In this document: piece after piece, positions 1-64,000 of the stretch | Layout: every line of letters begins with the position of its first letter | Position numbering within the stretch: the stretch's first letter is position 1 | Assembly (NCBI GenBank): GCA_022824265.1 | Contig: JAJEAG010000005.1 | Span: forward strand, 21,966-85,965 | Source: Candidatus Poribacteria bacterium | GTDB lineage: Bacteria > Poribacteria > WGA-4E > WGA-3G | Length of the DNA stretch: 64,000 nucleotides | Reading direction: 5' to 3' | The notes under the pieces: generated by a model | Databases searched by the model: none | The model's input: only the letters and a program-made list of their open reading frames with translations | What the model was told of the DNA's origin: nothing | Made by a program: the position numbers and the translations under genes

Positions 1-661
1 TGTAAAGAACACCAATACCTTTTGGGGCATATATTTTATGTCCAGAAAGTGCTAACAGATTTACACCGAGTTCCTGCACATTAACATCTAACTTACCAAT
101 TGACTGGACTGCATCGGTATGTACTGGGATTTCATGTTCCTGTGCAACCTGACAGATTTCTTCAATAGGTTGGATTGTGCCATTCTCGTTATTGACATGC
201 ATAATAGTGATCAGAATGGTCGTATCACGAATAGCGGAACGGAGTTGGTCAATTTGTATACGTCCATATCGGTTTACGGGTAGATATGTTACTTCAAAAC
301 CACGTTGTTCCAAATATTGACATGTATGCAAAACAGCGTGATGTTCAACCGATGAGGTGATGATATGGTTACCTTCTCCACGGCTTTTTTGCAGTTCGGT
401 TAATCCTTTGATGGCATGGTTATCTGCCTCGGTACCACTACCTGTGAACACGATTTCACTTGAACTTTTTGCACCAATCAGTTCAGCGACTTGTTCGCGT
501 GCAGTATCTATAGCATTTCTTGCTTCTCTACCATAAGCATGGATACTGGAGCCATTGCCGTATGCTTCAGTAAGATAAGGCATCATTGCCTCTCTCACTT
601 CAGGACGGAGTGGGGTTGTAGCATTGTAATCAAGGTAGATTCTTTGCATGTCTTTACTCAT
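1..661 (-). CDS. cysteine desulfurase (NifS/IscS-like), partial, runs off the left edge
   Basis: Reverse-strand translation from ATG at 661 gives MSKDMQRIYLDYNATTPLRPEVREAMMPYLTEAYGN...ITSSVEHHAVLHTCQ...HVNNENGTIQP...HTDAVQS.GKLDV...SGHKIYAPKGIGVLY, the PLP-dependent class V aminotransferase signature (SGHK lysine). Not in the ORF track because it is truncated. Confidence 0.93.
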   Translation of the reverse strand, partial: MSKDMQRIYLDYNATTPLRPEVREAMMPYLTEAYGNGSSIHAYGREARNAIDTAREQVAELIGAKSSSEIVFTGSGTEADNHAIKGLTELQKSRGEGNHIITSSVEHHAVLHTCQYLEQRGFEVTYLPVNRYGRIQIDQLRSAIRDTTILITIMHVNNENGTIQPIEEICQVAQEHEIPVHTDAVQSIGKLDVNVQELGVNLLALSGHKIYAPKGIGVLY

Positions 662-700
662 CTCAATATCTGTTTTTTGATCTAACTTCAGGACAAGGTC

Positions 701-2074
701 TCAATCGTAAGTGCGGTAATTTAGTATGGAGATCTGATTTTGTACAATCTTAACATTAGGGAGAGTCTTACTACCACTCACTCGTCCGTTTGCATTTAGG
801 AATGATAGTTTTAGGTTATGATTTCCTTCAGGTAATGGTGTGCGCACAATAAAAATACGATTCGGTAACGTTTGCCAAGAGCGGGTATCTGCACTTTCTG
901 TGAGTATTCCGGCAAGATTCACAAGTGCCCCAGCAATTTTATTTTCCTTTCTTGCTTTTCTGAAGATCAAGTATTTCCCAAGGGCACGTACTAACGTTCG
1001 GATGAGTATTACAGTTCGTTCTGCTTCAAGTGTTTCAATCGCCATTACCTCTACGTCTGCAATTAGTTGACCTTGAGTCGTTATTTCTCCTGCAGTAACT
1101 TCTATTCCAGATAATCGTGGACGATTAGACTTGATAGTTGGCATTGCTACGTGTAGCAGATATTCTAATTCAATATCTTCTACGACCATTCCTTCACGTT
1201 TTCTCAGCGTTCGAGCAAAATTGATATTGTCTTTATTGTCGTCCTCACCAAATCTATCAACCTTTAGAATTGGAAATGTTAATGTCTGTTCTTTCTTACG
1301 TGGAACAAAACCTGTTTCATAAAACAGGATCAGTTCACCAGAGTCATTGGAATGGCTTGGTGGATTTCCATATTGCCTTCGGTATCGTTCATATTCATCG
1401 CTGAATCCGAGATAATTTGATACGCGCACTAAAGAATGTCCTACATCCTTAGGCATTGCTATCCCTGTTTTTTGTGATGCTTTCTGATAGTTATCTGCAG
1501 CTTGTTTGTATGAGATAAAGGCATCATTCATTTCTCCTGCTGCCTCAAATACTATTCCACAAAAATGAGAAAGAAATCCTGTGCCGAAGAAATCGTATTG
1601 TTCGTCCTCACCTTTGAAATATTGAATTAAGTTGGTTGCACGACGACATTCAACTTGTGCTCCGTCTAAATTACCTGCATAGATATAATTCAATGCACTA
1701 TAATAGTGACTCAATAATCTTTCATAATGAGTCCCTGCATACGGACGTAGGTTATCAGTAGTTATGAGCGATAGTGCTTCTTTTGAAACGCTTTTTGTAT
1801 ATCTTTCTTCAGCAATGCTTTCTGCATTTTCAAATGCTTTACTACTATCAGTAAATAGGTTAGCGTAATGTCCAGTCATTCCTAATTCGTATAGATGCGG
1901 AATATCCGGATTTTTGGGTGAATGCTTCTTAAGGTAATTATAGGCATCTTCTGACTTACCAGTAGACATGCCCATTTCGACCTGTTCAAACTTATATCCG
2001 CCACAACCAACTATCAGACATGAAATAAATAAAGCACAAAGATATTTTGACATAAGATTACATACTCTAAACAA
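701..2074 (-). CDS. COG3014-like lipoprotein with TPR-like region
   Basis: Lipobox-like FISCLIVGCGG; helical repeat-like N-terminal region; sits next to an LpoB-like gene. Confidence 0.65.
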   Translation of the reverse strand: MFRVCNLMSKYLCALFISCLIVGCGGYKFEQVEMGMSTGKSEDAYNYLKKHSPKNPDIPHLYELGMTGHYANLFTDSSKAFENAESIAEERYTKSVSKEALSLITTDNLRPYAGTHYERLLSHYYSALNYIYAGNLDGAQVECRRATNLIQYFKGEDEQYDFFGTGFLSHFCGIVFEAAGEMNDAFISYKQAADNYQKASQKTGIAMPKDVGHSLVRVSNYLGFSDEYERYRRQYGNPPSHSNDSGELILFYETGFVPRKKEQTLTFPILKVDRFGEDDNKDNINFARTLRKREGMVVEDIELEYLLHVAMPTIKSNRPRLSGIEVTAGEITTQGQLIADVEVMAIETLEAERTVILIRTLVRALGKYLIFRKARKENKIAGALVNLAGILTESADTRSWQTLPNRIFIVRTPLPEGNHNLKLSFLNANGRVSGSKTLPNVKIVQNQISILNYRTYD

Positions 2075-2080
2075 TAAGAG

Positions 2081-2104
2081 TGGGCGGGAGTCAATACCCG
2101 CCCA
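2081..2104. repeat. intergenic hairpin TGGGCGGG-AGTCAATA-CCCGCCCA
   Basis: 8-bp perfect stem; a related imperfect hairpin GGGCGGG..CCCGTCCC followed by T5 lies near 21713-21740. Confidence 0.8.
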
Positions 2105-2133
2105 ATAATATCTTAGATATGGATAAAATAAGA

Positions 2134-2811
2134 TTACATTTTAAATTTAGACCGACCAATGAATTTTTTAATTTTCTTTGTACCGATCCATACTTTTTCA
2201 TTATTTTCTATTTTGGTTAAAGTGAGATCTGTCTGATAAAACATGATCTGTTTACCACCTTCGCGATCCTCAATAGTGTTGATCTCACCAGTCATCATAT
2301 AATCTGCTCCGAGTTCGCGCCCCATCCGTTTTATTGTTTCAATAGATGCGTTGGCACTCTGATCAGCGCGTTCTTCACGGATTTCACCACGTTCTTCTTT
2401 ACTGGAAACAGTTCTGACTTTTCCAGAATTAATAAATGCCATTTCAATATCGGTTACAAAAGTTTGTGTTGGAATATGTTCATTACTCTTATTTCTAATA
2501 GCCCCAACAATCACAACAGGTTTACTACCAGTGTCAATACCATGGTCGTTGATCCAAGGACGGTTCAAACAATCATCAATAATCTGTTCTGCGACCATTC
2601 GTGAATCTGAGTCGTTCCAACGACCAGACAGATCAACGGTGATGTCACTATCAATTCGTGTAACCTGCTTTGTTGGTCCACATCCCATAACAGCGATGGT
2701 TCCAACGAGAAGAATGCACGACAATATTCTATACATTTGATTCGCTCCTATTTGTTTATAGTAGGTAAAAATACCTTGACATGTAGCAGGAGAATAATCC
2801 TGCGTCAACAA
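2134..2811 (-). CDS. LpoB-like penicillin-binding protein activator lipoprotein (start probably at internal MYRILSC, about 2737)
   Basis: Lipobox VGTIAVMGCG; VDLSGRWNDSDSRMVAEQIIDDCL...GADYMMTGEI typical of LpoB-like proteins. Confidence 0.75.
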   Translation of the reverse strand: MLTQDYSPATCQGIFTYYKQIGANQMYRILSCILLVGTIAVMGCGPTKQVTRIDSDITVDLSGRWNDSDSRMVAEQIIDDCLNRPWINDHGIDTGSKPVVIVGAIRNKSNEHIPTQTFVTDIEMAFINSGKVRTVSSKEERGEIREERADQSANASIETIKRMGRELGADYMMTGEINTIEDREGGKQIMFYQTDLTLTKIENNEKVWIGTKKIKKFIGRSKFKM

Positions 2812-2819
2812 ATGATATT

Positions 2820-4628
2820 TTAAAAATCTAAATCTACTTCATGTGAAATTTTTTCAACAAAACTATCAAGGTCCATCGCACCAATATCTCCTTCATCACG
2901 GCTTCGGACACTGACAGTTCGGTTTTGTTGTTCTCGTTCACCAATAATTAACATATATGGAACCCGTTGAAGACGAGCTTGGCGTATTTTCGCTCCAATT
3001 TTGTCATCACTATTATCTAATATAACACGACAATTTTTCTGCGTTAGAAGTCGTTGCACTTCTGTAGCGTAATCTACGAATTTCTGACTAATTGTCATCA
3101 CAACACATTGTACTGGAGAAAGCCATGTTGGAAATGCTCCAGCATAGTGTTCAATTAACATAGCAATGAATCTTTCAAAGCTGCCACAAATAGCACGATG
3201 AATCACCACAGGTCTCTTTTCTGATCCATCTGGTGCGATATATGTCAATTCAAACCTTTCGGGTAATTGAAAATCGAGTTGAACTGTAGCACATTGCACA
3301 TCTCTATTTAAAGAATCGCGAACCTGAAAGTCAAGTTTAGGACCGTAAAATGCCGCTTCGCCAGGTTCAACAGCATATTCAATCTTGTTGTTCTTTAGCA
3401 CAGATTCAAGTATGTCTTCAGCCTTATTCCATACCTCTAAATCTCCCATATACTTTTCTGGGTTGCGAGTACTGAAATCACATCGGAAAGGCAGATCGAA
3501 TGCTCCATAGATTTTTCCAAAAAGTTCAAGGATTCTTTCGTATTCATCTGCTATCTCGTTTTGATCCTCAGGAATAAATATGTGGGCATCATCTTGACAT
3601 AATTGACGTACACGAGATAAACCGCTCAAAGTTCCTGTTGCTTCATTGCGATGTAGCACGCCTTGGTCATGAAGACGGTATGGTAAATCACGATAACTGT
3701 GTAACGTGCTTTTGTATATCAACATGTGTGCGGGACAATTCATCGGTTTTAGCGCACTTGTCGGTTCACCTTCCTCATTTTCAATAAGAAACATATCGTC
3801 TTTAAAGTGTTCCCAATGACCAGAAGTTTGCCATAGACTACTGTCATAAATAAGGGGAGTACGCACCTCTTGGTAGCCTTCACTGAGATATAATTTTCTT
3901 ACTTTTTCAGATAAATGGTTATAGATGAATGCCCCTTTTGGTAACCAAAATACGCTACCTGGTGCTTCAGGATGCATCTGGAAGAGTTCCAATTCACGTC
4001 CTAATTTTCTATGGTCTCGCTTTGCTGCCTCTTCCCGCTGTTTGAGGTACGCTTGCAGATCATCTTTTGTTTCCCATGCGGTGCCGTATATCCGTTGCAA
4101 CTGCTCACGGTTGCTATCTCCTCGCCAATACGCTCCTGAAACACGTAGAAGCTTAAAATGTCTACATTCACGTGTTTTTTCAACGTGCGGACCCTTACAT
4201 AGATCTGTGAAATCTCCATTATGGTAGATAGAGACACCCTCGTCCGCAACGCCTTCCTCTGAAGCATTCACAGCTTGGTCAGAAATACCGTCTATTAGTT
4301 CAAGCTTAAATTTCTGGTTACGTTCAGCGAACCATTCTTGTGCCTGTTCATAAGACCATGTTTCCTGCACGAATGGCACATTGGATTTAATCATAGCCTT
4401 CATGTGCTTTTCTATCTCAGGAAAATCGTCTGGTGTAATTGGACGTGGCACTTCCATATCGTAATAGAATTCGTTCTCAATAGGGGGACCAATTGCTAAT
4501 TTGACGGTATGTTCACCATCAGGAAACAGTTGCTGAACTGCATAAGCCATGATATGTGCAGTTGAATGACGTAGTCGTTGTAGATAGTCTTCTGGTTGAT
4601 TCGGTTCGTTCATTTGATGTGCTCTCAA
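2820..4628 (-). CDS. thrS: threonyl-tRNA synthetase lacking the N-terminal TGS domain (start probably MNEPNQPEDY)
   Basis: LRHSTAHIMAYAVQQLFPDG, ALKPMNCPAHMLIY, RVRQLCQDDAHIF, HRAICGSFERFIAMLIEHYAGAFPTWLSPVQ are diagnostic of ThrS. Confidence 0.95.
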   Translation of the reverse strand: MRAHQMNEPNQPEDYLQRLRHSTAHIMAYAVQQLFPDGEHTVKLAIGPPIENEFYYDMEVPRPITPDDFPEIEKHMKAMIKSNVPFVQETWSYEQAQEWFAERNQKFKLELIDGISDQAVNASEEGVADEGVSIYHNGDFTDLCKGPHVEKTRECRHFKLLRVSGAYWRGDSNREQLQRIYGTAWETKDDLQAYLKQREEAAKRDHRKLGRELELFQMHPEAPGSVFWLPKGAFIYNHLSEKVRKLYLSEGYQEVRTPLIYDSSLWQTSGHWEHFKDDMFLIENEEGEPTSALKPMNCPAHMLIYKSTLHSYRDLPYRLHDQGVLHRNEATGTLSGLSRVRQLCQDDAHIFIPEDQNEIADEYERILELFGKIYGAFDLPFRCDFSTRNPEKYMGDLEVWNKAEDILESVLKNNKIEYAVEPGEAAFYGPKLDFQVRDSLNRDVQCATVQLDFQLPERFELTYIAPDGSEKRPVVIHRAICGSFERFIAMLIEHYAGAFPTWLSPVQCVVMTISQKFVDYATEVQRLLTQKNCRVILDNSDDKIGAKIRQARLQRVPYMLIIGEREQQNRTVSVRSRDEGDIGAMDLDSFVEKISHEVDLDF

Positions 4629-5010
4629 TTCTGTATGTATAATCTATCTATTGATTAATTCTTTGTTTAATTGCAAATAATATGAGTCAAGGATTCAGAG
4701 TTTTCAGAGTCAACACGAAAATTGAAGAATTTTGTGAAATGCTACTAATACATACCCTGATTGACATTACAGCCTATTTATGACTAATATGGTCAGGAAC
4801 GACTCTGAAAATTCGGAGATTTTATTTTATTCACTCTGATGTTTTCTTATACACATAAACGTAACGTATTTTTGTTGAGAATAGGTTACAATATTTATGT
4901 GTCTGGTCAATATAAGAATTGTGTTCCATTAGATGTTGACGCGCAGCGAATTATGTTAAGGTGACAAGTCTTCTACTTTCATATAGTTGACGTTACAACG
5001 AAATAACACC

Positions 5011-8000
5011 TCATCGGGTTGACGCATGTAATGTAGTTTCTAATTTACGTTTGAGTATTACACCCCATTGACCCACTACCCAGAGTGAATTCCCCTCTTT
5101 TGCTCGTGTTATAACATATAGGTTGTTGTCAATATCAGTATGTTCTTGTTCCCATGTTTCACCTCCATCAGTTGAACGTATAATAGTCCCTTCATCTCCG
5201 ACAGCATATATGACATCTTCTGAAAGAGCAAGAATACTGTTTAATGTTTTGGCATTGACGGATAATTGTGGTTGCCAAGTAAAACCGCCATCCACAGTCT
5301 TTAGAATAATTCCATCTTCTCCTACAGCCCATCCTTTTCTCTTAGTGGCAAATGATACTGCAAGTAAGTCAGACAGAGTAGTAGATTCGTGATATTTCCA
5401 ATATTCACCACCGTTGATAGTTCTTTGGATTGCTCCACCTTGTCCAACTGCCCATCCAAGTGGTGCGAATTTCATATCAACACTTGTGAGTGTGTCGTTG
5501 ACTGTGGTCCGTTGTAGCGTCCATGTGGGACCTCCGTCTTTGTTGTGAATGATGTCCCCAAATCTACCAACCGCCCATCCTTCTGAAAACTTACCAAAAA
5601 CAACATCGTTCATTGAGTAGTTTCCTGGAGCCTCACCTTCATAGAATGGAGGTCTTTCAGGGGTGTCACCTGCTGTCCAAGTATTTCCATCTGTGGTATA
5701 TAGTACGGTTCCGTCACGACGCATCGTCCAACTCCATTTTGGTTCAAGACTTGCGAAGTGAATACCGATAAGGCGTTGCCGTGGTTGGATTGCCAGTTTT
5801 TCCCATGTTTTTCCGCCATCCTGTGTTTCCATTAATGTTCCATCATTATTTCCAATCCATCCAATCTTGTCATTGTAAAAAAGCACTTCACGGAAATCAT
5901 TACGATCTTGCTCACCGAGTTGACGTTCCCATGTTTCGCCGCCATCTGTGGTGCGATATATACTCCCTGCACCTCCAACTGCCCATGCATGTTGTGTATC
6001 AAGAAAGAATACATTTGCAATTCCAGAAGCCGCTCTACTTCTAAACCGTCTTCTCGGTTCACGGGGTGGAGTAGGTTGTTGTCTTGATTGATCAGTCTGT
6101 TCAACGTTAGGTGGGATTGTCCCTTCAGGCGCAAGGCTGCCTGGTTGTTGCCGTTGCTGGCTTAACTGCCGTTGCAGTACATCAAATGGGGAGAATTCAG
6201 GTGATGTAGTTGATACTTCTTGATCGTCTGATTCATCGTTTTCTGTTTCTACAGGAGTTTGTTCTACTGGTTGTTGTAACGCAACTCTACCATCACCAGT
6301 ATTTATGAAAATGGGTTTCCAATTTAATCCTTGGTCCTTCGTAATATAAACGCTACCACCACCAATACCCCAGGCATCTGTATGCGAATTGAATGTAATA
6401 TTGCGTAACCCTCGTGTGCTCTGAGATGCAGCTTGCATTTTCCATGTTTCTCCGCCATCACCTGTTAGCAAAGAGTTTCCATCCCCAAGTATTACCCAAC
6501 CATTCATTTCATCTTGAAAGTGTACTGCTATGCCTGCTTGATTAGTTTTTGTTTGTATTTTCCAGTAATTTCCACCATCTACAGTGTGTAGAATGAAACC
6601 ACCATCTCGTCGTTGTGGAGCAACTGCCCATCCTTCTAAACTATTAATAAAATGAAGGTCTGTTATGTTAGCATTTGTCGTCCCAGTTTTCTGGACTTTC
6701 CAAGTTTTTCCACCGTCGTTTGTGTGTACTATTTGTCCAATTGATGCCCCAAGCCATCCTTCATCTTTACTGATGAACTGCATCATAGTCATCCGTGGTA
6801 AGTTTTGTTGAGTTGTTCTTACCATTGGTTTCCACGATTCGCCACCGTTGTTTGTTTGAAGTAGAATACCTGATCCAAGAATAAATCCATTTTGTTTATC
6901 TATAAATTCAACTTCTCGTAAATTGGCACTAACCCCACTATGTTGAGGTAGCCATGTTTCTCCACCATCAGTTGTACGTGCAATTACTCCACCAGAACCG
7001 ACTGTCCATCCATTTGCTTCATCTATAAAATGTGTGTCTGCAAAATTTGTTCTCCAAGTTGCCTGTCGAATTATATCCCAGTGGTAGACAACCGGAACAA
7101 TAGGTGTCTCCTCTTCAGCAACTATAATTTCTGGTTCGGTAGCCACAGGTGGTAAGTTTGTCGGCAATTGAACATTATCAACTGTATATCGCATTGCGAT
7201 TCCACCTTTACCTACAGCGACCACTCCATCAGGTGAAAGAGCTAATCCGTAAAGATCGTTCTCTGTACCGCTTTTTTGAAGTTCCCATTTTTTACCGCTG
7301 TTTATAGTGGTTAACATGACTCCGTCATCACCGACAATTAAACCGTGCTGTGTATCTGAAAAATAGAGTTTATTTAGGTTTTTTTGTGTCCCGCTGTGTT
7401 GGACATTCCAATCTTTACCACCATTTTTTGTGTGTAGTATTTCACCAAATTGACCAACAATCCATCCGTTGTTTTCATCAACGAAGTATACAGCATATAG
7501 TTCATTAAAAGTATCTGTATCTTGTTTATTCCAAGTCAGACCCCCATCTTCGGTTGCAAGGCATACACCGGGCCAACCGATTGTCCATCCTCTTTTTTCA
7601 TCAAGGAAAAACACGCCTTTTAACATAATTGCATGAAAATCACCGATAGGAATTTGTGGAAGCCAAGTATTTCCACCATTTATTGTGTGCATTATTGTGC
7701 CGACATCTCCAACAATCCATCCGACTTTTTCATTGACAAAATGCACAGCCCGAAGTGTAAATTGTGAAGAACCACGTTGTGGTTCCCATTTTGTACCTCC
7801 ATCTGTAGTATGGATAATAAGTCCACGATCACCAACTGCCCAACCGTGTTTATCGGTTGCAAAGTAGATATTCCAAATTCCATCCCAGATTTCTGAATCC
7901 AATTCTGTCCATGTTTCTCCACCATCATTGGTTGTCACCATCGTTCCACCCTTACCCACAGCAATAGCACGGTTAGCATCTGTAAACTGTACATTCTGTA

Positions 8001-9048
8001 GGTCATTTGCTGTTGTACCGCTAACCATCTCCCAGGTCTTACCTGCGTCCTTGGTGTGCATAATGGTGCCTGACCAACCGATTGCCCATGCCTCATTTCG
8101 TGTGGTGAACTGGACACCAGTCAAATTATTTTCTATACCGCTCTCCATCAATTGCCAGTTATCGCCACCGTCTTCTGTGCGTGTAATGAATCCTATATCT
8201 GACACAGCAATACCGAAATTTCTATCTGCAAAATGGATAGAGTTAATAGTCTCTCGGACGTGTCCATTGATCAGTGGAATACGACTATCCTGTTTCTCCC
8301 AATTTACACCCGCTGATGTGGTATGGAAAATCGATCCATCACTCCCAGCAATCCACCCTACATTATCACTGATGAAAAACACATGTTTGTTGTCATTAAT
8401 TAATCGGTCACGTTCACCTTCAAAGCGGTTGCTCTGTTCTTGCCATGATTCACCACCGTTTGTGGTATGAAAAATTCTATCATAGGTGCCAACCGTCCAT
8501 CCTCTGTAATTATCAGCGAAGTAGACACCGTTTAGTGGGAATTCACTTACATGTTGATATCGATTCCATGATCTCCCACCATTTTTTGTGTAAAGGACAT
8601 CAGAATCTTCACCAACAACCCATCCTTGTTTCCCGTTTGAAAAGAAGACATCACGTAACATCGCAGAAGAACCACTTTTTTGCAAACTCCAGAATCTACC
8701 ACCATCATCGGTTGTTGCGATAAGTCCATTATCTCCGACCGCCCATCCATCTTTTTCATTTGCAAAATAGACAGCCTTGAAATCACCAGTAGTATTTACT
8801 TCCTGCTTCTGCCATGTTTTTCCACCGTCTGGAGTATGTACAATTGTACCACCAAGTCCAACTAACCATCCTTTATTAGCGTTTACAAAGTGTAGATCGG
8901 TGAAGTTTGTTTCCCAATCGGCTTTACGTACTGCTTCCATCTTTACACAACCGTTGATAAGGATCATAACTCCAAGAATAAAGAGAGCTGTAGTTGTAAT
9001 AAGAGTTGTGTTGTTTCTTAGTGACATCTTCTGGTATTTAAATTGCAT
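5011..9048 (-). CDS. large YCF48/BNR-repeat beta-propeller lipoprotein (1345 aa)
   Basis: Lipobox-like MILINGC; more than 20 degenerate repeats of the type GWAVGDxGxIxxTxDGGxTWxxQxSGT. Confidence 0.9.
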   Translation of the reverse strand: MQFKYQKMSLRNNTTLITTTALFILGVMILINGCVKMEAVRKADWETNFTDLHFVNANKGWLVGLGGTIVHTPDGGKTWQKQEVNTTGDFKAVYFANEKDGWAVGDNGLIATTDDGGRFWSLQKSGSSAMLRDVFFSNGKQGWVVGEDSDVLYTKNGGRSWNRYQHVSEFPLNGVYFADNYRGWTVGTYDRIFHTTNGGESWQEQSNRFEGERDRLINDNKHVFFISDNVGWIAGSDGSIFHTTSAGVNWEKQDSRIPLINGHVRETINSIHFADRNFGIAVSDIGFITRTEDGGDNWQLMESGIENNLTGVQFTTRNEAWAIGWSGTIMHTKDAGKTWEMVSGTTANDLQNVQFTDANRAIAVGKGGTMVTTNDGGETWTELDSEIWDGIWNIYFATDKHGWAVGDRGLIIHTTDGGTKWEPQRGSSQFTLRAVHFVNEKVGWIVGDVGTIMHTINGGNTWLPQIPIGDFHAIMLKGVFFLDEKRGWTIGWPGVCLATEDGGLTWNKQDTDTFNELYAVYFVDENNGWIVGQFGEILHTKNGGKDWNVQHSGTQKNLNKLYFSDTQHGLIVGDDGVMLTTINSGKKWELQKSGTENDLYGLALSPDGVVAVGKGGIAMRYTVDNVQLPTNLPPVATEPEIIVAEEETPIVPVVYHWDIIRQATWRTNFADTHFIDEANGWTVGSGGVIARTTDGGETWLPQHSGVSANLREVEFIDKQNGFILGSGILLQTNNGGESWKPMVRTTQQNLPRMTMMQFISKDEGWLGASIGQIVHTNDGGKTWKVQKTGTTNANITDLHFINSLEGWAVAPQRRDGGFILHTVDGGNYWKIQTKTNQAGIAVHFQDEMNGWVILGDGNSLLTGDGGETWKMQAASQSTRGLRNITFNSHTDAWGIGGGSVYITKDQGLNWKPIFINTGDGRVALQQPVEQTPVETENDESDDQEVSTTSPEFSPFDVLQRQLSQQRQQPGSLAPEGTIPPNVEQTDQSRQQPTPPREPRRRFRSRAASGIANVFFLDTQHAWAVGGAGSIYRTTDGGETWERQLGEQDRNDFREVLFYNDKIGWIGNNDGTLMETQDGGKTWEKLAIQPRQRLIGIHFASLEPKWSWTMRRDGTVLYTTDGNTWTAGDTPERPPFYEGEAPGNYSMNDVVFGKFSEGWAVGRFGDIIHNKDGGPTWTLQRTTVNDTLTSVDMKFAPLGWAVGQGGAIQRTINGGEYWKYHESTTLSDLLAVSFATKRKGWAVGEDGIILKTVDGGFTWQPQLSVNAKTLNSILALSEDVIYAVGDEGTIIRSTDGGETWEQEHTDIDNNLYVITRAKEGNSLWVVGQWGVILKRKLETTLHASTR

Positions 9049-9071
9049 TCTGATCTACCTCCGCTTGTATA

Positions 9072-9959
9072 TTAATATGCGTCTTGACCGAATAATCCTG
9101 AGCGTACGACTGCTATAATAAGTGCTATACTTACGCATAGGGCAATGAGTCCAATCTGAATTGACATCGTTTTACGTTCTCCCAACCTTTTAACCACATC
9201 TACACGTCCAACCAATACAAAGATGGGGGCAATTACTAACAGCAATGCACTTATTGAAGGCACTTCTGCGTAAAAATATCCGTTTATCCAGGTACCAACA
9301 AAAAGGAATGTAACTAGAGGTGATACACTATTAGCAAAAATTTGGAACCTGAATTCATCAGCGGATATTACTCGCCGGTGTAGAACAACTGCAAGAACCC
9401 AAATTGTTGCAAATAGTGCTACTAATATTCCAGCATGTAGTGCTATAACTACACTTCCCGACAAGGCAGTAATCAAAGCTGTTCCGAAAGAAACACCCAT
9501 GTGCACAAATGGAACTGAACCTCCAGAAGGCAGTGTGGAAATACTCTGCAGCACAATATGCCAATATATATATATCCCAATTGCAAGACAAATCCACCAG
9601 ATTAGAGCTTCAATTGGTCCCCATATATGCTGAAAGTAGGAATCTAATAGTAGACGAGGTATAACAATTGAATATATGATTTTGGTTATCAATTGAACCC
9701 ATCGTGAAGAATCCCAATAGATACTTGTAAGAATTGCCAATATTGTGAAATAAAAAAGCCAGTGAATACTTTCTTTGGGTAAAAAAGATGGTTTACCCTC
9801 TATAGCAATATGTCCGATGATATATCCAATTCCGAGTGCTGCAGCAGTTAACCACTGAAAATGATCTTTCTTTCTTAAATATACATTGGCTGCAAAAATC
9901 ACACCACAGGTAATGGCAGGTAGAAGCATAGCGAAGAACAAATGATTGAAAGTTAACAC
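9072..9959 (-). CDS. polytopic membrane protein of unknown function
   Basis: 295 aa, many hydrophobic segments, ORF consistent with operon direction. Confidence 0.75.
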   Translation of the reverse strand: MLTFNHLFFAMLLPAITCGVIFAANVYLRKKDHFQWLTAAALGIGYIIGHIAIEGKPSFLPKESIHWLFYFTILAILTSIYWDSSRWVQLITKIIYSIVIPRLLLDSYFQHIWGPIEALIWWICLAIGIYIYWHIVLQSISTLPSGGSVPFVHMGVSFGTALITALSGSVVIALHAGILVALFATIWVLAVVLHRRVISADEFRFQIFANSVSPLVTFLFVGTWINGYFYAEVPSISALLLVIAPIFVLVGRVDVVKRLGERKTMSIQIGLIALCVSIALIIAVVRSGLFGQDAY

Positions 9960-10005
9960 TGATGAATCTCCGCATTAAAATAAAACCTAACAATTTATCG
10001 GATGT

Positions 10006-10623
10006 CTATTTATGTGCTGCTTCAATACTCACTGTAATACGAATATCATCACTTACGTTTTTCAATTCATAGTCTATTCCGAAATCACTTCGTTTAATTG
10101 CAAAGATTGTTTCAAATCCAATCAATTCTCCTGCTCGTGGATGTTCTCCTTTTCCTGTAATTTCAGCATCTATCGTCACGGATTTTTTTACGCCGTGCAG
10201 TTCAAAATCACCTGTAACTTCAAGGATATTTTCTTGTCCTACTTTTTGTTTGACGCTTGTGCTGTTGAAAGTTATAACTGGAAACTGTTTTGCGTTAAAA
10301 AAATCGGGACTTCTGAGGTGCTGGTCACGCTTTGCATTAGCAGTATCTACGCTTGCTGCTTTCACGACTAATTCAACTTTGCTCTTGGAAATATCGGATT
10401 CGTCCAATGTGATATTACCTGAGAATTCGTTGAACCGACCATAATTATAACTGACTCCCAAGTGTTTTGCTCGGAAAATGACGGCTGAATGTACTGCATC
10501 AATATTGTAGGTTTGTGCTGTATCTTGTGATTCAGTTTTATTTGAAAAAGTGATGATAAATAGACTGAAAAGTAAAATGGTTATGATGGATATGTGTATG
10601 TATTGCTTCCATGCTCTTTCCAT
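10006..10623 (-). CDS. YceI-like family protein
   Basis: YNIDAVHSAVIFRAKHLGVSYNYGRFNEFSGNI...VKAASVDTANAKRDQHLRSPDFFNAKQFPVITFNS is typical of YceI. Confidence 0.95.
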   Translation of the reverse strand: MERAWKQYIHISIITILLFSLFIITFSNKTESQDTAQTYNIDAVHSAVIFRAKHLGVSYNYGRFNEFSGNITLDESDISKSKVELVVKAASVDTANAKRDQHLRSPDFFNAKQFPVITFNSTSVKQKVGQENILEVTGDFELHGVKKSVTIDAEITGKGEHPRAGELIGFETIFAIKRSDFGIDYELKNVSDDIRITVSIEAAHK

Positions 10624-10946
10624 AAATACGACACCTCAATTGTGATTATTGTTAAATGTTAATATGTATGTTCTATCAAAATATAATCAAGTATACATTA
10701 ATATTTGATAGGTGTCAACGAAAAAGAGAAGTGTTGCGCTTCTACAACTTGTTGGACTTACAAAGATTGAAGGTAAGGAGAGATACCTCACATTATAATA
10801 CAAGTTCATATAATCACCAGATAATATAATTTTCTTGAATTCTATTGAAGAATTGTTGTATAATTACGTAAAAATATATCTTAAAATAATAGTGACGCAG
10901 AATACATGAGATTATAACCGTTTCTTGCTGGAGGGTTTTCATCAAT

Positions 10947-12545
10947 ATGGACATATTGAGATTAACGTTCTTGAAGTATTTTGGGATTATTCTATTCTGT
11001 TTTGTCTTGTGGAGTCCACTTGTGGTAGCAGACAATCATGGAAAAGAAGAACCCGTGAGTTATTATAAACAGATTCTTCCGTTGCTCAAACGGAGTTGTC
11101 AAGGATGCCATCATCCCGGTGATCCAAATGGTGACTTGATTGTGACATCTTATGATGAACTGAAACGGGGAGGAATGGCAGGGGAAGCGATTATCCCTGG
11201 AAAACCTGATGAAAGTCTCATCATTGAGCTCATTTCTGGCGACCCTCCCGCAATGCCCCAGAACCAAGAACCACTTACTATAGATGAGATAGACCTATTC
11301 AAACGTTGGATTCTTGAGGGGGCAAAAGACGATACACCTGAGAAAACTAACGATGTTGGAGAGGGAAACTATCCGAAATATACTGTGCCACCGGTAGTTT
11401 CTGCGATGGCATTTTCTCCTGATGGTACTACACTTGCTGTATCAGGCGTTGGTGAAGTATTGTTGTATGATTCTGTTACTTTGGAAATCAAAGCACGATT
11501 GGTAGGCAATGCCCGTCGCATACAATCCATTGTATATACAAATGAGGGCAAAATACTCGGTATTGCTGGTGGATCTCCCGCACAATTTGGTGAAGTACAG
11601 TTGTGGGATACTACTACAAACAAACTTGTCAAAGCAATTCGATCTACTTTTGATACTATCTACGGACTCTCATTCTCACCAAATTCCAGTCGTGTCGCAT
11701 TCGGATCATCTGATCATACGGTGCGAGTTATTTCTATTGCGGATGAAAAGGAACTTGTGAAATTCGACAATCACAGTGACTGGGTTTTTGGTACGGTTTT
11801 TTCTACGGATGGATCACACTTTGTCAGTTGTAGTCGTGACACAGCACTTAAGTTGGTGGAGGTAGATACAGGTTCGTTTGTTGATGATGTGAACTCAAGC
11901 AATAAAGGCTATGGAGAAATCAATGCAATTGCACGACATCCGAATGCAGACCAAGTTTTGAGTGTCGGAGAAGACAGAATTCCACGGTTATACAAAATGT
12001 TCCGTGAAACTCGGAGAGATGTAGGGAATACAGATTTCAACCTAATTAGAGCGTATGAAGCACAAGGTGGGTCAATTGATGCTGTTGCGTTTTCTACAGA
12101 TGGCAATAAATTTGCAGTGGGAAGTTCCGCAGGTGAAGCACGTATATATAATGTATCAGACGGAAAACGTCTATTATCTATGCAAGGTGATACCGTAGGA
12201 ATATTTGCTCTTGCGTTTCATCCTGATGGAACGAAACTCGCTACGGGTGGATTTGATGGTAAGATCCGTGTGTTTGACGCTAACTCAGGCAAACAACTAC
12301 ATATTTTTATGTCAGTGCCAATAGAAACTGATGCAAGTGAAGAACTTACTTTAGCTGTATCGGGTATGACGTGAGGGGTTTGTGTTGAAAAAGTGCAGGA
12401 TGCACTTACAAAACATCAGAATGTGATTAGTGCTGAAGTTTCTCTACCAGATCAAGCGGTCATTAAGGTACGGAAGGATAGTGTTTCGGTTGATGAACTT
12501 ACGAATGTAATTAAGACAGCGGGATTTACTGCTACTGCTAAGTAA
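10947..12545 (+). CDS. putative selenoprotein: cytochrome c-like (PSCyt) + WD40 repeats + C-terminal HMA domain with predicted Sec at TGA 12372-12374
   Basis: ORF track ends at TGA 12374 (..LTLAVSGMT*). The same frame continues GVCVEKVQDALTKHQNVISAEVSLPDQAVIKVRKDSVSVDELTNVIKTAGFTATAK to TAA at 12543-12545, reconstituting an HMA domain with UGVC in place of CxxC. N-terminus has CQGCH and WD40 repeats follow. Confidence 0.8.
12378..12414 (+). promoter_or_regulatory. putative bacterial SECIS element
   Basis: Perfect hairpin AAGTGCA-GGA-TGCACTT at 12391-12407, GGA loop starting 23 nt after the TGA; additional lower pairing TTTGT (12379-12383) with ACAAA (12408-12412). Matches general bSECIS geometry (apical loop G, about 16-37 nt from UGA). 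Confidence 0.65.
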
Positions 12546-12555
12546 TAACCTAAAT

Positions 12556-14010
12556 ATGTCTGTTGAAACACCAAATATCTTATGGATATGCACTGATCAA
12601 CAGCGTTATGATACAATAGGAGCATTAGGTAATCCTTACGTATCCACACCTAATATTGATAGTTTGGTTGCTGAAGGTGTAACGTTTACGCATGCGTATT
12701 GTCAAAGTCCTATTTGCACTCCGAGTCGTGCAAGTTTCTTGACAGGTATGTATCCGAGTGCAGTTCATGTAAATGGCAACGGTAATGATTATTTTCCGGG
12801 TACATTTCCACTTGTCACACGCACACTTGCAGACATTGGATACGATTGTGGATTGATTGGAAAATTACATCTTGCGAGTGCTTTTCGTAGAATAGAGCCG
12901 CGTGCAGATGATGGTTACCGATATTGGCAATATAGCCATGCACCACGAGATGACTGGGAGGAAGGACACGATTACGCTGATTGGGTTCGTTCAAAAGGAT
13001 ATATACTTCGCGAGTTAACCCAAAACCCGGAAGGTGTCCCAGCAGAATTACATCAAACAACTTGGTGTGCTGAAAAGACGATAGAGTTTATCTGTGAGAA
13101 ACGAGATGTCCCTTGGCTTGCAAGTGTTAACATTTATGATCCACATCCTCCGTTCAACCCACCTCAGTCATATAGGGAACAGTTTAATCCGGAAGACATG
13201 CCAGGACCGCTTTTCAAGGAGAGTGATTTAGAACAACAATCTCAACTCAGTAAAATTGATTTTCAGTCAAAAGTTCGTACACCTGATGAATTGGATATAC
13301 GAAATCCTATTATACCACAGGCACCGCGAGGCAAGACAAAACCTGAATTGGTAGGACAAAGGGATGCAAAGACACTGACGGCTGCGTATTATGCCATGAT
13401 TAAACTGATTGACGATCAATTGGGACGAATACTGAATGTATTGAATGAAACAGGACAACGAGAGAATACCGTTATCATTTTCACAAGCGATCACGGGGAA
13501 ATGTTAGGGGATCATGGACTTATTCAAAAAGGTTGTCGGTTTTATGAAGGTTTGGTCAGAGTGCCTTTGATTTTCTCGTGGCAAGGACATTTTGAAGACG
13601 GTTTAAAAAGCGAAGCACTCGTTGAACTTGTTGACAAAACACCAACTCTATTGGAATTAGCAGGTTTACCTATTCCTGAGCAGATGCACGGACGTTCGCT
13701 ATTATCTATCCTCCGAGGTGAATCAGATGCAAATCATCATCGTGACTTTGTAAGGTGTGAATATTATGATGCACTTGATCAACGTGACCATACTTTCGCA
13801 ACAATGTATCGGGATAAGCGTTATAAGTTAGTAGTGTATCATGGACATCAAGAAGGAGAACTCTACGATTTGGTTGATGATCCTGATGAGTTCCATAATC
13901 TCTGGAATGATAGCAATATGCAAGATATTAAATTGGACTTGTTAAAAAGAAGTTTTGATGCTTCAATGGTTTCTATGGACAGAGGTCCACAACGTGTCGG
14001 ACCAATGTAA
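12556..14010 (+). CDS. sulfatase family protein (arylsulfatase-like, Cys-type)
   Basis: NILWICTDQQRYDTIGALGNP; CTPSR formylglycine motif (SPICTPSRASFLTGMYPS); TSDHGEMLGDHGL. Confidence 0.95.
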   Translation: MSVETPNILWICTDQQRYDTIGALGNPYVSTPNIDSLVAEGVTFTHAYCQSPICTPSRASFLTGMYPSAVHVNGNGNDYFPGTFPLVTRTLADIGYDCGLIGKLHLASAFRRIEPRADDGYRYWQYSHAPRDDWEEGHDYADWVRSKGYILRELTQNPEGVPAELHQTTWCAEKTIEFICEKRDVPWLASVNIYDPHPPFNPPQSYREQFNPEDMPGPLFKESDLEQQSQLSKIDFQSKVRTPDELDIRNPIIPQAPRGKTKPELVGQRDAKTLTAAYYAMIKLIDDQLGRILNVLNETGQRENTVIIFTSDHGEMLGDHGLIQKGCRFYEGLVRVPLIFSWQGHFEDGLKSEALVELVDKTPTLLELAGLPIPEQMHGRSLLSILRGESDANHHRDFVRCEYYDALDQRDHTFATMYRDKRYKLVVYHGHQEGELYDLVDDPDEFHNLWNDSNMQDIKLDLLKRSFDASMVSMDRGPQRVGPM

Positions 14011-14068
14011 TTGGATCCAATACAATTTATTTGTTGATTAATTGTAAATGTGAGATAATAAAGAAAAT

Positions 14069-14926
14069 GTGACTACTTCTTCAATGAAGGTGGACATAAT
14101 GTTTCGAAAATTTGTATTCTTCTTGACTTTAATTCTATTATGTGGTTTAACTATAACTATAGGAAATGCTGTGGTTGTTGAGGTGGGTTTTCTCTATCTC
14201 GGAGAAAATGGACCGTTTTCTAAACCTGCACTGGAATTCGCAAAAGACACATTTAGCACAACCGAATTGGGTAAAGGTGATATAAAGAGTGCCAAGTTCA
14301 AGAAGTATGCTGTTGTGTGGTGGAACGAAGGAGATACCGATCCTGGTGAGTTGTCCAATGCAGAAATTGATGCGTTCTTGGATTATGCCGAAAGTGGCGG
14401 TGCAATTTTGTTGACAGGTAGTGCTGTCCGTTATGCTACAACAATTGGCTTGGAAGATGCTCAACCGCGTGGGTTCGCGCCTGTTGCTGATGATGGAAGC
14501 AATGTCGGCATCATTGTCCTCCAAAAGACACTTGATCTGGGTTTGGTTGAAGGGCTCGAGAATGTTGATGGAAATACCCCACAAGTGGATGATTGGATTC
14601 AGCTCAATTCGACTGGGTATCCAAGAATTGCTGACTATTTTGACAGTCTTGCGAAGAATTTTACCACCCTTGCACATGTTTGGGAACGTGGCACAAATTA
14701 TACGGACAGAATTGCCGCGTTCGGTTATTGGGAAGCAGGTGATGGAAAGGTTTTTAGTATGAATTGGCGTCTTCCAAACTTTCATGCAAATAACAAAAGT
14801 ATTGATCAATTACATCAAGTTACAGATAACGTAATCAATTGGTTAGCAAGTGAATCAGCATATTTAGATGTATCCTCACACGGTAAATTACCCGTTGTCT
14901 GGGGAAATTTGAAAAATCAGAGGTAA
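14069..14926 (+). CDS. secreted ThuA/glutamine-amidotransferase-like fold protein, function unknown
   Basis: N-terminal signal peptide; KYAVVWWNEGDTDPGELSNAEIDAFLDYAESGGAILLTGSAVRYAT pattern. Confidence 0.55.
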   Translation: MTTSSMKVDIMFRKFVFFLTLILLCGLTITIGNAVVVEVGFLYLGENGPFSKPALEFAKDTFSTTELGKGDIKSAKFKKYAVVWWNEGDTDPGELSNAEIDAFLDYAESGGAILLTGSAVRYATTIGLEDAQPRGFAPVADDGSNVGIIVLQKTLDLGLVEGLENVDGNTPQVDDWIQLNSTGYPRIADYFDSLAKNFTTLAHVWERGTNYTDRIAAFGYWEAGDGKVFSMNWRLPNFHANNKSIDQLHQVTDNVINWLASESAYLDVSSHGKLPVVWGNLKNQR

Positions 14927-14990
14927 AAAGCAAAACAAAGTTAATTTTTAAATTAGCGGTCTACCGCAATGAACAAGTTTCATACCACAT

Positions 14991-17480
14991 TTGGAGGTTA
15001 ATGTGAAACTCAGTTTTAACTTGGTTGTTACACTTCTTGTCGTGCTCTCATGCTGTTTTGTATTTCAGCAGATAAGTTGGAGTCAGATGGAGGAGACTAC
15101 ACCGAGTGTTGAAGTACCCGAAATCAAAGCATTGAAGATTCATCCTGAGTCGTTGGCATTAGAGCATGCGCGAGATGGTCGTCGTGTACTTGTTTCGGGA
15201 CAAACGAAAGATGGAAAATGGGTAGATGTAACATCTTGGGCAGTGTTAAAACCTGCTTCAGAAGGTGTTAAATTACATGAAGATGGTTATATCTTTCCGA
15301 ATACAGTTGGCACAACAAAGATAACGGTATCTGTTAAGGGAGTCACTACTGAATTACCAGTGGCTGTAAATAGTATGGATGCCCCACCAGTGAGTTTTGT
15401 ACGTGACGTTATGCCGATTCTAAGCCATGCGGGTTGTAATAATGGCACATGTCATGGTGGTGCAAAAGGCAAAAATGGTTTTAAACTGTCGCTACGCGGT
15501 TATGATCCAGATTTCGACTATGAACTCTTGATTGAAGATATAACTGGTCGGCGGTTTAATCGTGCGTTTCCGGAACAGAGTCTTATGCTTCTCAAACCGA
15601 CATCTGAAGTTCCACATAAGGGTGGTCAGGTGATTGTGCCAGATTCCCGTGATTACAATCTTATTCATCAGTGGATTAGTGAAGGTGTTGCCTCAGATGT
15701 TGAAAAAACACAACGGGTTGAAAGGTTGGAAGTATTTCCAAATTCAGCAGAATTGTCTATGCCTGGGACTAAACAGCAATTATTAGTCATTGCTCATTAT
15801 CCCGATGGCACAACACGCGATGTAACCCGTGAAGCAAAATTCACAAGCAGTATGAATGAAGTCGCTAAGGTAACGGATGATGGGGTCGTGACTGCAGAAC
15901 GTCGTGGAGAAACTGCCATACTAACCCGCTATGAAGGCGCGTATAGCACAAACGGTATCATCGTTATGGGTGATCGTAGTGGGTATGAATGGGTTGAAAC
16001 TCCTGAATACAACTACATTGATACTCATGTCCACAATAAACTGAAACGGCTGAAAATTCTACCGTCTGAACTCTGTACGGATGAAGAGTTTGTTAGAAGA
16101 ATTTACTTTGATATGACAGGGCTCCCACCAGCACCTGAAAAGGTGCGTAGTTTTCTTATGGATGAAACACCATCTAAGGAGAAACGTGAAAAACTGATTG
16201 ATGCTTTGGTTGGAACAACCAAATATGTTGATCATTGGACACATAAATGGGGAGATCTGTTACAATCAAACCGTAAATTCCTCGGTGAACGCGGTATGTG
16301 GCTTTTCCAACAGTGGATACACGAGTCAATTACAGATAATCGTCCGTACGATAAATTTGTTCATGACTTGATTACGGCAACAGGCAGTGCGTATCAAAAC
16401 CCCGCAGCGAATTATTTTCGTGTTTCACGTGAATATACTGCTGCTGTGGAAAACACAACACAACTGTTCCTTGGTGTTCGTTTCTCATGTAACAAATGTC
16501 ATGACCATCCATTTGAGGTATGGACTCAAAATCAATATTATGAATTCGGAGCATTTTTCTCTGATGTTAAGTTGAAAAATGGGCGATTACCGGGTGAAGA
16601 GGTGGTTTATGCAAGTTTCAGTCCTACTCCAGTGAAACACCCAAGAACGTTAGCCGTTGTTCCAGCATCTGTCCCATTTGGTGAAACAAAGCAAGATATT
16701 ACCAATAAACGTGAATCTCTTGCGGAATGGCTTACGTCCTCTGAGAATCCAATGTTCGCAAAAGCTGGTGTGAACCGAATCTGGAGCTACTTCATGGGAC
16801 GCGGTATCATTGAACCTGTTGATGATATTCGGACAAGTAACCCACCCAGCAATCCGGAACTACTTGATGCCCTGACCAAAGACTTTATTGAAAGCGGTTT
16901 TGATATTAAACATATCATGAAAACGATTACTCGTTCTCACACCTATCAACAGAGTATCAAAACTAACAAGTGGAACAAAGAAGACACGATTAATTTCTCA
17001 CATGGAATTGCACGTCGTTTGACAGCTGAACAACTGTTAGATGCGATTGGTATTGCGACGGGAAGCCAACCGAAGTTTCAAGGTGTGCCAAAAGACTTCC
17101 GTGCTGTCCAATTACCCGACAGCAAAGTGAAGGATGATGGTTTTTTGAAATTGTTCGGACGACCCGAACGTGAAAGTTCATGTGAATGTGAACGAACAAC
17201 TGAAGTAAGCCTTGCTCATGCAATGAACCTAATCAACGGACCGACAGTTGCCAACGCAATTATAGATCCAAAAGGACGAATTGCCAAACTTATCAAAGAG
17301 AACACTGAAGATCGTGCTCTTATTGAAGAGTTATATCTTGCAACATTTGCTCGGTTACCGATGGAAAACGAATATAAGATAGCGGTTGAACACCTTGCCA
17401 GTGCTGAATCTAAGGAAGAAGGCGCGCAAGATTTGATGTGGGCATTACTTAACAGTCCCGCGTTCTTATTCAACCGATAA
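14991..17480 (+). CDS. DUF1549/DUF1553 (PSCyt2/PSD1) protein with N-terminal Ig-like domain
   Basis: EEFVRRIYFDMTGLPPAPEKVRSFL; FSCNKCHDHPFEVWTQ; GVNRIWSYFMGRGIIEPVDDIRTSNPPSNPELLDAL; SRTHTYQQS-type motifs. Confidence 0.93.
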   Translation: MEVNVKLSFNLVVTLLVVLSCCFVFQQISWSQMEETTPSVEVPEIKALKIHPESLALEHARDGRRVLVSGQTKDGKWVDVTSWAVLKPASEGVKLHEDGYIFPNTVGTTKITVSVKGVTTELPVAVNSMDAPPVSFVRDVMPILSHAGCNNGTCHGGAKGKNGFKLSLRGYDPDFDYELLIEDITGRRFNRAFPEQSLMLLKPTSEVPHKGGQVIVPDSRDYNLIHQWISEGVASDVEKTQRVERLEVFPNSAELSMPGTKQQLLVIAHYPDGTTRDVTREAKFTSSMNEVAKVTDDGVVTAERRGETAILTRYEGAYSTNGIIVMGDRSGYEWVETPEYNYIDTHVHNKLKRLKILPSELCTDEEFVRRIYFDMTGLPPAPEKVRSFLMDETPSKEKREKLIDALVGTTKYVDHWTHKWGDLLQSNRKFLGERGMWLFQQWIHESITDNRPYDKFVHDLITATGSAYQNPAANYFRVSREYTAAVENTTQLFLGVRFSCNKCHDHPFEVWTQNQYYEFGAFFSDVKLKNGRLPGEEVVYASFSPTPVKHPRTLAVVPASVPFGETKQDITNKRESLAEWLTSSENPMFAKAGVNRIWSYFMGRGIIEPVDDIRTSNPPSNPELLDALTKDFIESGFDIKHIMKTITRSHTYQQSIKTNKWNKEDTINFSHGIARRLTAEQLLDAIGIATGSQPKFQGVPKDFRAVQLPDSKVKDDGFLKLFGRPERESSCECERTTEVSLAHAMNLINGPTVANAIIDPKGRIAKLIKENTEDRALIEELYLATFARLPMENEYKIAVEHLASAESKEEGAQDLMWALLNSPAFLFNR

Positions 17481-17541
17481 GCCTATACCTATTTATGTGC
17501 AACTAAAATGAAAGTTAGCACAAACAATATGGAGGAAATAA

Positions 17542-18990
17542 TTGATGATATCGTTACCACAAGCCCCCGGAAGATTATGTGATGGGTTCTCACGTAGAGA
17601 ATTTCTCCGCGTGGGTGGCGCGGCGATGCTGGGCATTAGCCTTCCGCAAGTATTGTCACTCCAAGCCAAGGCAAGCACGACAGTTGACCCCGCGAAGCCT
17701 CTAAATGGTTGGGGCAAAGCCAATTCTGTCATTCTTCTTTTCTTGCAAGGTGGACCGAGTCACATTGATATCTGGGATCCAAAACCGGATGCACCGTCAA
17801 ACATACGTGGTGAATTTAATCCAATTCCGACAAATGTTCCGGGCATTCAGTTGTCAGAAACAATGCCGCGTTTGGCACAACAGATGGATAAAGCATGTCT
17901 TATCCGTTCAGTAAGTTATACACCTGCCGGACTATTCAATCACACTGCTGCGATGTATCAGATGGTTACTGGAGAAACACCGGACAAGGTTGCTCCTTCC
18001 GGACAACTTGATCCACCATCCCCTGCTGATCATCCTAACGCTGCAGCACATATCTCCAAGTTCAGACCGCCTGAAGAACCGATGTTAGCAGCCGTCCAAC
18101 TTCCGCGTCCAATGCAGGAGAGTGGTATTATCGGTAAAGGTGGAAATGCAGGATTCCTTGGTAGAGCTTATGACCCATATTTTCTATTCCAAGATCCTAA
18201 TACGGAAATTAACCTTGATGATTTGAAACTCAGACCGGAAGTGCCACCGAAGCGGTTGCAGCGTCGGAAGACACTCCTTGAAACAATTAACGCCAATATG
18301 CCAGAAATTGACAAAGTGGCAGATTCCTTTGCGCTGAACGAATACTATGAAAAAGCGTATAACCTCATCTTGTCTCAAAAGGCACGCAACGCGTTTGATT
18401 TATCTCAGGAAACTGATGAGATACGTGACAAATATGGTCGTCATACATTCGGTCAGAGTGCGTTACTTGCCCGTCGATTAGTCGAAGCAGGTACCCGTTT
18501 CGTACAGGTGAACTGGCCCTCCGTTGCTAACGGTAACCCAAATACTACGGCATGGGATACGCACGCAGCTAACTTCGGTCCACTGAAAAACCTCCACTGT
18601 CCAAAATTAGATAGTGCGGTTTCTTCACTGCTTGAAGATTTAGATCAGAAGGGCATGTTAGAGGAAACGCTTGTACTCGCAATAGGTGAATTTGGTCGTT
18701 CACCGCGGATGGGTATTAGCACATCTGGAAACGGAAACGCACCTGATGGACGTGACCATTGGCCCTACTGTTACACTGGTCTTATTGCAGGTGCTGGTGT
18801 TAAAGGTGGTCAGGTTTACGGTAAGTCTGATGCTACGGGTTCAACACCACTTGAAAAACCGGTACATCCGCGGGATATCCTCGCTACAATTTACCATACG
18901 CTTGGTATAGATCCGCATACTATCGTAATGAATCACTTAGATCAACCGCGTGAATTGGTAAAAGGTGAGGTAATTACTGGAATATTCTAG
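17542..18990 (+). CDS. DUF1501 family protein with Tat-type signal
   Basis: CDGFSRREFLRVGGAAMLGISLPQ; VILLFLQGGPSHIDIWDPKPDAP; EFGRSPRM...GRDHWPYCYTGLIAGAGVKGGQVYGKSDA. Confidence 0.95.
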   Translation: MMISLPQAPGRLCDGFSRREFLRVGGAAMLGISLPQVLSLQAKASTTVDPAKPLNGWGKANSVILLFLQGGPSHIDIWDPKPDAPSNIRGEFNPIPTNVPGIQLSETMPRLAQQMDKACLIRSVSYTPAGLFNHTAAMYQMVTGETPDKVAPSGQLDPPSPADHPNAAAHISKFRPPEEPMLAAVQLPRPMQESGIIGKGGNAGFLGRAYDPYFLFQDPNTEINLDDLKLRPEVPPKRLQRRKTLLETINANMPEIDKVADSFALNEYYEKAYNLILSQKARNAFDLSQETDEIRDKYGRHTFGQSALLARRLVEAGTRFVQVNWPSVANGNPNTTAWDTHAANFGPLKNLHCPKLDSAVSSLLEDLDQKGMLEETLVLAIGEFGRSPRMGISTSGNGNAPDGRDHWPYCYTGLIAGAGVKGGQVYGKSDATGSTPLEKPVHPRDILATIYHTLGIDPHTIVMNHLDQPRELVKGEVITGIF

Positions 18991-19006
18991 TTTTAACTCT
19001 ATTCTA

Positions 19007-19047
19007 AAACCTGCACTTGGAAAATAATTGATTTCAGGTGCAGGTTT
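19007..19047 (+). terminator. stem-loop terminator-like structure after the DUF1501 gene
   Basis: 10-bp perfect stem AAACCTGCAC (19007-19016) / GTGCAGGTTT (19038-19047). Confidence 0.6.
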
Positions 19048-19172
19048 CTAATATTTGAAATAGATTCAGTTGGTTACGTTAACCGTATAGTTTGCTTAAT
19101 TTAAAGAGTCTAATATTTGACAAGGTTTTACTTCTGTAGTATTAATTTACCTTTTGCTGAGGTAATGGAGAA

Positions 19173-21671
19173 ATGCCAAAAATTTTATTATATAAACATG
19201 AAGATATAGAAAACAAACACAATAGACCGTTTCTGATACCGATATTCATGATTCTCTCTCTAATTGTCAGCTTAGCACATGCTCAAGTTGCTCCGCAATT
19301 GACAGGTATATCCCCGCGCGCTGCACAACGTGGACAAACCATAGATGTAATGTTAGATGGAAAAAACATTAATGAAAGTGCAACGGTATGGTTCAATAAA
19401 GAAGGTATAAAAGCAGAAATTAAGCAAAAATCTCCTGTAGCAACGGTCCGTGTTACAGGTTCTGGAATATCAGCGAATATTCCAAACGATCCACGATTAG
19501 TTCTTTCTTTTCAAATTGCCCCTAACGCACCACTCGGTAACCACCAAATACGACTTATCACACCAAACGGTGTTTCCAATCCACAAAACTTTATTGTCGG
19601 TGACCTACCAGAGATTAAGGAACAGGAACCAAATACAACAATAGATAAAGCAAACATGCTTGAGTTGCCAGTTACTGTTAATGGCACGATATCCTCTATT
19701 GATGATGTGGATAGGTTTCGTTTTAAACTTAGAAAAGGCGCACGACTTATATGTGACATACACGCGCAACGAATCGGATCGCCATTAGATACCTACCTTG
19801 TGCTTTATGACCCAAATGGCACTGAGATATTGAAAAGTCAGGATGGAAATGGATTAGATTCATTTATTGATTATACAACACAAATGGAAGGTGAATATAC
19901 GCTTTATCTACGTGATGTCCGCTATCAAGGTGGAGGAAATTATTTATACAGACTTAACATAGGCGAGTTACCTTACCTTCAAAGTGTTTTTCCTCTCGGT
20001 GGGAAACGTGGTGCTGCGAACAATGTTAATGTTGCTGGGGCAAATTTAGGTTCAGTCAATGCCATACAACTGGATATTTCTCCGGACGCATCACTTGGAA
20101 TTCAGGAACTGCGAGTCAGCACACCAAACGGTTTAGAGACAAACCCATATCCATTTGCAATTGGAGAATTCAACGAGACGAATGAAACAGAACCGAATGA
20201 CGTTTTAGCACAAGAAAACAAAATCGGCACACCGATAACAGTGAACGGTAGAATAGAGAAAACTGGTGATGTAGATAGGTTCTCTATCAAGGTAGAAAAA
20301 GGAACGAATTTAGTATTTGATGTACAAGCACGACAGTTTCGTTCACAACTGGATCCAGTGTTAACCATTTATTCTCATAAAAAGGGTGAAGCTGAAGGTA
20401 GCGTTGAAGAACAGGTCTTAAGAGTGAATGATGATGCAAGTGGTACCGATGCAAGGATAGGGTTTGCATTTCCTGAAGCAGGTGATTACGGTATTTCCGT
20501 GCGTGACCTTAACAGTGCAGGTGGTGCGGATTTTCCATACAGACTTACCATCAGACCTTTGAATCAAGGTTTTCGTCTTAATGTTAATGCGGATAACCCA
20601 CGTATAAGTCGTGGTGGTACTTTTACAATGACTGCCTCTGTTGCTCGATTAGATGGGTTTAATGGTGCCCTTCGCTTCTACTCTCCTGACCTACCAAAAG
20701 GATTTGTGGTAAGTTCAACAATCCTTTATCCAAGTCAAAATCAAGCATTATTAACGATAACTGCTCCCACTGATGCACCTCTTGGACTCCATCCTTTCTC
20801 TATTGTTGGGGTCAGTGCAGTCGGAGGTAATCGTATAGAAGAAACTGCCTCACCGAAGGAAATACTCTTGACAGTGATGGAAGCCCCTCCGTTTACACTA
20901 ACATTTGCTGATGTAGGTGTTAATGTAGTTCACAATAAAGCCACAAACTTCCATGTTATTGCGGATCGGAGAGTGGACTTTAATGGTCCCATTGCTCTTA
21001 CTGTTCAGGGAGTTCCAGCGCGTATTACAGGTGGAAAAGCCACTATTGCTGCTGGACAAAATAGTGCGGTTATATCACTTAGAGCGGGAACCGTTGAAAG
21101 ACGAGAACAGTTTTCTGTTGTTCCTACACCGGGTACAAGTTATATCTCTGTTAGTGGTTCTGCAACCGTAAATCGAGAAAACTATATCGAATCATCTCCT
21201 GTTATCCCTCTGACAGTTGTTGAAGCACCATTTATCGTTACGATAGAACCGCTGCGGTTTAGTATTGTTTTTCCAAAACCAGCAAATGAAACTGAACCTG
21301 CGGAAGCTGCAGGTGAAGGTGAAACTGTTGCAGTCTCAAATCCAAGTCCAGCGGAGAATACACAGACAGAACAGACAGAAACAGAGGAAAAAGTTGAACC
21401 GTTAACCAAAACTGCAAAACTGACCATGAGCATTGTTCGGAGAGGAAGTTTTACTGACATCGTTACCATTACGCCTATTACAGTACCAGAAGGCATCTCC
21501 ATACCGGAAGCAACGATACCTATCAATGAAAACGATGTAGAGGTAGATCTTAAAGCAATCAGTTCTCTTGAACCCAAGACTTATCAGGTTAAATTTAGAG
21601 CAACCGCAGTAATTAACGGTAAGACATTTCAACAGGATAGTCCTGTTATCAATGTGAAGATTATTAGATAA
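19173..21671 (+). CDS. secreted protein with IPT/TIG-like and repeated pre-peptidase C-terminal (PPC) domains
   Basis: Signal peptide; EQEPNTTIDKANMLELPVTVNGTISSIDDVDRFRFKLRKGARLICDIHAQRIGSPLDTYLVLYDPNG and a second PPC copy (EPNDVLAQENKIGTPITVNGRIEKTGDVDRF). Confidence 0.9.
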   Translation: MPKILLYKHEDIENKHNRPFLIPIFMILSLIVSLAHAQVAPQLTGISPRAAQRGQTIDVMLDGKNINESATVWFNKEGIKAEIKQKSPVATVRVTGSGISANIPNDPRLVLSFQIAPNAPLGNHQIRLITPNGVSNPQNFIVGDLPEIKEQEPNTTIDKANMLELPVTVNGTISSIDDVDRFRFKLRKGARLICDIHAQRIGSPLDTYLVLYDPNGTEILKSQDGNGLDSFIDYTTQMEGEYTLYLRDVRYQGGGNYLYRLNIGELPYLQSVFPLGGKRGAANNVNVAGANLGSVNAIQLDISPDASLGIQELRVSTPNGLETNPYPFAIGEFNETNETEPNDVLAQENKIGTPITVNGRIEKTGDVDRFSIKVEKGTNLVFDVQARQFRSQLDPVLTIYSHKKGEAEGSVEEQVLRVNDDASGTDARIGFAFPEAGDYGISVRDLNSAGGADFPYRLTIRPLNQGFRLNVNADNPRISRGGTFTMTASVARLDGFNGALRFYSPDLPKGFVVSSTILYPSQNQALLTITAPTDAPLGLHPFSIVGVSAVGGNRIEETASPKEILLTVMEAPPFTLTFADVGVNVVHNKATNFHVIADRRVDFNGPIALTVQGVPARITGGKATIAAGQNSAVISLRAGTVERREQFSVVPTPGTSYISVSGSATVNRENYIESSPVIPLTVVEAPFIVTIEPLRFSIVFPKPANETEPAEAAGEGETVAVSNPSPAENTQTEQTETEEKVEPLTKTAKLTMSIVRRGSFTDIVTITPITVPEGISIPEATIPINENDVEVDLKAISSLEPKTYQVKFRATAVINGKTFQQDSPVINVKIIR

Positions 21672-21847
21672 ACAACACAAGTATTTTGCAGTTGTTAATT
21701 ACGTTAAATATAGGGCGGGTTGGTGCCCGTCCCTTTTTCTGTACAGCATGACGATGTAAAATGACTTGTCTGTCTTTTTTGTTGTTTCTCCAAAAGTATG
21801 TGAAGATAAGTTTCTGTCAATTACACCAATATTTTACCGGTGAAAAT

Positions 21848-21863
21848 TCACGGATATCCGTGA
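21848..21863. repeat. 16-bp perfect palindrome TCACGGATATCCGTGA upstream of the Rieske gene
   Basis: Read directly; 14-bp core recurs at 27891-27904. Confidence 0.9.
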
Positions 21864-21964
21864 TAAAGCAATTTTAAAACAGTCAATATTCATGCAAAGA
21901 AACTTATTCTGTGATATACTTTTACAAAATCAACTATGTGATTCGTAAATAGGGAGTATTAGCG

Positions 21965-22450
21965 TTGTCTCGACGTAAGTTTTTCTCATTCCTCGGTTGG
22001 GGAAGTTTCACAGGTGCACTCGGATTATGTTTCGGACCAGGATTAGTCCGGTATCTATATCCGCGTGTTCTATATGAACCGTCATCTGTCTTTAAAGCAG
22101 GTTTCCCGGCAGAATATCCTGCGGGAAGTGTAAGTGAAAAATATAAGAAAGAACCTTTTGGTGTTTGGATAGTTCGGCGTGAAGATGGAGAATTTTACGC
22201 ACTTCTAACAACCTGTACACACTTAGGGTGTACCCCGCGTTGGCTTTCCTCAGAGAACAAATTCAAATGTCCATGCCATGGCAGTGGATTTGACCGTGAC
22301 GGTATCAATTATGAAGGTCCTGCACCACGTCCTCTTGAGCGAGTGAAGATAACTTTAGCAGAGGATGGTCAACTACAAATTGATAAGTCCGTAAAGTTTT
22401 TGGGTGAAAAAGGTCAATGGGGTGACGTTGGGGCATCATTAAAAGTCTAA
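21965..22450 (+). CDS. Rieske [2Fe-2S] protein of a bc-type complex
   Basis: CTHLGCTP...FKCPCHGSGFDRDG Rieske motifs; N-terminal RRKFFSFLGWGSFTG Tat/TM anchor. Confidence 0.96.
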   Translation: MSRRKFFSFLGWGSFTGALGLCFGPGLVRYLYPRVLYEPSSVFKAGFPAEYPAGSVSEKYKKEPFGVWIVRREDGEFYALLTTCTHLGCTPRWLSSENKFKCPCHGSGFDRDGINYEGPAPRPLERVKITLAEDGQLQIDKSVKFLGEKGQWGDVGASLKV

Positions 22451-22512
22451 CATAAGGGGGAACATTGCGTCTGAACGTATGTCATGCATCATCAGACTGA
22501 AAAAGGATAATA

Positions 22513-23286
22513 ATGAACGAAGAACGTAAAGGATTAATAGACAAGATTACAAATTCCGATATTTGGAAATCAATTTTTCGACATGGATACGAAAAAACAG
22601 GTCGTCGTTACACTTTGCAAGTTCTGCAAAACGTATGGCTGCATTTACACCCGCCTCGAATTTCTCGTCACGCATTAAACTTCCGTTTCACATGGTGTAT
22701 GGGTGGTATCACCTTCCTAATGTTTCTTGTAACAGCGGTCACAGGTGTACTTCTCATGTTCTACTATAGACCTGTTGCCGAATACGCTTTCCGTGATGTC
22801 CAGGCACTTGAATTTGACATACCATTCGGTATGCTACTACGCAACATGCATCGTTGGGCTGCACACGGTATGGTCATTTCTGTGATGCTCCATATGTTCA
22901 GGGTTTTTTTGACTGGGTCATATAAAAAACCCCGTGAATTCAACTGGGCTGTTGGAGTAATACTGTTGCTCATCACATTTTTTCTGAGTTTCACTGGCTA
23001 TCTGCTTCCGTGGGACCAACTTGCATATTGGGCAGTTACAGTTGGAACGAATATGGCACGTGCTACACCAGTTTTAGGACATGAAGGACCTTTCGCACCC
23101 GCTGATATAATTACACAATCAAACGATGTTCGATTTGCATTACTCGGTGGTACAATAGTTGGACCCTCAACACTTTTAAGGTTTTATATATTGCATTGTA
23201 TTGCTGTACCGTTGGTTGCAAGTCTGTTGATGGCACTGCATTTTTGGCGTGTCCGTAAAGATGGTGGAATTTCCGGACCTCTATAA
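22513..23286 (+). CDS. cytochrome b6-type subunit (N-terminal half of cytochrome b)
   Basis: WCMGGITFLMFLVTAVTGVLLMFYYRP; NMHRWAAHGMVISVMLHMFRVFLTG; GYLLPWDQLAYWAVTVGTNM; LRFYILHCIAVPLVASLLMALHFWRVRKDG. Confidence 0.96.
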   Translation: MNEERKGLIDKITNSDIWKSIFRHGYEKTGRRYTLQVLQNVWLHLHPPRISRHALNFRFTWCMGGITFLMFLVTAVTGVLLMFYYRPVAEYAFRDVQALEFDIPFGMLLRNMHRWAAHGMVISVMLHMFRVFLTGSYKKPREFNWAVGVILLLITFFLSFTGYLLPWDQLAYWAVTVGTNMARATPVLGHEGPFAPADIITQSNDVRFALLGGTIVGPSTLLRFYILHCIAVPLVASLLMALHFWRVRKDGGISGPL

Positions 23287-23399
23287 ACCTCTATTCTATG
23301 TGAATGGATATATCAGTCTTGAGTATACAAACATCTCACATGTCAAAAGTTATTGACGATGATTGTTGTTTCACTTTCTGAAGGAGATTGGATTAAGAT

Positions 23400-24266
23400 A
23401 TGGACAATTTTCTACTGCTGATAACGAAACCCGATAATGTTCCTATATTGGCTATGCTCTTTTTGATACCATTTTTTATCTGGTTAGCTTATAAGCAGGC
23501 GCGCCAAACAGACCTGACAGGTGTTCCATCGGATGCTGCGTTAAACGACAAGGTCTACGTTTGGCCATATCTTTGTCGGAATGAGTTTATATGTGCAATA
23601 ATCATTATGTTGATTCTGGGTGTTTGGTCAATTATGATTGACGCGCCACTTGAGGAGATGAGTGATCCCGCCAAAACACCGAATCCATCCAAGGCTCCTT
23701 GGTATTTCCTTGCACTTCAAGAGATGTTAGTATATTTTGATCCGTGGATTGCAGGTGTCGTATTACCCGGTCTCATAATCGTTGGTCTAATTGCTATTCC
23801 ATACATTGACATCAATCCAAAAGGAAAAGGGTACTATACAATCAAGGAACGACCTTTCGCACTTGCTGTATTTAGTTTCGGATTTATCGTTCTGTGGATT
23901 GTCTTGATGATTGTTGGTACATTCCTAAGAGGACCTGGATGGAACATATTTATGCCATGGGAGTACTGGGATCCGCATAAGCTTGTACCGCTAACAAATG
24001 TGAACTTGTCGTATCTATTTGGAATTCGCGACGATATGACTGCGAATTTCTTTGGATTTGCTGTTGTCGCGGGCTATTTTGCACTCGGTCCAATTTTCTA
24101 TTTTTGGAAACTTAAAAGTAGCAAATTCCTGCAAGAACTTGGACTTGTTCGTTATGTAATCGTCTCGTCATTATTTTTGTGTATGATGGCATTGCCAATT
24201 AAAATGATCTTGCGTTTGGCAATGAATGTGAAATATGTTTGGGTTTCACCTTGGTTCAATATCTAA
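23400..24266 (+). CDS. cytochrome b C-terminal half / subunit IV-like protein
   Basis: Immediately follows the b6-type gene; KTPNPSKAPWYFLALQEMLVYFDPWIAGVVLPG corresponds to the PEWY-loop region; multiple TM segments. Confidence 0.9.
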   Translation: MDNFLLLITKPDNVPILAMLFLIPFFIWLAYKQARQTDLTGVPSDAALNDKVYVWPYLCRNEFICAIIIMLILGVWSIMIDAPLEEMSDPAKTPNPSKAPWYFLALQEMLVYFDPWIAGVVLPGLIIVGLIAIPYIDINPKGKGYYTIKERPFALAVFSFGFIVLWIVLMIVGTFLRGPGWNIFMPWEYWDPHKLVPLTNVNLSYLFGIRDDMTANFFGFAVVAGYFALGPIFYFWKLKSSKFLQELGLVRYVIVSSLFLCMMALPIKMILRLAMNVKYVWVSPWFNI

Positions 24267-24324
24267 TTCCTACGACTTATGGTTAGACAATAGCAAGTCT
24301 GTTCTCAATGTGCTCTTATAAAAT

Positions 24325-27300
24325 TTGATTGACTTGGAGGTAATACATTTCGTGAGCAGCAAAAAAGAGATTCCTGCTGAAAATAAATCATATTCTGCTT
24401 TGTTCTTTATTCTCTCTGCTTTGTTGGGTTTAGTGACTATATGGGGCTTCTGGGATGAAATGATTACACGTCGTCCATGGAAAGAAATCCAACAAGAGTT
24501 TTACCAATATGAATATGAAAAGACAAAGGTAGAATTAGAACATGCAAAGAATTACTTACCTGAAAAACCCTCCGAACCTCAGGTTGATGAAAAAGAGTTG
24601 AAAAGTTTGGAGAAAAACGTTGCAACCAAAAAAGTAACGTTAGATGAAGCAATGCAAGAACGGAAGTTTGAGCAGAGTAAATCCGATGCAATCAACTATA
24701 AATATCAACATAGTTTACACGAAGCACATGGAACTCAAACTGATACAGTCGAAAAGTGGAAAGAGAAATTAGACGAGTATGAAAAGCGAATTGAAGGGGA
24801 ATTAACCGCTGCTGTGATAACAGCACAGAACGAATATGCTGATGCCAACAAGACACTTGCTGATTTTTATCAAACCAGTGGTGACCCGGCGAATGCACTT
24901 TCTACCTACCTAATCGCACAAAAATATAAACCGACAGATACTATTATTTCAGATGCAATTAAAACTGCTCAAGATTCACTTGCTTCGCTTGATGCCAATA
25001 AGGCTCAATATGAAGCAGTCGCACGTCTTGAAGAGAAGTTAGCAGACGTTGGCGGAATAAAGCGTACTTTCCTCGGTAGTCTCCTTGAAAACCCATTTAG
25101 AGAAACTCGAACTATTGTACAGTATTATCTTGAAGAATTTGATTATACTGCGGATCGATGTGCAACATGTCATTTCTCGGTTGACAGAAGTGGTTATGAT
25201 CTCGAAGCCGATGAGATATTTGAAGTAGAAGGTGATGGTGAAAACCTTGTCAAATATCAACTCAAACATCCGAAAGTAAAACCCGGTAGTGAAACAATTC
25301 TAATTGATGGTTTTGATGCAGAAACTGATGAATATGAATTGTCTGAAGATGGACTATTAACTTTTACAGATCCTGATGTGTTTGGAGAGGTAGAAATATC
25401 TTATGAAACTGGTTACCGCTCAGTCCTTCAAACACATCCAGAACGTGATGTTCTACTTGGGAAACACCCAGTTGAAAGATTCGGTTGTACGCCGTGCCAC
25501 GGTGGACAAGGACACGGTTTGACAGCAAAATCTGCACACGCGCTAACACACTCCGAATACTGGTTGACACCTGTCCTGGGTTTAGATGAACACACAGGCA
25601 GAAAATCGGATGAATTAAAAGGATATATGGAATCCAATTGTAGACGTTGTCACGATGGAGTGATGCAGTTGGACCACGGTTTTATACCTGATACAGACAT
25701 TCCCGAAGACTATGCCCAAAATCTTACCAAAGGAATGGAGTTATTCGAAAACCTTGGATGTCATGGATGCCATGCAGTAGAAGGATATAGTGCACTGGAG
25801 AAAATAGATAAGGTCGGTCCGTCTCTGGCTAAGATTGGAAGTAAAGTTAAAGATATAACTTGGCTTGAAAGTTGGATAAAAAAACCTGAAGCGTTTCTCC
25901 CAGACACAACTATGCCAAACTTCTTCCCAGTTGAAGGAATGACACAACTTGTTTACTTCAAAAATGGAGGAACACGTACTGGTGTTGTCTCTGAGACAAA
26001 CACAGAATACAAGATCAAGGCAGACGATGGAACTGAATACCTTTATGCCAAAGATGATGTTATACGCGTTGTTGACGAGGTAAAGTCTATTTCCGCGTAC
26101 CTTATGCAGATGAACGATCAATCCTTGGATGAATCGCAAGTAACATATTCACAATCTGAAAGTGCAATTAAAGCAGGTGAAGAAACAGTAAAAACAGTAG
26201 GATGTCTTTCGTGTCATACCGTTGACGGTATGGGTAGTGATTTTGCCCCTGCCTTGGATAGTGTCGGTACAAAAGTCAAACCAACTTATTTGCGACAATG
26301 GATAGAAAATCCAAGATCGTATGACCCAGAAACGGCTATGCCCAGTTTACGATTAAGCAATCAGGAACTTGACAATGTAGTTGCTTATTTGATGGATCTA
26401 CAGAAGCCAACTCCTTCTCCTTTGTCAGATTCAATCGGTGAAGCCGACGTAGACGAAGGTAAAAAACTTGTAAGAACTTACGGTTGTTTCGGTTGCCACG
26501 AAATACCGAGTTTCGAGAATGAATCCAAAGTAGGAGCAGATCTTGGTGAATTCGGTGCCAAATTGGCAGATGAACTTGATTTTGGTGACACTGTTGATAT
26601 AGACCATAGTTGGCATGGATGGACAATTGGCAAGATTACGGATCCACGACGTTTCCAAACACGCCGCATTGTTTCCCGTATGCCTGTGTTCCCGATTGAT
26701 CATGAGGAAGCGAAGTCTATCGCTGTGTTATTGAAGAGTTTCCAACCCCAACCATACCCACTTAATTATATCTACGATCATGCAGTTGAGTCTCATCGTG
26801 TAGAGAGAAAAAACCAAATTGATGCTGGTAGACGTGTAGTCCAAAAATATAATTGTAACGGATGCCACGTAATTGAAGGTGTAGGTGGAGATTATAGCAA
26901 TGTGATAACAGCACATGAAGGTTTAGATCCTATTACGACAAAGCAATTATCACCACCACCCCTACAAGCAGAAGGTGCAAGAGTTTATCCAGATTGGTTG
27001 TTCGATTTTCTCAAAGCACCATCCGATATTCGGTATGGACTAAAGGTACGTATGCCCACATTTGATATGTCGGATGAGGAAGCAACGACACTTGTCAAGT
27101 ACTTCTCTGCATTAGACAACGAACCCTTCCCTTATGAGACCATAGAAACACCGATGTCTACTCAGGCTGAAATTAGGGTAGGGAAACAGATCTTTGACGA
27201 ACTAAAATGTGACTCATGCCATCCTTCGCAAGGTGAAGTAATTCCCGCAGGTAGTGATAAAGCGGGAAGACCTGACTTATCCTTAGCGAAGCAGCGACTT

Positions 27301-27480
27301 AAAGCAGATTGGTTAATTGATTGGATGAAAAATCCGCAGCAATTCCAACGCGGCACAGCGATGCCACAGGCGTGGCCACTCGTTGGCGGACAACACATGC
27401 CAGTTGAGGGTTATGCTGACGATGACGCAGAACAACAGATTAGGTTGGTTCGTGATTATTTGATTTCGTTAGGTCGTTAG
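24325..27480 (+). CDS. octaheme cytochrome c, 1051 aa, N-terminal TM and coiled-coil
   Basis: Eight CxxCH motifs: CATCH, CTPCH, CRRCH, CHGCH, CLSCH, CFGCH, CNGCH, CDSCH. Confidence 0.93.
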   Translation: MIDLEVIHFVSSKKEIPAENKSYSALFFILSALLGLVTIWGFWDEMITRRPWKEIQQEFYQYEYEKTKVELEHAKNYLPEKPSEPQVDEKELKSLEKNVATKKVTLDEAMQERKFEQSKSDAINYKYQHSLHEAHGTQTDTVEKWKEKLDEYEKRIEGELTAAVITAQNEYADANKTLADFYQTSGDPANALSTYLIAQKYKPTDTIISDAIKTAQDSLASLDANKAQYEAVARLEEKLADVGGIKRTFLGSLLENPFRETRTIVQYYLEEFDYTADRCATCHFSVDRSGYDLEADEIFEVEGDGENLVKYQLKHPKVKPGSETILIDGFDAETDEYELSEDGLLTFTDPDVFGEVEISYETGYRSVLQTHPERDVLLGKHPVERFGCTPCHGGQGHGLTAKSAHALTHSEYWLTPVLGLDEHTGRKSDELKGYMESNCRRCHDGVMQLDHGFIPDTDIPEDYAQNLTKGMELFENLGCHGCHAVEGYSALEKIDKVGPSLAKIGSKVKDITWLESWIKKPEAFLPDTTMPNFFPVEGMTQLVYFKNGGTRTGVVSETNTEYKIKADDGTEYLYAKDDVIRVVDEVKSISAYLMQMNDQSLDESQVTYSQSESAIKAGEETVKTVGCLSCHTVDGMGSDFAPALDSVGTKVKPTYLRQWIENPRSYDPETAMPSLRLSNQELDNVVAYLMDLQKPTPSPLSDSIGEADVDEGKKLVRTYGCFGCHEIPSFENESKVGADLGEFGAKLADELDFGDTVDIDHSWHGWTIGKITDPRRFQTRRIVSRMPVFPIDHEEAKSIAVLLKSFQPQPYPLNYIYDHAVESHRVERKNQIDAGRRVVQKYNCNGCHVIEGVGGDYSNVITAHEGLDPITTKQLSPPPLQAEGARVYPDWLFDFLKAPSDIRYGLKVRMPTFDMSDEEATTLVKYFSALDNEPFPYETIETPMSTQAEIRVGKQIFDELKCDSCHPSQGEVIPAGSDKAGRPDLSLAKQRLKADWLIDWMKNPQQFQRGTAMPQAWPLVGGQHMPVEGYADDDAEQQIRLVRDYLISLGR

Positions 27481-27528
27481 TGTAGGATCGGATTCCATTC
27501 GTCCCTGCAAATGGAGTTTCCGTTCTAA

Positions 27529-27885
27529 ATGAAACATCTACTGATCGTAATCGTCATGATCCTTATTTGGATCAATGGGTTCATTTGGCTATGTAAACAA
27601 ATTGATCCTCGCTCCAGGTATCAAACAGATGTTGAATACAGATATGCAAGATACTGCGCTGGATGTCATGGAAACAGTGGCGAAGGAAATGGTCGTATTG
27701 GTCGGTTCAAGAAATTAGATCCAGCTGACCTGACAGATAACAATTTATGGTCAATGCACAACGATACGCAGTTGCTGGAAAGCATAAGTGATGGAAAAAA
27801 CGATATGCCAGCATTTCACTATTATCTCAACCCAAAGGAACAAAAAGAACTTCTCGGTTATATCAAGAATACCTTCCGACCTTAA
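27529..27885 (+). CDS. small membrane-anchored monoheme cytochrome c
   Basis: RYARYCAGCHGNSGEGNGRIG; N-terminal TM. Confidence 0.92.
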   Translation: MKHLLIVIVMILIWINGFIWLCKQIDPRSRYQTDVEYRYARYCAGCHGNSGEGNGRIGRFKKLDPADLTDNNLWSMHNDTQLLESISDGKNDMPAFHYYLNPKEQKELLGYIKNTFRP

Positions 27886-27917
27886 ACAAACACGGATATC
27901 CGTGATGTTTGTTTTTT
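27884..27917 (+). terminator. rho-independent terminator-like hairpin containing the palindrome CACGGATATCCGTG
   Basis: AAACAAACACGGATATCCGTGATGTTTGTTTTTT: flanking AAACAAA/TTTGTTT pairing plus palindromic core, then T run. Confidence 0.7.
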
Positions 27918-27984
27918 ACGGGTTGCCTTTTCAAAACTTTAGGTGTTAACATAATAAAAAAGAATATTATTAAGGAGAAAAACC

Positions 27985-28752
27985 ATGAATAATCTAAAGA
28001 CCATACTCGCTTTATTTATTTTTCTATCTATGACAAGTATTGCATTCGCTGGAAATATCACTGGTGCAGTTACCTATGAAGGTGAAGTTCCTGCACGTCC
28101 TGCACTAACGATCAATACACAGGAACAACACTGTATCACTGCAACCGAAGGGGCAAAATCAGAGGCACTTGTGGTATCCAAAAGTAAAGGAATCAAAAAT
28201 GTTGTGATATCTGTACGCACTCGTGGAAGAGAAGAGTTAAAGATGCCAAAAGAAAATCCTAAAGTTGACCAATTAGGATGCAGATATCTTCCTCATGTTC
28301 TTGTAGTGCCAGTCGGTGTTACAGTTACAGTTACTTCCAGTGATCCAGTTGCACACAATGTTCATTCTCATGCAGCGAAGAATGAGGCACCGAACGTACA
28401 GATTGCTTCTAAAGGGAAAACTTACCCATATACCATTACCAAAGCGGAAGCTATCAAGTTGACTTGCGATATTCATGCTTGGATGTCTGGTTATATCGTT
28501 GCTGTTGATAGTAACTACTATACTGTAACAGGTCAAAAGGATAAAGAAGGAAAATATATCCACCCCGATGATTATGAAAAGTCAACGGATACAGGAAAAT
28601 ATACGATTAAAGATGTTCCTGAAGGAAGAGCACGTGTTATCGCATGGCATGAAGAACTTGGTTCTGCTAACAAGACTATTGAAGTGCCAGCGGATGGCGA
28701 TATTTCAGTTGACTTCAAAAGCACGGATTTCAAGAAGCCTAAGACCAAGTAG
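27985..28752 (+). CDS. cupredoxin/plastocyanin-like secreted protein with carboxypeptidase-regulatory-like segment
   Basis: VVPVGVTVTVTSSDPVAHNVHS...IKLTCDIHAWMSGYIVAVD (H...C..H...M type-1 Cu-like ligand set). Confidence 0.82.
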   Translation: MNNLKTILALFIFLSMTSIAFAGNITGAVTYEGEVPARPALTINTQEQHCITATEGAKSEALVVSKSKGIKNVVISVRTRGREELKMPKENPKVDQLGCRYLPHVLVVPVGVTVTVTSSDPVAHNVHSHAAKNEAPNVQIASKGKTYPYTITKAEAIKLTCDIHAWMSGYIVAVDSNYYTVTGQKDKEGKYIHPDDYEKSTDTGKYTIKDVPEGRARVIAWHEELGSANKTIEVPADGDISVDFKSTDFKKPKTK

Positions 28753-28827
28753 TTAATGCTGCTTTATTTTACAAGGATAGTAAATTTCACTTGTTGAAGA
28801 TATTACCTAACAATTGAGAGAAATGAA

Positions 28828-30759
28828 ATGAGTTGTTGTGCTTCACATACATTTAAGAGAATCTACCTGATTCTCGCGCTTGTGCTACTCGGTTTTGTAC
28901 TATTTTCAGTATTGCCAGCATTTGCACAAGACATGACTGATGAAGAATACCGTCCATTTCCTTTGATAGGGAGCCGTAACGCAGCTTGGATAGCCGCACA
29001 ACTTCATCTGCTGTTTGGTTCTTTTATCCTCGGTGTGCCAATGTTTGCTGTTATCATTGAGTTCATCGGTTGGAAAACCAAGGAAGAACGGTATGATCGG
29101 ATGGCGTATGAGTTCATCAAACTCTGTATGGGAGCATTTTCAACAACTGCCTTACTTGGTGGTGTTCTCGTCTTTGTCTTGGTATGGTGCTACCCTAAAG
29201 TTTTGAGCAAGTTAAGCGGTATATTCGGTCCAACCATGATTTTTTACGTCATACTGTTCTTTGGTGAAACCTTTACACTCTACATCTATTACTACGGTTG
29301 GGATAAGATGAAGGGTCGGTTTAAATGGGTGCACCTTTTCCTCGGAGTTCTCTTAAATATCTGGGGTACAGCGATTATGTTTGTGTCAAACACTTGGCTT
29401 ACCTATCAGACGAGTCCTGCAACACAGTTCAGAAAGTTATCAGATTCTACCAAGGAAAAATTAACAGATTTTAATAAGGAAGAGATGGTGGCTGAGATGT
29501 TAGCTCATGATCCAGAGTTAACGTCAGCAGAAGCCGCAGCAAAGGTTGATGCAACTGTAATCTCGCTCCATGACGAAACTACCGGCGAATTTTTGGGTAC
29601 GGTATGGGATGCTATAAACAATTTCACTTGGATGCCAGTCAATATACACCGACTCATCGGGAACATCGCTTTTGGTGGATCTATTGTAGCAGCCTATGCA
29701 GCATTTCGATTTCTCGTGGCAAAATCCAAAGAAGATAAAGCACACTACGATTGGATGGGTTACAATGGAAATTTCATCGCTTTGATCGGATTGATCCCTT
29801 TACCATTTGCGGGTTATTGGTTAGGTAAAGAAATCTACGATTTCAATAATACAATGGGTATTAACATGATGGGGAGTCTCTTCTCGTGGTTATTTATCCT
29901 ACAAGCAGTGATGATTGGAGTGCTGTTTATTGGTGCAAACTACTATCTTTGGTCTGGTATGGGACGTATTAAGGGGGCAGAGATTTATGCACGGTATCGT
30001 CCTTATATGATTACAGTGATTGTTATCTGTGTAGCAATATGGATGACCCCGCGTACGTTATCCAAGATATCATCCGCATCAGAACTTAGTGCGATGGGAG
30101 GGTCAAACCATCCACATCTCGGCTTTTTTGGGTTGATGACAGCAAAAAATACTGTTGTTAATATTGTTATTCTAACCACTTTTCTCAGTTTTCTCTTTTA
30201 TAGACGATCTGGTAAGACACCTATTGTAGGTTGGAAAGGTGTAGGAAATATCCTTATTTCGGCTATTTTCTTTTTAGGTGTGGTTGTAATTGTTGTTATA
30301 GGTATTGTTGGGTTTACAGTCGAAACTAATGTACGCGTAAATGTACTGACCCCGTGGCAAGTTTTAGTAGCACTCGGCGTAATGGTTGTGGTAACAATCC
30401 TTGATATAATCATGTATCGAAAAGCCACTATGTCCGGAACGATCAATTGGGGGCAAATGACAGATCGGTCTCAGTACGTTCTAATACTACTTGCGATTAC
30501 GTTTACATCACTAATGGGTTTGATGGGATATGCACGTTCAGGTCTACGCGAAGGGTGGCACATCTTCGGTGTAATGAAAGATACCTCTGTAGATGCATTT
30601 ACACCGTCACTTAGTAGTGCTGTAAACATGGTTTCAATCATAATGGTTATATTCTTTGCTCTTGTTGGATTTATATTCTGGCTCGGACTCTGGGGAGATA
30701 AGAAAAAACAAGCTGCAGTACCAGTTGAAGCAGAAGCAACTGCGGAAAGTGATGCTTAA
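28828..30759 (+). CDS. cytochrome bd oxidase subunit I (CydA)-like membrane protein, no CydB partner nearby
   Basis: GSRNAAWIAAQLHLLFGSFILGVPMFAVIIEFIG; many TM segments; CydA-like helix arrangement. Confidence 0.8.
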   Translation: MSCCASHTFKRIYLILALVLLGFVLFSVLPAFAQDMTDEEYRPFPLIGSRNAAWIAAQLHLLFGSFILGVPMFAVIIEFIGWKTKEERYDRMAYEFIKLCMGAFSTTALLGGVLVFVLVWCYPKVLSKLSGIFGPTMIFYVILFFGETFTLYIYYYGWDKMKGRFKWVHLFLGVLLNIWGTAIMFVSNTWLTYQTSPATQFRKLSDSTKEKLTDFNKEEMVAEMLAHDPELTSAEAAAKVDATVISLHDETTGEFLGTVWDAINNFTWMPVNIHRLIGNIAFGGSIVAAYAAFRFLVAKSKEDKAHYDWMGYNGNFIALIGLIPLPFAGYWLGKEIYDFNNTMGINMMGSLFSWLFILQAVMIGVLFIGANYYLWSGMGRIKGAEIYARYRPYMITVIVICVAIWMTPRTLSKISSASELSAMGGSNHPHLGFFGLMTAKNTVVNIVILTTFLSFLFYRRSGKTPIVGWKGVGNILISAIFFLGVVVIVVIGIVGFTVETNVRVNVLTPWQVLVALGVMVVVTILDIIMYRKATMSGTINWGQMTDRSQYVLILLAITFTSLMGLMGYARSGLREGWHIFGVMKDTSVDAFTPSLSSAVNMVSIIMVIFFALVGFIFWLGLWGDKKKQAAVPVEAEATAESDA

Positions 30760-30838
30760 CCGTTAAAAGAGCAAATTGCGTAAAAAAAGATACAGTATTG
30801 TTCACACCTAAATACTTTTTAGAAATATTGTTCTCTCA

Positions 30839-32392
30839 ATGTCTTTATCGGAGGACAGAAGAATGTCAAAAAATACAATCATAAAAATCGCAGGTCTAAT
30901 ATTAATGTTAGTGAGTTTTATTGCATTTGTTGCGAAGGCTCCAGCATTTCCAATAGAGTCTGAAAAATTGCTGCCTTGGTCTGTCTGGTTTCTAATTGCT
31001 GTTCTGATTAATATGGTTGTATGGGGAATTGTTATGAAATTGATGACATTTGCTTTGTCAATTATCTGGTTTTTTGCACTTATAGCTGCATGGGTTCCAA
31101 GTACAGCTATTGGAACTGGAACTGTAACCGAGTTAGATTGGAGTGACCCAGATGCAGTTGTTGAAATCGGTGAAAGTATTTTTAATACTAAAGGGCAGTG
31201 TAGTGCTTGCCACACCTTGGATACTTCAGCACCAAAGGGACGATGTCCAGATTTGACAGACATTGGCGTACTCGCAGCGACCAGACAACCCGGTTTAGAT
31301 GCAAAACAATACCTTATTGAATCTCTATATGAACCGAGTAAGTACTTGGTTCCTGGATACGGCAGTATCATGCCAGAGATATGGAAAAATCCGATTGCAC
31401 TTACAAAGGTTGAAATCCAAGCAGTCATAGCTTTTCTACAAAGTCAAGGTGGTGAAATTGATTCAGAACCGTTTGACGAACCGATAGATAGAGCCGATGT
31501 AGGCACAACTGCAGAAGAACTTGCCCCGTTACTTTCTGGAGATCTTGAAAAAGGAAAACAGGTATTTATAGATGCAGCATGTATTTCATGTCATGTTGTG
31601 CAAGGTCTTGAAAATCCGAAAGCAGGTGAGGTAAATGAAGATTTTGAAGTTGTCACCGCACCAGAATTAACAGACATTGCAGCTCTAAACAGCATGCGTT
31701 ATATTGAAGAGTCAATACTATTACCTAATGCATTAATTGTTGCTGGCTACGGCACAGTCAAGGTGAAAGCAAATGGTATAACCTATGAAGGAACACTTGT
31801 GTCAGAGGATACCGATAAGGTTATAGTCCGAACAAAAGATGCAGACGGTACTGAACAAGAACACACTATCCTCTTTAGTGATTTTGATGAGGAACCTATT
31901 GATGAAGAGGACATTGTAAATCTAATTGATAACGGGTATTTCACGTTAACAATTACACCCATGGAATCTGACACGTCCATAAGTGGCGATATCGTTAAGG
32001 AAACTACAGACACAGTTACACTCAAGGTAGGAGAGGAAACAGTAACAGTATCTAAGACCGAAGTTAAAAAGATGATGACACTTACCGACTTTGACGGTGT
32101 ACGGACCGTTGGCGAACATATATCAGGTACCATGGATGATGACGAAATCGTCTTGATGATTGATGGAAGTGAAGAAAGTTTTGATCCGTTTGACATTGAA
32201 GAAGCTATTATAATGGTTGCATCCGGTAAAAAACTGCATGATACATCACCAATGCCAGTGAACTTCCCCGATACATTAACTGTAGTTGAAATGGCAAATT
32301 TACTTGCATACTTGAGTACATTAACTGGCGTTACTACAGAAGAAACAAGTGATACAACATCAGAAAATCCATCAGAGGAAACTGCTGAATAA
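30839..32392 (+). CDS. membrane-anchored diheme cytochrome c with beta-barrel-like inserts
   Basis: CSACH and CISCH; inserts VKVKANGITYEGTLVSEDTDKVIVRT... and ISGDIVKETTDTVTLKVGEETVTVSKTEV. Confidence 0.88.
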   Translation: MSLSEDRRMSKNTIIKIAGLILMLVSFIAFVAKAPAFPIESEKLLPWSVWFLIAVLINMVVWGIVMKLMTFALSIIWFFALIAAWVPSTAIGTGTVTELDWSDPDAVVEIGESIFNTKGQCSACHTLDTSAPKGRCPDLTDIGVLAATRQPGLDAKQYLIESLYEPSKYLVPGYGSIMPEIWKNPIALTKVEIQAVIAFLQSQGGEIDSEPFDEPIDRADVGTTAEELAPLLSGDLEKGKQVFIDAACISCHVVQGLENPKAGEVNEDFEVVTAPELTDIAALNSMRYIEESILLPNALIVAGYGTVKVKANGITYEGTLVSEDTDKVIVRTKDADGTEQEHTILFSDFDEEPIDEEDIVNLIDNGYFTLTITPMESDTSISGDIVKETTDTVTLKVGEETVTVSKTEVKKMMTLTDFDGVRTVGEHISGTMDDDEIVLMIDGSEESFDPFDIEEAIIMVASGKKLHDTSPMPVNFPDTLTVVEMANLLAYLSTLTGVTTEETSDTTSENPSEETAE

Positions 32393-32434
32393 TCAATCAT
32401 ATATCGGTATTGTTAGACCTAAAAGAGGTAAACC

Positions 32435-33196
32435 ATGAGAAAACCATCGCTTTTCACGATATGTTTTGTTATTTTTATCGCATCATGGATATTCTTAAGG
32501 TATATCGTTGGTAGTCTAATCTCAGTTCCTATACCGAACAGTGTCATTGTGATGTATATGGCGTTGATTCTCATTGCCATTTTAGTCCACATATCTGTTG
32601 AAGACTCAAGATTAAGTGAATTCCTTCGTCCAATTATTGAAACGCTTGTTGATGAAAATAAAAAAGTACGACGGATAGTTTTGGTGGTGTTGATTCCGCT
32701 ATTTATGCTGGGATATACCTATACAAATATAGCACAAAAAGCGGGTCCTCCAGGAGATCCACGGGATGCACATCCGTCACCACCGTTAGAATTAACGTAC
32801 AAGGATGAAGTTATTGAAGATGTTGAAAATCCTTATAGACACTTGGAAAAAGACAATCCAGAAGAATTTAAATCACACGTAGAAAATGGTAGACGTGTTT
32901 ATTATGATAACTGTTTTTATTGTCATGGAGATCATCTTGATGGTCAAGGACATTTTGCTAGCGCGTTAAATCCGTTACCAGCGAATTTTCAGGACCCAGG
33001 AATTATTCCCAATTTCCAAGAATCTTTCTTCTTTTGGCGTATTAGTAAAGGTGGTCCAGGATTACCCAAAGAAGGCACACCGTGGAATTCAGCAATGCCT
33101 ATTTGGGAAGATCATCTTGAAAAAGAAGAAATTTGGGATGTTATACTTTTTTTATCCGAATATACCGGTTATTCATACCGTGAGGTTGGACATTAA
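32435..33196 (+). CDS. membrane-anchored monoheme cytochrome c
   Basis: YYDNCFYCHGDHLDGQGHFASALNPLPANFQDPG; N-terminal TM segments. Confidence 0.92.
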   Translation: MRKPSLFTICFVIFIASWIFLRYIVGSLISVPIPNSVIVMYMALILIAILVHISVEDSRLSEFLRPIIETLVDENKKVRRIVLVVLIPLFMLGYTYTNIAQKAGPPGDPRDAHPSPPLELTYKDEVIEDVENPYRHLEKDNPEEFKSHVENGRRVYYDNCFYCHGDHLDGQGHFASALNPLPANFQDPGIIPNFQESFFFWRISKGGPGLPKEGTPWNSAMPIWEDHLEKEEIWDVILFLSEYTGYSYREVGH

Positions 33197-33198
33197 TC

Positions 33199-34896
33199 AT
33201 GAGAACATCAATTTTTGTCTTGTCCATCATAATCTTTCTTCTATTTTCTGTTATTTTCATATCTTATGCTCAGGAGGCACCGGAAGTTTCTGAGCGAGGA
33301 AAAGAGGTATATGAGGAAAGTTGCGCACATTGTCATGGGGTTGAAGGAAGAGGAGATGGTAGTGCGGCAAAGAACCTCCTGCCCCAACCAAGAGATTTCA
33401 CTGGAGGAATATATAAAATTCGTTCAACAGCAAGTGGCGAACTACCTACAGATAAAGACTTATTTGACATCATTTCCAAGGGAATGCCCGGATCGTCAAT
33501 GCCAGAATGGGAATCTGCACTAAGTGCTGATGATCGTTGGGAAGTTGTATCATATATCAAAACTTTTTATGAAGGTTTCAAAGAGAATGAATCACCTCCA
33601 AAAGAAATTAGTTTGGACGGTAAAATACCATATTCTGAAGAGAGTGTTGAAATTGGTAAATTCTTTTATACACAATTTGCGTGTTTTGAATGCCATGGAA
33701 ATGCAGGACGCGGTGACGGTACATCAGCACCAACCTTGCAAGATGAATGGGGTTTCAAAAGTTGGCCTGCAAATCTAACAGAAAACTGGAATTTCAGAGG
33801 CGGTAGCAGTACAGAGGATATTTACAAGCGGTTCATTGGTGGTATTGCAGGATCCGCTATGCCAATGTTTGAGGATGCCTCTTTTGGCTTAACTATAGAA
33901 GAAGCACAACGATACGGTCAATTGGAGAATAAGGTCGAAATGACTGATACTGAGGATGAAGAATTTAACACACTTGATGAAAAAATGGGAAATGCTTATG
34001 ACATTTTAGATATGATGACGGAAGGATTAGCAAACGAAGAACAGAAACAAAAACATGCTGAAGCAATGAAAATATTTCAAGAAAAAAGTTGGCATATTAC
34101 CAATTATGTCAAATCCCTTGCCCCAGAAAAAAGACCGGAACCGGCAATCGGTAAAAATGCCCTTCGGTCACAATATACAGTAGACACCTTACCGACAATT
34201 GATGATGCCGCGTGGGGTACTCTGGAAGCAAGTTACTTTCCACTGGTTGGTCAAATTATTGTTGAACCTCGTCAATTTAATCCAACAATAGATTCAGTAA
34301 ATGTTAAGTCATTTTACAATGACACTGAGGTAGCATTTCTTTTTATATGGGACGACAGGACCAATAATACTGAGGAACAAGAGAACGAGGATTTTGGCAA
34401 AACCTATGAAGACGCAATTGCTATCCAATTTCCAGTGAAGATTCCACAAGATCCAACCGCACCAAAACCATATTTTCTTTGGGGTGGTAAAAAGGCAGTC
34501 TACTTATGGCAGTGGAAAGCTTCTGCAGTTAACTCGGTAACAGAACTTACAGCAAAAGGTATCACAAATGCGGAAGTTCAAGAAGTACAAGGGGACATAC
34601 AAGCGGAAGGTAAATATACCGATGGACAATATAGACTGTGGGTTAAACGAGCATTAAAAACCGACGATAAAAAAGATTTACAAATTGAACCAGGTGTATT
34701 TGTTCCAATCGCATTCTCGGTTTGGGATGGCGCAAACGGTGATATTGACACAAAACGTGTGATCTCAAGTTGGTATTCCTTCGTCTTGGAGCCTGTTCCT
34801 TCATCCAGAAGGTTTATCTATCCCCCGATAGTTGCTTTACTCTCGTTAGGAATATTGGTCGGTCTACGAGGGTTCGTGTATCGGAGAAATTCATAA
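33199..34896 (+). CDS. diheme cytochrome c fused to ethylbenzene-dehydrogenase-like heme b domain, C-terminal TM
   Basis: SCAHCHGVEGRGDG and ACFECHGNAGRGDG; C-terminal half IDDAAWGTLEASYFPLVGQ...SFYNDTEVAFLFIWDDRTNN...GVFVPIAFSVWDGANGD typical of EB_dh gamma-type domains. Confidence 0.88.
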   Translation: MRTSIFVLSIIIFLLFSVIFISYAQEAPEVSERGKEVYEESCAHCHGVEGRGDGSAAKNLLPQPRDFTGGIYKIRSTASGELPTDKDLFDIISKGMPGSSMPEWESALSADDRWEVVSYIKTFYEGFKENESPPKEISLDGKIPYSEESVEIGKFFYTQFACFECHGNAGRGDGTSAPTLQDEWGFKSWPANLTENWNFRGGSSTEDIYKRFIGGIAGSAMPMFEDASFGLTIEEAQRYGQLENKVEMTDTEDEEFNTLDEKMGNAYDILDMMTEGLANEEQKQKHAEAMKIFQEKSWHITNYVKSLAPEKRPEPAIGKNALRSQYTVDTLPTIDDAAWGTLEASYFPLVGQIIVEPRQFNPTIDSVNVKSFYNDTEVAFLFIWDDRTNNTEEQENEDFGKTYEDAIAIQFPVKIPQDPTAPKPYFLWGGKKAVYLWQWKASAVNSVTELTAKGITNAEVQEVQGDIQAEGKYTDGQYRLWVKRALKTDDKKDLQIEPGVFVPIAFSVWDGANGDIDTKRVISSWYSFVLEPVPSSRRFIYPPIVALLSLGILVGLRGFVYRRNS

Positions 34897-35044
34897 AGTT
34901 ATAGATTAAAATAATTGTGACAGTAATGTCCTTTTACCAGATATTTTATATTTACTCATAAAGACATAACATTAGAGGTTGTTTATCCGTGAGGATGTTG
35001 TAATAAATCACCTCAAAATTGTATGTCTATAAAGGAGAAAAAAG

Positions 35045-35839
35045 ATGAAAACTAAAATGTTGATATGTTTCGCACTGCTTATTGCTTGTGGTTTCGGCCT
35101 GTTCGTGTTTGCAGACGACCACGAAGAAGAGGAAATGAATAAACTCGTTTTTTCTAAAGAAACGTATAAAACCATGAAGGTTAACAACGGTGGAAAAATA
35201 AGTGGTGTCGTAAAGTTTGAAGGTGAAGTGCCTGAAAAGAAAAAACTTGCAATAAATAAAGATCCCGCTGTTTGTGGTGTAGTAGATAAATTTGACGAAT
35301 CACTTGTCGTAGGTGAAAATATGGCATTGAAAAATACAATTGTCTACCTGATGGATATTACGCAAGGAAAAGATTTCGACAAGGATGCGAAGGTAGAACT
35401 TGATCAGAAGGAATGCCGATTCAATCCGCATGTGCAGATCATTCCTGTTGGTACAGCTCTAACGGTGTTGAACAACGACAAGGCGACACATAATGTACAT
35501 ATTTTTGGCACAAAAAAGAATGGTACATCAATCAACAAACAACAGACAAGAAACCGAAAAAGAATGAAACTCGCAGCAGCAAAAGGGGCTGAGGGACCAG
35601 TCGAAGTGAAATGCGACATCCACGGATGGATGAAAGCATGGGTCGCTTATGTTCCGCATCCGTATTTCGCAGTGACTAACGAAAAGGGTGAATTCACTCT
35701 TGAAGATGTTCCCCCTGGTGAATATAAGTTAGGGTACTGGCACGAAACCTGCGGAAATAATAACAAAGAACCTGTTGTTGTTACAGTCGCTGCTGGTGGT
35801 GAACTCAAACAAGATTTCACATTGAAAATCAAGAAGTAG
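35045..35839 (+). CDS. cupredoxin-like secreted protein, paralogue of 27985..28752
   Basis: IIPVGTALTVLNNDKATHNVHIF...VEVKCDIHGWMKAWVAYVPHPYFAVTNEKGEFTLEDVPPGEYKLGYWHE. Confidence 0.85.
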   Translation: MKTKMLICFALLIACGFGLFVFADDHEEEEMNKLVFSKETYKTMKVNNGGKISGVVKFEGEVPEKKKLAINKDPAVCGVVDKFDESLVVGENMALKNTIVYLMDITQGKDFDKDAKVELDQKECRFNPHVQIIPVGTALTVLNNDKATHNVHIFGTKKNGTSINKQQTRNRKRMKLAAAKGAEGPVEVKCDIHGWMKAWVAYVPHPYFAVTNEKGEFTLEDVPPGEYKLGYWHETCGNNNKEPVVVTVAAGGELKQDFTLKIKK

Positions 35840-35845
35840 TAAGAT

Positions 35846-36763
35846 GTGAACGATAAAATTACGGTTGAAAATCTAACGCACACTTATGGTACAAGATGTG
35901 CGTTAGATAACATAAGTTTCACCGTATCATGTGGAGAGATTTTTTGTCTACTTGGTCCGAACGGTAGTGGAAAAACAACACTTTTTAAGATTTTGTCAAC
36001 ACTCATGAAACCTACCTCCGGGAATGTTGACATTCTCGGCTTTGATTTAAATACAAAGTCAAAAGCCATACGAAAATTACTCGGTGTTGTTTTTCAACAT
36101 CCTGGACTTGATATCAAGCTTACTGTGACAGAGAATTTAAGACATCACGGTCATCTCTACGGACTCAAAGGTAAGACTCTTAAACATAGAATTTCTGAAT
36201 TATTGGAACGGTTTGGAATAATTGACAGAACGCATGACATTGTAGAAGAATTATCTGGAGGATTAAGAAGAAGAGTAGAAATCGCAAAGGCAATGCTTCA
36301 TTCACCGAGTGTTTTGCTGCTTGATGAACCAAGTAGTGGGTTAGATGTTGGTGCTCGCAGACAACTCAGCGATAATCTGAATTCACTTGCCACAACAGAA
36401 AACATACTTATTCTTCTGACAACACATCATCTGGATGAGGCTGATTTATCTACCCGCGTCGGAATGTTGGATTCAGGTAGGTTAGTGACAGTCGGAACAC
36501 CCGATGAACTCAAAGATATTATTACCGGTAATGTTGTGTTGATTGAGACAACAAATGGTGATACGCTCAGTCAGGCAATTGCAGAGAAATTTGAGGTTTC
36601 TCATACATTAATTGGTAATCATATACATATTGAATGTAAACAGGGTCATGAATTTGTGAAGGAGGTAGCTGCAGCGTTTCCCAACGATATTCGGTCTATT
36701 CGTGTAGGTAAAGCCTCATTAGAGGACGTTTTCACCAAGTTAACAGGAAACCCATTTGTATAG
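35846..36763 (+). CDS. ABC transporter ATP-binding protein
   Basis: Walker A GPNGSGKTT; LSGGLRRRVEIAKAMLHSPSVLLLDEPSSGLD. Confidence 0.97.
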   Translation: MNDKITVENLTHTYGTRCALDNISFTVSCGEIFCLLGPNGSGKTTLFKILSTLMKPTSGNVDILGFDLNTKSKAIRKLLGVVFQHPGLDIKLTVTENLRHHGHLYGLKGKTLKHRISELLERFGIIDRTHDIVEELSGGLRRRVEIAKAMLHSPSVLLLDEPSSGLDVGARRQLSDNLNSLATTENILILLTTHHLDEADLSTRVGMLDSGRLVTVGTPDELKDIITGNVVLIETTNGDTLSQAIAEKFEVSHTLIGNHIHIECKQGHEFVKEVAAAFPNDIRSIRVGKASLEDVFTKLTGNPFV

Positions 36764-36774
36764 GGAAGAATGAA

Positions 36775-37557
36775 ATGGTGAACGTTCTATTACCTGTTTC
36801 AACAATTTGGTGGCGTGAAATAATCCGCTTTTATCGACAACGGAGTCGTCTATTAAGTGCATTTGCACAGCCATTAGTATTCTGGATTCTAATCGGTAGC
36901 GGATTGGGGGCATCATTTCAGCCATCTGGAACATCGGAGGAAACTACTTATATTGAATACTTTTATCCGGGTATTGTCGTTTTAGTCTTGCTTTTTACTG
37001 CTATATTCGCTACAATCTCCGTTGTGAATGAACGACGTGAAGGTTTCCTTCAAGGTGTGCTAATTGCACCTGTTGCGAGATGGAGCATTGTACTCGGACA
37101 AGCATTGGGAGGGACAACGTTAGCACTACTACAAGGTGTACTACTACTATTCCTTGCCCCACTGATTGGTATACGTTTTGGACTATCATCTCTATGCTTA
37201 ACGATAGGTGTGATGGTTATTTTAGCGTTCGGGTTAACGAACCTCGGTCTCATCATCGCTTGGAGAATGGACTCAACACAAGGTTTTCATGCGATAATGA
37301 ACCTAATACTCATTCCAATTTGGTTGTTATCTGGCGCGTTCTTTCCAAGTATAGGAGCACCAAGTTGGTTAGGTTGGGTAATGAAACTAAATCCTTTGAC
37401 TTACGGGGTTACTGCATTTAGAAACAGTCTATATCTTGATACTGCAACTATTAACGGCAATATGCCGACGTTGGGATTTTCTATATTGATAATATCTTTG
37501 TTTTGTATTTTGACCTGTTTAGGTGCAACGTATACTGCCTCTACAAAAACAGTGTAA
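36775..37557 (+). CDS. ABC-2 type transporter permease
   Basis: Follows ATPase; GVLIAPVARWSIVLGQALGGTTLALLQG...LNPLTYGVTAFRN typical ABC-2 membrane motifs. Confidence 0.93.
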   Translation: MVNVLLPVSTIWWREIIRFYRQRSRLLSAFAQPLVFWILIGSGLGASFQPSGTSEETTYIEYFYPGIVVLVLLFTAIFATISVVNERREGFLQGVLIAPVARWSIVLGQALGGTTLALLQGVLLLFLAPLIGIRFGLSSLCLTIGVMVILAFGLTNLGLIIAWRMDSTQGFHAIMNLILIPIWLLSGAFFPSIGAPSWLGWVMKLNPLTYGVTAFRNSLYLDTATINGNMPTLGFSILIISLFCILTCLGATYTASTKTV

Positions 37558-37610
37558 AAAGGTGTACCTAATGACTATTTATGTCTACGATTTTGGAAAA
37601 GGAGGAATGA

Positions 37611-38270
37611 ATGCTAGGATGGCTTCCAGAAAATATATCAGAGTATGCACAAGGTATTGATACACTTTTTGCTCTTATTTATTGGATTACTGTGGTGGTC
37701 TTTGTGCTTGTGATGGGTACACTGATTGCATTCCTGATAATGTACCGTCACCGAGAAGGACACCGTGCTGAATACATTGAAGGAAGCACGAAACTTGAAA
37801 TCGTCTGGACAACAGCAACTACGGTAATTGTGTTTGGCTTGGCAATGTTAAGTTTTCCACAATGGAATAATCTGAAGTCTGCACCAGATAATCCTGATTA
37901 TGTTGTTCAAGTCCGAGGAGAACAATTTAACTGGTATATGATATATCCTGGTCCAGATAATGAAATAGGAACTGAAGATGATCTGGAATTAGAAAACGAA
38001 TTACATGTACCTGAGGATAAACTCATACAGATAATTCTAACCTCAAAAGATGTGATTCATAGTTTCTTTATACCTAATTTACGATTGAAACAGGACGCAT
38101 TACCGAATCGGTTCCTTGATAACATCAAGTTTCAGGCAACAAAGCCAGGAACGTATGAAATACCGTGTGCCGAACTCTGTGGATTTGGACACACAACTAT
38201 GGTCGGATTTCTTCATGTGCACACACAAGAAGAATATGATGCTTGGGTCAAGGAACAGTGGTCTGAATAA
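37611..38270 (+). CDS. ctaC: cytochrome c oxidase subunit II
   Basis: KDVIHSFFIPNLRLKQDALP...CAELCGFGHTTM CuA site. Confidence 0.96.
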   Translation: MLGWLPENISEYAQGIDTLFALIYWITVVVFVLVMGTLIAFLIMYRHREGHRAEYIEGSTKLEIVWTTATTVIVFGLAMLSFPQWNNLKSAPDNPDYVVQVRGEQFNWYMIYPGPDNEIGTEDDLELENELHVPEDKLIQIILTSKDVIHSFFIPNLRLKQDALPNRFLDNIKFQATKPGTYEIPCAELCGFGHTTMVGFLHVHTQEEYDAWVKEQWSE

Positions 38271-38333
38271 GGCACTGGAGCGGCAATAACAAGCAATTCA
38301 ACTTTGCTGGTCGCGAAAGGAGTAAGAATAAAG

Positions 38334-40256
38334 ATGCAAGAAAATGAAAATATTTCACATGAGCATGACGATGATGAACAGCACGAGCATGCACATGACG
38401 ATAACGATACACCGCAACATACACATGAGCATGATGATGGACAGCATGAGCATGAACACCATCATGAAGAGAGTTTTATTCGTAAATATATCTTCTCACT
38501 TGACCACAAGATGATCGGAAAACAGTTCCTGGTATACGGATTGATCATGTTATTTGTCGGTGGAGGGCTTGCGCTGCTCTTTAGATGGCAGCTGGCATAT
38601 CCAGGAAGACCATTGCCTATCATTGGTGCTTCTCAACAATATATTGATGAAGGAGAAATCGTCACAAGTAATGATAAAAGGTGGGATAAGATATTCGAAT
38701 CGGAAAAAGAGGAGTTGATGGAAACTCACTTTCCAAACGGAGTAATTGAAGACAAAACATATAACATGCTATTTACGATGCATGCCACTATAATGGTGTT
38801 TTTTGTCGTTGTTCCGATACTGGTAGGTGCATTTGGAAATTTCCTGATTCCGCTAATGATTGGCACACGAGATATGGCATTTCCTATCCTGAATATGCTC
38901 TCTTTTTGGCTTGCTGTCCTTGCAGCAATTGTCATGGCAGCAGGATTTTTTGTTCCGGGAGGGCATGCTGGAGCGGGATGGACAGGTTACGCACCCTTAT
39001 CTGTTGATCCACAATGGACAGATGTTGGGTGGGGGCAAAACTTATGGGCAATCAGCTTGTTGATACAAGGTTTTTCCTCATTGGTTGGATCAATAAATTA
39101 TATTACAACAGTGATCAACATGCGTGCCCCAGGGATGACATTCTTTAGATTACCATTGGTTATCTGGTCCCTCTTCATCGTTGCCATTTTGTTATTACTT
39201 GCTTTCCCAGTCCTATCATCCGCTTTAGCATTACTTATCTTTGATAGACTCGCGGGAACGACATTCTTTACCACGACAACTGAAGGTGGTGGTGATCCGC
39301 TGCTATGGCAACATCTGTTCTGGTTCTTCGGTCATCCAGAGGTATATATACTTATATTACCGGGGATGGGAATTGCATCCGAATTGATCGCAGTTAACTC
39401 ACGTAAACCGATATTCGGGTACCGATCTATGGTCTACGCTATGATTGCAATAGCATTCTTAGGTTGGATTGTTTGGGGACACCATATGTTCCAAAGTGGA
39501 ATGCGTCCAGGAATGGGATCATTCTTCATGACAACAACAATGCTTATTGCTGTTCCATCTGCTATAAAAACATTCAACTGGCTTGGAACTATGTTCCGCG
39601 GTTCAATACGATTTACAACACCTATGCTTCACGGAATCGCTTTTGTATCTATGTTTGTAATAGGTGGACTTAGCGGAATCTATATGGCAAACACACCAGT
39701 TGACATATACATACATGATACATATTACATCGTAGCACACATACACTATGTCGTTTTTGGTGGAAGTCTGTTTGCTATGTTCGGTGGTATTGTTTTCTGG
39801 TACCCGAAAATGTATGGACGTTATATGAACGATACATTATCCAAAATACATTTTTGGATAACATTTATTGCATTTAACTGCACATTCTTCCCAATGCATA
39901 TCCTCGGTGTAGGTGGACATATGCGCCGTATTGCTAACCCACAGTTTTATGATTTCTTGCAAGGGTTTGAGGGAATGAATATCTTTATTACAATGAGTGC
40001 ATTCACTCTCGGTTTTGCACAATTGATACTCGTGTTCAACTTCTTCTGGAGTATGAAACTTGGTAAAGTCGCTGAGAAGAACCCGTGGAATGTTACCACA
40101 TTAGAATGGGAAGCTCCGACACCTGTACCACATGGCAATTTTGCACAGATCCCCACTGTCTATCGTGGTCCTTATGAATACAGTGTTCCGGGCGAAGAAT
40201 CTGATTGGATACCACAGGCACAGCCTGAACATGCACCCGCGAGTGCAGGAGATTAA
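38334..40256 (+). CDS. ctaD: cytochrome c oxidase subunit I with His-rich N-terminal extension (start placed at ATG 38334 after AAAGGAG)
   Basis: WFFGHPEVYILILPGMG, HDTYYIVAHIHYV heme-copper oxidase motifs. ORF track starts upstream at 38304. Confidence 0.96.
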   Translation: MQENENISHEHDDDEQHEHAHDDNDTPQHTHEHDDGQHEHEHHHEESFIRKYIFSLDHKMIGKQFLVYGLIMLFVGGGLALLFRWQLAYPGRPLPIIGASQQYIDEGEIVTSNDKRWDKIFESEKEELMETHFPNGVIEDKTYNMLFTMHATIMVFFVVVPILVGAFGNFLIPLMIGTRDMAFPILNMLSFWLAVLAAIVMAAGFFVPGGHAGAGWTGYAPLSVDPQWTDVGWGQNLWAISLLIQGFSSLVGSINYITTVINMRAPGMTFFRLPLVIWSLFIVAILLLLAFPVLSSALALLIFDRLAGTTFFTTTTEGGGDPLLWQHLFWFFGHPEVYILILPGMGIASELIAVNSRKPIFGYRSMVYAMIAIAFLGWIVWGHHMFQSGMRPGMGSFFMTTTMLIAVPSAIKTFNWLGTMFRGSIRFTTPMLHGIAFVSMFVIGGLSGIYMANTPVDIYIHDTYYIVAHIHYVVFGGSLFAMFGGIVFWYPKMYGRYMNDTLSKIHFWITFIAFNCTFFPMHILGVGGHMRRIANPQFYDFLQGFEGMNIFITMSAFTLGFAQLILVFNFFWSMKLGKVAEKNPWNVTTLEWEAPTPVPHGNFAQIPTVYRGPYEYSVPGEESDWIPQAQPEHAPASAGD

Positions 40257-40321
40257 TTGAGTCAAGACTTGATGAATGATAGGTGTAGATTAGACCACAC
40301 CTATCAACATAGGTCACCTCT

Positions 40322-41281
40322 GTGGCATTTAGTATGATGAAGCAAATCAGTTATAGTTCTTGGCTCCATCGGATTGCACTCATCACTGCAGGGGCAACAT
40401 TCTTACTTATCGTAATTGGAGGTATTGTAACAAGCACTGAATCAGGATTAGCAGTCCCGGATTGGCCCACAACCTTCGGATATAATATGTTTCTGTATCC
40501 ACTATCAGAGATGGTAGGTGGTATCCTATATGAGCATAGCCATCGTTTAATGGGTTCATTGGTTGGGATGTTGACGATAGCTCTGTTAGTCATGCTGTTT
40601 GTTAAGGAAACCCGTAAATGGGTAATATGGCTCGGAATAGCTGCTCTAATCGGGGTTAGTGTGCAAGGGGTTCTCGGTGGACTTCGGGTAACAGAACTCA
40701 ATCTCAATTTTGCTATATTACATGCATGTTTGGCACAAGCATTCTTTGCGCTTTTGTGCGGAATATGTTTATTTACATCGTCTGATTGGATTGAAAATCA
40801 GCACCAGTCTGAAACGAATGTTGATAACGTTACAGCAAAAAAATTGCGCAGATTAAGTTTGATTACGACTTGCCTGATATATATTCAACTCATTTTCGGG
40901 GCAGTTTTACGACATACAGGTAATAGACTTGACGCGCACCTATTATTTGCTTTCTTGGTAGCACTGCATATATTCTTGTTGATGAGACGTTTCCTAAGTT
41001 TAGGTGAGGTTTCTCAAGATTTTGGTTTGCAAATACCGTTGGCATTATTTGGATTGCTTTTAGTTCAGTTACTGCTTGGGTTTGGTGCCTACATTACAAA
41101 ACTAACTGTATTTGGAGAAGCTGTATCAACTCTACTTACAGATATTATAACAACTTCACATGTAGCAGTTGGTGCTCTCATGTTAGTAAGTAGTTTTGTT
41201 TTGACATTGAAACTATATAGATTTACTAAAGAAACAATTACTGAAAATATACCGGTCAATACTACACTGGTAACCGAATGA
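40322..41281 (+). CDS. ctaA: heme A synthase
   Basis: GGIVTSTESGLAVPDWPTTFG...EHSHRLMGSLVG; second His pair LRHTGNRLDAHL. Confidence 0.93.
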   Translation: MAFSMMKQISYSSWLHRIALITAGATFLLIVIGGIVTSTESGLAVPDWPTTFGYNMFLYPLSEMVGGILYEHSHRLMGSLVGMLTIALLVMLFVKETRKWVIWLGIAALIGVSVQGVLGGLRVTELNLNFAILHACLAQAFFALLCGICLFTSSDWIENQHQSETNVDNVTAKKLRRLSLITTCLIYIQLIFGAVLRHTGNRLDAHLLFAFLVALHIFLLMRRFLSLGEVSQDFGLQIPLALFGLLLVQLLLGFGAYITKLTVFGEAVSTLLTDIITTSHVAVGALMLVSSFVLTLKLYRFTKETITENIPVNTTLVTE

Positions 41282-41290
41282 GATTACAAA

Positions 41291-42217
41291 ATGTCATTTA
41301 ACACAGCAGCATTACCAAATAACAGTGATGCAGCAAACTCTCAGACAAAAACATCAGCTTTGGTTCAGCGGGTAGAGGGTTATATTGAACTCACTAAACC
41401 GCGTATGGTCCTGATGATATTGATTACTACCGCTGCTGGATTCTATCTCAGCACACAGGGCGCGGTTAATTGGATACTGTTTCTACATACTTTAATCGGT
41501 TCAGGATTAACTGCAGGCGGGGTATTAGGTCTTAATCAATATTTAGAAAGAGATATTGATTCCCTGATGTCCAGAACACAGCAAAGACCATTACCCGCGG
41601 GTAGATTACATGCTACTGAAGCATTGCTGTTCTGTGTGATTCTAACATGCGGTGGAATGCTATATCTAACGTTTATTGTCAATCCATTAAGCGGTTTTGT
41701 CATCTCACTTATTGTAGTAAGTTATCTGTTTGCATATACACCGATGAAGCGAAGCACGTCATTATGCACTCTGGTTGGTGCTATACCGGGGGCATTACCA
41801 CCGGTTGTTGGATGGGTTGCAGCACAAAATACACTTACAGGATCAGTCTGGGTATTGTTTGCAATTCTCTTTCTATGGCAACTACCACATTCTCTTGCAA
41901 TAGCATATATCTATCGTGAAGATTATGCAAATGCAGGATTAAAATTATTACCCGTAATACATCCAGATGGAACAAGTACACGTCATCAGGTTGTCATCAA
42001 CTGTTTGGCATTGTTTGGGGTCGGTCTACTTCCAACCTTATTCAACATTGCAGGGGGAATCTATTTTATTTCTGCACTATTGATTGGTGGAATGTTCCTT
42101 GTAAGTGGTATCTATTTTCAGAAAACAAGTTCTCTTAAAGCAGCAAGATATGTCCTACACGCATCATTATTATATCTTCCATTGATATTTCTCATGATGG
42201 CAATAGACAAAATATAA
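41291..42217 (+). CDS. ctaB: protoheme IX farnesyltransferase
   Basis: ELTKPRMVLMILITTAAGF; NQYLERDIDSLMSRTQQRPLPAGRL; YTPMKRSTSLCTLVGAIPGALPPVVGW. Confidence 0.97.
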   Translation: MSFNTAALPNNSDAANSQTKTSALVQRVEGYIELTKPRMVLMILITTAAGFYLSTQGAVNWILFLHTLIGSGLTAGGVLGLNQYLERDIDSLMSRTQQRPLPAGRLHATEALLFCVILTCGGMLYLTFIVNPLSGFVISLIVVSYLFAYTPMKRSTSLCTLVGAIPGALPPVVGWVAAQNTLTGSVWVLFAILFLWQLPHSLAIAYIYREDYANAGLKLLPVIHPDGTSTRHQVVINCLALFGVGLLPTLFNIAGGIYFISALLIGGMFLVSGIYFQKTSSLKAARYVLHASLLYLPLIFLMMAIDKI

Positions 42218-42235
42218 TCTATCATAGGAGGAAAA

Positions 42236-42502
42236 ATGAAAGAACAAGAGCAAAGAAGCCGAAATAGAAAAGTCGGTTTGATATTAGGACTACTTTTTGT
42301 TAGTATGTTCGCAATAACTATGTTAGGTTTTGTTTTGGGTTTAGATGCACCTCCAGTCATAAAGACCATCGTATCAGTGATTGCTACAATCATCGCGGGT
42401 ATAATTGGTATATCACTAATTGGTGCTACCTTCTATGAGATGGTAATTCAATACATCGTTGACAGATTCAAAAGAAGAGGAGCAAGTAGAGTTTCCAAAT
42501 GA
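42236..42502 (+). CDS. small membrane protein of the cox operon
   Basis: Two hydrophobic segments; preceded by AGGAGGAAAA RBS; overlaps the next gene by 4 nt. Confidence 0.75.
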   Translation: MKEQEQRSRNRKVGLILGLLFVSMFAITMLGFVLGLDAPPVIKTIVSVIATIIAGIIGISLIGATFYEMVIQYIVDRFKRRGASRVSK

Positions 42503-43092
42503 TGGCACAGACTGAATTTGAAATGACCGAAAATCGTCCCCTGAGTAACGCAAAATTGGCAGTATTAATCTTGCTCGGATCTGAGACAATGTTATTCTCC
42601 GGTTTGATAGGGGCATTTCTGGTTTTTCGGATGGGAAATGTTACTTGGCCCCCGTTATCGCATGCTGACATTGAACTGCCACGTATAGTAACAGGTTTCA
42701 ATACACTATTGTTAATCATTAGTGGTTTCACGATGTTCCATGCCCTACGGTCAATTCAACAAAACAGAATTATACTTTTTCGAATATTGTTGATTGGAAC
42801 TGGCCTGTTGGGTTTAATCTTTCTGTCAATTCAAGGATATGAATGGTCTCAACTGATTAAGAATGGATTGACACTACAGTCCAGTGTTTATGGAGCTATC
42901 TTTTATGTACTGATAGGATGTCATGCGGTTCACGTTTTAGGGGCAGTGATATGGTTAGTGATTGTTATCTGCATGGCATTTTCTGGCAGGTTTTCTTCTG
43001 ATCGTCATATAGGCGTTGAAACATGTACGATATATTGGATTTATGTGGTCGCGTTGTGGCCAATCCTATACTTTCTGGTATATTTCGCATAA
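42499..43092 (+). CDS. cytochrome c oxidase subunit III-like protein (copy 1)
   Basis: SETMLFSGLIGAFLVFR...GFNTLLLIISGFTMFHALRSI...YGAIFYVLIGCHAVHVLGAVIWL. Confidence 0.88.
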   Translation: MMAQTEFEMTENRPLSNAKLAVLILLGSETMLFSGLIGAFLVFRMGNVTWPPLSHADIELPRIVTGFNTLLLIISGFTMFHALRSIQQNRIILFRILLIGTGLLGLIFLSIQGYEWSQLIKNGLTLQSSVYGAIFYVLIGCHAVHVLGAVIWLVIVICMAFSGRFSSDRHIGVETCTIYWIYVVALWPILYFLVYFA

Positions 43093-43331
43093 TGGAGAAA
43101 CACATGACACGTCATATTGCCTTATGTATTCTGTTAATATGTGTAGTAACATTAATATTGCCGCATACACTTGAAGCATGTCCTGCGTGTAAAAACCTTA
43201 ATGAACCTATTGCAAGAGGTTTTAACTGGAGTGTGCTTTTTATGATGTCAATGCCCTTTACGGTATTTGGTGTTATCGGCGGTAGTGTTTTTTATTATTA
43301 CCGACGCGCACATAATAAAGTAAAGACATAA
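43092..43331 (+). CDS. small membrane protein with CPAC motif
   Basis: ATG at 43092 gives MEKHMTRHIALCILLICVVTLILPHTLEACPACKNLNEPIARGFNWSVLFMMSMPF; TMs flank a periplasmic CPAC. Confidence 0.75.
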   Translation: MEKHMTRHIALCILLICVVTLILPHTLEACPACKNLNEPIARGFNWSVLFMMSMPFTVFGVIGGSVFYYYRRAHNKVKT

Positions 43332-43370
43332 GACATACATCCTGGCAAAAGAACCATTAACGGTGAAACA

Positions 43371-44240
43371 ATGAAAAGAAGTGACGACTCTTGGATACAA
43401 TGTATTGATTGCCGAAAAGGTATGTCCAAGGTCGCATCACAAAGTGTGTCTCTTATCCTAACTGATCCACCCTATTTCCTTGATGGAATGGACGATAATT
43501 GGGATACACAACGAATTAGATCCAAACTGAGAAAAGGAGTAATTGGTGGACTTCCTGTAGGAATGAAATTTGACCGAGCACAAGGTCATAATTTATATAG
43601 ATTCCTAAAACCGGTCGCTGAACAGTGGTTACGCATAATCAAACCGGGTGGATTTGTACTCTGTTTTTCGCACCCAAGACTTTCACATCGCGCAACAAGC
43701 GCAATTGAGGACGCTGGTTTTGAGATTAGAGATATGTTGGCATGGCGGTATGAAGGTCAAGCAAAAGCATTTAAACAAGACCACTTCGTACGGAAACGTA
43801 ATTTACCAGTTGAAGTAAAGGACAGAATTATAAAGTCTTTGGGTGGAAGAAAAACTCCACAACTCAAGCCACAGATGGAGATAATTATATTGGCTCAGTC
43901 TCCACGAGAAGGAACATTCGTTGACAACTGGCTTCAATATCAGACTGGACTCATAGACGTATCTGATCCTGTTGTTGATAAAGATCGTTTTCCAGGGACA
44001 GTAATTCCAGTCCCTAAACCTCGTGAGAAATTTGGACACATCGCTGCAAAACCTGTTCCTTTATTGCGACACTTAATTAGGATTTTCTCTGTAGAAGGTT
44101 CGGTAGTATGTGATCCATTTGCGGGTTCAGGTTCTACTGGTATCGCAGCGCGTAAGGAAGGACGTGACTTTATTGGATTTGAGATTGACAGTGAGATCGC
44201 ATCAATCGCAGATGCACGTATTAAAGTTGGCACACATTAA
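43371..44240 (+). CDS. site-specific DNA methyltransferase (beta-class N6-adenine/N4-cytosine)
   Basis: LILTDPPYFLDGMDDNW (DPPY) followed by DPFAGSGSTGIAARKEGRDFIGFEID. Confidence 0.93.
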   Translation: MKRSDDSWIQCIDCRKGMSKVASQSVSLILTDPPYFLDGMDDNWDTQRIRSKLRKGVIGGLPVGMKFDRAQGHNLYRFLKPVAEQWLRIIKPGGFVLCFSHPRLSHRATSAIEDAGFEIRDMLAWRYEGQAKAFKQDHFVRKRNLPVEVKDRIIKSLGGRKTPQLKPQMEIIILAQSPREGTFVDNWLQYQTGLIDVSDPVVDKDRFPGTVIPVPKPREKFGHIAAKPVPLLRHLIRIFSVEGSVVCDPFAGSGSTGIAARKEGRDFIGFEIDSEIASIADARIKVGTH

Positions 44241-44337
44241 TTTAATATATCTATTTATGAAATATAACGCATCTTAAATTAGAAGACTAATGTTTGTAGT
44301 ATCTGCTTCAAACAATGTCTCCCAAAGCATATAATTA

Positions 44338-45009
44338 TTGGAAAAGGAGTTAAGTATAGTGGAACAAGCTACCACTTTAGAACATACTGAAGACGTATAC
44401 GAACCATCGTTAACACCTGATAGTCTCGGTAAACTTGGTATGTGGATTTTCCTTATCGGGGATACCATGTCTTTTGGTGCACTGCTCGCAGCCTATGCCG
44501 CACTCAGAGCTGGGGCAGGTGTAATCGGATGGGTTCCGCCAAGTGAAATACTCGGTATAAACCTTACCGCAGGTATGACGTTCCTATTAATCTGTAGCAG
44601 CGTCACAATGGTTAAAGCGTTAGAGTCAATTCAAAAAGGTAACGTGTCACGGATGTGCACTTTCCTCGGTTTAACTATCTTAGGAGGTGTAATTTTTCTT
44701 GGACTGCAGGCGTATGAATGGACACACCTCATAAAACATGGGTTAACTCTCACCGATCTTCCTGAACATGGGTTAAAAGGTGGTGCTATCTCTGGTTCAA
44801 CCCTTTTCGGTCCCACATTTTATGCTATCACAGGATTCCATGGACTACATGTTACCGGTGGTGTGATATATCTGATTGTAATATTGATACATGGATTACG
44901 TGGAAGATATACTGCTGAGTTTAACCACGAAGTAGAAATTGTAGGACTTTATTGGCACTTTGTTGACCTTATTTGGATTATGGTTTTCACCTTCATCTAT
45001 TTACTATAG
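44338..45009 (+). CDS. ctaE: cytochrome c oxidase subunit III (copy 2)
   Basis: KLGMWIFLIGDTMSFGALLAAYAALR...TFYAITGFHGLHVTGGVIYL...EIVGLYWHFVDLIWIMVFTFIYL. Confidence 0.94.
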   Translation: MEKELSIVEQATTLEHTEDVYEPSLTPDSLGKLGMWIFLIGDTMSFGALLAAYAALRAGAGVIGWVPPSEILGINLTAGMTFLLICSSVTMVKALESIQKGNVSRMCTFLGLTILGGVIFLGLQAYEWTHLIKHGLTLTDLPEHGLKGGAISGSTLFGPTFYAITGFHGLHVTGGVIYLIVILIHGLRGRYTAEFNHEVEIVGLYWHFVDLIWIMVFTFIYLL

Positions 45010-45015
45010 GAGGAT

Positions 45016-45360
45016 ATGAATATGGCTCAAAACGGACATAATGAACATCCGAAGTATATGTTAATTTTCTTATATCTTTTTATTTTAACTGCTATTGAGG
45101 TAGGAGTAGCTATTCCTGAATATTCTATTGTAATCAAAGGTATCCTACTCATCGGTTTGGCATGTGGTAAGGCTATCTTAGTTGCAGCTTATTTTATGCA
45201 CCTTAAGTTTGAGAAAGGTATTTTGGCAGCAATCGTTATTACACCATTTCTTATCTGTGTTTTTCTGGTAATTATGTTGATGCCTGATATTACTATGGAT
45301 TCACGACTCAATGCTATAGAAAAACCAGCAGCAGAAGTCGTAGATACCACACAGCACTAA
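45016..45360 (+). CDS. cytochrome c oxidase subunit IV-like (prokaryotic COX4) protein
   Basis: FLYLFILTAIEVGVAIP...KAILVAAYFMHLKFEKG. Confidence 0.9.
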   Translation: MNMAQNGHNEHPKYMLIFLYLFILTAIEVGVAIPEYSIVIKGILLIGLACGKAILVAAYFMHLKFEKGILAAIVITPFLICVFLVIMLMPDITMDSRLNAIEKPAAEVVDTTQH

Positions 45361-45405
45361 GGATACAGCAAAAGTCGAAATCTACGAATTGTAGGCATAA
45401 TTAAA

Positions 45406-46041
45406 ATGGAGAATCAGACTGCAGACCTTAAGCAAAATAATCGGAAAATTGAAAAAAGCACACTACCTTGGATTGTGTTAGGACTTATAGTTATAGGTAT
45501 TGCTCTATTCAATTTATGGTTAGCATTTAACAAAAAACCAAATCCTACGCCAGAGGTGGCAACAACTAACGTTCCAGAATTTAGTTTAATCAATCAGCAG
45601 GGACACAAGTTGACATTATCTGATTTAAAAGGAAAAGTTTGGATTGCAGATTTCATTTTCACAAATTGTCCTACGATTTGTCCTAAAATGACACAGGAGA
45701 TGGCAAACCTACAATCGGAATTTGACTCACAAGAAATCAACTTCGTATCATTCACAGTTGATCCGGATAGAGATACAACTGATGTTCTCTTACAATATGC
45801 CAATCTATACGGTGCAGACGAGAAGCGTTGGCATTTTCTAACAGGAAATAAGGAACAGATTTACAAACTGGCTAACGAGGGTTTTAAATTAGCCGCAGCA
45901 TATCACGAGGGCATGTTACCACATAGCAGAAAGTTTGTTCTCGTTACATCAGACGGTGAAATATACGGTTATTACGATAGTCATCAAAAATCTGCTCTGA
46001 AACGACTACGTAAGGATGTTAATACACTTCTTGGAAGTTGA
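45406..46041 (+). CDS. SCO1/SenC/PrrC copper chaperone-like protein
   Basis: VWIADFIFTNCPTICPKMTQEM (CxxxC), SFTVDPDRDTTDVL, LPHSRKFVLVTSDGEI. Confidence 0.95.
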   Translation: MENQTADLKQNNRKIEKSTLPWIVLGLIVIGIALFNLWLAFNKKPNPTPEVATTNVPEFSLINQQGHKLTLSDLKGKVWIADFIFTNCPTICPKMTQEMANLQSEFDSQEINFVSFTVDPDRDTTDVLLQYANLYGADEKRWHFLTGNKEQIYKLANEGFKLAAAYHEGMLPHSRKFVLVTSDGEIYGYYDSHQKSALKRLRKDVNTLLGS

Positions 46042-46046
46042 AATAA

Positions 46047-46310
46047 TTGAACCTAATTATATCCTTTACAGCTTTTCTGGTTCATTTCCCTTTCGGTTTT
46101 TTTCGTGTACGTTTTAAAAAGTTTAGTCGTCCTTGGAGTAGATGTTTATATATTCCGATTGTCCTAAACATAGTTGTCCGCAGATTTGTGCTTCACTGGG
46201 ATTGGCAAACAGCGATGATTTACTTATGGCCAGCAGTTATATTCGCACACATACTCGGCGGTTTCATCGGTTCGCACTACACACCTAACGATAATATAGA
46301 GACAAAATAA
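46047..46310 (+). CDS. small hydrophobic membrane protein
   Basis: 87 aa ORF in operon direction with hydrophobic segments. Confidence 0.5.
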   Translation: MNLIISFTAFLVHFPFGFFRVRFKKFSRPWSRCLYIPIVLNIVVRRFVLHWDWQTAMIYLWPAVIFAHILGGFIGSHYTPNDNIETK

Positions 46311-46345
46311 ATCCATTACCTTGTCTGACAAGTTTGGAAAAGATT

Positions 46346-48259
46346 ATGAATAAAATATACGTACCCGTTGACAATTCAGACTATTCCGATGCCAGTATTG
46401 ATTTAGCTGTGGAATTTGCAAAGAAATTTGATTCGCAGTTGGTAGGATCGCACGTATACGCAGCAAAAATGCACGATGTTCGCTTCAAACAGATGGAGTA
46501 TACGCTGCCTGAAGAGTATCAAGATGAGGTAGAACTGGAAAAACAACGTCGCATTCACGACACACTCATTACCATGGGACTTCAACTCATATCAGATTCC
46601 TATCTTGAGGTAATGAAACACAAATGTGAAAATTTTGATATTCCATTTGAACCAAAGATGCCTGAGGGTAAACACTACATCAAATTGGTTGAGGATATTC
46701 AGGAAAGCGATTACGATCTGGTCATTATGGGGGCACTCGGTATGGGAGCGGTTAAAGATAGTTTGATTGGTGGAGTCTGTGAACGCGTCGTCCGACGTAT
46801 TACAACCGATACACTTGTCGTTAGAAACCTTGAACCAATTGAAGAACAAACAGGGAATATCCTTGTCGGAATTGATGGGAGTCCAGAATCTTTTTCTGGC
46901 TTAAAAACTGCTATTAGTCTTGGACAAAAATTCAACAAACAAGTCGAAGCAGTGGGTGTATATGATCCATATCTACACTATATCGTATTCAATTCTGTTG
47001 TCAACGTTCTAACCGAACGTGCTGCGAGAACATTCAAATTTAAAGAACAAGAGCAACTCCATGAGGAAGTAATTGACACTGGACTTGCCAAAATATATCA
47101 GTCACATCTTGAGGTGGCGCGTTCTATCGCAAAAGAAGAACACGATTATCAACTGAAAATTACTCTCCTTGATGGAAAAGCTTACGAAAAGATCATACAA
47201 TACACACGAAAAACTAACCCTTGGCTTCTTGTATTGGGTAGAATCGGTGTACATAGCGAACAAGATACAGACATTGGCAGCACAGCAGAAAACTTATTAA
47301 GACTTGCCCCGTGTAATGTACTCCTATCAAGTCAACGCTATTTTCCACAAATTGATGTAAAAGCCGAAGAAACCCTTGTATGGACACAAGAGGCAATGGA
47401 TCGCATGGAAAAAGCACCTCCACTGGTTCGTGGAATTGCGAAGACAGCAGTGCATCGATTCGCAATTGAACGCGGACATTCTGTTATTACCGAAAGTGTC
47501 ATAGATATGGCGATGGAAGCAATTATGCCGCAGCGCGCATCAGAAAAACTCACACGCGTTGCCAAAGAAATCGCAGAGCAGAAAGTCTTAGAGTCAGATG
47601 CCGTACAGACATACATCTGTGGGGAATGTGGGTATGCCGCACATGACCAACAACCCGTTCAATGTCCCGTGTGTAGTTCTCCACCGGAACGGTTCCAAAT
47701 GGTTGACAAAAACTCACTTGAACACATCGCTATTGACGAAGGTGGAACTGATGAGGAGGAAACATTCGACGGTATCCGTCTACAATGGTCAGATCAAGCA
47801 AAGAAAGCACTACGCACCGTACCCCGCGGTTACATGCGACGTAATGTGAAAGCACGTATAGAAAAATCTGCCAGGTCTCAGAAAATTGGCACTATCACGA
47901 ATGCATTTGCAACACAGATTATAGACGACAGCATGGGTGAAGCAGCTGCTGTCCGCGAAGATGCACCTGAACTCAGAGCTATGCAAATAGGAACCGACTT
48001 ACAAACCACAGCAGTGAATGTTGATTTTGTTAGTACTCTACAATGGACAGAGGATGCAGTGGCACGCTTAAACTTGGTTCCTGAAGGTTTCATGAGAAAC
48101 ATTACACAAACACGCATTGAACAACGCGCGCAAGAAGCAAATATCACAGAGGTTACACTCGATTTTGCTGCACGGGTTATTGAAGACGGTAGAAGCCTCG
48201 CAAACGAGGTACTGGGTGAATATTATCAAAACTCAAACAGTGGAGATAACACAGAATAA
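46346..48259 (+). CDS. two universal-stress domains + rubredoxin-like knuckle + three PCP_red-like domains
   Basis: MNKIYVPVDNSDYSDASIDLAVEFAKKF and GNILVGIDGSPESFSGLKTAISL (Usp); YICGECGYAAHDQQPVQCPVCSSPPERF; PCP_red-like units at about 47375-47530, 47780-47935, 48038-48193. Confidence 0.88.
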   Translation: MNKIYVPVDNSDYSDASIDLAVEFAKKFDSQLVGSHVYAAKMHDVRFKQMEYTLPEEYQDEVELEKQRRIHDTLITMGLQLISDSYLEVMKHKCENFDIPFEPKMPEGKHYIKLVEDIQESDYDLVIMGALGMGAVKDSLIGGVCERVVRRITTDTLVVRNLEPIEEQTGNILVGIDGSPESFSGLKTAISLGQKFNKQVEAVGVYDPYLHYIVFNSVVNVLTERAARTFKFKEQEQLHEEVIDTGLAKIYQSHLEVARSIAKEEHDYQLKITLLDGKAYEKIIQYTRKTNPWLLVLGRIGVHSEQDTDIGSTAENLLRLAPCNVLLSSQRYFPQIDVKAEETLVWTQEAMDRMEKAPPLVRGIAKTAVHRFAIERGHSVITESVIDMAMEAIMPQRASEKLTRVAKEIAEQKVLESDAVQTYICGECGYAAHDQQPVQCPVCSSPPERFQMVDKNSLEHIAIDEGGTDEEETFDGIRLQWSDQAKKALRTVPRGYMRRNVKARIEKSARSQKIGTITNAFATQIIDDSMGEAAAVREDAPELRAMQIGTDLQTTAVNVDFVSTLQWTEDAVARLNLVPEGFMRNITQTRIEQRAQEANITEVTLDFAARVIEDGRSLANEVLGEYYQNSNSGDNTE

Positions 48260-48275
48260 TTAGTCGGAGGAAAAA

Positions 48276-48704
48276 ATGAAAACAATTCCGACAATAACAT
48301 TCCAAATCCTTGGTCCAAATGAAGGTGCAGCCGAAGGTTCAGCACACGGTCTATGGTTTAAATTACAGTCAAACCCTCCACCATCAGAAGATCTATTAAT
48401 TGCTTTAACAGTCCGTTCACCAAACGGAGAGGAAAAACAATCTGGGACGATCATGATACTTAAGCATGAGAGCCATTCCGCTGATTTTTTCTATAAAACA
48501 GTTCTTGGTGAACTTGATGTGTGGATTGAGATTGATCCTATTACTTCTCTCACTAAACAAAAATTTCCAATTTATACAAACGAAGGTTATGTTATTGAGG
48601 ATGGATTTAAGTTTCCTGAATACGATATTGGTACGTTGTCAAAAATAGTACCTTATCAGTGGAACGGTCACGACCGAGGTATATGGACCGATGAAATTCG
48701 CTGA
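48276..48704 (+). CDS. hypothetical protein (142 aa)
   Basis: ORF preceded by GGAGGAAAAA RBS, same operon direction. Confidence 0.7.
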   Translation: MKTIPTITFQILGPNEGAAEGSAHGLWFKLQSNPPPSEDLLIALTVRSPNGEEKQSGTIMILKHESHSADFFYKTVLGELDVWIEIDPITSLTKQKFPIYTNEGYVIEDGFKFPEYDIGTLSKIVPYQWNGHDRGIWTDEIR

Positions 48705-48773
48705 TTCACCATACACGAGACACATAAATTAAAAACGAACCCTAACAAGGTTCTCTGAATATGGAGAATTATC

Positions 48774-50060
48774 ATGCATAAACATATTTTTAAAATTACG
48801 TTGATTTTCCTACTTATGTCTCTAATGATAATTAGTTATGGATTTGCTGAAAATTGGCATCAATGGAGGGGACCAAATAACGACGGTATTAGTCAAGAAA
48901 CAAATGTGCCTATCAATTGGAGTCAAACAGAAAATGTCAAATGGCGATTTCCTCTACCAGGGGAAGGCGCATCTACACCTGTTATCTGGGATGATAATAT
49001 ATTCCTTACATGTGCTGATGAAGAAGATTTAGTATTAATGTGTATTAACGCAGATGGTGAGGAACAATGGAAACGAGTGTTGTCAACAGGGAACCGGACA
49101 AAACGCGGTGATGAAGTCAACAATGCTGCGCCATCTCCAACAACTGATGGTAAGTATGTTTGGACGTTCCTCGGTTCCGGTGATCTCGCTTGCCATGACC
49201 TTCAGGGAAATCCAATTTGGAAAACAAACCTTGAAGAACGTTATGGTAGTTTTAGTTTATACTTTATCATGTCCACATCTCCATTACTATATAAAGATAG
49301 GCTCTATATTCAACTAATTCATAGCAATGCATGGCTGGTCTTAGCACTTGACAAGATGACTGGTAATGAGATATGGAAACATGAAAGAGAGAGTGATGCA
49401 AGAAGAGAGTCGGAACAAGCATACACATCAACTATCCTGTACCGTGATTCAAAGCACGAATTCATCGTAGTACACGGAGCAGATTATGTCACAGCACATA
49501 ATCTTGAAGATGGCAGCGAAATATGGAGATGTGGCGGATTAAATTCACATGAAAGATATAATCCTGCGTTCCGTCTCGTTGCTTCCCCTGTAGTTGCTGA
49601 AGGACTTATTGTAGTACCATCTGCAAAAAATGGTCCAGTTCTGGGTTTAGACCCAGCAGGAAAAGGTGATATAACCGACACTGAATTCCAAATTTGGAAA
49701 CTACAACGAGGAACACCAGACGTACCATCGCCACTCATTCACAACGGTCTCGTCTATCTGTGCAGAGAAAACGGTGTTCTTATCTGTCTTGATGCCAAAA
49801 CAGGAGAGAAACTTTATGAGGAACGAACACATAACCACCGACATCGTTCTTCTCCTGTCTATGCAAATGGTAACATCTATTTAACTGCCCGAGACGGGGT
49901 GGTAAATGTTGTTAAGGCTGGACGCGATTTTGAAATAGTTGCTACCAATACCATCGGAGAGACCGTCGCAGCATCACCAGTAATAGTAAATGGCACTTTA
50001 TACTTGCGGAGTTATGATGCTTTATATGCCATAAGCAACATAGTAAAAAGTGAAGAGTGA
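48774..50060 (+). CDS. PQQ-like beta-propeller repeat protein
   Basis: ENWHQWRGPNNDGISQETNVPINWSQTENVKWRFPLPGEGASTPVIWDDNIFLTCAD...; repeated propeller blades. Confidence 0.93.
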   Translation: MHKHIFKITLIFLLMSLMIISYGFAENWHQWRGPNNDGISQETNVPINWSQTENVKWRFPLPGEGASTPVIWDDNIFLTCADEEDLVLMCINADGEEQWKRVLSTGNRTKRGDEVNNAAPSPTTDGKYVWTFLGSGDLACHDLQGNPIWKTNLEERYGSFSLYFIMSTSPLLYKDRLYIQLIHSNAWLVLALDKMTGNEIWKHERESDARRESEQAYTSTILYRDSKHEFIVVHGADYVTAHNLEDGSEIWRCGGLNSHERYNPAFRLVASPVVAEGLIVVPSAKNGPVLGLDPAGKGDITDTEFQIWKLQRGTPDVPSPLIHNGLVYLCRENGVLICLDAKTGEKLYEERTHNHRHRSSPVYANGNIYLTARDGVVNVVKAGRDFEIVATNTIGETVAASPVIVNGTLYLRSYDALYAISNIVKSEE

Positions 50061-50938
50061 AAAGTTACAAAGAACTGCCGGATGATGCTGGTTCAAATAT
50101 AATTGGTCAGGTAACTGCACAAGCGAACCGTCTTAGCCAACGTCTCTCAACCGTCAAACATACAGTTGCTATCATGAGCGGTAAAGGTGGTGTTGGTAAA
50201 AGTGCAATTACAGCCAACATTGCTACTGCACTCTCACTGATGGGATGTACTGTTGGTATTGTAGATGCTGACATCAACGGACCTTCAATCGCAAAAATGA
50301 TGGGTGTCCGTAACATAACACTTGAATATACTAAGTCAGGTGTCCTACCAGCAATCTCCCACCTTGGTATTAAGATCATCTCTATGGATCTAATATTATC
50401 GGAAGATGATGCACCTGTTATGTGGAATGCCCAAACACAAAAAGATGCTTTCACATGGCGAAGTACAATGGAAGTAGGGGCATTACGAGAATTCATCGGA
50501 GACACTGAATGGGGTGATTTAGATTTTCTTCTTCTTGATTTACCACCAGGTTCAGATCGTTTACCAAATGTAGTTGAACTTATCCCAAATCTCGGTGGAG
50601 TGGTCGTCGTGACAATCCCTTCCGAAATTTCACAACTGATTGTCAAAAAGTCTATTACAATGGCGAGAGACATTCTAAAGGTACCTATTATCGGAGTTGT
50701 TGAAAACATGGCTTTCTATATGTGTAAACACTGTGGAGAACCTGAACCACTCTTTTCAGTACAGGATACATCAGATTATAAGTTGAACGAAAACACACTC
50801 GGGAAAATCCCTTTCGATCCAAAACTCTCACTTTGTAACGACAGCGGTACACCTTATCTGAGTGAATATCTTAATACACCAGCAACCGAAGCAATCACAG
50901 AAATTGCACATAAAATTCAAAATTTCTTTAATTCCTGA
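50057..50938 (+). CDS. Mrp/NBP35/ApbC-type P-loop ATPase (Fe-S carrier-like)
   Basis: IMSGKGGVGKSAITANIA; GIVDADINGPSIAKMMG; DFLLLDLPPGSDRLP; VVENMAFYMCKHCGEPEPLF. Confidence 0.95.
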   Translation: MKSYKELPDDAGSNIIGQVTAQANRLSQRLSTVKHTVAIMSGKGGVGKSAITANIATALSLMGCTVGIVDADINGPSIAKMMGVRNITLEYTKSGVLPAISHLGIKIISMDLILSEDDAPVMWNAQTQKDAFTWRSTMEVGALREFIGDTEWGDLDFLLLDLPPGSDRLPNVVELIPNLGGVVVVTIPSEISQLIVKKSITMARDILKVPIIGVVENMAFYMCKHCGEPEPLFSVQDTSDYKLNENTLGKIPFDPKLSLCNDSGTPYLSEYLNTPATEAITEIAHKIQNFFNS

Positions 50939-50988
50939 TAGAATTAACTGCGTTTTGATTTTACCTCTAATGATATGGAGACTAAACA

Positions 50989-51525
50989 ATGAAATTCTTA
51001 TGTATCGACTGCGACACAGCGATGAAATTTAAGGACGTAACTCGTCCCGAACAGGGTTCCGTTACAGCAGTTTTTGAATGTCCAGAATGTTTCACTGAAA
51101 TAGCAATGTACCTTAATCCATCTGAAACGCAGATGTTAAAATCTTTGGACTTGAAACTTGGTGGTAACAATGAAGCGGTACAACCGATGCAGATGGTGCG
51201 TTCACAGTTAGAGACAGCAAAGAAGGATCCATTTACAAACATATCATCAGAAGTTACAAATGGTGAAACTGCTGAAGGAGGAAAATGTCCTTTCACCTCT
51301 GTAATCTCCGAGGCATTTGATGAAAATTCTGAGCCTACGCCTGAACCTGAACAGTCAGGTCTAAAATGGACATCCGAAGCATTGGAACGATTAGAACGTA
51401 TACCCAGTTTTGTACGTCCAATGGCAAAAATGGGGATTGAAAGTTTTGCAAAAGATAACGGACATTCCGAAATTACTGGTGAAATCATGGACGCAGCACG
51501 CGGAAACTTCCCCGCGCAGTTCTAA
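50989..51525 (+). CDS. zinc-ribbon + PCP_red-like domain protein
   Basis: FLCIDCDTAMKF...FECPECFTEIAM; C-terminal LKWTSEALERLERIPSFVRPMAKMGIESFAKDNGHSEITGEIMDAARGNF. Confidence 0.85.
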   Translation: MKFLCIDCDTAMKFKDVTRPEQGSVTAVFECPECFTEIAMYLNPSETQMLKSLDLKLGGNNEAVQPMQMVRSQLETAKKDPFTNISSEVTNGETAEGGKCPFTSVISEAFDENSEPTPEPEQSGLKWTSEALERLERIPSFVRPMAKMGIESFAKDNGHSEITGEIMDAARGNFPAQF

Positions 51526-52114
51526 TCAGATATTTACAGAGAGAATAATTTGACAAACGTTAATATATGTGTTATATTATATTTTACATATAGTTGATAT
51601 AATTGATTATAATGCATATTTACCATAAATGCCATCAAACAATCATATTATACCAATTTTACTAAATATTATCCCATTATTGGATTCAACCTTTGTTGAT
51701 TGATAATCTTTCTTCTGTAGGAGCGACATCTTATCCTGAAAATTCCGGTTCAGACAATACTGAAAACTGAAACGGACATCAAACATATTGGATATATATT
51801 GTTATCAAATGCAATAACACTACAAAACCAAACGACCCTCAAGTAAAATATAACCCAACATCCAACACAGAACTCAAAAAATCGAGGAACCCAATGACAA
51901 TCAGCCAAATCCAAAAACGAAATTCTCGAAAACACAAAAACCTAAAAAAAAACTTGCTTTTAGTTGTTTTTTTTAATTTCCATCAAGAAAAAAAACCGAC
52001 TTAAACCCATACCACTACAGGATCGAGAACACTTAACCAAAAATATGAAAAAAACAACTAAAAACAACTAAATAAAGATTAAGTTATTCAAGAGTGAAAA
52101 TATTATAAGAGCAC

Positions 52115-52540
52115 ATGAAGAACCATCATAACATTCGTTGGACACAGAGATCTGATAGTTTTCGTAAGGCGTTTTCGAGACTAAGAGAAGCAGTGGAATT
52201 GGCACGACATCGAGAACTTTCAGATTTAGAAGCACAAGGGTTGATACAAGGATTTGTATACACCCATGAATTAGCGTGGAATACACTAAAAGATTTTCTG
52301 CAAGCACAAGATTTTAAGTTGTACGGTTCAAGGGACACAACTCGTGCAGCTTTTAAAGAAGGAATAATTGAAAACGGAGACGCTTGGATGGAAATGATTC
52401 GTCACCGCAATCTAACTACTCATACCTATAACGAGGATACCGCAGAAGAAGTAGTTTCGGCAATTCTCAACATATATTTCTCCGAGTTTGAGACGTTATT
52501 GGAAAAAATAGATCTTTTAAAACAGGAAGAGACACAATGA
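52115..52540 (+). CDS. HI0074-type nucleotidyltransferase substrate-binding (HEPN-like) protein
   Basis: SFRKAFSRLREAV...QGLIQGFVYTHELAWNTLKDFL...SRDTTRAAFKEGII..GDAWMEMIRHRNLTTHTYNEDTA (Rx4-6H motif). Confidence 0.93.
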   Translation: MKNHHNIRWTQRSDSFRKAFSRLREAVELARHRELSDLEAQGLIQGFVYTHELAWNTLKDFLQAQDFKLYGSRDTTRAAFKEGIIENGDAWMEMIRHRNLTTHTYNEDTAEEVVSAILNIYFSEFETLLEKIDLLKQEETQ

Positions 52541-52851
52541 AATACGGTTTATCAGATCGAACTCTTGAAAAAATACACGCCGTTTTCAAGCAATATCCGC
52601 AGATTGAAAAGGCGATTTTGTACGGTTCCCGTGCCACAGGCACATATAGAAACGGTTCTGACATTGACTTAACCCTCTGTGGCGAAGGGCTAACACACAG
52701 CGTACTCTCGAAAATTGACACCGATATTGACGATCTACTTTTACCTTATACGATTGACTTATCTGTTTTCAGTCAGATAGGCAATCCGGATATGGTTGCG
52801 CAAATTGAACATGTGGGTGTAAACTTCTATGAGAAATCTGAACATATATAA
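52537..52851 (+). CDS. minimal nucleotidyltransferase (MNT)
   Basis: KAILYGSRATGTYRNGSDIDLTLCG (GS...DxD); 4-nt overlap with HEPN-like partner. Confidence 0.93.
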   Translation: MKYGLSDRTLEKIHAVFKQYPQIEKAILYGSRATGTYRNGSDIDLTLCGEGLTHSVLSKIDTDIDDLLLPYTIDLSVFSQIGNPDMVAQIEHVGVNFYEKSEHI

Positions 52852-52892
52852 TATTAGAACTAAACTTAATACAATCCAGCAAAAAACAGACA

Positions 52893-53351
52893 ATGCGGAC
52901 GTTTGTTGAACTTTTAATTCGATATACCCATCTTATAGCGGTAATAATATGGTTCGGAGGTGTTGTCTTTTCAACATTGATTGCAATGCCAATAGTTCGG
53001 AAAAACTTACCAGCACAAGACCTATTGGCAATTCACAACCGATTTCGCCACCTAATCAGAGTGGTAATTAATATTATCTTACTCACTGGTGGAATTGTAA
53101 TCTTTATAGTTGCTTGGAATAACGATATGAAAATCGAAACCGAATATATGATATATTCTGGTGCAAAGTTAGCAGCATTCGGTATCATGACACTTTTTTG
53201 GGGATTGTACAGTTCTTTATTTAGACGACATCTTGAAGCAACACAACCTGAAAGTAAAGTTATCGTTCCACTTCATATCAATGTTTTCGGGAATTTAACA
53301 CTTTTCTCAGGATTAATTGTTTTTATACTTGCATTGTTATTGAGAAATTAA
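52893..53351 (+). CDS. CopD-like membrane protein
   Basis: RYTHLIAVIIWFGGVVFSTLIAMP...LLAIHNRFRHLIRVVINIILLTGGIVIF. Confidence 0.7.
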   Translation: MRTFVELLIRYTHLIAVIIWFGGVVFSTLIAMPIVRKNLPAQDLLAIHNRFRHLIRVVINIILLTGGIVIFIVAWNNDMKIETEYMIYSGAKLAAFGIMTLFWGLYSSLFRRHLEATQPESKVIVPLHINVFGNLTLFSGLIVFILALLLRN

Positions 53352-54656
53352 ATGGAAAATACAAAAGTTCAAGCAGTCTCATGGAATATCACCAGATTGT
53401 GCAATTTGAAATGCACACACTGCTATCTTCCTGCTGGATTCGTAGATACCAACGAATTCCCACAAGGTTACCATAGAGATACAGAGTTGACACAATCCGA
53501 ATGTTTTCGTGTAATTGATGAAATAGCCGAAATCAATCCACATATTCTTCTTATACTCACCGGTGGTGAACCTCTGTTAAGACCTGATATTCTGGAGATT
53601 TCAAAATACGCTTCAGATACAGGTTTTCTTGTCGTCATGGGAACAAATGGAGTACTTCTAAACGACGAAGTGGTTGAAAAGATGCAACAGCACGGCGTTA
53701 CGGGTGCTGGAATAAGTCTTGATTCTATTCAACCTACAAACCACGACAAGTTTCGTGGAATGGAAGGTGCTTGGAAAGCAACAATGGGTGGAATTGAAGC
53801 ACTCAAGCGGGCACAACTTGACTTCCTCGTTCAAACATCAGTTACACAATGGAATTATGACGAAATCCCTGAGATAGTAGAATACGCATATCAGTTAGGT
53901 GCGAAAGTGCTAAATCTCTATTTTCTCGTACGCACTGGAAGAGGTAAAACGGTGATGGATATTTCCCCAACACAATACGAGAAAATGCTTGAAACGATGT
54001 TCCAATTGCAAGCAGATTATAGCGGAAAAATGCTCATTGCTGCAAAATGTGCACCACATTACAAACGCGTAATCTATGAACAGCAATCGGATTCAGCATT
54101 CCTTCAAGGTTATCCAAGTGGAACTTGTCCGTGTGGAATCTATTACTGTCGCATAAGTCCTGAAGGTGAACTGACACCGTGTCCATATCTTCCTGTCAGT
54201 GTCGGTAATTTAAAAGATGAGAGTTTTGTCAAATTGTGGAATGAATCGGAAACATTTCATGACTTACGCAATCGTGATATGCTACAAGGAAAATGTGGTG
54301 CATGTGAATTCAGAGAAGTATGTGGTGGATGTAGAGCACGCGCTTATGCAACGACTGGTAACTATCTCGCAGCAGATGAATCTTGTGAATACCAACCGGG
54401 ACAACCAGGTCAGAAACCTGTTCAGTTTGAAAAACGAACTGCATTTGGTACAGAACCTGATTACGATTTACAATGGAATGATGCTGCACAAACCCGACTG
54501 AAACGTGTCCCTTCATTCGCACGGGGCATGGTTGTAAAAAGCGTAGAAAAATACGCTCGTGAACACGGTTATCGTGAAATCACTCCTGAACTAATGAAAG
54601 CAGTTAAAGAACGTTTTGACAAAACAGGCATTCCGTCATTTAAACCGCGACGTTAG
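53352..54656 (+). CDS. radical SAM/SPASM protein (heme-biosynthesis NirJ/AhbD-like architecture) with C-terminal PCP_red-like domain
   Basis: CNLKCTHC; LTGGEPLLRPDI; SPASM CPCGIYYCRISPEGELTPCPYLPVSVGNL...CGACEFREVCGGCRARAYATTGNYLAADESC; C-terminus LQWNDAAQTRLKRVPSFARGMVVKSVEKYAREHGYREITPELMKAVKERF. Confidence 0.92.
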   Translation: MENTKVQAVSWNITRLCNLKCTHCYLPAGFVDTNEFPQGYHRDTELTQSECFRVIDEIAEINPHILLILTGGEPLLRPDILEISKYASDTGFLVVMGTNGVLLNDEVVEKMQQHGVTGAGISLDSIQPTNHDKFRGMEGAWKATMGGIEALKRAQLDFLVQTSVTQWNYDEIPEIVEYAYQLGAKVLNLYFLVRTGRGKTVMDISPTQYEKMLETMFQLQADYSGKMLIAAKCAPHYKRVIYEQQSDSAFLQGYPSGTCPCGIYYCRISPEGELTPCPYLPVSVGNLKDESFVKLWNESETFHDLRNRDMLQGKCGACEFREVCGGCRARAYATTGNYLAADESCEYQPGQPGQKPVQFEKRTAFGTEPDYDLQWNDAAQTRLKRVPSFARGMVVKSVEKYAREHGYREITPELMKAVKERFDKTGIPSFKPRR

Positions 54657-54693
54657 TCTGTTTTATTACAGAACCTCAACAATAGAGGATATT

Positions 54694-55413
54694 ATGCTCA
54701 CAACAAATCAAGTTGAATTCTTCCAAGAGAATGGATACTTAATACTTGAAAACCTTATTGATTCAGATATAATTGATGGATGGCGGGAACAGATCTGGAA
54801 ACATTACAATTCCAGTTTAGATACACCAGAGACATGGCCAGACGAGTATGTTGTGCAAAACTTTGGCTTCTCCCCTCAGTTCGGACAATTACCTGCAATG
54901 CAAGAGATTACTGAACAATTGGGTGGTGGACAGTTTGCAGGCGGTGGTGGTTCGCCGCTTGTTAGATGGCCAAAACCTGATGACGAATGGAAAATGCCGG
55001 GTAGTGGACATATTGATGCTTATGGTCCCGGTGGATGGAGTCCGTTTATGATGGGTGCAACCACTTATGTATACGATGTTGACCCAGGTGGCGGTGCATT
55101 CGTATTTTGGCCCCAAAGTCATAAGACAACACATAAATACTTCCTGAAATATCCAGAACAGGTTGATGGAAGTTTCACAGACATAGAAGGTTGGGGTTGG
55201 CATGTCTTTTCAGATTTATCACCGGAAGGACCCAAAGAATTTATTGCATCTGCAGGGGATGTCGTGCTTTGGCATGCATATTTATGTCATACAGGTTCAG
55301 GTAATATAAGGAACATACCTCGCATTGGATTATTCGCACGGTACCATCACAAACGTCGTGAAGAGATTAGATACGAAATTCCAGAAGATTTATGGAAATA
55401 TTGGTCAATTTGA
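54694..55413 (+). CDS. phytanoyl-CoA dioxygenase (PhyH)-like protein (start at MLTTNQ rather than 54616)
   Basis: FFQENGYLILENLIDSDIIDGWR; GHIDAY; HTGSGNIRNIPRIGLFARYHH. Confidence 0.88.
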   Translation: MLTTNQVEFFQENGYLILENLIDSDIIDGWREQIWKHYNSSLDTPETWPDEYVVQNFGFSPQFGQLPAMQEITEQLGGGQFAGGGGSPLVRWPKPDDEWKMPGSGHIDAYGPGGWSPFMMGATTYVYDVDPGGGAFVFWPQSHKTTHKYFLKYPEQVDGSFTDIEGWGWHVFSDLSPEGPKEFIASAGDVVLWHAYLCHTGSGNIRNIPRIGLFARYHHKRREEIRYEIPEDLWKYWSI

Positions 55414-55422
55414 GGAGAAAAA

Positions 55423-55836
55423 ATGAGCGATCAAATAAACGTACAGGAACGATTAACCAATGTGGAAGACCGTTTAGAACGTTTGGAAAGTCTGCTTACA
55501 AGCATTGATGAAAAGTTAGCACAGAAACAACCAGTAAGCGAAACAGAATCTGAAGGCACTGAAAAAATACAACAGTGGGTGACAGATTATGTTTCTATGC
55601 GGTTACAACAACTTGTTCCGGAGACATGTGACCATCCTGCAGAAGCAGAACTGCTTGATGGTCCTTATCTTGACAATACAAATGTGCCTTGTACCGAAGA
55701 GGTAGTACATCGTGTAAAACGTATTCCAATACCCTTTGTCCGTGAGATGGTTGTCCAACGTGTTGCTGAGAATGCCCGTTCCGCCCAAGTTGAACGCGTG
55801 GATATTGACTTCTTTGAACAAGCTGCAACGTTCTGA
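55423..55836 (+). CDS. coiled-coil protein with C-terminal PCP_red-like domain (possible continuation to 55911, see findings)
   Basis: VEDRLERLESLLTSIDEKL coiled coil; TEEVVHRVKRIPIPFVREMVVQRVAENARSAQVERVDIDFFEQAATF. Confidence 0.8.
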   Translation: MSDQINVQERLTNVEDRLERLESLLTSIDEKLAQKQPVSETESEGTEKIQQWVTDYVSMRLQQLVPETCDHPAEAELLDGPYLDNTNVPCTEEVVHRVKRIPIPFVREMVVQRVAENARSAQVERVDIDFFEQAATF

Positions 55837-55938
55837 CAGTGTAAAGCCACAGAGGAGTTCCCTCTGCCAAATTTCGATTGGAAGGACTTCTTAAAGGCTC
55901 CTGGATTTTAAAGAATCTTCTTATTTAATTGACTAGGT

Positions 55939-56319
55939 ATGATTATGGACTGGGTTTTCAACACATTCTCTGAATATCTTGAAAACGATTTTAAGAAGCG
56001 AATTGGAAATAAAAACCCTACTGTCGCTGACTTATGGGATGCTTTCCAAGTGCTGTTTCCCGCTACTTCTGCTCAACTTTTAGTACAAGAACCAATGGGT
56101 AACACAGTTAGGTTCAAACCGCTTGCTTTCTATCATGCTGACGAAATGGGACCGCTAATAAAAGCACCATTGGAATATCTCAAACTGAATTTTGGTGGAG
56201 GAAAATTCAAAATAAACTTTTACCACGGCATGCAATTCATCGCAACAATCAATTTCAAACCGGAAGGTCCAGAAATTTGGAGAGATTTGCCTGAAATGGA
56301 GGATATCAATACCCCATGA
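55939..56319 (+). CDS. hypothetical protein
   Basis: 126 aa ORF overlapping next gene by 4 nt in the same operon direction. Confidence 0.72.
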   Translation: MIMDWVFNTFSEYLENDFKKRIGNKNPTVADLWDAFQVLFPATSAQLLVQEPMGNTVRFKPLAFYHADEMGPLIKAPLEYLKLNFGGGKFKINFYHGMQFIATINFKPEGPEIWRDLPEMEDINTP

Positions 56320-56747
56320 AACAGCAACATGACTTCAGCGAGTGCCCTAAATGTAGCAGTGCCAACGTTCAGCAGTTGGATGAAGAATCATGGTTTTGTT
56401 TAGATTGCGATTGGGACAATTTATCTGAAATTACGAATGGGAATGACGAACTACTGGCATCACTTCGTCATGGAGATATCCATGCACGACGTATTGCTGC
56501 ACAATCCTTAATTAATATCGGGGATTTTGATCAACACCTCGCTACACCATCTGATACTGAAGTGTTACTTGATGCACTTGAAGATGAGGATGCAGATGTC
56601 CGATACTTCGTTGCGGTTGCACTTGGCAAACTTGCAGCAAAACCAAGTCTTAACAAACTAAAATATCTTGCTCAAAACGATACTTCTGCACTCGTCCGCC
56701 AGGGTGCACAAACAGCAGTAGAACAAATAGAATCACCTGTGGGATAA
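56316..56747 (+). CDS. zinc-ribbon + HEAT-repeat-like protein
   Basis: CPKCSSANVQQLDEESWFCLDCDWD; LLDALEDEDADVRYFVAVALGKLAAKPSLNKLKYLAQNDTSALVRQGAQTAVEQI. Confidence 0.85.
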   Translation: MKQQHDFSECPKCSSANVQQLDEESWFCLDCDWDNLSEITNGNDELLASLRHGDIHARRIAAQSLINIGDFDQHLATPSDTEVLLDALEDEDADVRYFVAVALGKLAAKPSLNKLKYLAQNDTSALVRQGAQTAVEQIESPVG

Positions 56748-56760
56748 GGAGACCCTGATA

Positions 56761-57837
56761 GTGGAAAAGATTAAAATCGGTTACATTGGTTGCGGGTTTA
56801 TGGCTCAGAAAGTCCATATACCCAATTTTGCAAGTATCCCTGAGTGTGAAATAGTTGGACTTGCTGAAGTGCGAACTGAACTCGGAGAACAAGTACAAAA
56901 GAGATTTGGAATTCCACATCTTTACACAGACCATATTGAACTCGCTCAAAATACCGATATTGAAGCAGTGGCAGTATCCGCAGATTTTGCATTGCAAGGT
57001 GAGATTGCAAAAGACCTACTGCTTGCGGGTAAACACGTCTTTATGGAAAAACCGATGGCTGTTTCTGTTGAACAGGCACAAGTAATCGTTGATGCATCAC
57101 AAAAATCAGGTAAAAAACTGATGGTAGGATATATGAAACGTTACGATGCAGGCAACGAGATTGTCAAGGAGAAACTAACACAATTCCGACAAACTGATGA
57201 ACTCGGACGTTTAACTTATGCTCGTAATCATGCTTTTGGTGGTGATTGGGTATGCAATCTTGATACACCTATGGATGGCACTGATGAACCTAAACCGAGT
57301 GCACCACAGAAATTCCCTGAGTGGCTTCCTGAAGAATACTGGGGCAAATATATCGGATACCTTCAGCAGTATACACACAATGTCAATCTAATGCGTTGGT
57401 TTCTTGATGCAGGAGACAATGTTTCCATTAAAGCAGTGGACTTAAATGAAAACGGTTATACGGGTGTTGTTATTTTTGATATGAATGGAATCAGGGTAAC
57501 ATTGGAAACTGGACATGTCTCGCATTACCGATGGGATGAACATTCACAGATTTATTTTCAACACGGATGGATTCATACATGGGCACCACCACTCTTGTTA
57601 AAAAACACACCAGCAGAGGTTGAAATATACAGAGCGGGAGAAGAACAAGAGATTACCCATCCAATACCAAGACCTTCATGGACATGGGCATATCACAGAG
57701 AAGCAGAATACTTCATAAAAAACCTACGGAATCCAGAACCTTTTCGTTCATCTGCTGAGGATACTCTTACAGATGTCAGACTGTTTGAGGAAATCTACCA
57801 CATTTTTGTGGATCAGCAAGAAAGCGGAAAGAAATAG
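56761..57837 (+). CDS. Gfo/Idh/MocA family oxidoreductase
   Basis: IKIGYIGCGFMAQKVHIPNFASIPECEIVGLAEVR...GKHVFMEKPMAVSVEQAQVIVDAS. Confidence 0.96.
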   Translation: MEKIKIGYIGCGFMAQKVHIPNFASIPECEIVGLAEVRTELGEQVQKRFGIPHLYTDHIELAQNTDIEAVAVSADFALQGEIAKDLLLAGKHVFMEKPMAVSVEQAQVIVDASQKSGKKLMVGYMKRYDAGNEIVKEKLTQFRQTDELGRLTYARNHAFGGDWVCNLDTPMDGTDEPKPSAPQKFPEWLPEEYWGKYIGYLQQYTHNVNLMRWFLDAGDNVSIKAVDLNENGYTGVVIFDMNGIRVTLETGHVSHYRWDEHSQIYFQHGWIHTWAPPLLLKNTPAEVEIYRAGEEQEITHPIPRPSWTWAYHREAEYFIKNLRNPEPFRSSAEDTLTDVRLFEEIYHIFVDQQESGKK

Positions 57838-57893
57838 ATTATATCATAGTCGACTTTTGCTGTATTTTTAATCAGTTTAAATACCATAATTTA

Positions 57894-60224
57894 TTATTTT
57901 CGTAACAGTATCTCAGTGTTGTTAATATTTACTGCTTGTTCATAGTTTTCCGCTAAGTATTGTGCGATAAGTGCATGCCGTTCCTCAACGGGAATGCCGT
58001 CAACCCTATCAAACCAACCCCCAGTTTTAAAGATGACCAATCGTGTCTGATCTTTTTCAAGGTTAGCGATTACCTCTCGCTGCATTCCTGGCGTTGATGC
58101 ATACGATACCATGTGAAAACGGGTAACACTTGGTCGATTAGCAAAGAAATAATATGCTCCCTGACTTGTAAAGTCAAATATCTTTTCTGCAGGATCAGTA
58201 TTCTCTTGAATAAATGCCACTACCTTCTGAATTTGTTCAACCTGGTTATCAGGAATGTCCACCTTACCAGCACGATCTAATTCCTCAGCAGCAATACGTG
58301 GTTTAAACTGGTTTGCACGCATCCGATTCCATTTGTTACGGAAGCCTTCCAATGGATGATGTACTTCCCCAATATACCATCCACATACCGCAATAGGGAT
58401 GAGTATCCATGCAGCTTTCATAGCACTCCGCCAGCGCACATTCTCTTTTAACATAGAGAGACGATTTCGTGGACTTTCTCCAGTTTCACCATTCCTAAAT
58501 AGGTTTAGAATCCCTGAAATACCTCTATCTATTGGGAACAGGCAGATAAGCCATAAAAAGGTTGAACCGAAATGCAAATGTCCACCATCCGATCTACCAA
58601 GGGCAGTACGGAAATATGCAATACCACCGAGTAACAACAGCAGGAGTTTCAGCGCATCATCAGCGGAAACACTACTCCTACATAACCGACAGTATGTTAG
58701 ATATGACGCTACACACATGTATACAAAGATTGGAAGATACCATCGAAATCCGGTACTGAGGATGAAATCCCTCCATCCATTTTCTGATATAATTCCAAGT
58801 GTGCCTGTCAAAGATGGAAATCTTAGACCCCATGTAGCAATTTGGTATTTACACTGAATGTAGGAATTCCATATTGCATCGTCTAACGCACCGTGTGTTA
58901 AAAAATAGATTGCCACAGGAAGAAAACCTAAAAGAACACCGCTGCAATATGCTGTTAGAGGTAATGGTCGTAGATGACTTTGAATTCTACGTTGTAGACT
59001 GTAAATTGTGAGAAACAGACCTATTGCACCGAGTGTATACAAACCAACTTCTGTGCTATACCAAAATGCACAACTTGTGAAAAATCCAGCCAATATAAGT
59101 TTCCAACCGAACCTAACAAGATGCATTAACCATGTCGGTTTTTCAGATAAATTACGTTGCCAAGGAACAAAGAGTCCTTTCTCTCTATTGTCCGTAAGAT
59201 AACTTGCAATGAAAACAAAACTAAGTAAACCGAGAGAATGTCTTGGTGAAACAGAGAAGTTACTTCCAGATGCAATCAGAAAACAGATGAAGGCAGTAAA
59301 GAACCTTCCACGGAATACTTGCAAACCCAGTAGGTATAACGCAATATAACCCAGTGGTGCCAATACACGTTCCATAGAACGTACACCCATCAATGTAGGT
59401 TCAAATATCTTACTACCGAACCAAGATAAGTAAGCATTCTGAAAAAGTCCATGTTGAACATATACATCACGGAATACCACACCACCGTGTAACATCTCAT
59501 TTAAAGGTGCCAGACGTTCACCTTCATGGAACATATCAATACCACCATTTATATTCCCATTATACACAAGCAGATAAATAAATATTGGTATGAGTATATA
59601 TTCACAACCACGGAAAAAATACCTTAATCCTTTTGGTTTTTCAGGTTTAATTCCACTCTGAAGAGTCATGGGTTCTGTATTGACAGTTTCGCTCTTCCCT
59701 GTTTTTGGTTGGAATCTTCTGGAGTAGTGCCAATGTAATAGCAATACAAATTCAATGGAAAGAGTTAACCCTATTGGAAGTATTAAACCAGTAATTCCAG
59801 CATGTTCGTAATAATAAACCTGCAACCAACATAACCATAGTGGTACCGAAGCAAAAGCATTTAGTTGTAATACTCTATGTATCGGTTGATCCGTTGCTTT
59901 TGCAGCCCAATTTGAATAAGTAAGCCAAACGAACCAATAAAGCCAAATAAGGATAGGTATACCAACAAGTGCAAGAATATAGTAGAAAAATTCTTGTTGT
60001 TTTGGATACTGATTTACACTCACCCAACCAACTACACCCGATGTGTCATGGAATTGGAATTCCAGATAATTTCGAAGTGTCATCCCTAATCCAATTGCAA
60101 GAGAAAAAGCAGAGATTGTTATAATACGGATGTATGGACGGAGGTGAACACTAAAACTGATGTTAAAGTCAGGTAGAAATCTTTGGAGGGAACGAAATAG
60201 TCCAGTTTGCAGGATATGCATCAA
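57894..60224 (-). CDS. large polytopic membrane protein (glycosyltransferase-like, unassigned)
   Basis: 776 aa with many TM segments; NGGIDMFHEGERLAPLNEMLHGGVVFRDVYVQHGLFQN luminal-type loop. Confidence 0.75.
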   Translation of the reverse strand: MMHILQTGLFRSLQRFLPDFNISFSVHLRPYIRIITISAFSLAIGLGMTLRNYLEFQFHDTSGVVGWVSVNQYPKQQEFFYYILALVGIPILIWLYWFVWLTYSNWAAKATDQPIHRVLQLNAFASVPLWLCWLQVYYYEHAGITGLILPIGLTLSIEFVLLLHWHYSRRFQPKTGKSETVNTEPMTLQSGIKPEKPKGLRYFFRGCEYILIPIFIYLLVYNGNINGGIDMFHEGERLAPLNEMLHGGVVFRDVYVQHGLFQNAYLSWFGSKIFEPTLMGVRSMERVLAPLGYIALYLLGLQVFRGRFFTAFICFLIASGSNFSVSPRHSLGLLSFVFIASYLTDNREKGLFVPWQRNLSEKPTWLMHLVRFGWKLILAGFFTSCAFWYSTEVGLYTLGAIGLFLTIYSLQRRIQSHLRPLPLTAYCSGVLLGFLPVAIYFLTHGALDDAIWNSYIQCKYQIATWGLRFPSLTGTLGIISENGWRDFILSTGFRWYLPIFVYMCVASYLTYCRLCRSSVSADDALKLLLLLLGGIAYFRTALGRSDGGHLHFGSTFLWLICLFPIDRGISGILNLFRNGETGESPRNRLSMLKENVRWRSAMKAAWILIPIAVCGWYIGEVHHPLEGFRNKWNRMRANQFKPRIAAEELDRAGKVDIPDNQVEQIQKVVAFIQENTDPAEKIFDFTSQGAYYFFANRPSVTRFHMVSYASTPGMQREVIANLEKDQTRLVIFKTGGWFDRVDGIPVEERHALIAQYLAENYEQAVNINNTEILLRK

Positions 60225-60269
60225 TAACTCTTATTAGTAATGGCATTCAGAATTTGTGAAGAGAGATTC

Positions 60270-60518
60270 TTATTGAACAACATCACCTTCAACAGGCTCA
60301 ATTTGGACTTTGATATTTTTTAGGTAATCTATAGCGCGTTCAATCTGTTCAGATGTGCCTTGCATCTCTAACATCACCCATCCGGCTTCCTCTGTAACGT
60401 TTGCCCGTCTGATATTGGTAATCACGCCAAATTGTTGTCCGATATTGTATATTATTGGTTCTTTTATTTTTTCTGGTGGAAATGTCAATCGCACCTTTAA
60501 TGCCGTCATCTGAATCAC
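60270..60518 (-). CDS. NIL-domain (ACT-like) protein
   Basis: ALKVRLTFPPEKIKEPIIYNIGQQFGVITNIRRANVTEEAGWVMLEMQGTSEQIERAIDYLKNIKVQIEPV. Confidence 0.9.
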   Translation of the reverse strand: MIQMTALKVRLTFPPEKIKEPIIYNIGQQFGVITNIRRANVTEEAGWVMLEMQGTSEQIERAIDYLKNIKVQIEPVEGDVVQ

Positions 60519-60524
60519 TCCTGT

Positions 60525-60983
60525 TTAAGGTGTCTGTATTGTAACTTCAATAAAATCGGATTTAGATTCATCCCATGTAAAAGCTTTGATACTATTTATT
60601 GTGTTTTCAATAATTGATATGACGATGTATACAACCCCAGGATATGTGGGTTCACCCCACATCATTGCATCCGATTTATCCTTTTCTGAAAAATATGCTT
60701 CATGGTTTGGATGCGAATGATAAAATGCTTTAATTGGACGATGTTGTGTATCTACTTCTTTGTGTATTGCAATCAGGTCATCGGGATGCATTAAGTAGGC
60801 TGTGCGTGCATCGCGTGGATATGTATCGGGGTCACTACAATGCATCTCATTTTGGATATTACGACAAGGTCTTACAAATTCCTGTTGTTCCGTATGTAAT
60901 ATTATACCGCAGCATTCATCGGGGAATTCTGCCTTAGCATGTTCACAGATACCATTCAGAGTATTTGGTAGTAGTGTTACCAT
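60525..60983 (-). CDS. JAMM/Mov34 (Mec-like) metallopeptidase
   Basis: FPDECCGIIL; AFYHSHPNHEAYFSEKDKSDAMM (HxHPx7SxxD). Confidence 0.95.
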   Translation of the reverse strand: MVTLLPNTLNGICEHAKAEFPDECCGIILHTEQQEFVRPCRNIQNEMHCSDPDTYPRDARTAYLMHPDDLIAIHKEVDTQHRPIKAFYHSHPNHEAYFSEKDKSDAMMWGEPTYPGVVYIVISIIENTINSIKAFTWDESKSDFIEVTIQTP

Positions 60984-61055
60984 CTTTTAGTTAGTGAATT
61001 TTGGTGTGTGTTGCATACAGGCAAAAAATATTACCTGTATGCTTAGACAATAAAA

Positions 61056-61376
61056 TTAGGAAAGGGATATACCACCAGCAATGGCGGGGATTATAGATAT
61101 TTCAGCACCGTCAGTAACTTCTGTTTCTTTTCCATCAAGAAAACGAATATCTTCATCGTTAAGATAAATATTCACAAACCGACGGATTTTTCCGTCATCA
61201 TCACAGAGACGTTCTTTCATACCCGGATAGTTGGAATCCAGATTTTCAATTACAGTTTCAATATCAGTGCCTTCAGTTTCAACCTCCGCGAGATTCTGCG
61301 TTAAACGTCTCAACGGGGTTGGTATACGAACTGTTACTGCCATTTTTTTCTCCTTTATCAGGTCAGTGTCTGACAA
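61056..61376 (-). CDS. MoaD/ThiS/CysO-like sulfur carrier with tail ..AIAGGISLS (start probably MAVTVRIP)
   Basis: VTVRIPTPLRRLTQNLAEVETEGTDIETVIENLDSNYPGMKERLCDDDGKIRRFVNIYLNDEDIRFLDGKETEVTDGAEISIIPAIAGG. Confidence 0.95.
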   Translation of the reverse strand: MSDTDLIKEKKMAVTVRIPTPLRRLTQNLAEVETEGTDIETVIENLDSNYPGMKERLCDDDGKIRRFVNIYLNDEDIRFLDGKETEVTDGAEISIIPAIAGGISLS

Positions 61377-61433
61377 TATATTATGAAGATTAATTCATTC
61401 TTTCGGTAATATTAATGTTCCCAAAACCTGTAG

Positions 61434-61452
61434 GCGCGCTTTGCAAGCGCGC
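61434..61452. repeat. GC-rich hairpin GCGCGCTT-TGC-AAGCGCGC
   Basis: 8-bp perfect stem with 3-nt loop in an AT-rich intergenic region. Confidence 0.85.
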
Positions 61453-61551
61453 TGGACTTCCAATAGTAAATTACCGAATTTATTTCTTAATCTTTATTCT
61501 ATGTTGTATATCATGATTGCAGATATTAGAATCCGCATTTGTGTAAAAATA

Positions 61552-62310
61552 TCAGATAGCATAATGTAATCCACACTCTTTGTTATTATTTTCAGTATCT
61601 GTATTGTTTTGCCAACGCCAACGTCCAGCTCGTTTCGGTTCACCAGGACGAATTCTGGTCGTACAGGTTATACAGCCGAGAGAATCAAAGTAGTGTCCAC
61701 GGGCATCTGGTAGAAATAGCGGATTAACAGGAACATTATTGTTTAGGACAAATTCCCATACCTGCTCGGATGTCCAATGAAGCAATGGACTCACTTTGAG
61801 AATAGGATGCGGTTTCGATGAAATAGTTTCTACTTTCTGGAAATGTTGACGTGTTTCAGATTGATCTCTACGTGTACCTGTGATCCAAATATCTAATGTA
61901 TCTAAGAGTCGTTCCATAGGTCTTATTTTCCGTATGTCACAACAGAACTCTTGTTTTGATCTACTATCAAAAAACAGGAATTCGCCATGTTCGGAAACCA
62001 TTTTATCGACTTCAGATATATCAGGTTGAATACGTTCAATATCAATCCCATATCGTTCCTCAACTTTTTCAAAAAAAGTATAGGTTTCTGGAAATAGACG
62101 AAGTGTATCTACCGTACACACACGGAATGGCACATTGTTTTCTGCTGCCAGATGTATTTGAACCATACCTGACAACTGTCCACTGGTAACAATTGCTGCA
62201 CGATCTTTAAACTTCTTAAAGAGTGTAAAAAGAACTTCCTGAGGATTTTCCGTTAAACTTAAATGTTGCTTCAATTCCATCAATGAAGCATTCTGAATTT
62301 GACATGTCAT
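61552..62310 (-). CDS. cysH: adenylylsulfate (APS) reductase, CysH-type, Fe-S
   Basis: QEFCCDIRKIRPMERLL (CC), LGCITCTTRIRPGEPKRAGRWRWQ...KECGLHY. Confidence 0.93.
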   Translation of the reverse strand: MTCQIQNASLMELKQHLSLTENPQEVLFTLFKKFKDRAAIVTSGQLSGMVQIHLAAENNVPFRVCTVDTLRLFPETYTFFEKVEERYGIDIERIQPDISEVDKMVSEHGEFLFFDSRSKQEFCCDIRKIRPMERLLDTLDIWITGTRRDQSETRQHFQKVETISSKPHPILKVSPLLHWTSEQVWEFVLNNNVPVNPLFLPDARGHYFDSLGCITCTTRIRPGEPKRAGRWRWQNNTDTENNNKECGLHYAI

Positions 62311-62337
62311 TCCGTAAATTTACCTGCTTTTATTCTA

Positions 62338-63288
62338 TTAGGATATAGATTCCATAATATCTGTCTCAAGTTCAAAATATCTGCTCAAACTAAAGTAACG
62401 TTCACCTGTGTCTGGTAGAATTGTTACCACAGTCTTTTCCGGACCCATTTCTTTTGCAACTTGCAATGCTGCATATACATTTGCTCCAGAAGACATTCCT
62501 ACTAACAAACCTTCTTTTTTAGAGATTTCTTTCATCATTTCATAAGCGACTTCTTCTGAAACTGGAATTACATCATCAATTATATCTACATTCAAGACTT
62601 CAGGAATCATACCTGCACCGAGTCCATCAATTCGTGTCGGTCCTGGCATACCCCCTGAAAGTACCGATGAAACCAACGGTTCAACAGCAACAATCTTAGT
62701 TTTCGGATTGTGAGACTTAATCACCTCACCCACACCTGTTAAAGTCCCACCTGTTCCTACACCTATAACAAGGTAATCTATATTACTTCCAACGGATTTC
62801 AAGATTTCAACTGCAGTGGTCTGTCTATGAATCTGTGGGTTAGCAGAATTCGAAAATTGGTTAGGCATATAATGTCGTGAATTACGTCTTATGATTTCCT
62901 CTGCTTCCCATATTGCACTTGCCATTCCGCCGTGTTCTGGTGTTAGTACTATATCCGCACCAAATGCCGAAAGAAGTGCATATTTTTCACTACTTACATA
63001 TTCTGGCATGGTCAAAATAACATGATAACCTCGTGCCACTCCGACTATAGAGAGACCTATACCAGTGTTTCCTGCTGTTGGTTCAACTATCGTATCACCC
63101 GGTTTTAGAATGCCGCGTTTCTCAGCATCTACAACCATTCCATAACTGATACGATCCTTAATGCTTCCACCCGGATTATAGGACTCCAACTTTGCATAGA
63201 TTGTTGCATCCTCTTTATTAGGCAGGGCATTTAGGCGAACCATCGGTGTATTTCCGATGAGTTTTGTCAGATTCTTAGCGAGTTTCAT
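62338..63288 (-). CDS. cysK: cysteine synthase
   Basis: KLIGNTPMVRLN; LESYNPGGSIKDR; PTAGNTGIGLS; GVGTGGTLTGVG; GMSSGAN. Confidence 0.96.
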   Translation of the reverse strand: MKLAKNLTKLIGNTPMVRLNALPNKEDATIYAKLESYNPGGSIKDRISYGMVVDAEKRGILKPGDTIVEPTAGNTGIGLSIVGVARGYHVILTMPEYVSSEKYALLSAFGADIVLTPEHGGMASAIWEAEEIIRRNSRHYMPNQFSNSANPQIHRQTTAVEILKSVGSNIDYLVIGVGTGGTLTGVGEVIKSHNPKTKIVAVEPLVSSVLSGGMPGPTRIDGLGAGMIPEVLNVDIIDDVIPVSEEVAYEMMKEISKKEGLLVGMSSGANVYAALQVAKEMGPEKTVVTILPDTGERYFSLSRYFELETDIMESIS

Positions 63289-63722
63289 ATAGAATACGGA
63301 TGTGGATGTGTAGGTGTTGATAATTGATAAATCTTACGTGCATGACAACAGAGTTCGTGTAAGGTTTTTGTATTCAAAACATCACTAACCTCTGTCTCAA
63401 TCTCAGCAAAAAATTCACCTATTTCAGATGATTCCTGTAATTCAAAACCTTCTGTGAAATTAACTGGACCTTCTACTGCTGTGAATATATCCCCTATCCT
63501 TATTTGATCTGGAGGAAGGGCAAGACTATACCCACCATCAGGTCCTCGTCGACTTATTGTTAAACCAGCACTCTTCAGTTGCAATAAAAGTTTCTCCAAA
63601 AACGGTCCAGGAATACTGCGTTTTTCTGCCAACACAGTAACTGAAATAAATTGATTGTGATATTGTAAACCAAGCTCCAACATTGCACAAACTGCATATT
63701 TCAACTTAGCGGATAACTGCAT
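63285..63722 (-). CDS. Rrf2 family transcriptional regulator
   Basis: QLSAKLKYAVCAMLELGLQY...SVTVLAEKRSIPGPFLEKLLLQLKSAGLTISRRGPDGGYSLALPPDQIRIGDIFTAVEG. Confidence 0.96.
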   Translation of the reverse strand: MQLSAKLKYAVCAMLELGLQYHNQFISVTVLAEKRSIPGPFLEKLLLQLKSAGLTISRRGPDGGYSLALPPDQIRIGDIFTAVEGPVNFTEGFELQESSEIGEFFAEIETEVSDVLNTKTLHELCCHARKIYQLSTPTHPHPYSI

Positions 63723-63885
63723 TTGCGTCCATCCTTTCTATACCTAACCAATTTAGGTAACTATAATTATACTATATATTACCAAAAAAGTCAAATTTAT
63801 TCCTAATCAATGCGTGATTAATTTGAAACTGCCCTGAAACCCTGAAACTGCTTGGGTGAGGGTGTGTAAAGTTTTTGTACAGAGA

Positions 63886-64000
63886 TTATGCGGCTTTTGT
63901 GTCTGGATACCAATACCTATTCCAAGCCTTATTCTTATCTAAACATCTCCACTCAAGCACAGCATTGATCCCAGGCTTATCCCACCTCATAGAAGCCTGT
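63886..64000 (-). mobile_element. transposase C-terminal fragment (ISKra4-like or similar), cut by window edge
   Basis: Reverse strand reads QASMRWDKPGINAVLEWRCLDKNKAWNRYWYPDTKAA then TAA (63886-63888). Confidence 0.5.

Follow-up and report, generated by a model that had tools for sequence, protein, structure and literature searches.

We provide evidence that positions 10947 to 12545 of the window (the whole 64,000-nucleotide stretch of DNA analyzed here) very probably encode an exported selenoprotein, with selenocysteine (Sec) predicted at the UGA codon at 12372-12374. This reading, put forward in a first-pass annotation made from the letters of the window, is now supported by the selenocysteine machinery of the host genome, by conservation of the UGA, by constraint on the sequence beyond it and by a downstream hairpin that is tied to Sec. 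The gene has the following parts:

10947..12545, + strand: full selenoprotein gene, 532 amino acids with predicted Sec476
11097..11258, + strand: PSCyt1 (planctomycete cytochrome c) domain, residues 51-104
11406..12323, + strand: WD40 beta-propeller, residues ~154-459 (Pfam; the best Foldseek matches are WD40 propellers)
12336..12542, + strand: HMA (heavy-metal-associated) domain, residues 464-532 (Pfam PF00403, AlphaFold)
12372..12374, + strand: UGA codon, predicted Sec476, first metal ligand of GMT-U-GV-C
12391..12407, + strand: candidate bSECIS hairpin AAGUGCA-GGA-UGCACUU, 7 bp with a 3-nt loop starting GG, 23 nt past the UGA
12543..12545, + strand: true terminator, TAA

The product would comprise, in order, a signal peptide or transmembrane segment, a PSCyt1 domain with a CxxCH heme motif, the WD40 propeller and an HMA domain with a UxxC motif. 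The frame from 10947 is open to the TAA with the TGA as its sole interruption. The sequence at 12363-12383 reads GGT ATG ACG TGA GGG GTT TGT, and the tail, with the TGA taken as a residue, matches the Pfam HMA profile at 40.7 bits (cut-off, 24.8), which bears out the original observation that a TGA stands at the first Cys of a GMTCxxC motif in a frame that continues to a TAA. The start coordinate given at that time, 12348, lies inside the first strand of the HMA domain and is superseded by that of the complete gene. The tail contains the peptides VQDALTK and HQNVISAEVSLPDQAVIK. For residues 464-531 AlphaFold predicts the HMA fold (beta-alpha-beta-beta-alpha-beta) with high confidence (block pLDDT of ~82-93) and places residue 476 immediately before helix 1; solved relatives of the tail by sequence are ATP7B, CopA, MerP and CopZ domains (7xuk, 1afi and 1cpz). 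The PSCyt1 part is poorly modeled by AlphaFold; its profile (PF07635) is matched at 40 bits against a cut-off of 22, and the heme motif C51-Q-G-C54-H55 is invariant across 16 orthologues.

The host is a Candidatus Poribacteria MAG (G000) that is 96.7% complete; every relative found at 71-96% identity bears the name Candidatus (or uncultured) Poribacteria, and the protein occurs in both sponge-associated and marine members of the phylum. As the first-pass annotation had proposed, we searched the parent genome for Sec genes, and tRNA-Sec, SelA, SelB and SelD are all present. The tRNA-Sec scores 78 bits and has the anticodon TCA; directly upstream of it ends a gene for a SelB-like GTPase (L009:7933-9948), identified by sequence and position rather than by profile. 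SelA scores 609 bits and SelD 362 bits, the latter (L010, G000:C8:37723-38649) having an in-frame TGA of its own, as is common among SelD proteins. Across the family, tRNA-Sec was detected in 51 of 58 genomes; the search gave no match in the other seven, three of which are <85% complete and four >90%. Phylum-wide, 75 of 85 genomes have a detectable tRNA-Sec, as do 54 of the 56 better ones.

The "matching downstream hairpin" noted earlier is real. Published limits for bSECIS elements are a loop of 3-9 nt with a G in the first two positions, a stem of 4-16 bp and a spacing of 16-37 nt (PMC13188914 Fig. 2), and the window hairpin lies inside all of these. Its minimum free energy alone, from -6.4 (17 nt) to -7.4 (19 nt) kcal/mol, narrowly misses the published limit of -7.5 kcal/mol or below (PMC13188914); a 59-nt fold reaches -12.1, and the z-score against shuffled sequences is -1.5. 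Four of the seven stem pairs are invariant, and base-pair covariation adds little because the stem hardly varies. Since covariation is too weak to prove pairing, the case for the hairpin rests on synonymous freezing and on the contrast between Sec and Cys copies. The hairpin is synonymously frozen: K, V, Q and A are encoded in it throughout by AAA, GTG, CAG and GCA (100% each), while a single codon reaches at least 95% in only ~2% of 313 columns with a conserved amino acid and a degenerate code (hypergeometric P of ~4e-7 for four of five frozen hairpin codons). Among the HMA copies collected, the inner five pairs and a G-starting loop (GGN or GUC) are kept in 67 of 68 copies with a TGA, the odd one having no resemblance to the others and probably being a chance motif match. 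By contrast, none of seven Cys copies keeps the five inner pairs together with a G-starting loop. A scan of the 64-kb window with Rfam at gathering thresholds found nothing. Other combinations of a TGA and a hairpin in the window, at 19511 (-), 46592 (-) and 7634 (+), were rejected; they have no recognizable domain motif in frame, and two are antisense to long genes.

The contrast between Sec and Cys copies draws on further HMA proteins of Poribacteria. Four HMA domains of G000 exceed the Pfam cut-off, three with a TGA and one with Cys. Besides the window gene, the following proteins have in-frame TGAs:

L044:4157-4540 and L044:4632-4973 (G000:C70): two adjacent small lipoprotein-like HMA proteins, one in-frame TGA each
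L045:3319-4518, - strand: tandem HMA array of five repeats, three Sec and two Cys (predicted)
L046:4011-5165, + strand: tandem HMA array of four repeats, three Sec and one Cys (predicted)

In each of the lipoprotein-like proteins the TGA falls at the first metal ligand and is followed by a matching hairpin. In the L045 array, one stem base present in all three Sec repeats is missing from both Cys repeats, and in the L046 array the hairpin is wholly lost in the Cys repeat. To judge from sequence, the Sec-form HMA proteins of G000 have export-signal-like N termini, whereas its fourth HMA domain, with the Cys motif GMHCENC, is on a copper-type P-type ATPase and is presumably cytoplasmic. This alternation of Sec and Cys, between exported and cytoplasmic domains and between repeats within one protein, offers small soluble domains in which to test directly what a metal site gains by having Sec rather than Cys. 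The neighbors of the lipoproteins and arrays (a GIY-YIG nuclease, GlnE, an IS605 transposase and PhyH) give no hint of a metal or substrate. A redoxin/TlpA-like lipoprotein with GGUPFC (in-frame TGA), at L044:160-897 (-), is likely a selenoprotein of a known kind.

The UGA of the window gene is conserved, as is the sequence behind it. With the 91-residue tail as the query, a match was found in all 59 family genomes searched (in G009 only weaker ones), and 58 of the 59 have a long WD40-HMA gene, each with exactly one internal TGA; the terminators at the end of the HMA extension in the orthologues compared are TAA or TAG, never TGA. In the homologue alignment that the first-pass annotation had suggested, TGA occupies the Sec476 codon at all 51 named-contig loci of the window lineage and at three loci (L106-L108; 52-53% identity) from a poribacterial lineage that has diverged further, and Cys is found at this position in two other poribacterial loci (L104 and L105; 58% identity). 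In a tree of the propeller, the Sec forms split into two clades, and the Cys forms take unresolved positions between these. The median pairwise dN/dS of the extension, with the hairpin codons left out, is 0.134, and that of the WD40 core is 0.047; purifying selection acts on the coding sequence beyond the TGA. As the arrangement of UGA and HMA is present in every full orthologue of the lineage, with this low dN/dS and frozen hairpin codons, it is not due to chance. Homologues ending at the TGA without an HMA, a further point raised by the first-pass annotation, exist only at a distance: close homologues carry the HMA, while three poribacterial loci (L110-L112) and homologues from Verrucomicrobia and elsewhere (L113-L133) end after the propeller without one.

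These distant homologues bear on a refinement of the selenoprotein reading, according to which the gene has two products: termination at the UGA would give a short cytochrome-propeller, insertion of Sec would give the long form, and selenium supply would set the ratio. The position of the UGA, immediately beyond the propeller, makes such a choice possible, and the short form, of 475 residues, would resemble the HMA-less homologues. However, the Cys orthologues make the fusion constitutively; the long form is therefore the useful one in those organisms, which argues that it is also the main product here. Moreover, Sec falls in mid-domain in the HMA lipoproteins and arrays, and stopping there would give no sensible short form. 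We consider a dual product unlikely. It is very improbable that the UGA is read through as a residue other than Sec, i.e., as Cys or Trp or by leaky near-cognate read-through. The genome has the full Sec machinery, the bSECIS-type hairpin is retained only with the TGA, there are homologues with Cys at this position, and otherwise TGA serves as an ordinary stop, ending 9 of 40 long open reading frames in the window. Least credible of all is that the UGA is a genuine stop, a nonsense mutation or a sequencing error with a decaying tail behind it: although the distant homologues do end nearby without an HMA, the identical TGA in 51 of 51 lineage loci with an intact HMA behind it, the low dN/dS of the extension and the frozen synonymous codons exclude a nonsense mutation or decaying tail, and the recurrence of the TGA in these and the three more distant loci excludes the sequencing error that had originally been entered as a caveat.

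On the selenoprotein reading, the hairpin, 23 nt beyond the UGA at 12372-12374, would direct SelB and Sec-tRNA-Sec to insert selenocysteine at that codon. The resulting c-type heme protein would have a WD40 propeller and, at its C terminus, an HMA domain bearing a Sec-Gly-Val-Cys metal or redox site. In the oxidizing envelope, Sec476 and Cys479 may capture a soft metal ion, such as Cu(I), Hg(II) or Ag(I); we think soft-metal binding a reasonably probable role. Alternatively, the two residues may act as a selenolate/selenenylsulfide redox pair; that their role is mainly redox is plausible, if rather less than probable. Electron exchange between the Sec-Cys pair and the heme on the same chain is also possible. 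A broader proposal, which we make only speculatively, is that the envelope HMA domains of this lineage (those of the cytochrome-propeller fusion, the lipoproteins and the three-Sec arrays) use Sec as their standard ligand; Poribacteria might then have a selenium-based extracytoplasmic system for soft metals or redox chemistry. The UGA of the fusion could at the same time be a switch, sensitive to selenium, that decides whether the cytochrome is made with or without its HMA.

That HMA domains can contain Sec is not new. The metal-binding (seleno)protein UxxU, NF041115, has an HMA-type domain with Sec in the metal motif (PMC13188914 Table 1). Its alignment with the window tail spans the whole domain at 41.9 bits; however, this is far below the cut-off of 95, and the window protein has UxxC, not UxxU, and is fused to a cytochrome-propeller. 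A UxxC motif in a heavy-metal protein is likewise known from the cation-transporting P-type ATPase selenoprotein, TIGR01525 (PMC2398784, PMC13188914), but that is a membrane ATPase, whereas the window protein is a predicted exported heme protein without an ATPase. The MerT/CopZ fusion-like heavy metal transport selenoprotein, NF045683, resembles the window protein in having a CopZ-like HMA part and being named a selenoprotein, yet the window protein lacks the MerT part and reaches 14.5 bits where the cut-off is 375. Sec-type MerP is known or predicted from ocean metagenomes. The MerP, CopZ and ATP7B domains have the HMA fold and GMTCxxC loop in common with the window tail but have Cys where the window has Sec, and they stand alone or on ATPases. 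PSCyt1-WD40 proteins of Verrucomicrobia and Armatimonadota have the same heme and propeller parts, at 41-46% identity, but end near residue 460 without an HMA. The window protein is under the cut-off of every NCBIfam model touched, and an inventory of 119 families (PMC13188914) lists neither the cytochrome-WD40-HMA fusion nor the lipoprotein pairs nor the mixed Sec/Cys arrays. What is new is the fusion to an exported cytochrome-propeller, together with its lipoprotein and three-Sec array relatives. In open-licence literature, we found no paper joining selenoproteins with Poribacteria or selenocysteine with PSCyt1. The fusion adds a domain architecture to those of this 2026 prokaryotic selenoprotein inventory (PMC13188914), and the arrays with three Sec stand at the top of its range of 1-3 Sec (PMC13188914). 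Ordinary gene calling would cut the HMA tail off in every poribacterial genome.

Downstream of the gene lie the following neighbors:

12556..14010, + strand: sulfatase
14991..18990, + strand: PSCyt2/PSD1 (DUF1549/DUF1553) protein and DUF1501 protein

A sulfatase signature is found near 47 of 51 lineage genes. We did not adopt the sulfatase as a functional partner: its position is conserved, but shared context alone is no evidence of shared function. The PSCyt2/PSD1 and DUF1501 genes are also found near homologues outside the window lineage. A second, partial WD40-HMA copy in another assembly (L050:3780-4658 / L040, G001:C53) is joined after a run of N to the start of a sulfatase and is probably an assembly artifact. 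Elsewhere in the window, 5011-9048 (-) encodes a 1,345-amino-acid protein of many YCF48/BNR repeats, which a 699-amino-acid protein near the tRNA-Sec locus (L009:11988-14087) resembles.

Follow-up and report, generated by a model that had tools for sequence, protein, structure and literature searches.

A hairpin that is almost certainly a selenocysteine insertion signal for the UGA of a Poribacteria metal-binding gene

Described bacterial SECIS elements and metal-related selenoproteins

Bacterial SECIS (bSECIS) elements are modeled as hairpins with an apical loop of 3–9 nt, an upper stem of 4–16 bp, a G as the first or second loop base (or both), 16–37 nt between the UGA and the apical loop, and a minimum free energy at or below −7.5 kcal/mol (PMC13188914 Fig. 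2). Among metal-related selenoproteins, a cation-transporting ATPase with a UxxC motif has been described (PMC13188914 Table 1). Putative mercuric transport selenoproteins are also known, and MerP is listed in the GOS survey.

We analyzed a 64,000-nt stretch of Candidatus Poribacteria DNA (hereafter the window; GCA_022824265.1, JAJEAG010000005.1:21,966–85,965) from a genome of 4.45 Mb. Close homologs are likewise Candidatus Poribacteria sequences, in keeping with this origin. A first-pass annotation had pointed to a bacterial-SECIS-like stem–loop just 3′ of a UGA in a gene encoding a heavy-metal-associated (HMA) domain. The sequence bears out its basic geometry: AAGTGCA and TGCACTT (12391–12407) form a perfect 7-bp Watson–Crick stem, and the 3-nt loop, which starts with GG, begins 23 nt after the UGA (Table 1). 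With a fold energy of −12.1 kcal/mol and a position inside the ORF, the hairpin agrees with the bSECIS model (PMC13188914) on every count, and none of the defining constraints differs. It has further hallmarks of such elements: The UGA replaces a Cys of homologues, the frame continues, selA, selB, selD, and tRNA-Sec are present in the genome, and the structure is kept with UGA and lost with Cys (core pairs in 121/121 vs. 3/43 domains).

The first-pass annotation also pointed to a likeness to the Escherichia coli fdhF SECIS, which we checked against the real E. coli fdhF sequence in the region after its UGA. The apical cores are indeed alike (UGCA-GGUC-UGCA in fdhF; UGCA-GGA-UGCA or UGCA-GUC-UGCA in Poribacteria), and the loop starts with GG as in fdhF, with GU in the Poribacteria paralogues. 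The likeness stops there: The loop is 3 nt rather than 4 nt long, the spacing is 23 nt rather than 18 nt, no U lies between GG and UGCA, and there is no conserved lower stem. E. coli SelB contacts the bulged U of the fdhF SECIS. A bulged U of this type, in the upper stem below UGCA, is absent from the Poribacteria UGA-HMA family, in which the stem is continuous; the general bSECIS model has no such requirement.

At the protein level, the relevant NCBIfam models are NF041115 (UxxU metal-binding (seleno)protein) and NF045683 (MerT/CopZ fusion-like selenoprotein), both of which match the HMA domains studied here. NF041115 describes a UxxU motif, unlike the UxxC seen here, and gave 37.1 (the PSCyt1-WD40-HMA protein), 50.5, and 48.4 bits, whereas its cut-off is 95; for NF045683, a paralog scored 44 against a cut-off of 375. 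In contrast to the known metal selenoproteins, the domain is here fused to PSCyt1-WD40 or forms a small, secreted-looking gene. The PSCyt1-WD40 body itself is shared, at 40%–46% identity, with proteins of Verrucomicrobia and others, but the match stops near residue 460 and no HMA was recognized in the loci examined. In two Poribacteria homologs of the PSCyt1-WD40 part (L218 and L219), too, no HMA was recognized after the propeller.

The bSECIS mechanism is thus ordinary and HMA-type selenoproteins are already known, whereas the PSCyt1-WD40-HMA selenoprotein, with its fusion architecture and UxxC motif, and a set of HMA-repeat proteins with three predicted Sec residues appear to be undescribed. 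Our literature search found nothing joining Poribacteria with selenoproteins; a paper that brings Sec together with sponge microbiomes containing Poribacteria mentions the SelA/SelB machinery only. The present predictions would add the PSCyt1-WD40-HMA (UxxC) family, related HMA selenoproteins, and the three-Sec HMA-repeat proteins to this phylum of sponge symbionts.

The HMA gene and its in-frame UGA

Table 1. Features of the predicted PSCyt1-WD40-HMA selenoprotein gene and its candidate bSECIS (positions in the window)
Feature	Position	Strand	Basis
Predicted PSCyt1-WD40-HMA selenoprotein ORF	10947..12545	+	532 aa to TAA with UGA as Sec (U476); translation, Pfam
PSCyt1 (planctomycete cytochrome c) domain, CQGCH motif, residues 51–104	11097..11258	+	PF07635, 40 bits, cut-off 22
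WD40 beta-propeller region, about residues 150–455	11394..12311	+	PF00400; AlphaFold2
HMA (heavy-metal-associated) domain spanning the UGA	12348..12527	+	PF00403, one TGA inside
Putative Sec UGA, first position of UxxC (GMTUGVC)	12372..12374	+	TGA in 57/57 non-redundant UGA orthologs
Second motif ligand, Cys codon TGT	12381..12383	+	Cys in 57/57 non-redundant UGA orthologs
Candidate bSECIS, 5′ arm AAGUGCA	12391..12397	+	Sequence, homolog pairing, RNAalifold
Candidate bSECIS, apical loop GGA	12398..12400	+	First G invariant in 121/121 UGA homologs
Candidate bSECIS, 3′ arm UGCACUU	12401..12407	+	Sequence, homolog pairing, RNAalifold
Proposed lower stem UUUGU / ACAAA	12379..12383 / 12408..12412	+	Not conserved, 48% of cells paired

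The UGA takes the place of a motif Cys: In Cys homologs, the residue aligned with it is the first of the two Cys in GMxCxxC, the HMA motif. The domain that spans it scored 41.3 bits against PF00403, above the gathering cut-off of 24.8, and in an AlphaFold2 model adopts the beta-alpha-beta-beta-alpha-beta (ferredoxin-like) fold with a pLDDT of about 80; the WD40 region is strand-rich and confident in the same model, and the PSCyt1 part is of low confidence. All 57 non-redundant orthologs of the ORF carry TGA at the identical column, and the second-ligand Cys is encoded by TGT in 30 and by TGC in 27. A codon alignment of these orthologs gave a pN/pS of 0.16 upstream of the UGA and 0.25 downstream, the latter indicating that the part beyond the UGA is under purifying selection as protein; the hairpin lies inside a frame that stays open, as the first-pass annotation had it. 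Annotation with table 11 cuts UGA-HMA genes off at the UGA. The codon directly before the UGA (12369–12371) is ACG in 51/57 orthologs; so strong a bias is unusual and may have to do with the context of the UGA.

This gene has company in its genome, where three of the four HMA domains contain one UGA, in each case at the motif Cys. The two further UGA-HMA genes are small, lie in tandem, have signal-like N-termini, and both carry the element GTGCAG..TGCACT. A search of the 4.45-Mb genome with the pattern GTGCAGNNTGCACT returned exactly three matches, each on the coding strand and 3′ of an HMA UGA; the reversed control of GTGCAGNNTGCACT returned 0 matches in the 4.45-Mb genome.

The hairpin in Sec and Cys versions of the domain

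When the 51 nt 3′ of the UGA were folded with RNAfold, the minimum-free-energy structure contained the 7-bp hairpin. The fold energy alone was unremarkable (z = −0.8 for a 74-nt segment), a thermodynamic z-score being uninformative for an element so short. The two strands of the window together contain 2,582 TGA triplets, and only 7 of these (0.27%) precede, at bSECIS spacing, a perfect stem of ≥7 bp whose loop has G as its first or second base. Rfam gave no match in 11900–12800 at E values up to 1.

The comparison drew on loci of 59 genomes, which provided 121 distinct HMA domains with UGA and 43 with Cys. As these sequences are related, the counts represent non-independent events: The four core pairs and the G that starts the loop were present in 121/121 UGA domains, and the core pairs were kept in 3/43 Cys domains, each of which had lost the top pair or the loop G. 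Among the UGA domains, the top pair was non-standard in 5/121 and the sixth pair (20,34) in 5/121. RNAalifold recovered the stem unaided from 56 non-redundant sequences. Base changes within the hairpin are mostly compensatory or wobble; the top pair changes from A-U to G-C with a Gln-to-Arg replacement, and the third pair from G-C to G-U to A-U, with Ala GCA changed to Val GTA and paired with a change of Val GTG to GTA. Folding, covariation, and the other UGA genes of the genome, three of the checks that the first-pass annotation had proposed, all came out in favor of its bacterial-SECIS-like reading, as did the rules of the bSECIS model and the Sec machinery. Its suggestion that UUUGU/ACAAA extends the stem fared less well: The extension can be drawn here but is not conserved, with 48% of cells paired across the 56 homologs compared with 98% for the upper stem.

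The hairpin occupies the codons of V-Q-D-A-L in HMA helix 1, with the third base of CAG as the loop G, and it is here that codon choice is fixed. In the 103 tabulated UGA domains, Val was GTG in 103/103 and Ala GCA in 103/103, compared with 19% and 38%, respectively, elsewhere in the same ORFs; Gln was CAG in 93/93 (33% elsewhere) and Arg CGG in 10/10 (17% elsewhere). Across the 57 orthologs, 302 codon columns are conserved and degenerate; synonymous variation was absent from only three of them, each a codon of the hairpin (GTG, CAG, and GCA). The pS was 0.06 in the hairpin and about 0.66 elsewhere. Selection thus acts on the hairpin at the RNA level, and the hairpin with its frozen silent positions recurs after more than 100 related UGA codons across the phylum.

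Where Cys stands in place of the UGA, the protein motif is kept and the hairpin is lost, even between repeats of one protein; this is the opposite of the outcome that the first-pass annotation had named as refuting its reading, an identical hairpin in Cys homologs. Three distant Cys orthologs (in G045, G046, and G049) keep V-Q-S/T-A-L/I with the codons CAA, AGC, GCG, or ATC and have lost the hairpin; their genomes nonetheless have tRNA-Sec and other UGA-HMA genes. In three multi-HMA proteins (L244, L242, and L243, from G020, G021, and G019, respectively), one or two Cys repeats come after three putative Sec repeats, and the hairpin is intact after every UGA and damaged after every Cys. A domain that exists with Sec and with Cys, at times within a single protein, offers a natural experiment on SECIS evolution, with the hairpin constrained with Sec and relaxed with Cys. 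Two loci (L078 and L129) show UxxxC spacing (GMTUGISCV and GMIUGISCV), with a 3-nt shift of the hairpin, which is kept as GTGCGGTCCGCAC. An HMA gene at another locus (L150, G052:C129) has, besides its UGA, a TAG among the codons of the hairpin (GTG TAG TCT GCA), and is either a decayed gene or a sequence error.

Decoding of the UGA

A palindrome that coincides with conserved residues, in a protein family in which V-Q-x-A-L is common, could arise as a coding by-product of the conserved V-Q-D-A-L helix and have no function as RNA. We regard this as very improbable, since synonymous positions are frozen nowhere but in the hairpin, as both the column counts and the codon fractions attest. Cys paralogs and orthologs with V-Q-D/S/T-A-L or VQSAI encode it with GTT, GCG, CAA, or GAC, so that the stem is broken or the loop G is lost, and there are compensatory changes, among them the replacement of Ala by Val that goes with the GTG-to-GTA change. 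The comparisons of synonymous sites and of Sec with Cys domains refute it.

A different objection is that the UGA at 12372 is an ordinary stop, giving a 475-aa PSCyt1-WD40 product and leaving the HMA frame as a residue or a separate gene. The homologs without a recognized HMA in Verrucomicrobia and elsewhere match to about residue 460, near the UGA, and UGA is a normal terminator in the window, ending 7 of 34 long ORFs (the PSCyt1-WD40-HMA ORF not counted). However, every UGA ortholog has an open HMA frame that is under purifying selection, and more than 100 domains have UGA in the place of the motif Cys, among them those of small standalone genes whose sole domain would be destroyed by termination. 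Together with the existence of Cys read-through orthologs, the conservation of the HMA frame beyond the UGA led us to reject a true stop, to which we give scarcely any credence. An in-frame UGA with conservation downstream would not by itself tell Sec from decoding by a near-cognate tRNA or from a reassigned code (e.g., Trp). The code is not reassigned, since UGA serves as the stop of other long ORFs in the window; moreover, the full Sec machinery is present, the site alternates between UGA and Cys and not Trp, and a SECIS-type hairpin tracks the UGA. The UGA stops, the machinery, and the alternation with Cys speak against code reassignment, which we reject, and leave decoding other than as Sec with a negligible probability.

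Selenocysteine is thus the preferred reading, and from sequence comparison the hairpin is almost certainly the insertion signal for the UGA of this metal-binding gene. We consider it highly probable that the hairpin is a bSECIS bound by SelB, that the UGA is read as Sec, and that translation continues through the HMA domain. In the mechanism we propose, SelB would bind the hairpin, part of the coding sequence in the mRNA, through its C-terminal part and carry Sec-tRNA-Sec to the ribosome paused at the UGA. The UGA would then be decoded as selenocysteine, and translation would go on across the HMA domain as far as the stop codon after 12545. The resulting PSCyt1-WD40-HMA protein would have a metal or thiol site of the form Sec-x-x-Cys. 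By analogy with the HMA family, this site may serve in soft-metal binding or metal-coupled redox chemistry. A more speculative idea, which we think unlikely, is that the UGA and hairpin act as a selenium-responsive switch, with a PSCyt1-WD40 form resembling the HMA-less proteins made when selenium is scarce and the Sec-HMA-tailed form when it is available.

The genome encodes the Sec machinery: tRNA-Sec (78.1 bits), selB (353.8 bits), selA (608.8 bits), and selD (361.8 bits), a gene that itself has an in-frame UGA. selB shares a contig with tRNA-Sec and sits just upstream of it. Across the phylum, tRNA-Sec was detected in 75/85 genomes. Seven of the 85 MAGs have UGA-HMA genes and yielded no tRNA-Sec; five of the seven have selB and the remaining two are 81%–83% complete, which fits assembly gaps. 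The UGA of selD (L158, G000:C8:37723–38649) lies in the N-terminal region, and about 16 nt downstream is a short hairpin with a CGGGU loop and a fold energy of merely −5.1 kcal/mol. Finally, the window encodes at 5011–9048 (minus strand) a 1,345-aa protein in which W-A-V-G / D-G-G-x-T-W motifs recur (BNR-like or photosystem-stability repeats), and a similar protein overlaps the tRNA-Sec neighborhood (L014, 7988–10087).
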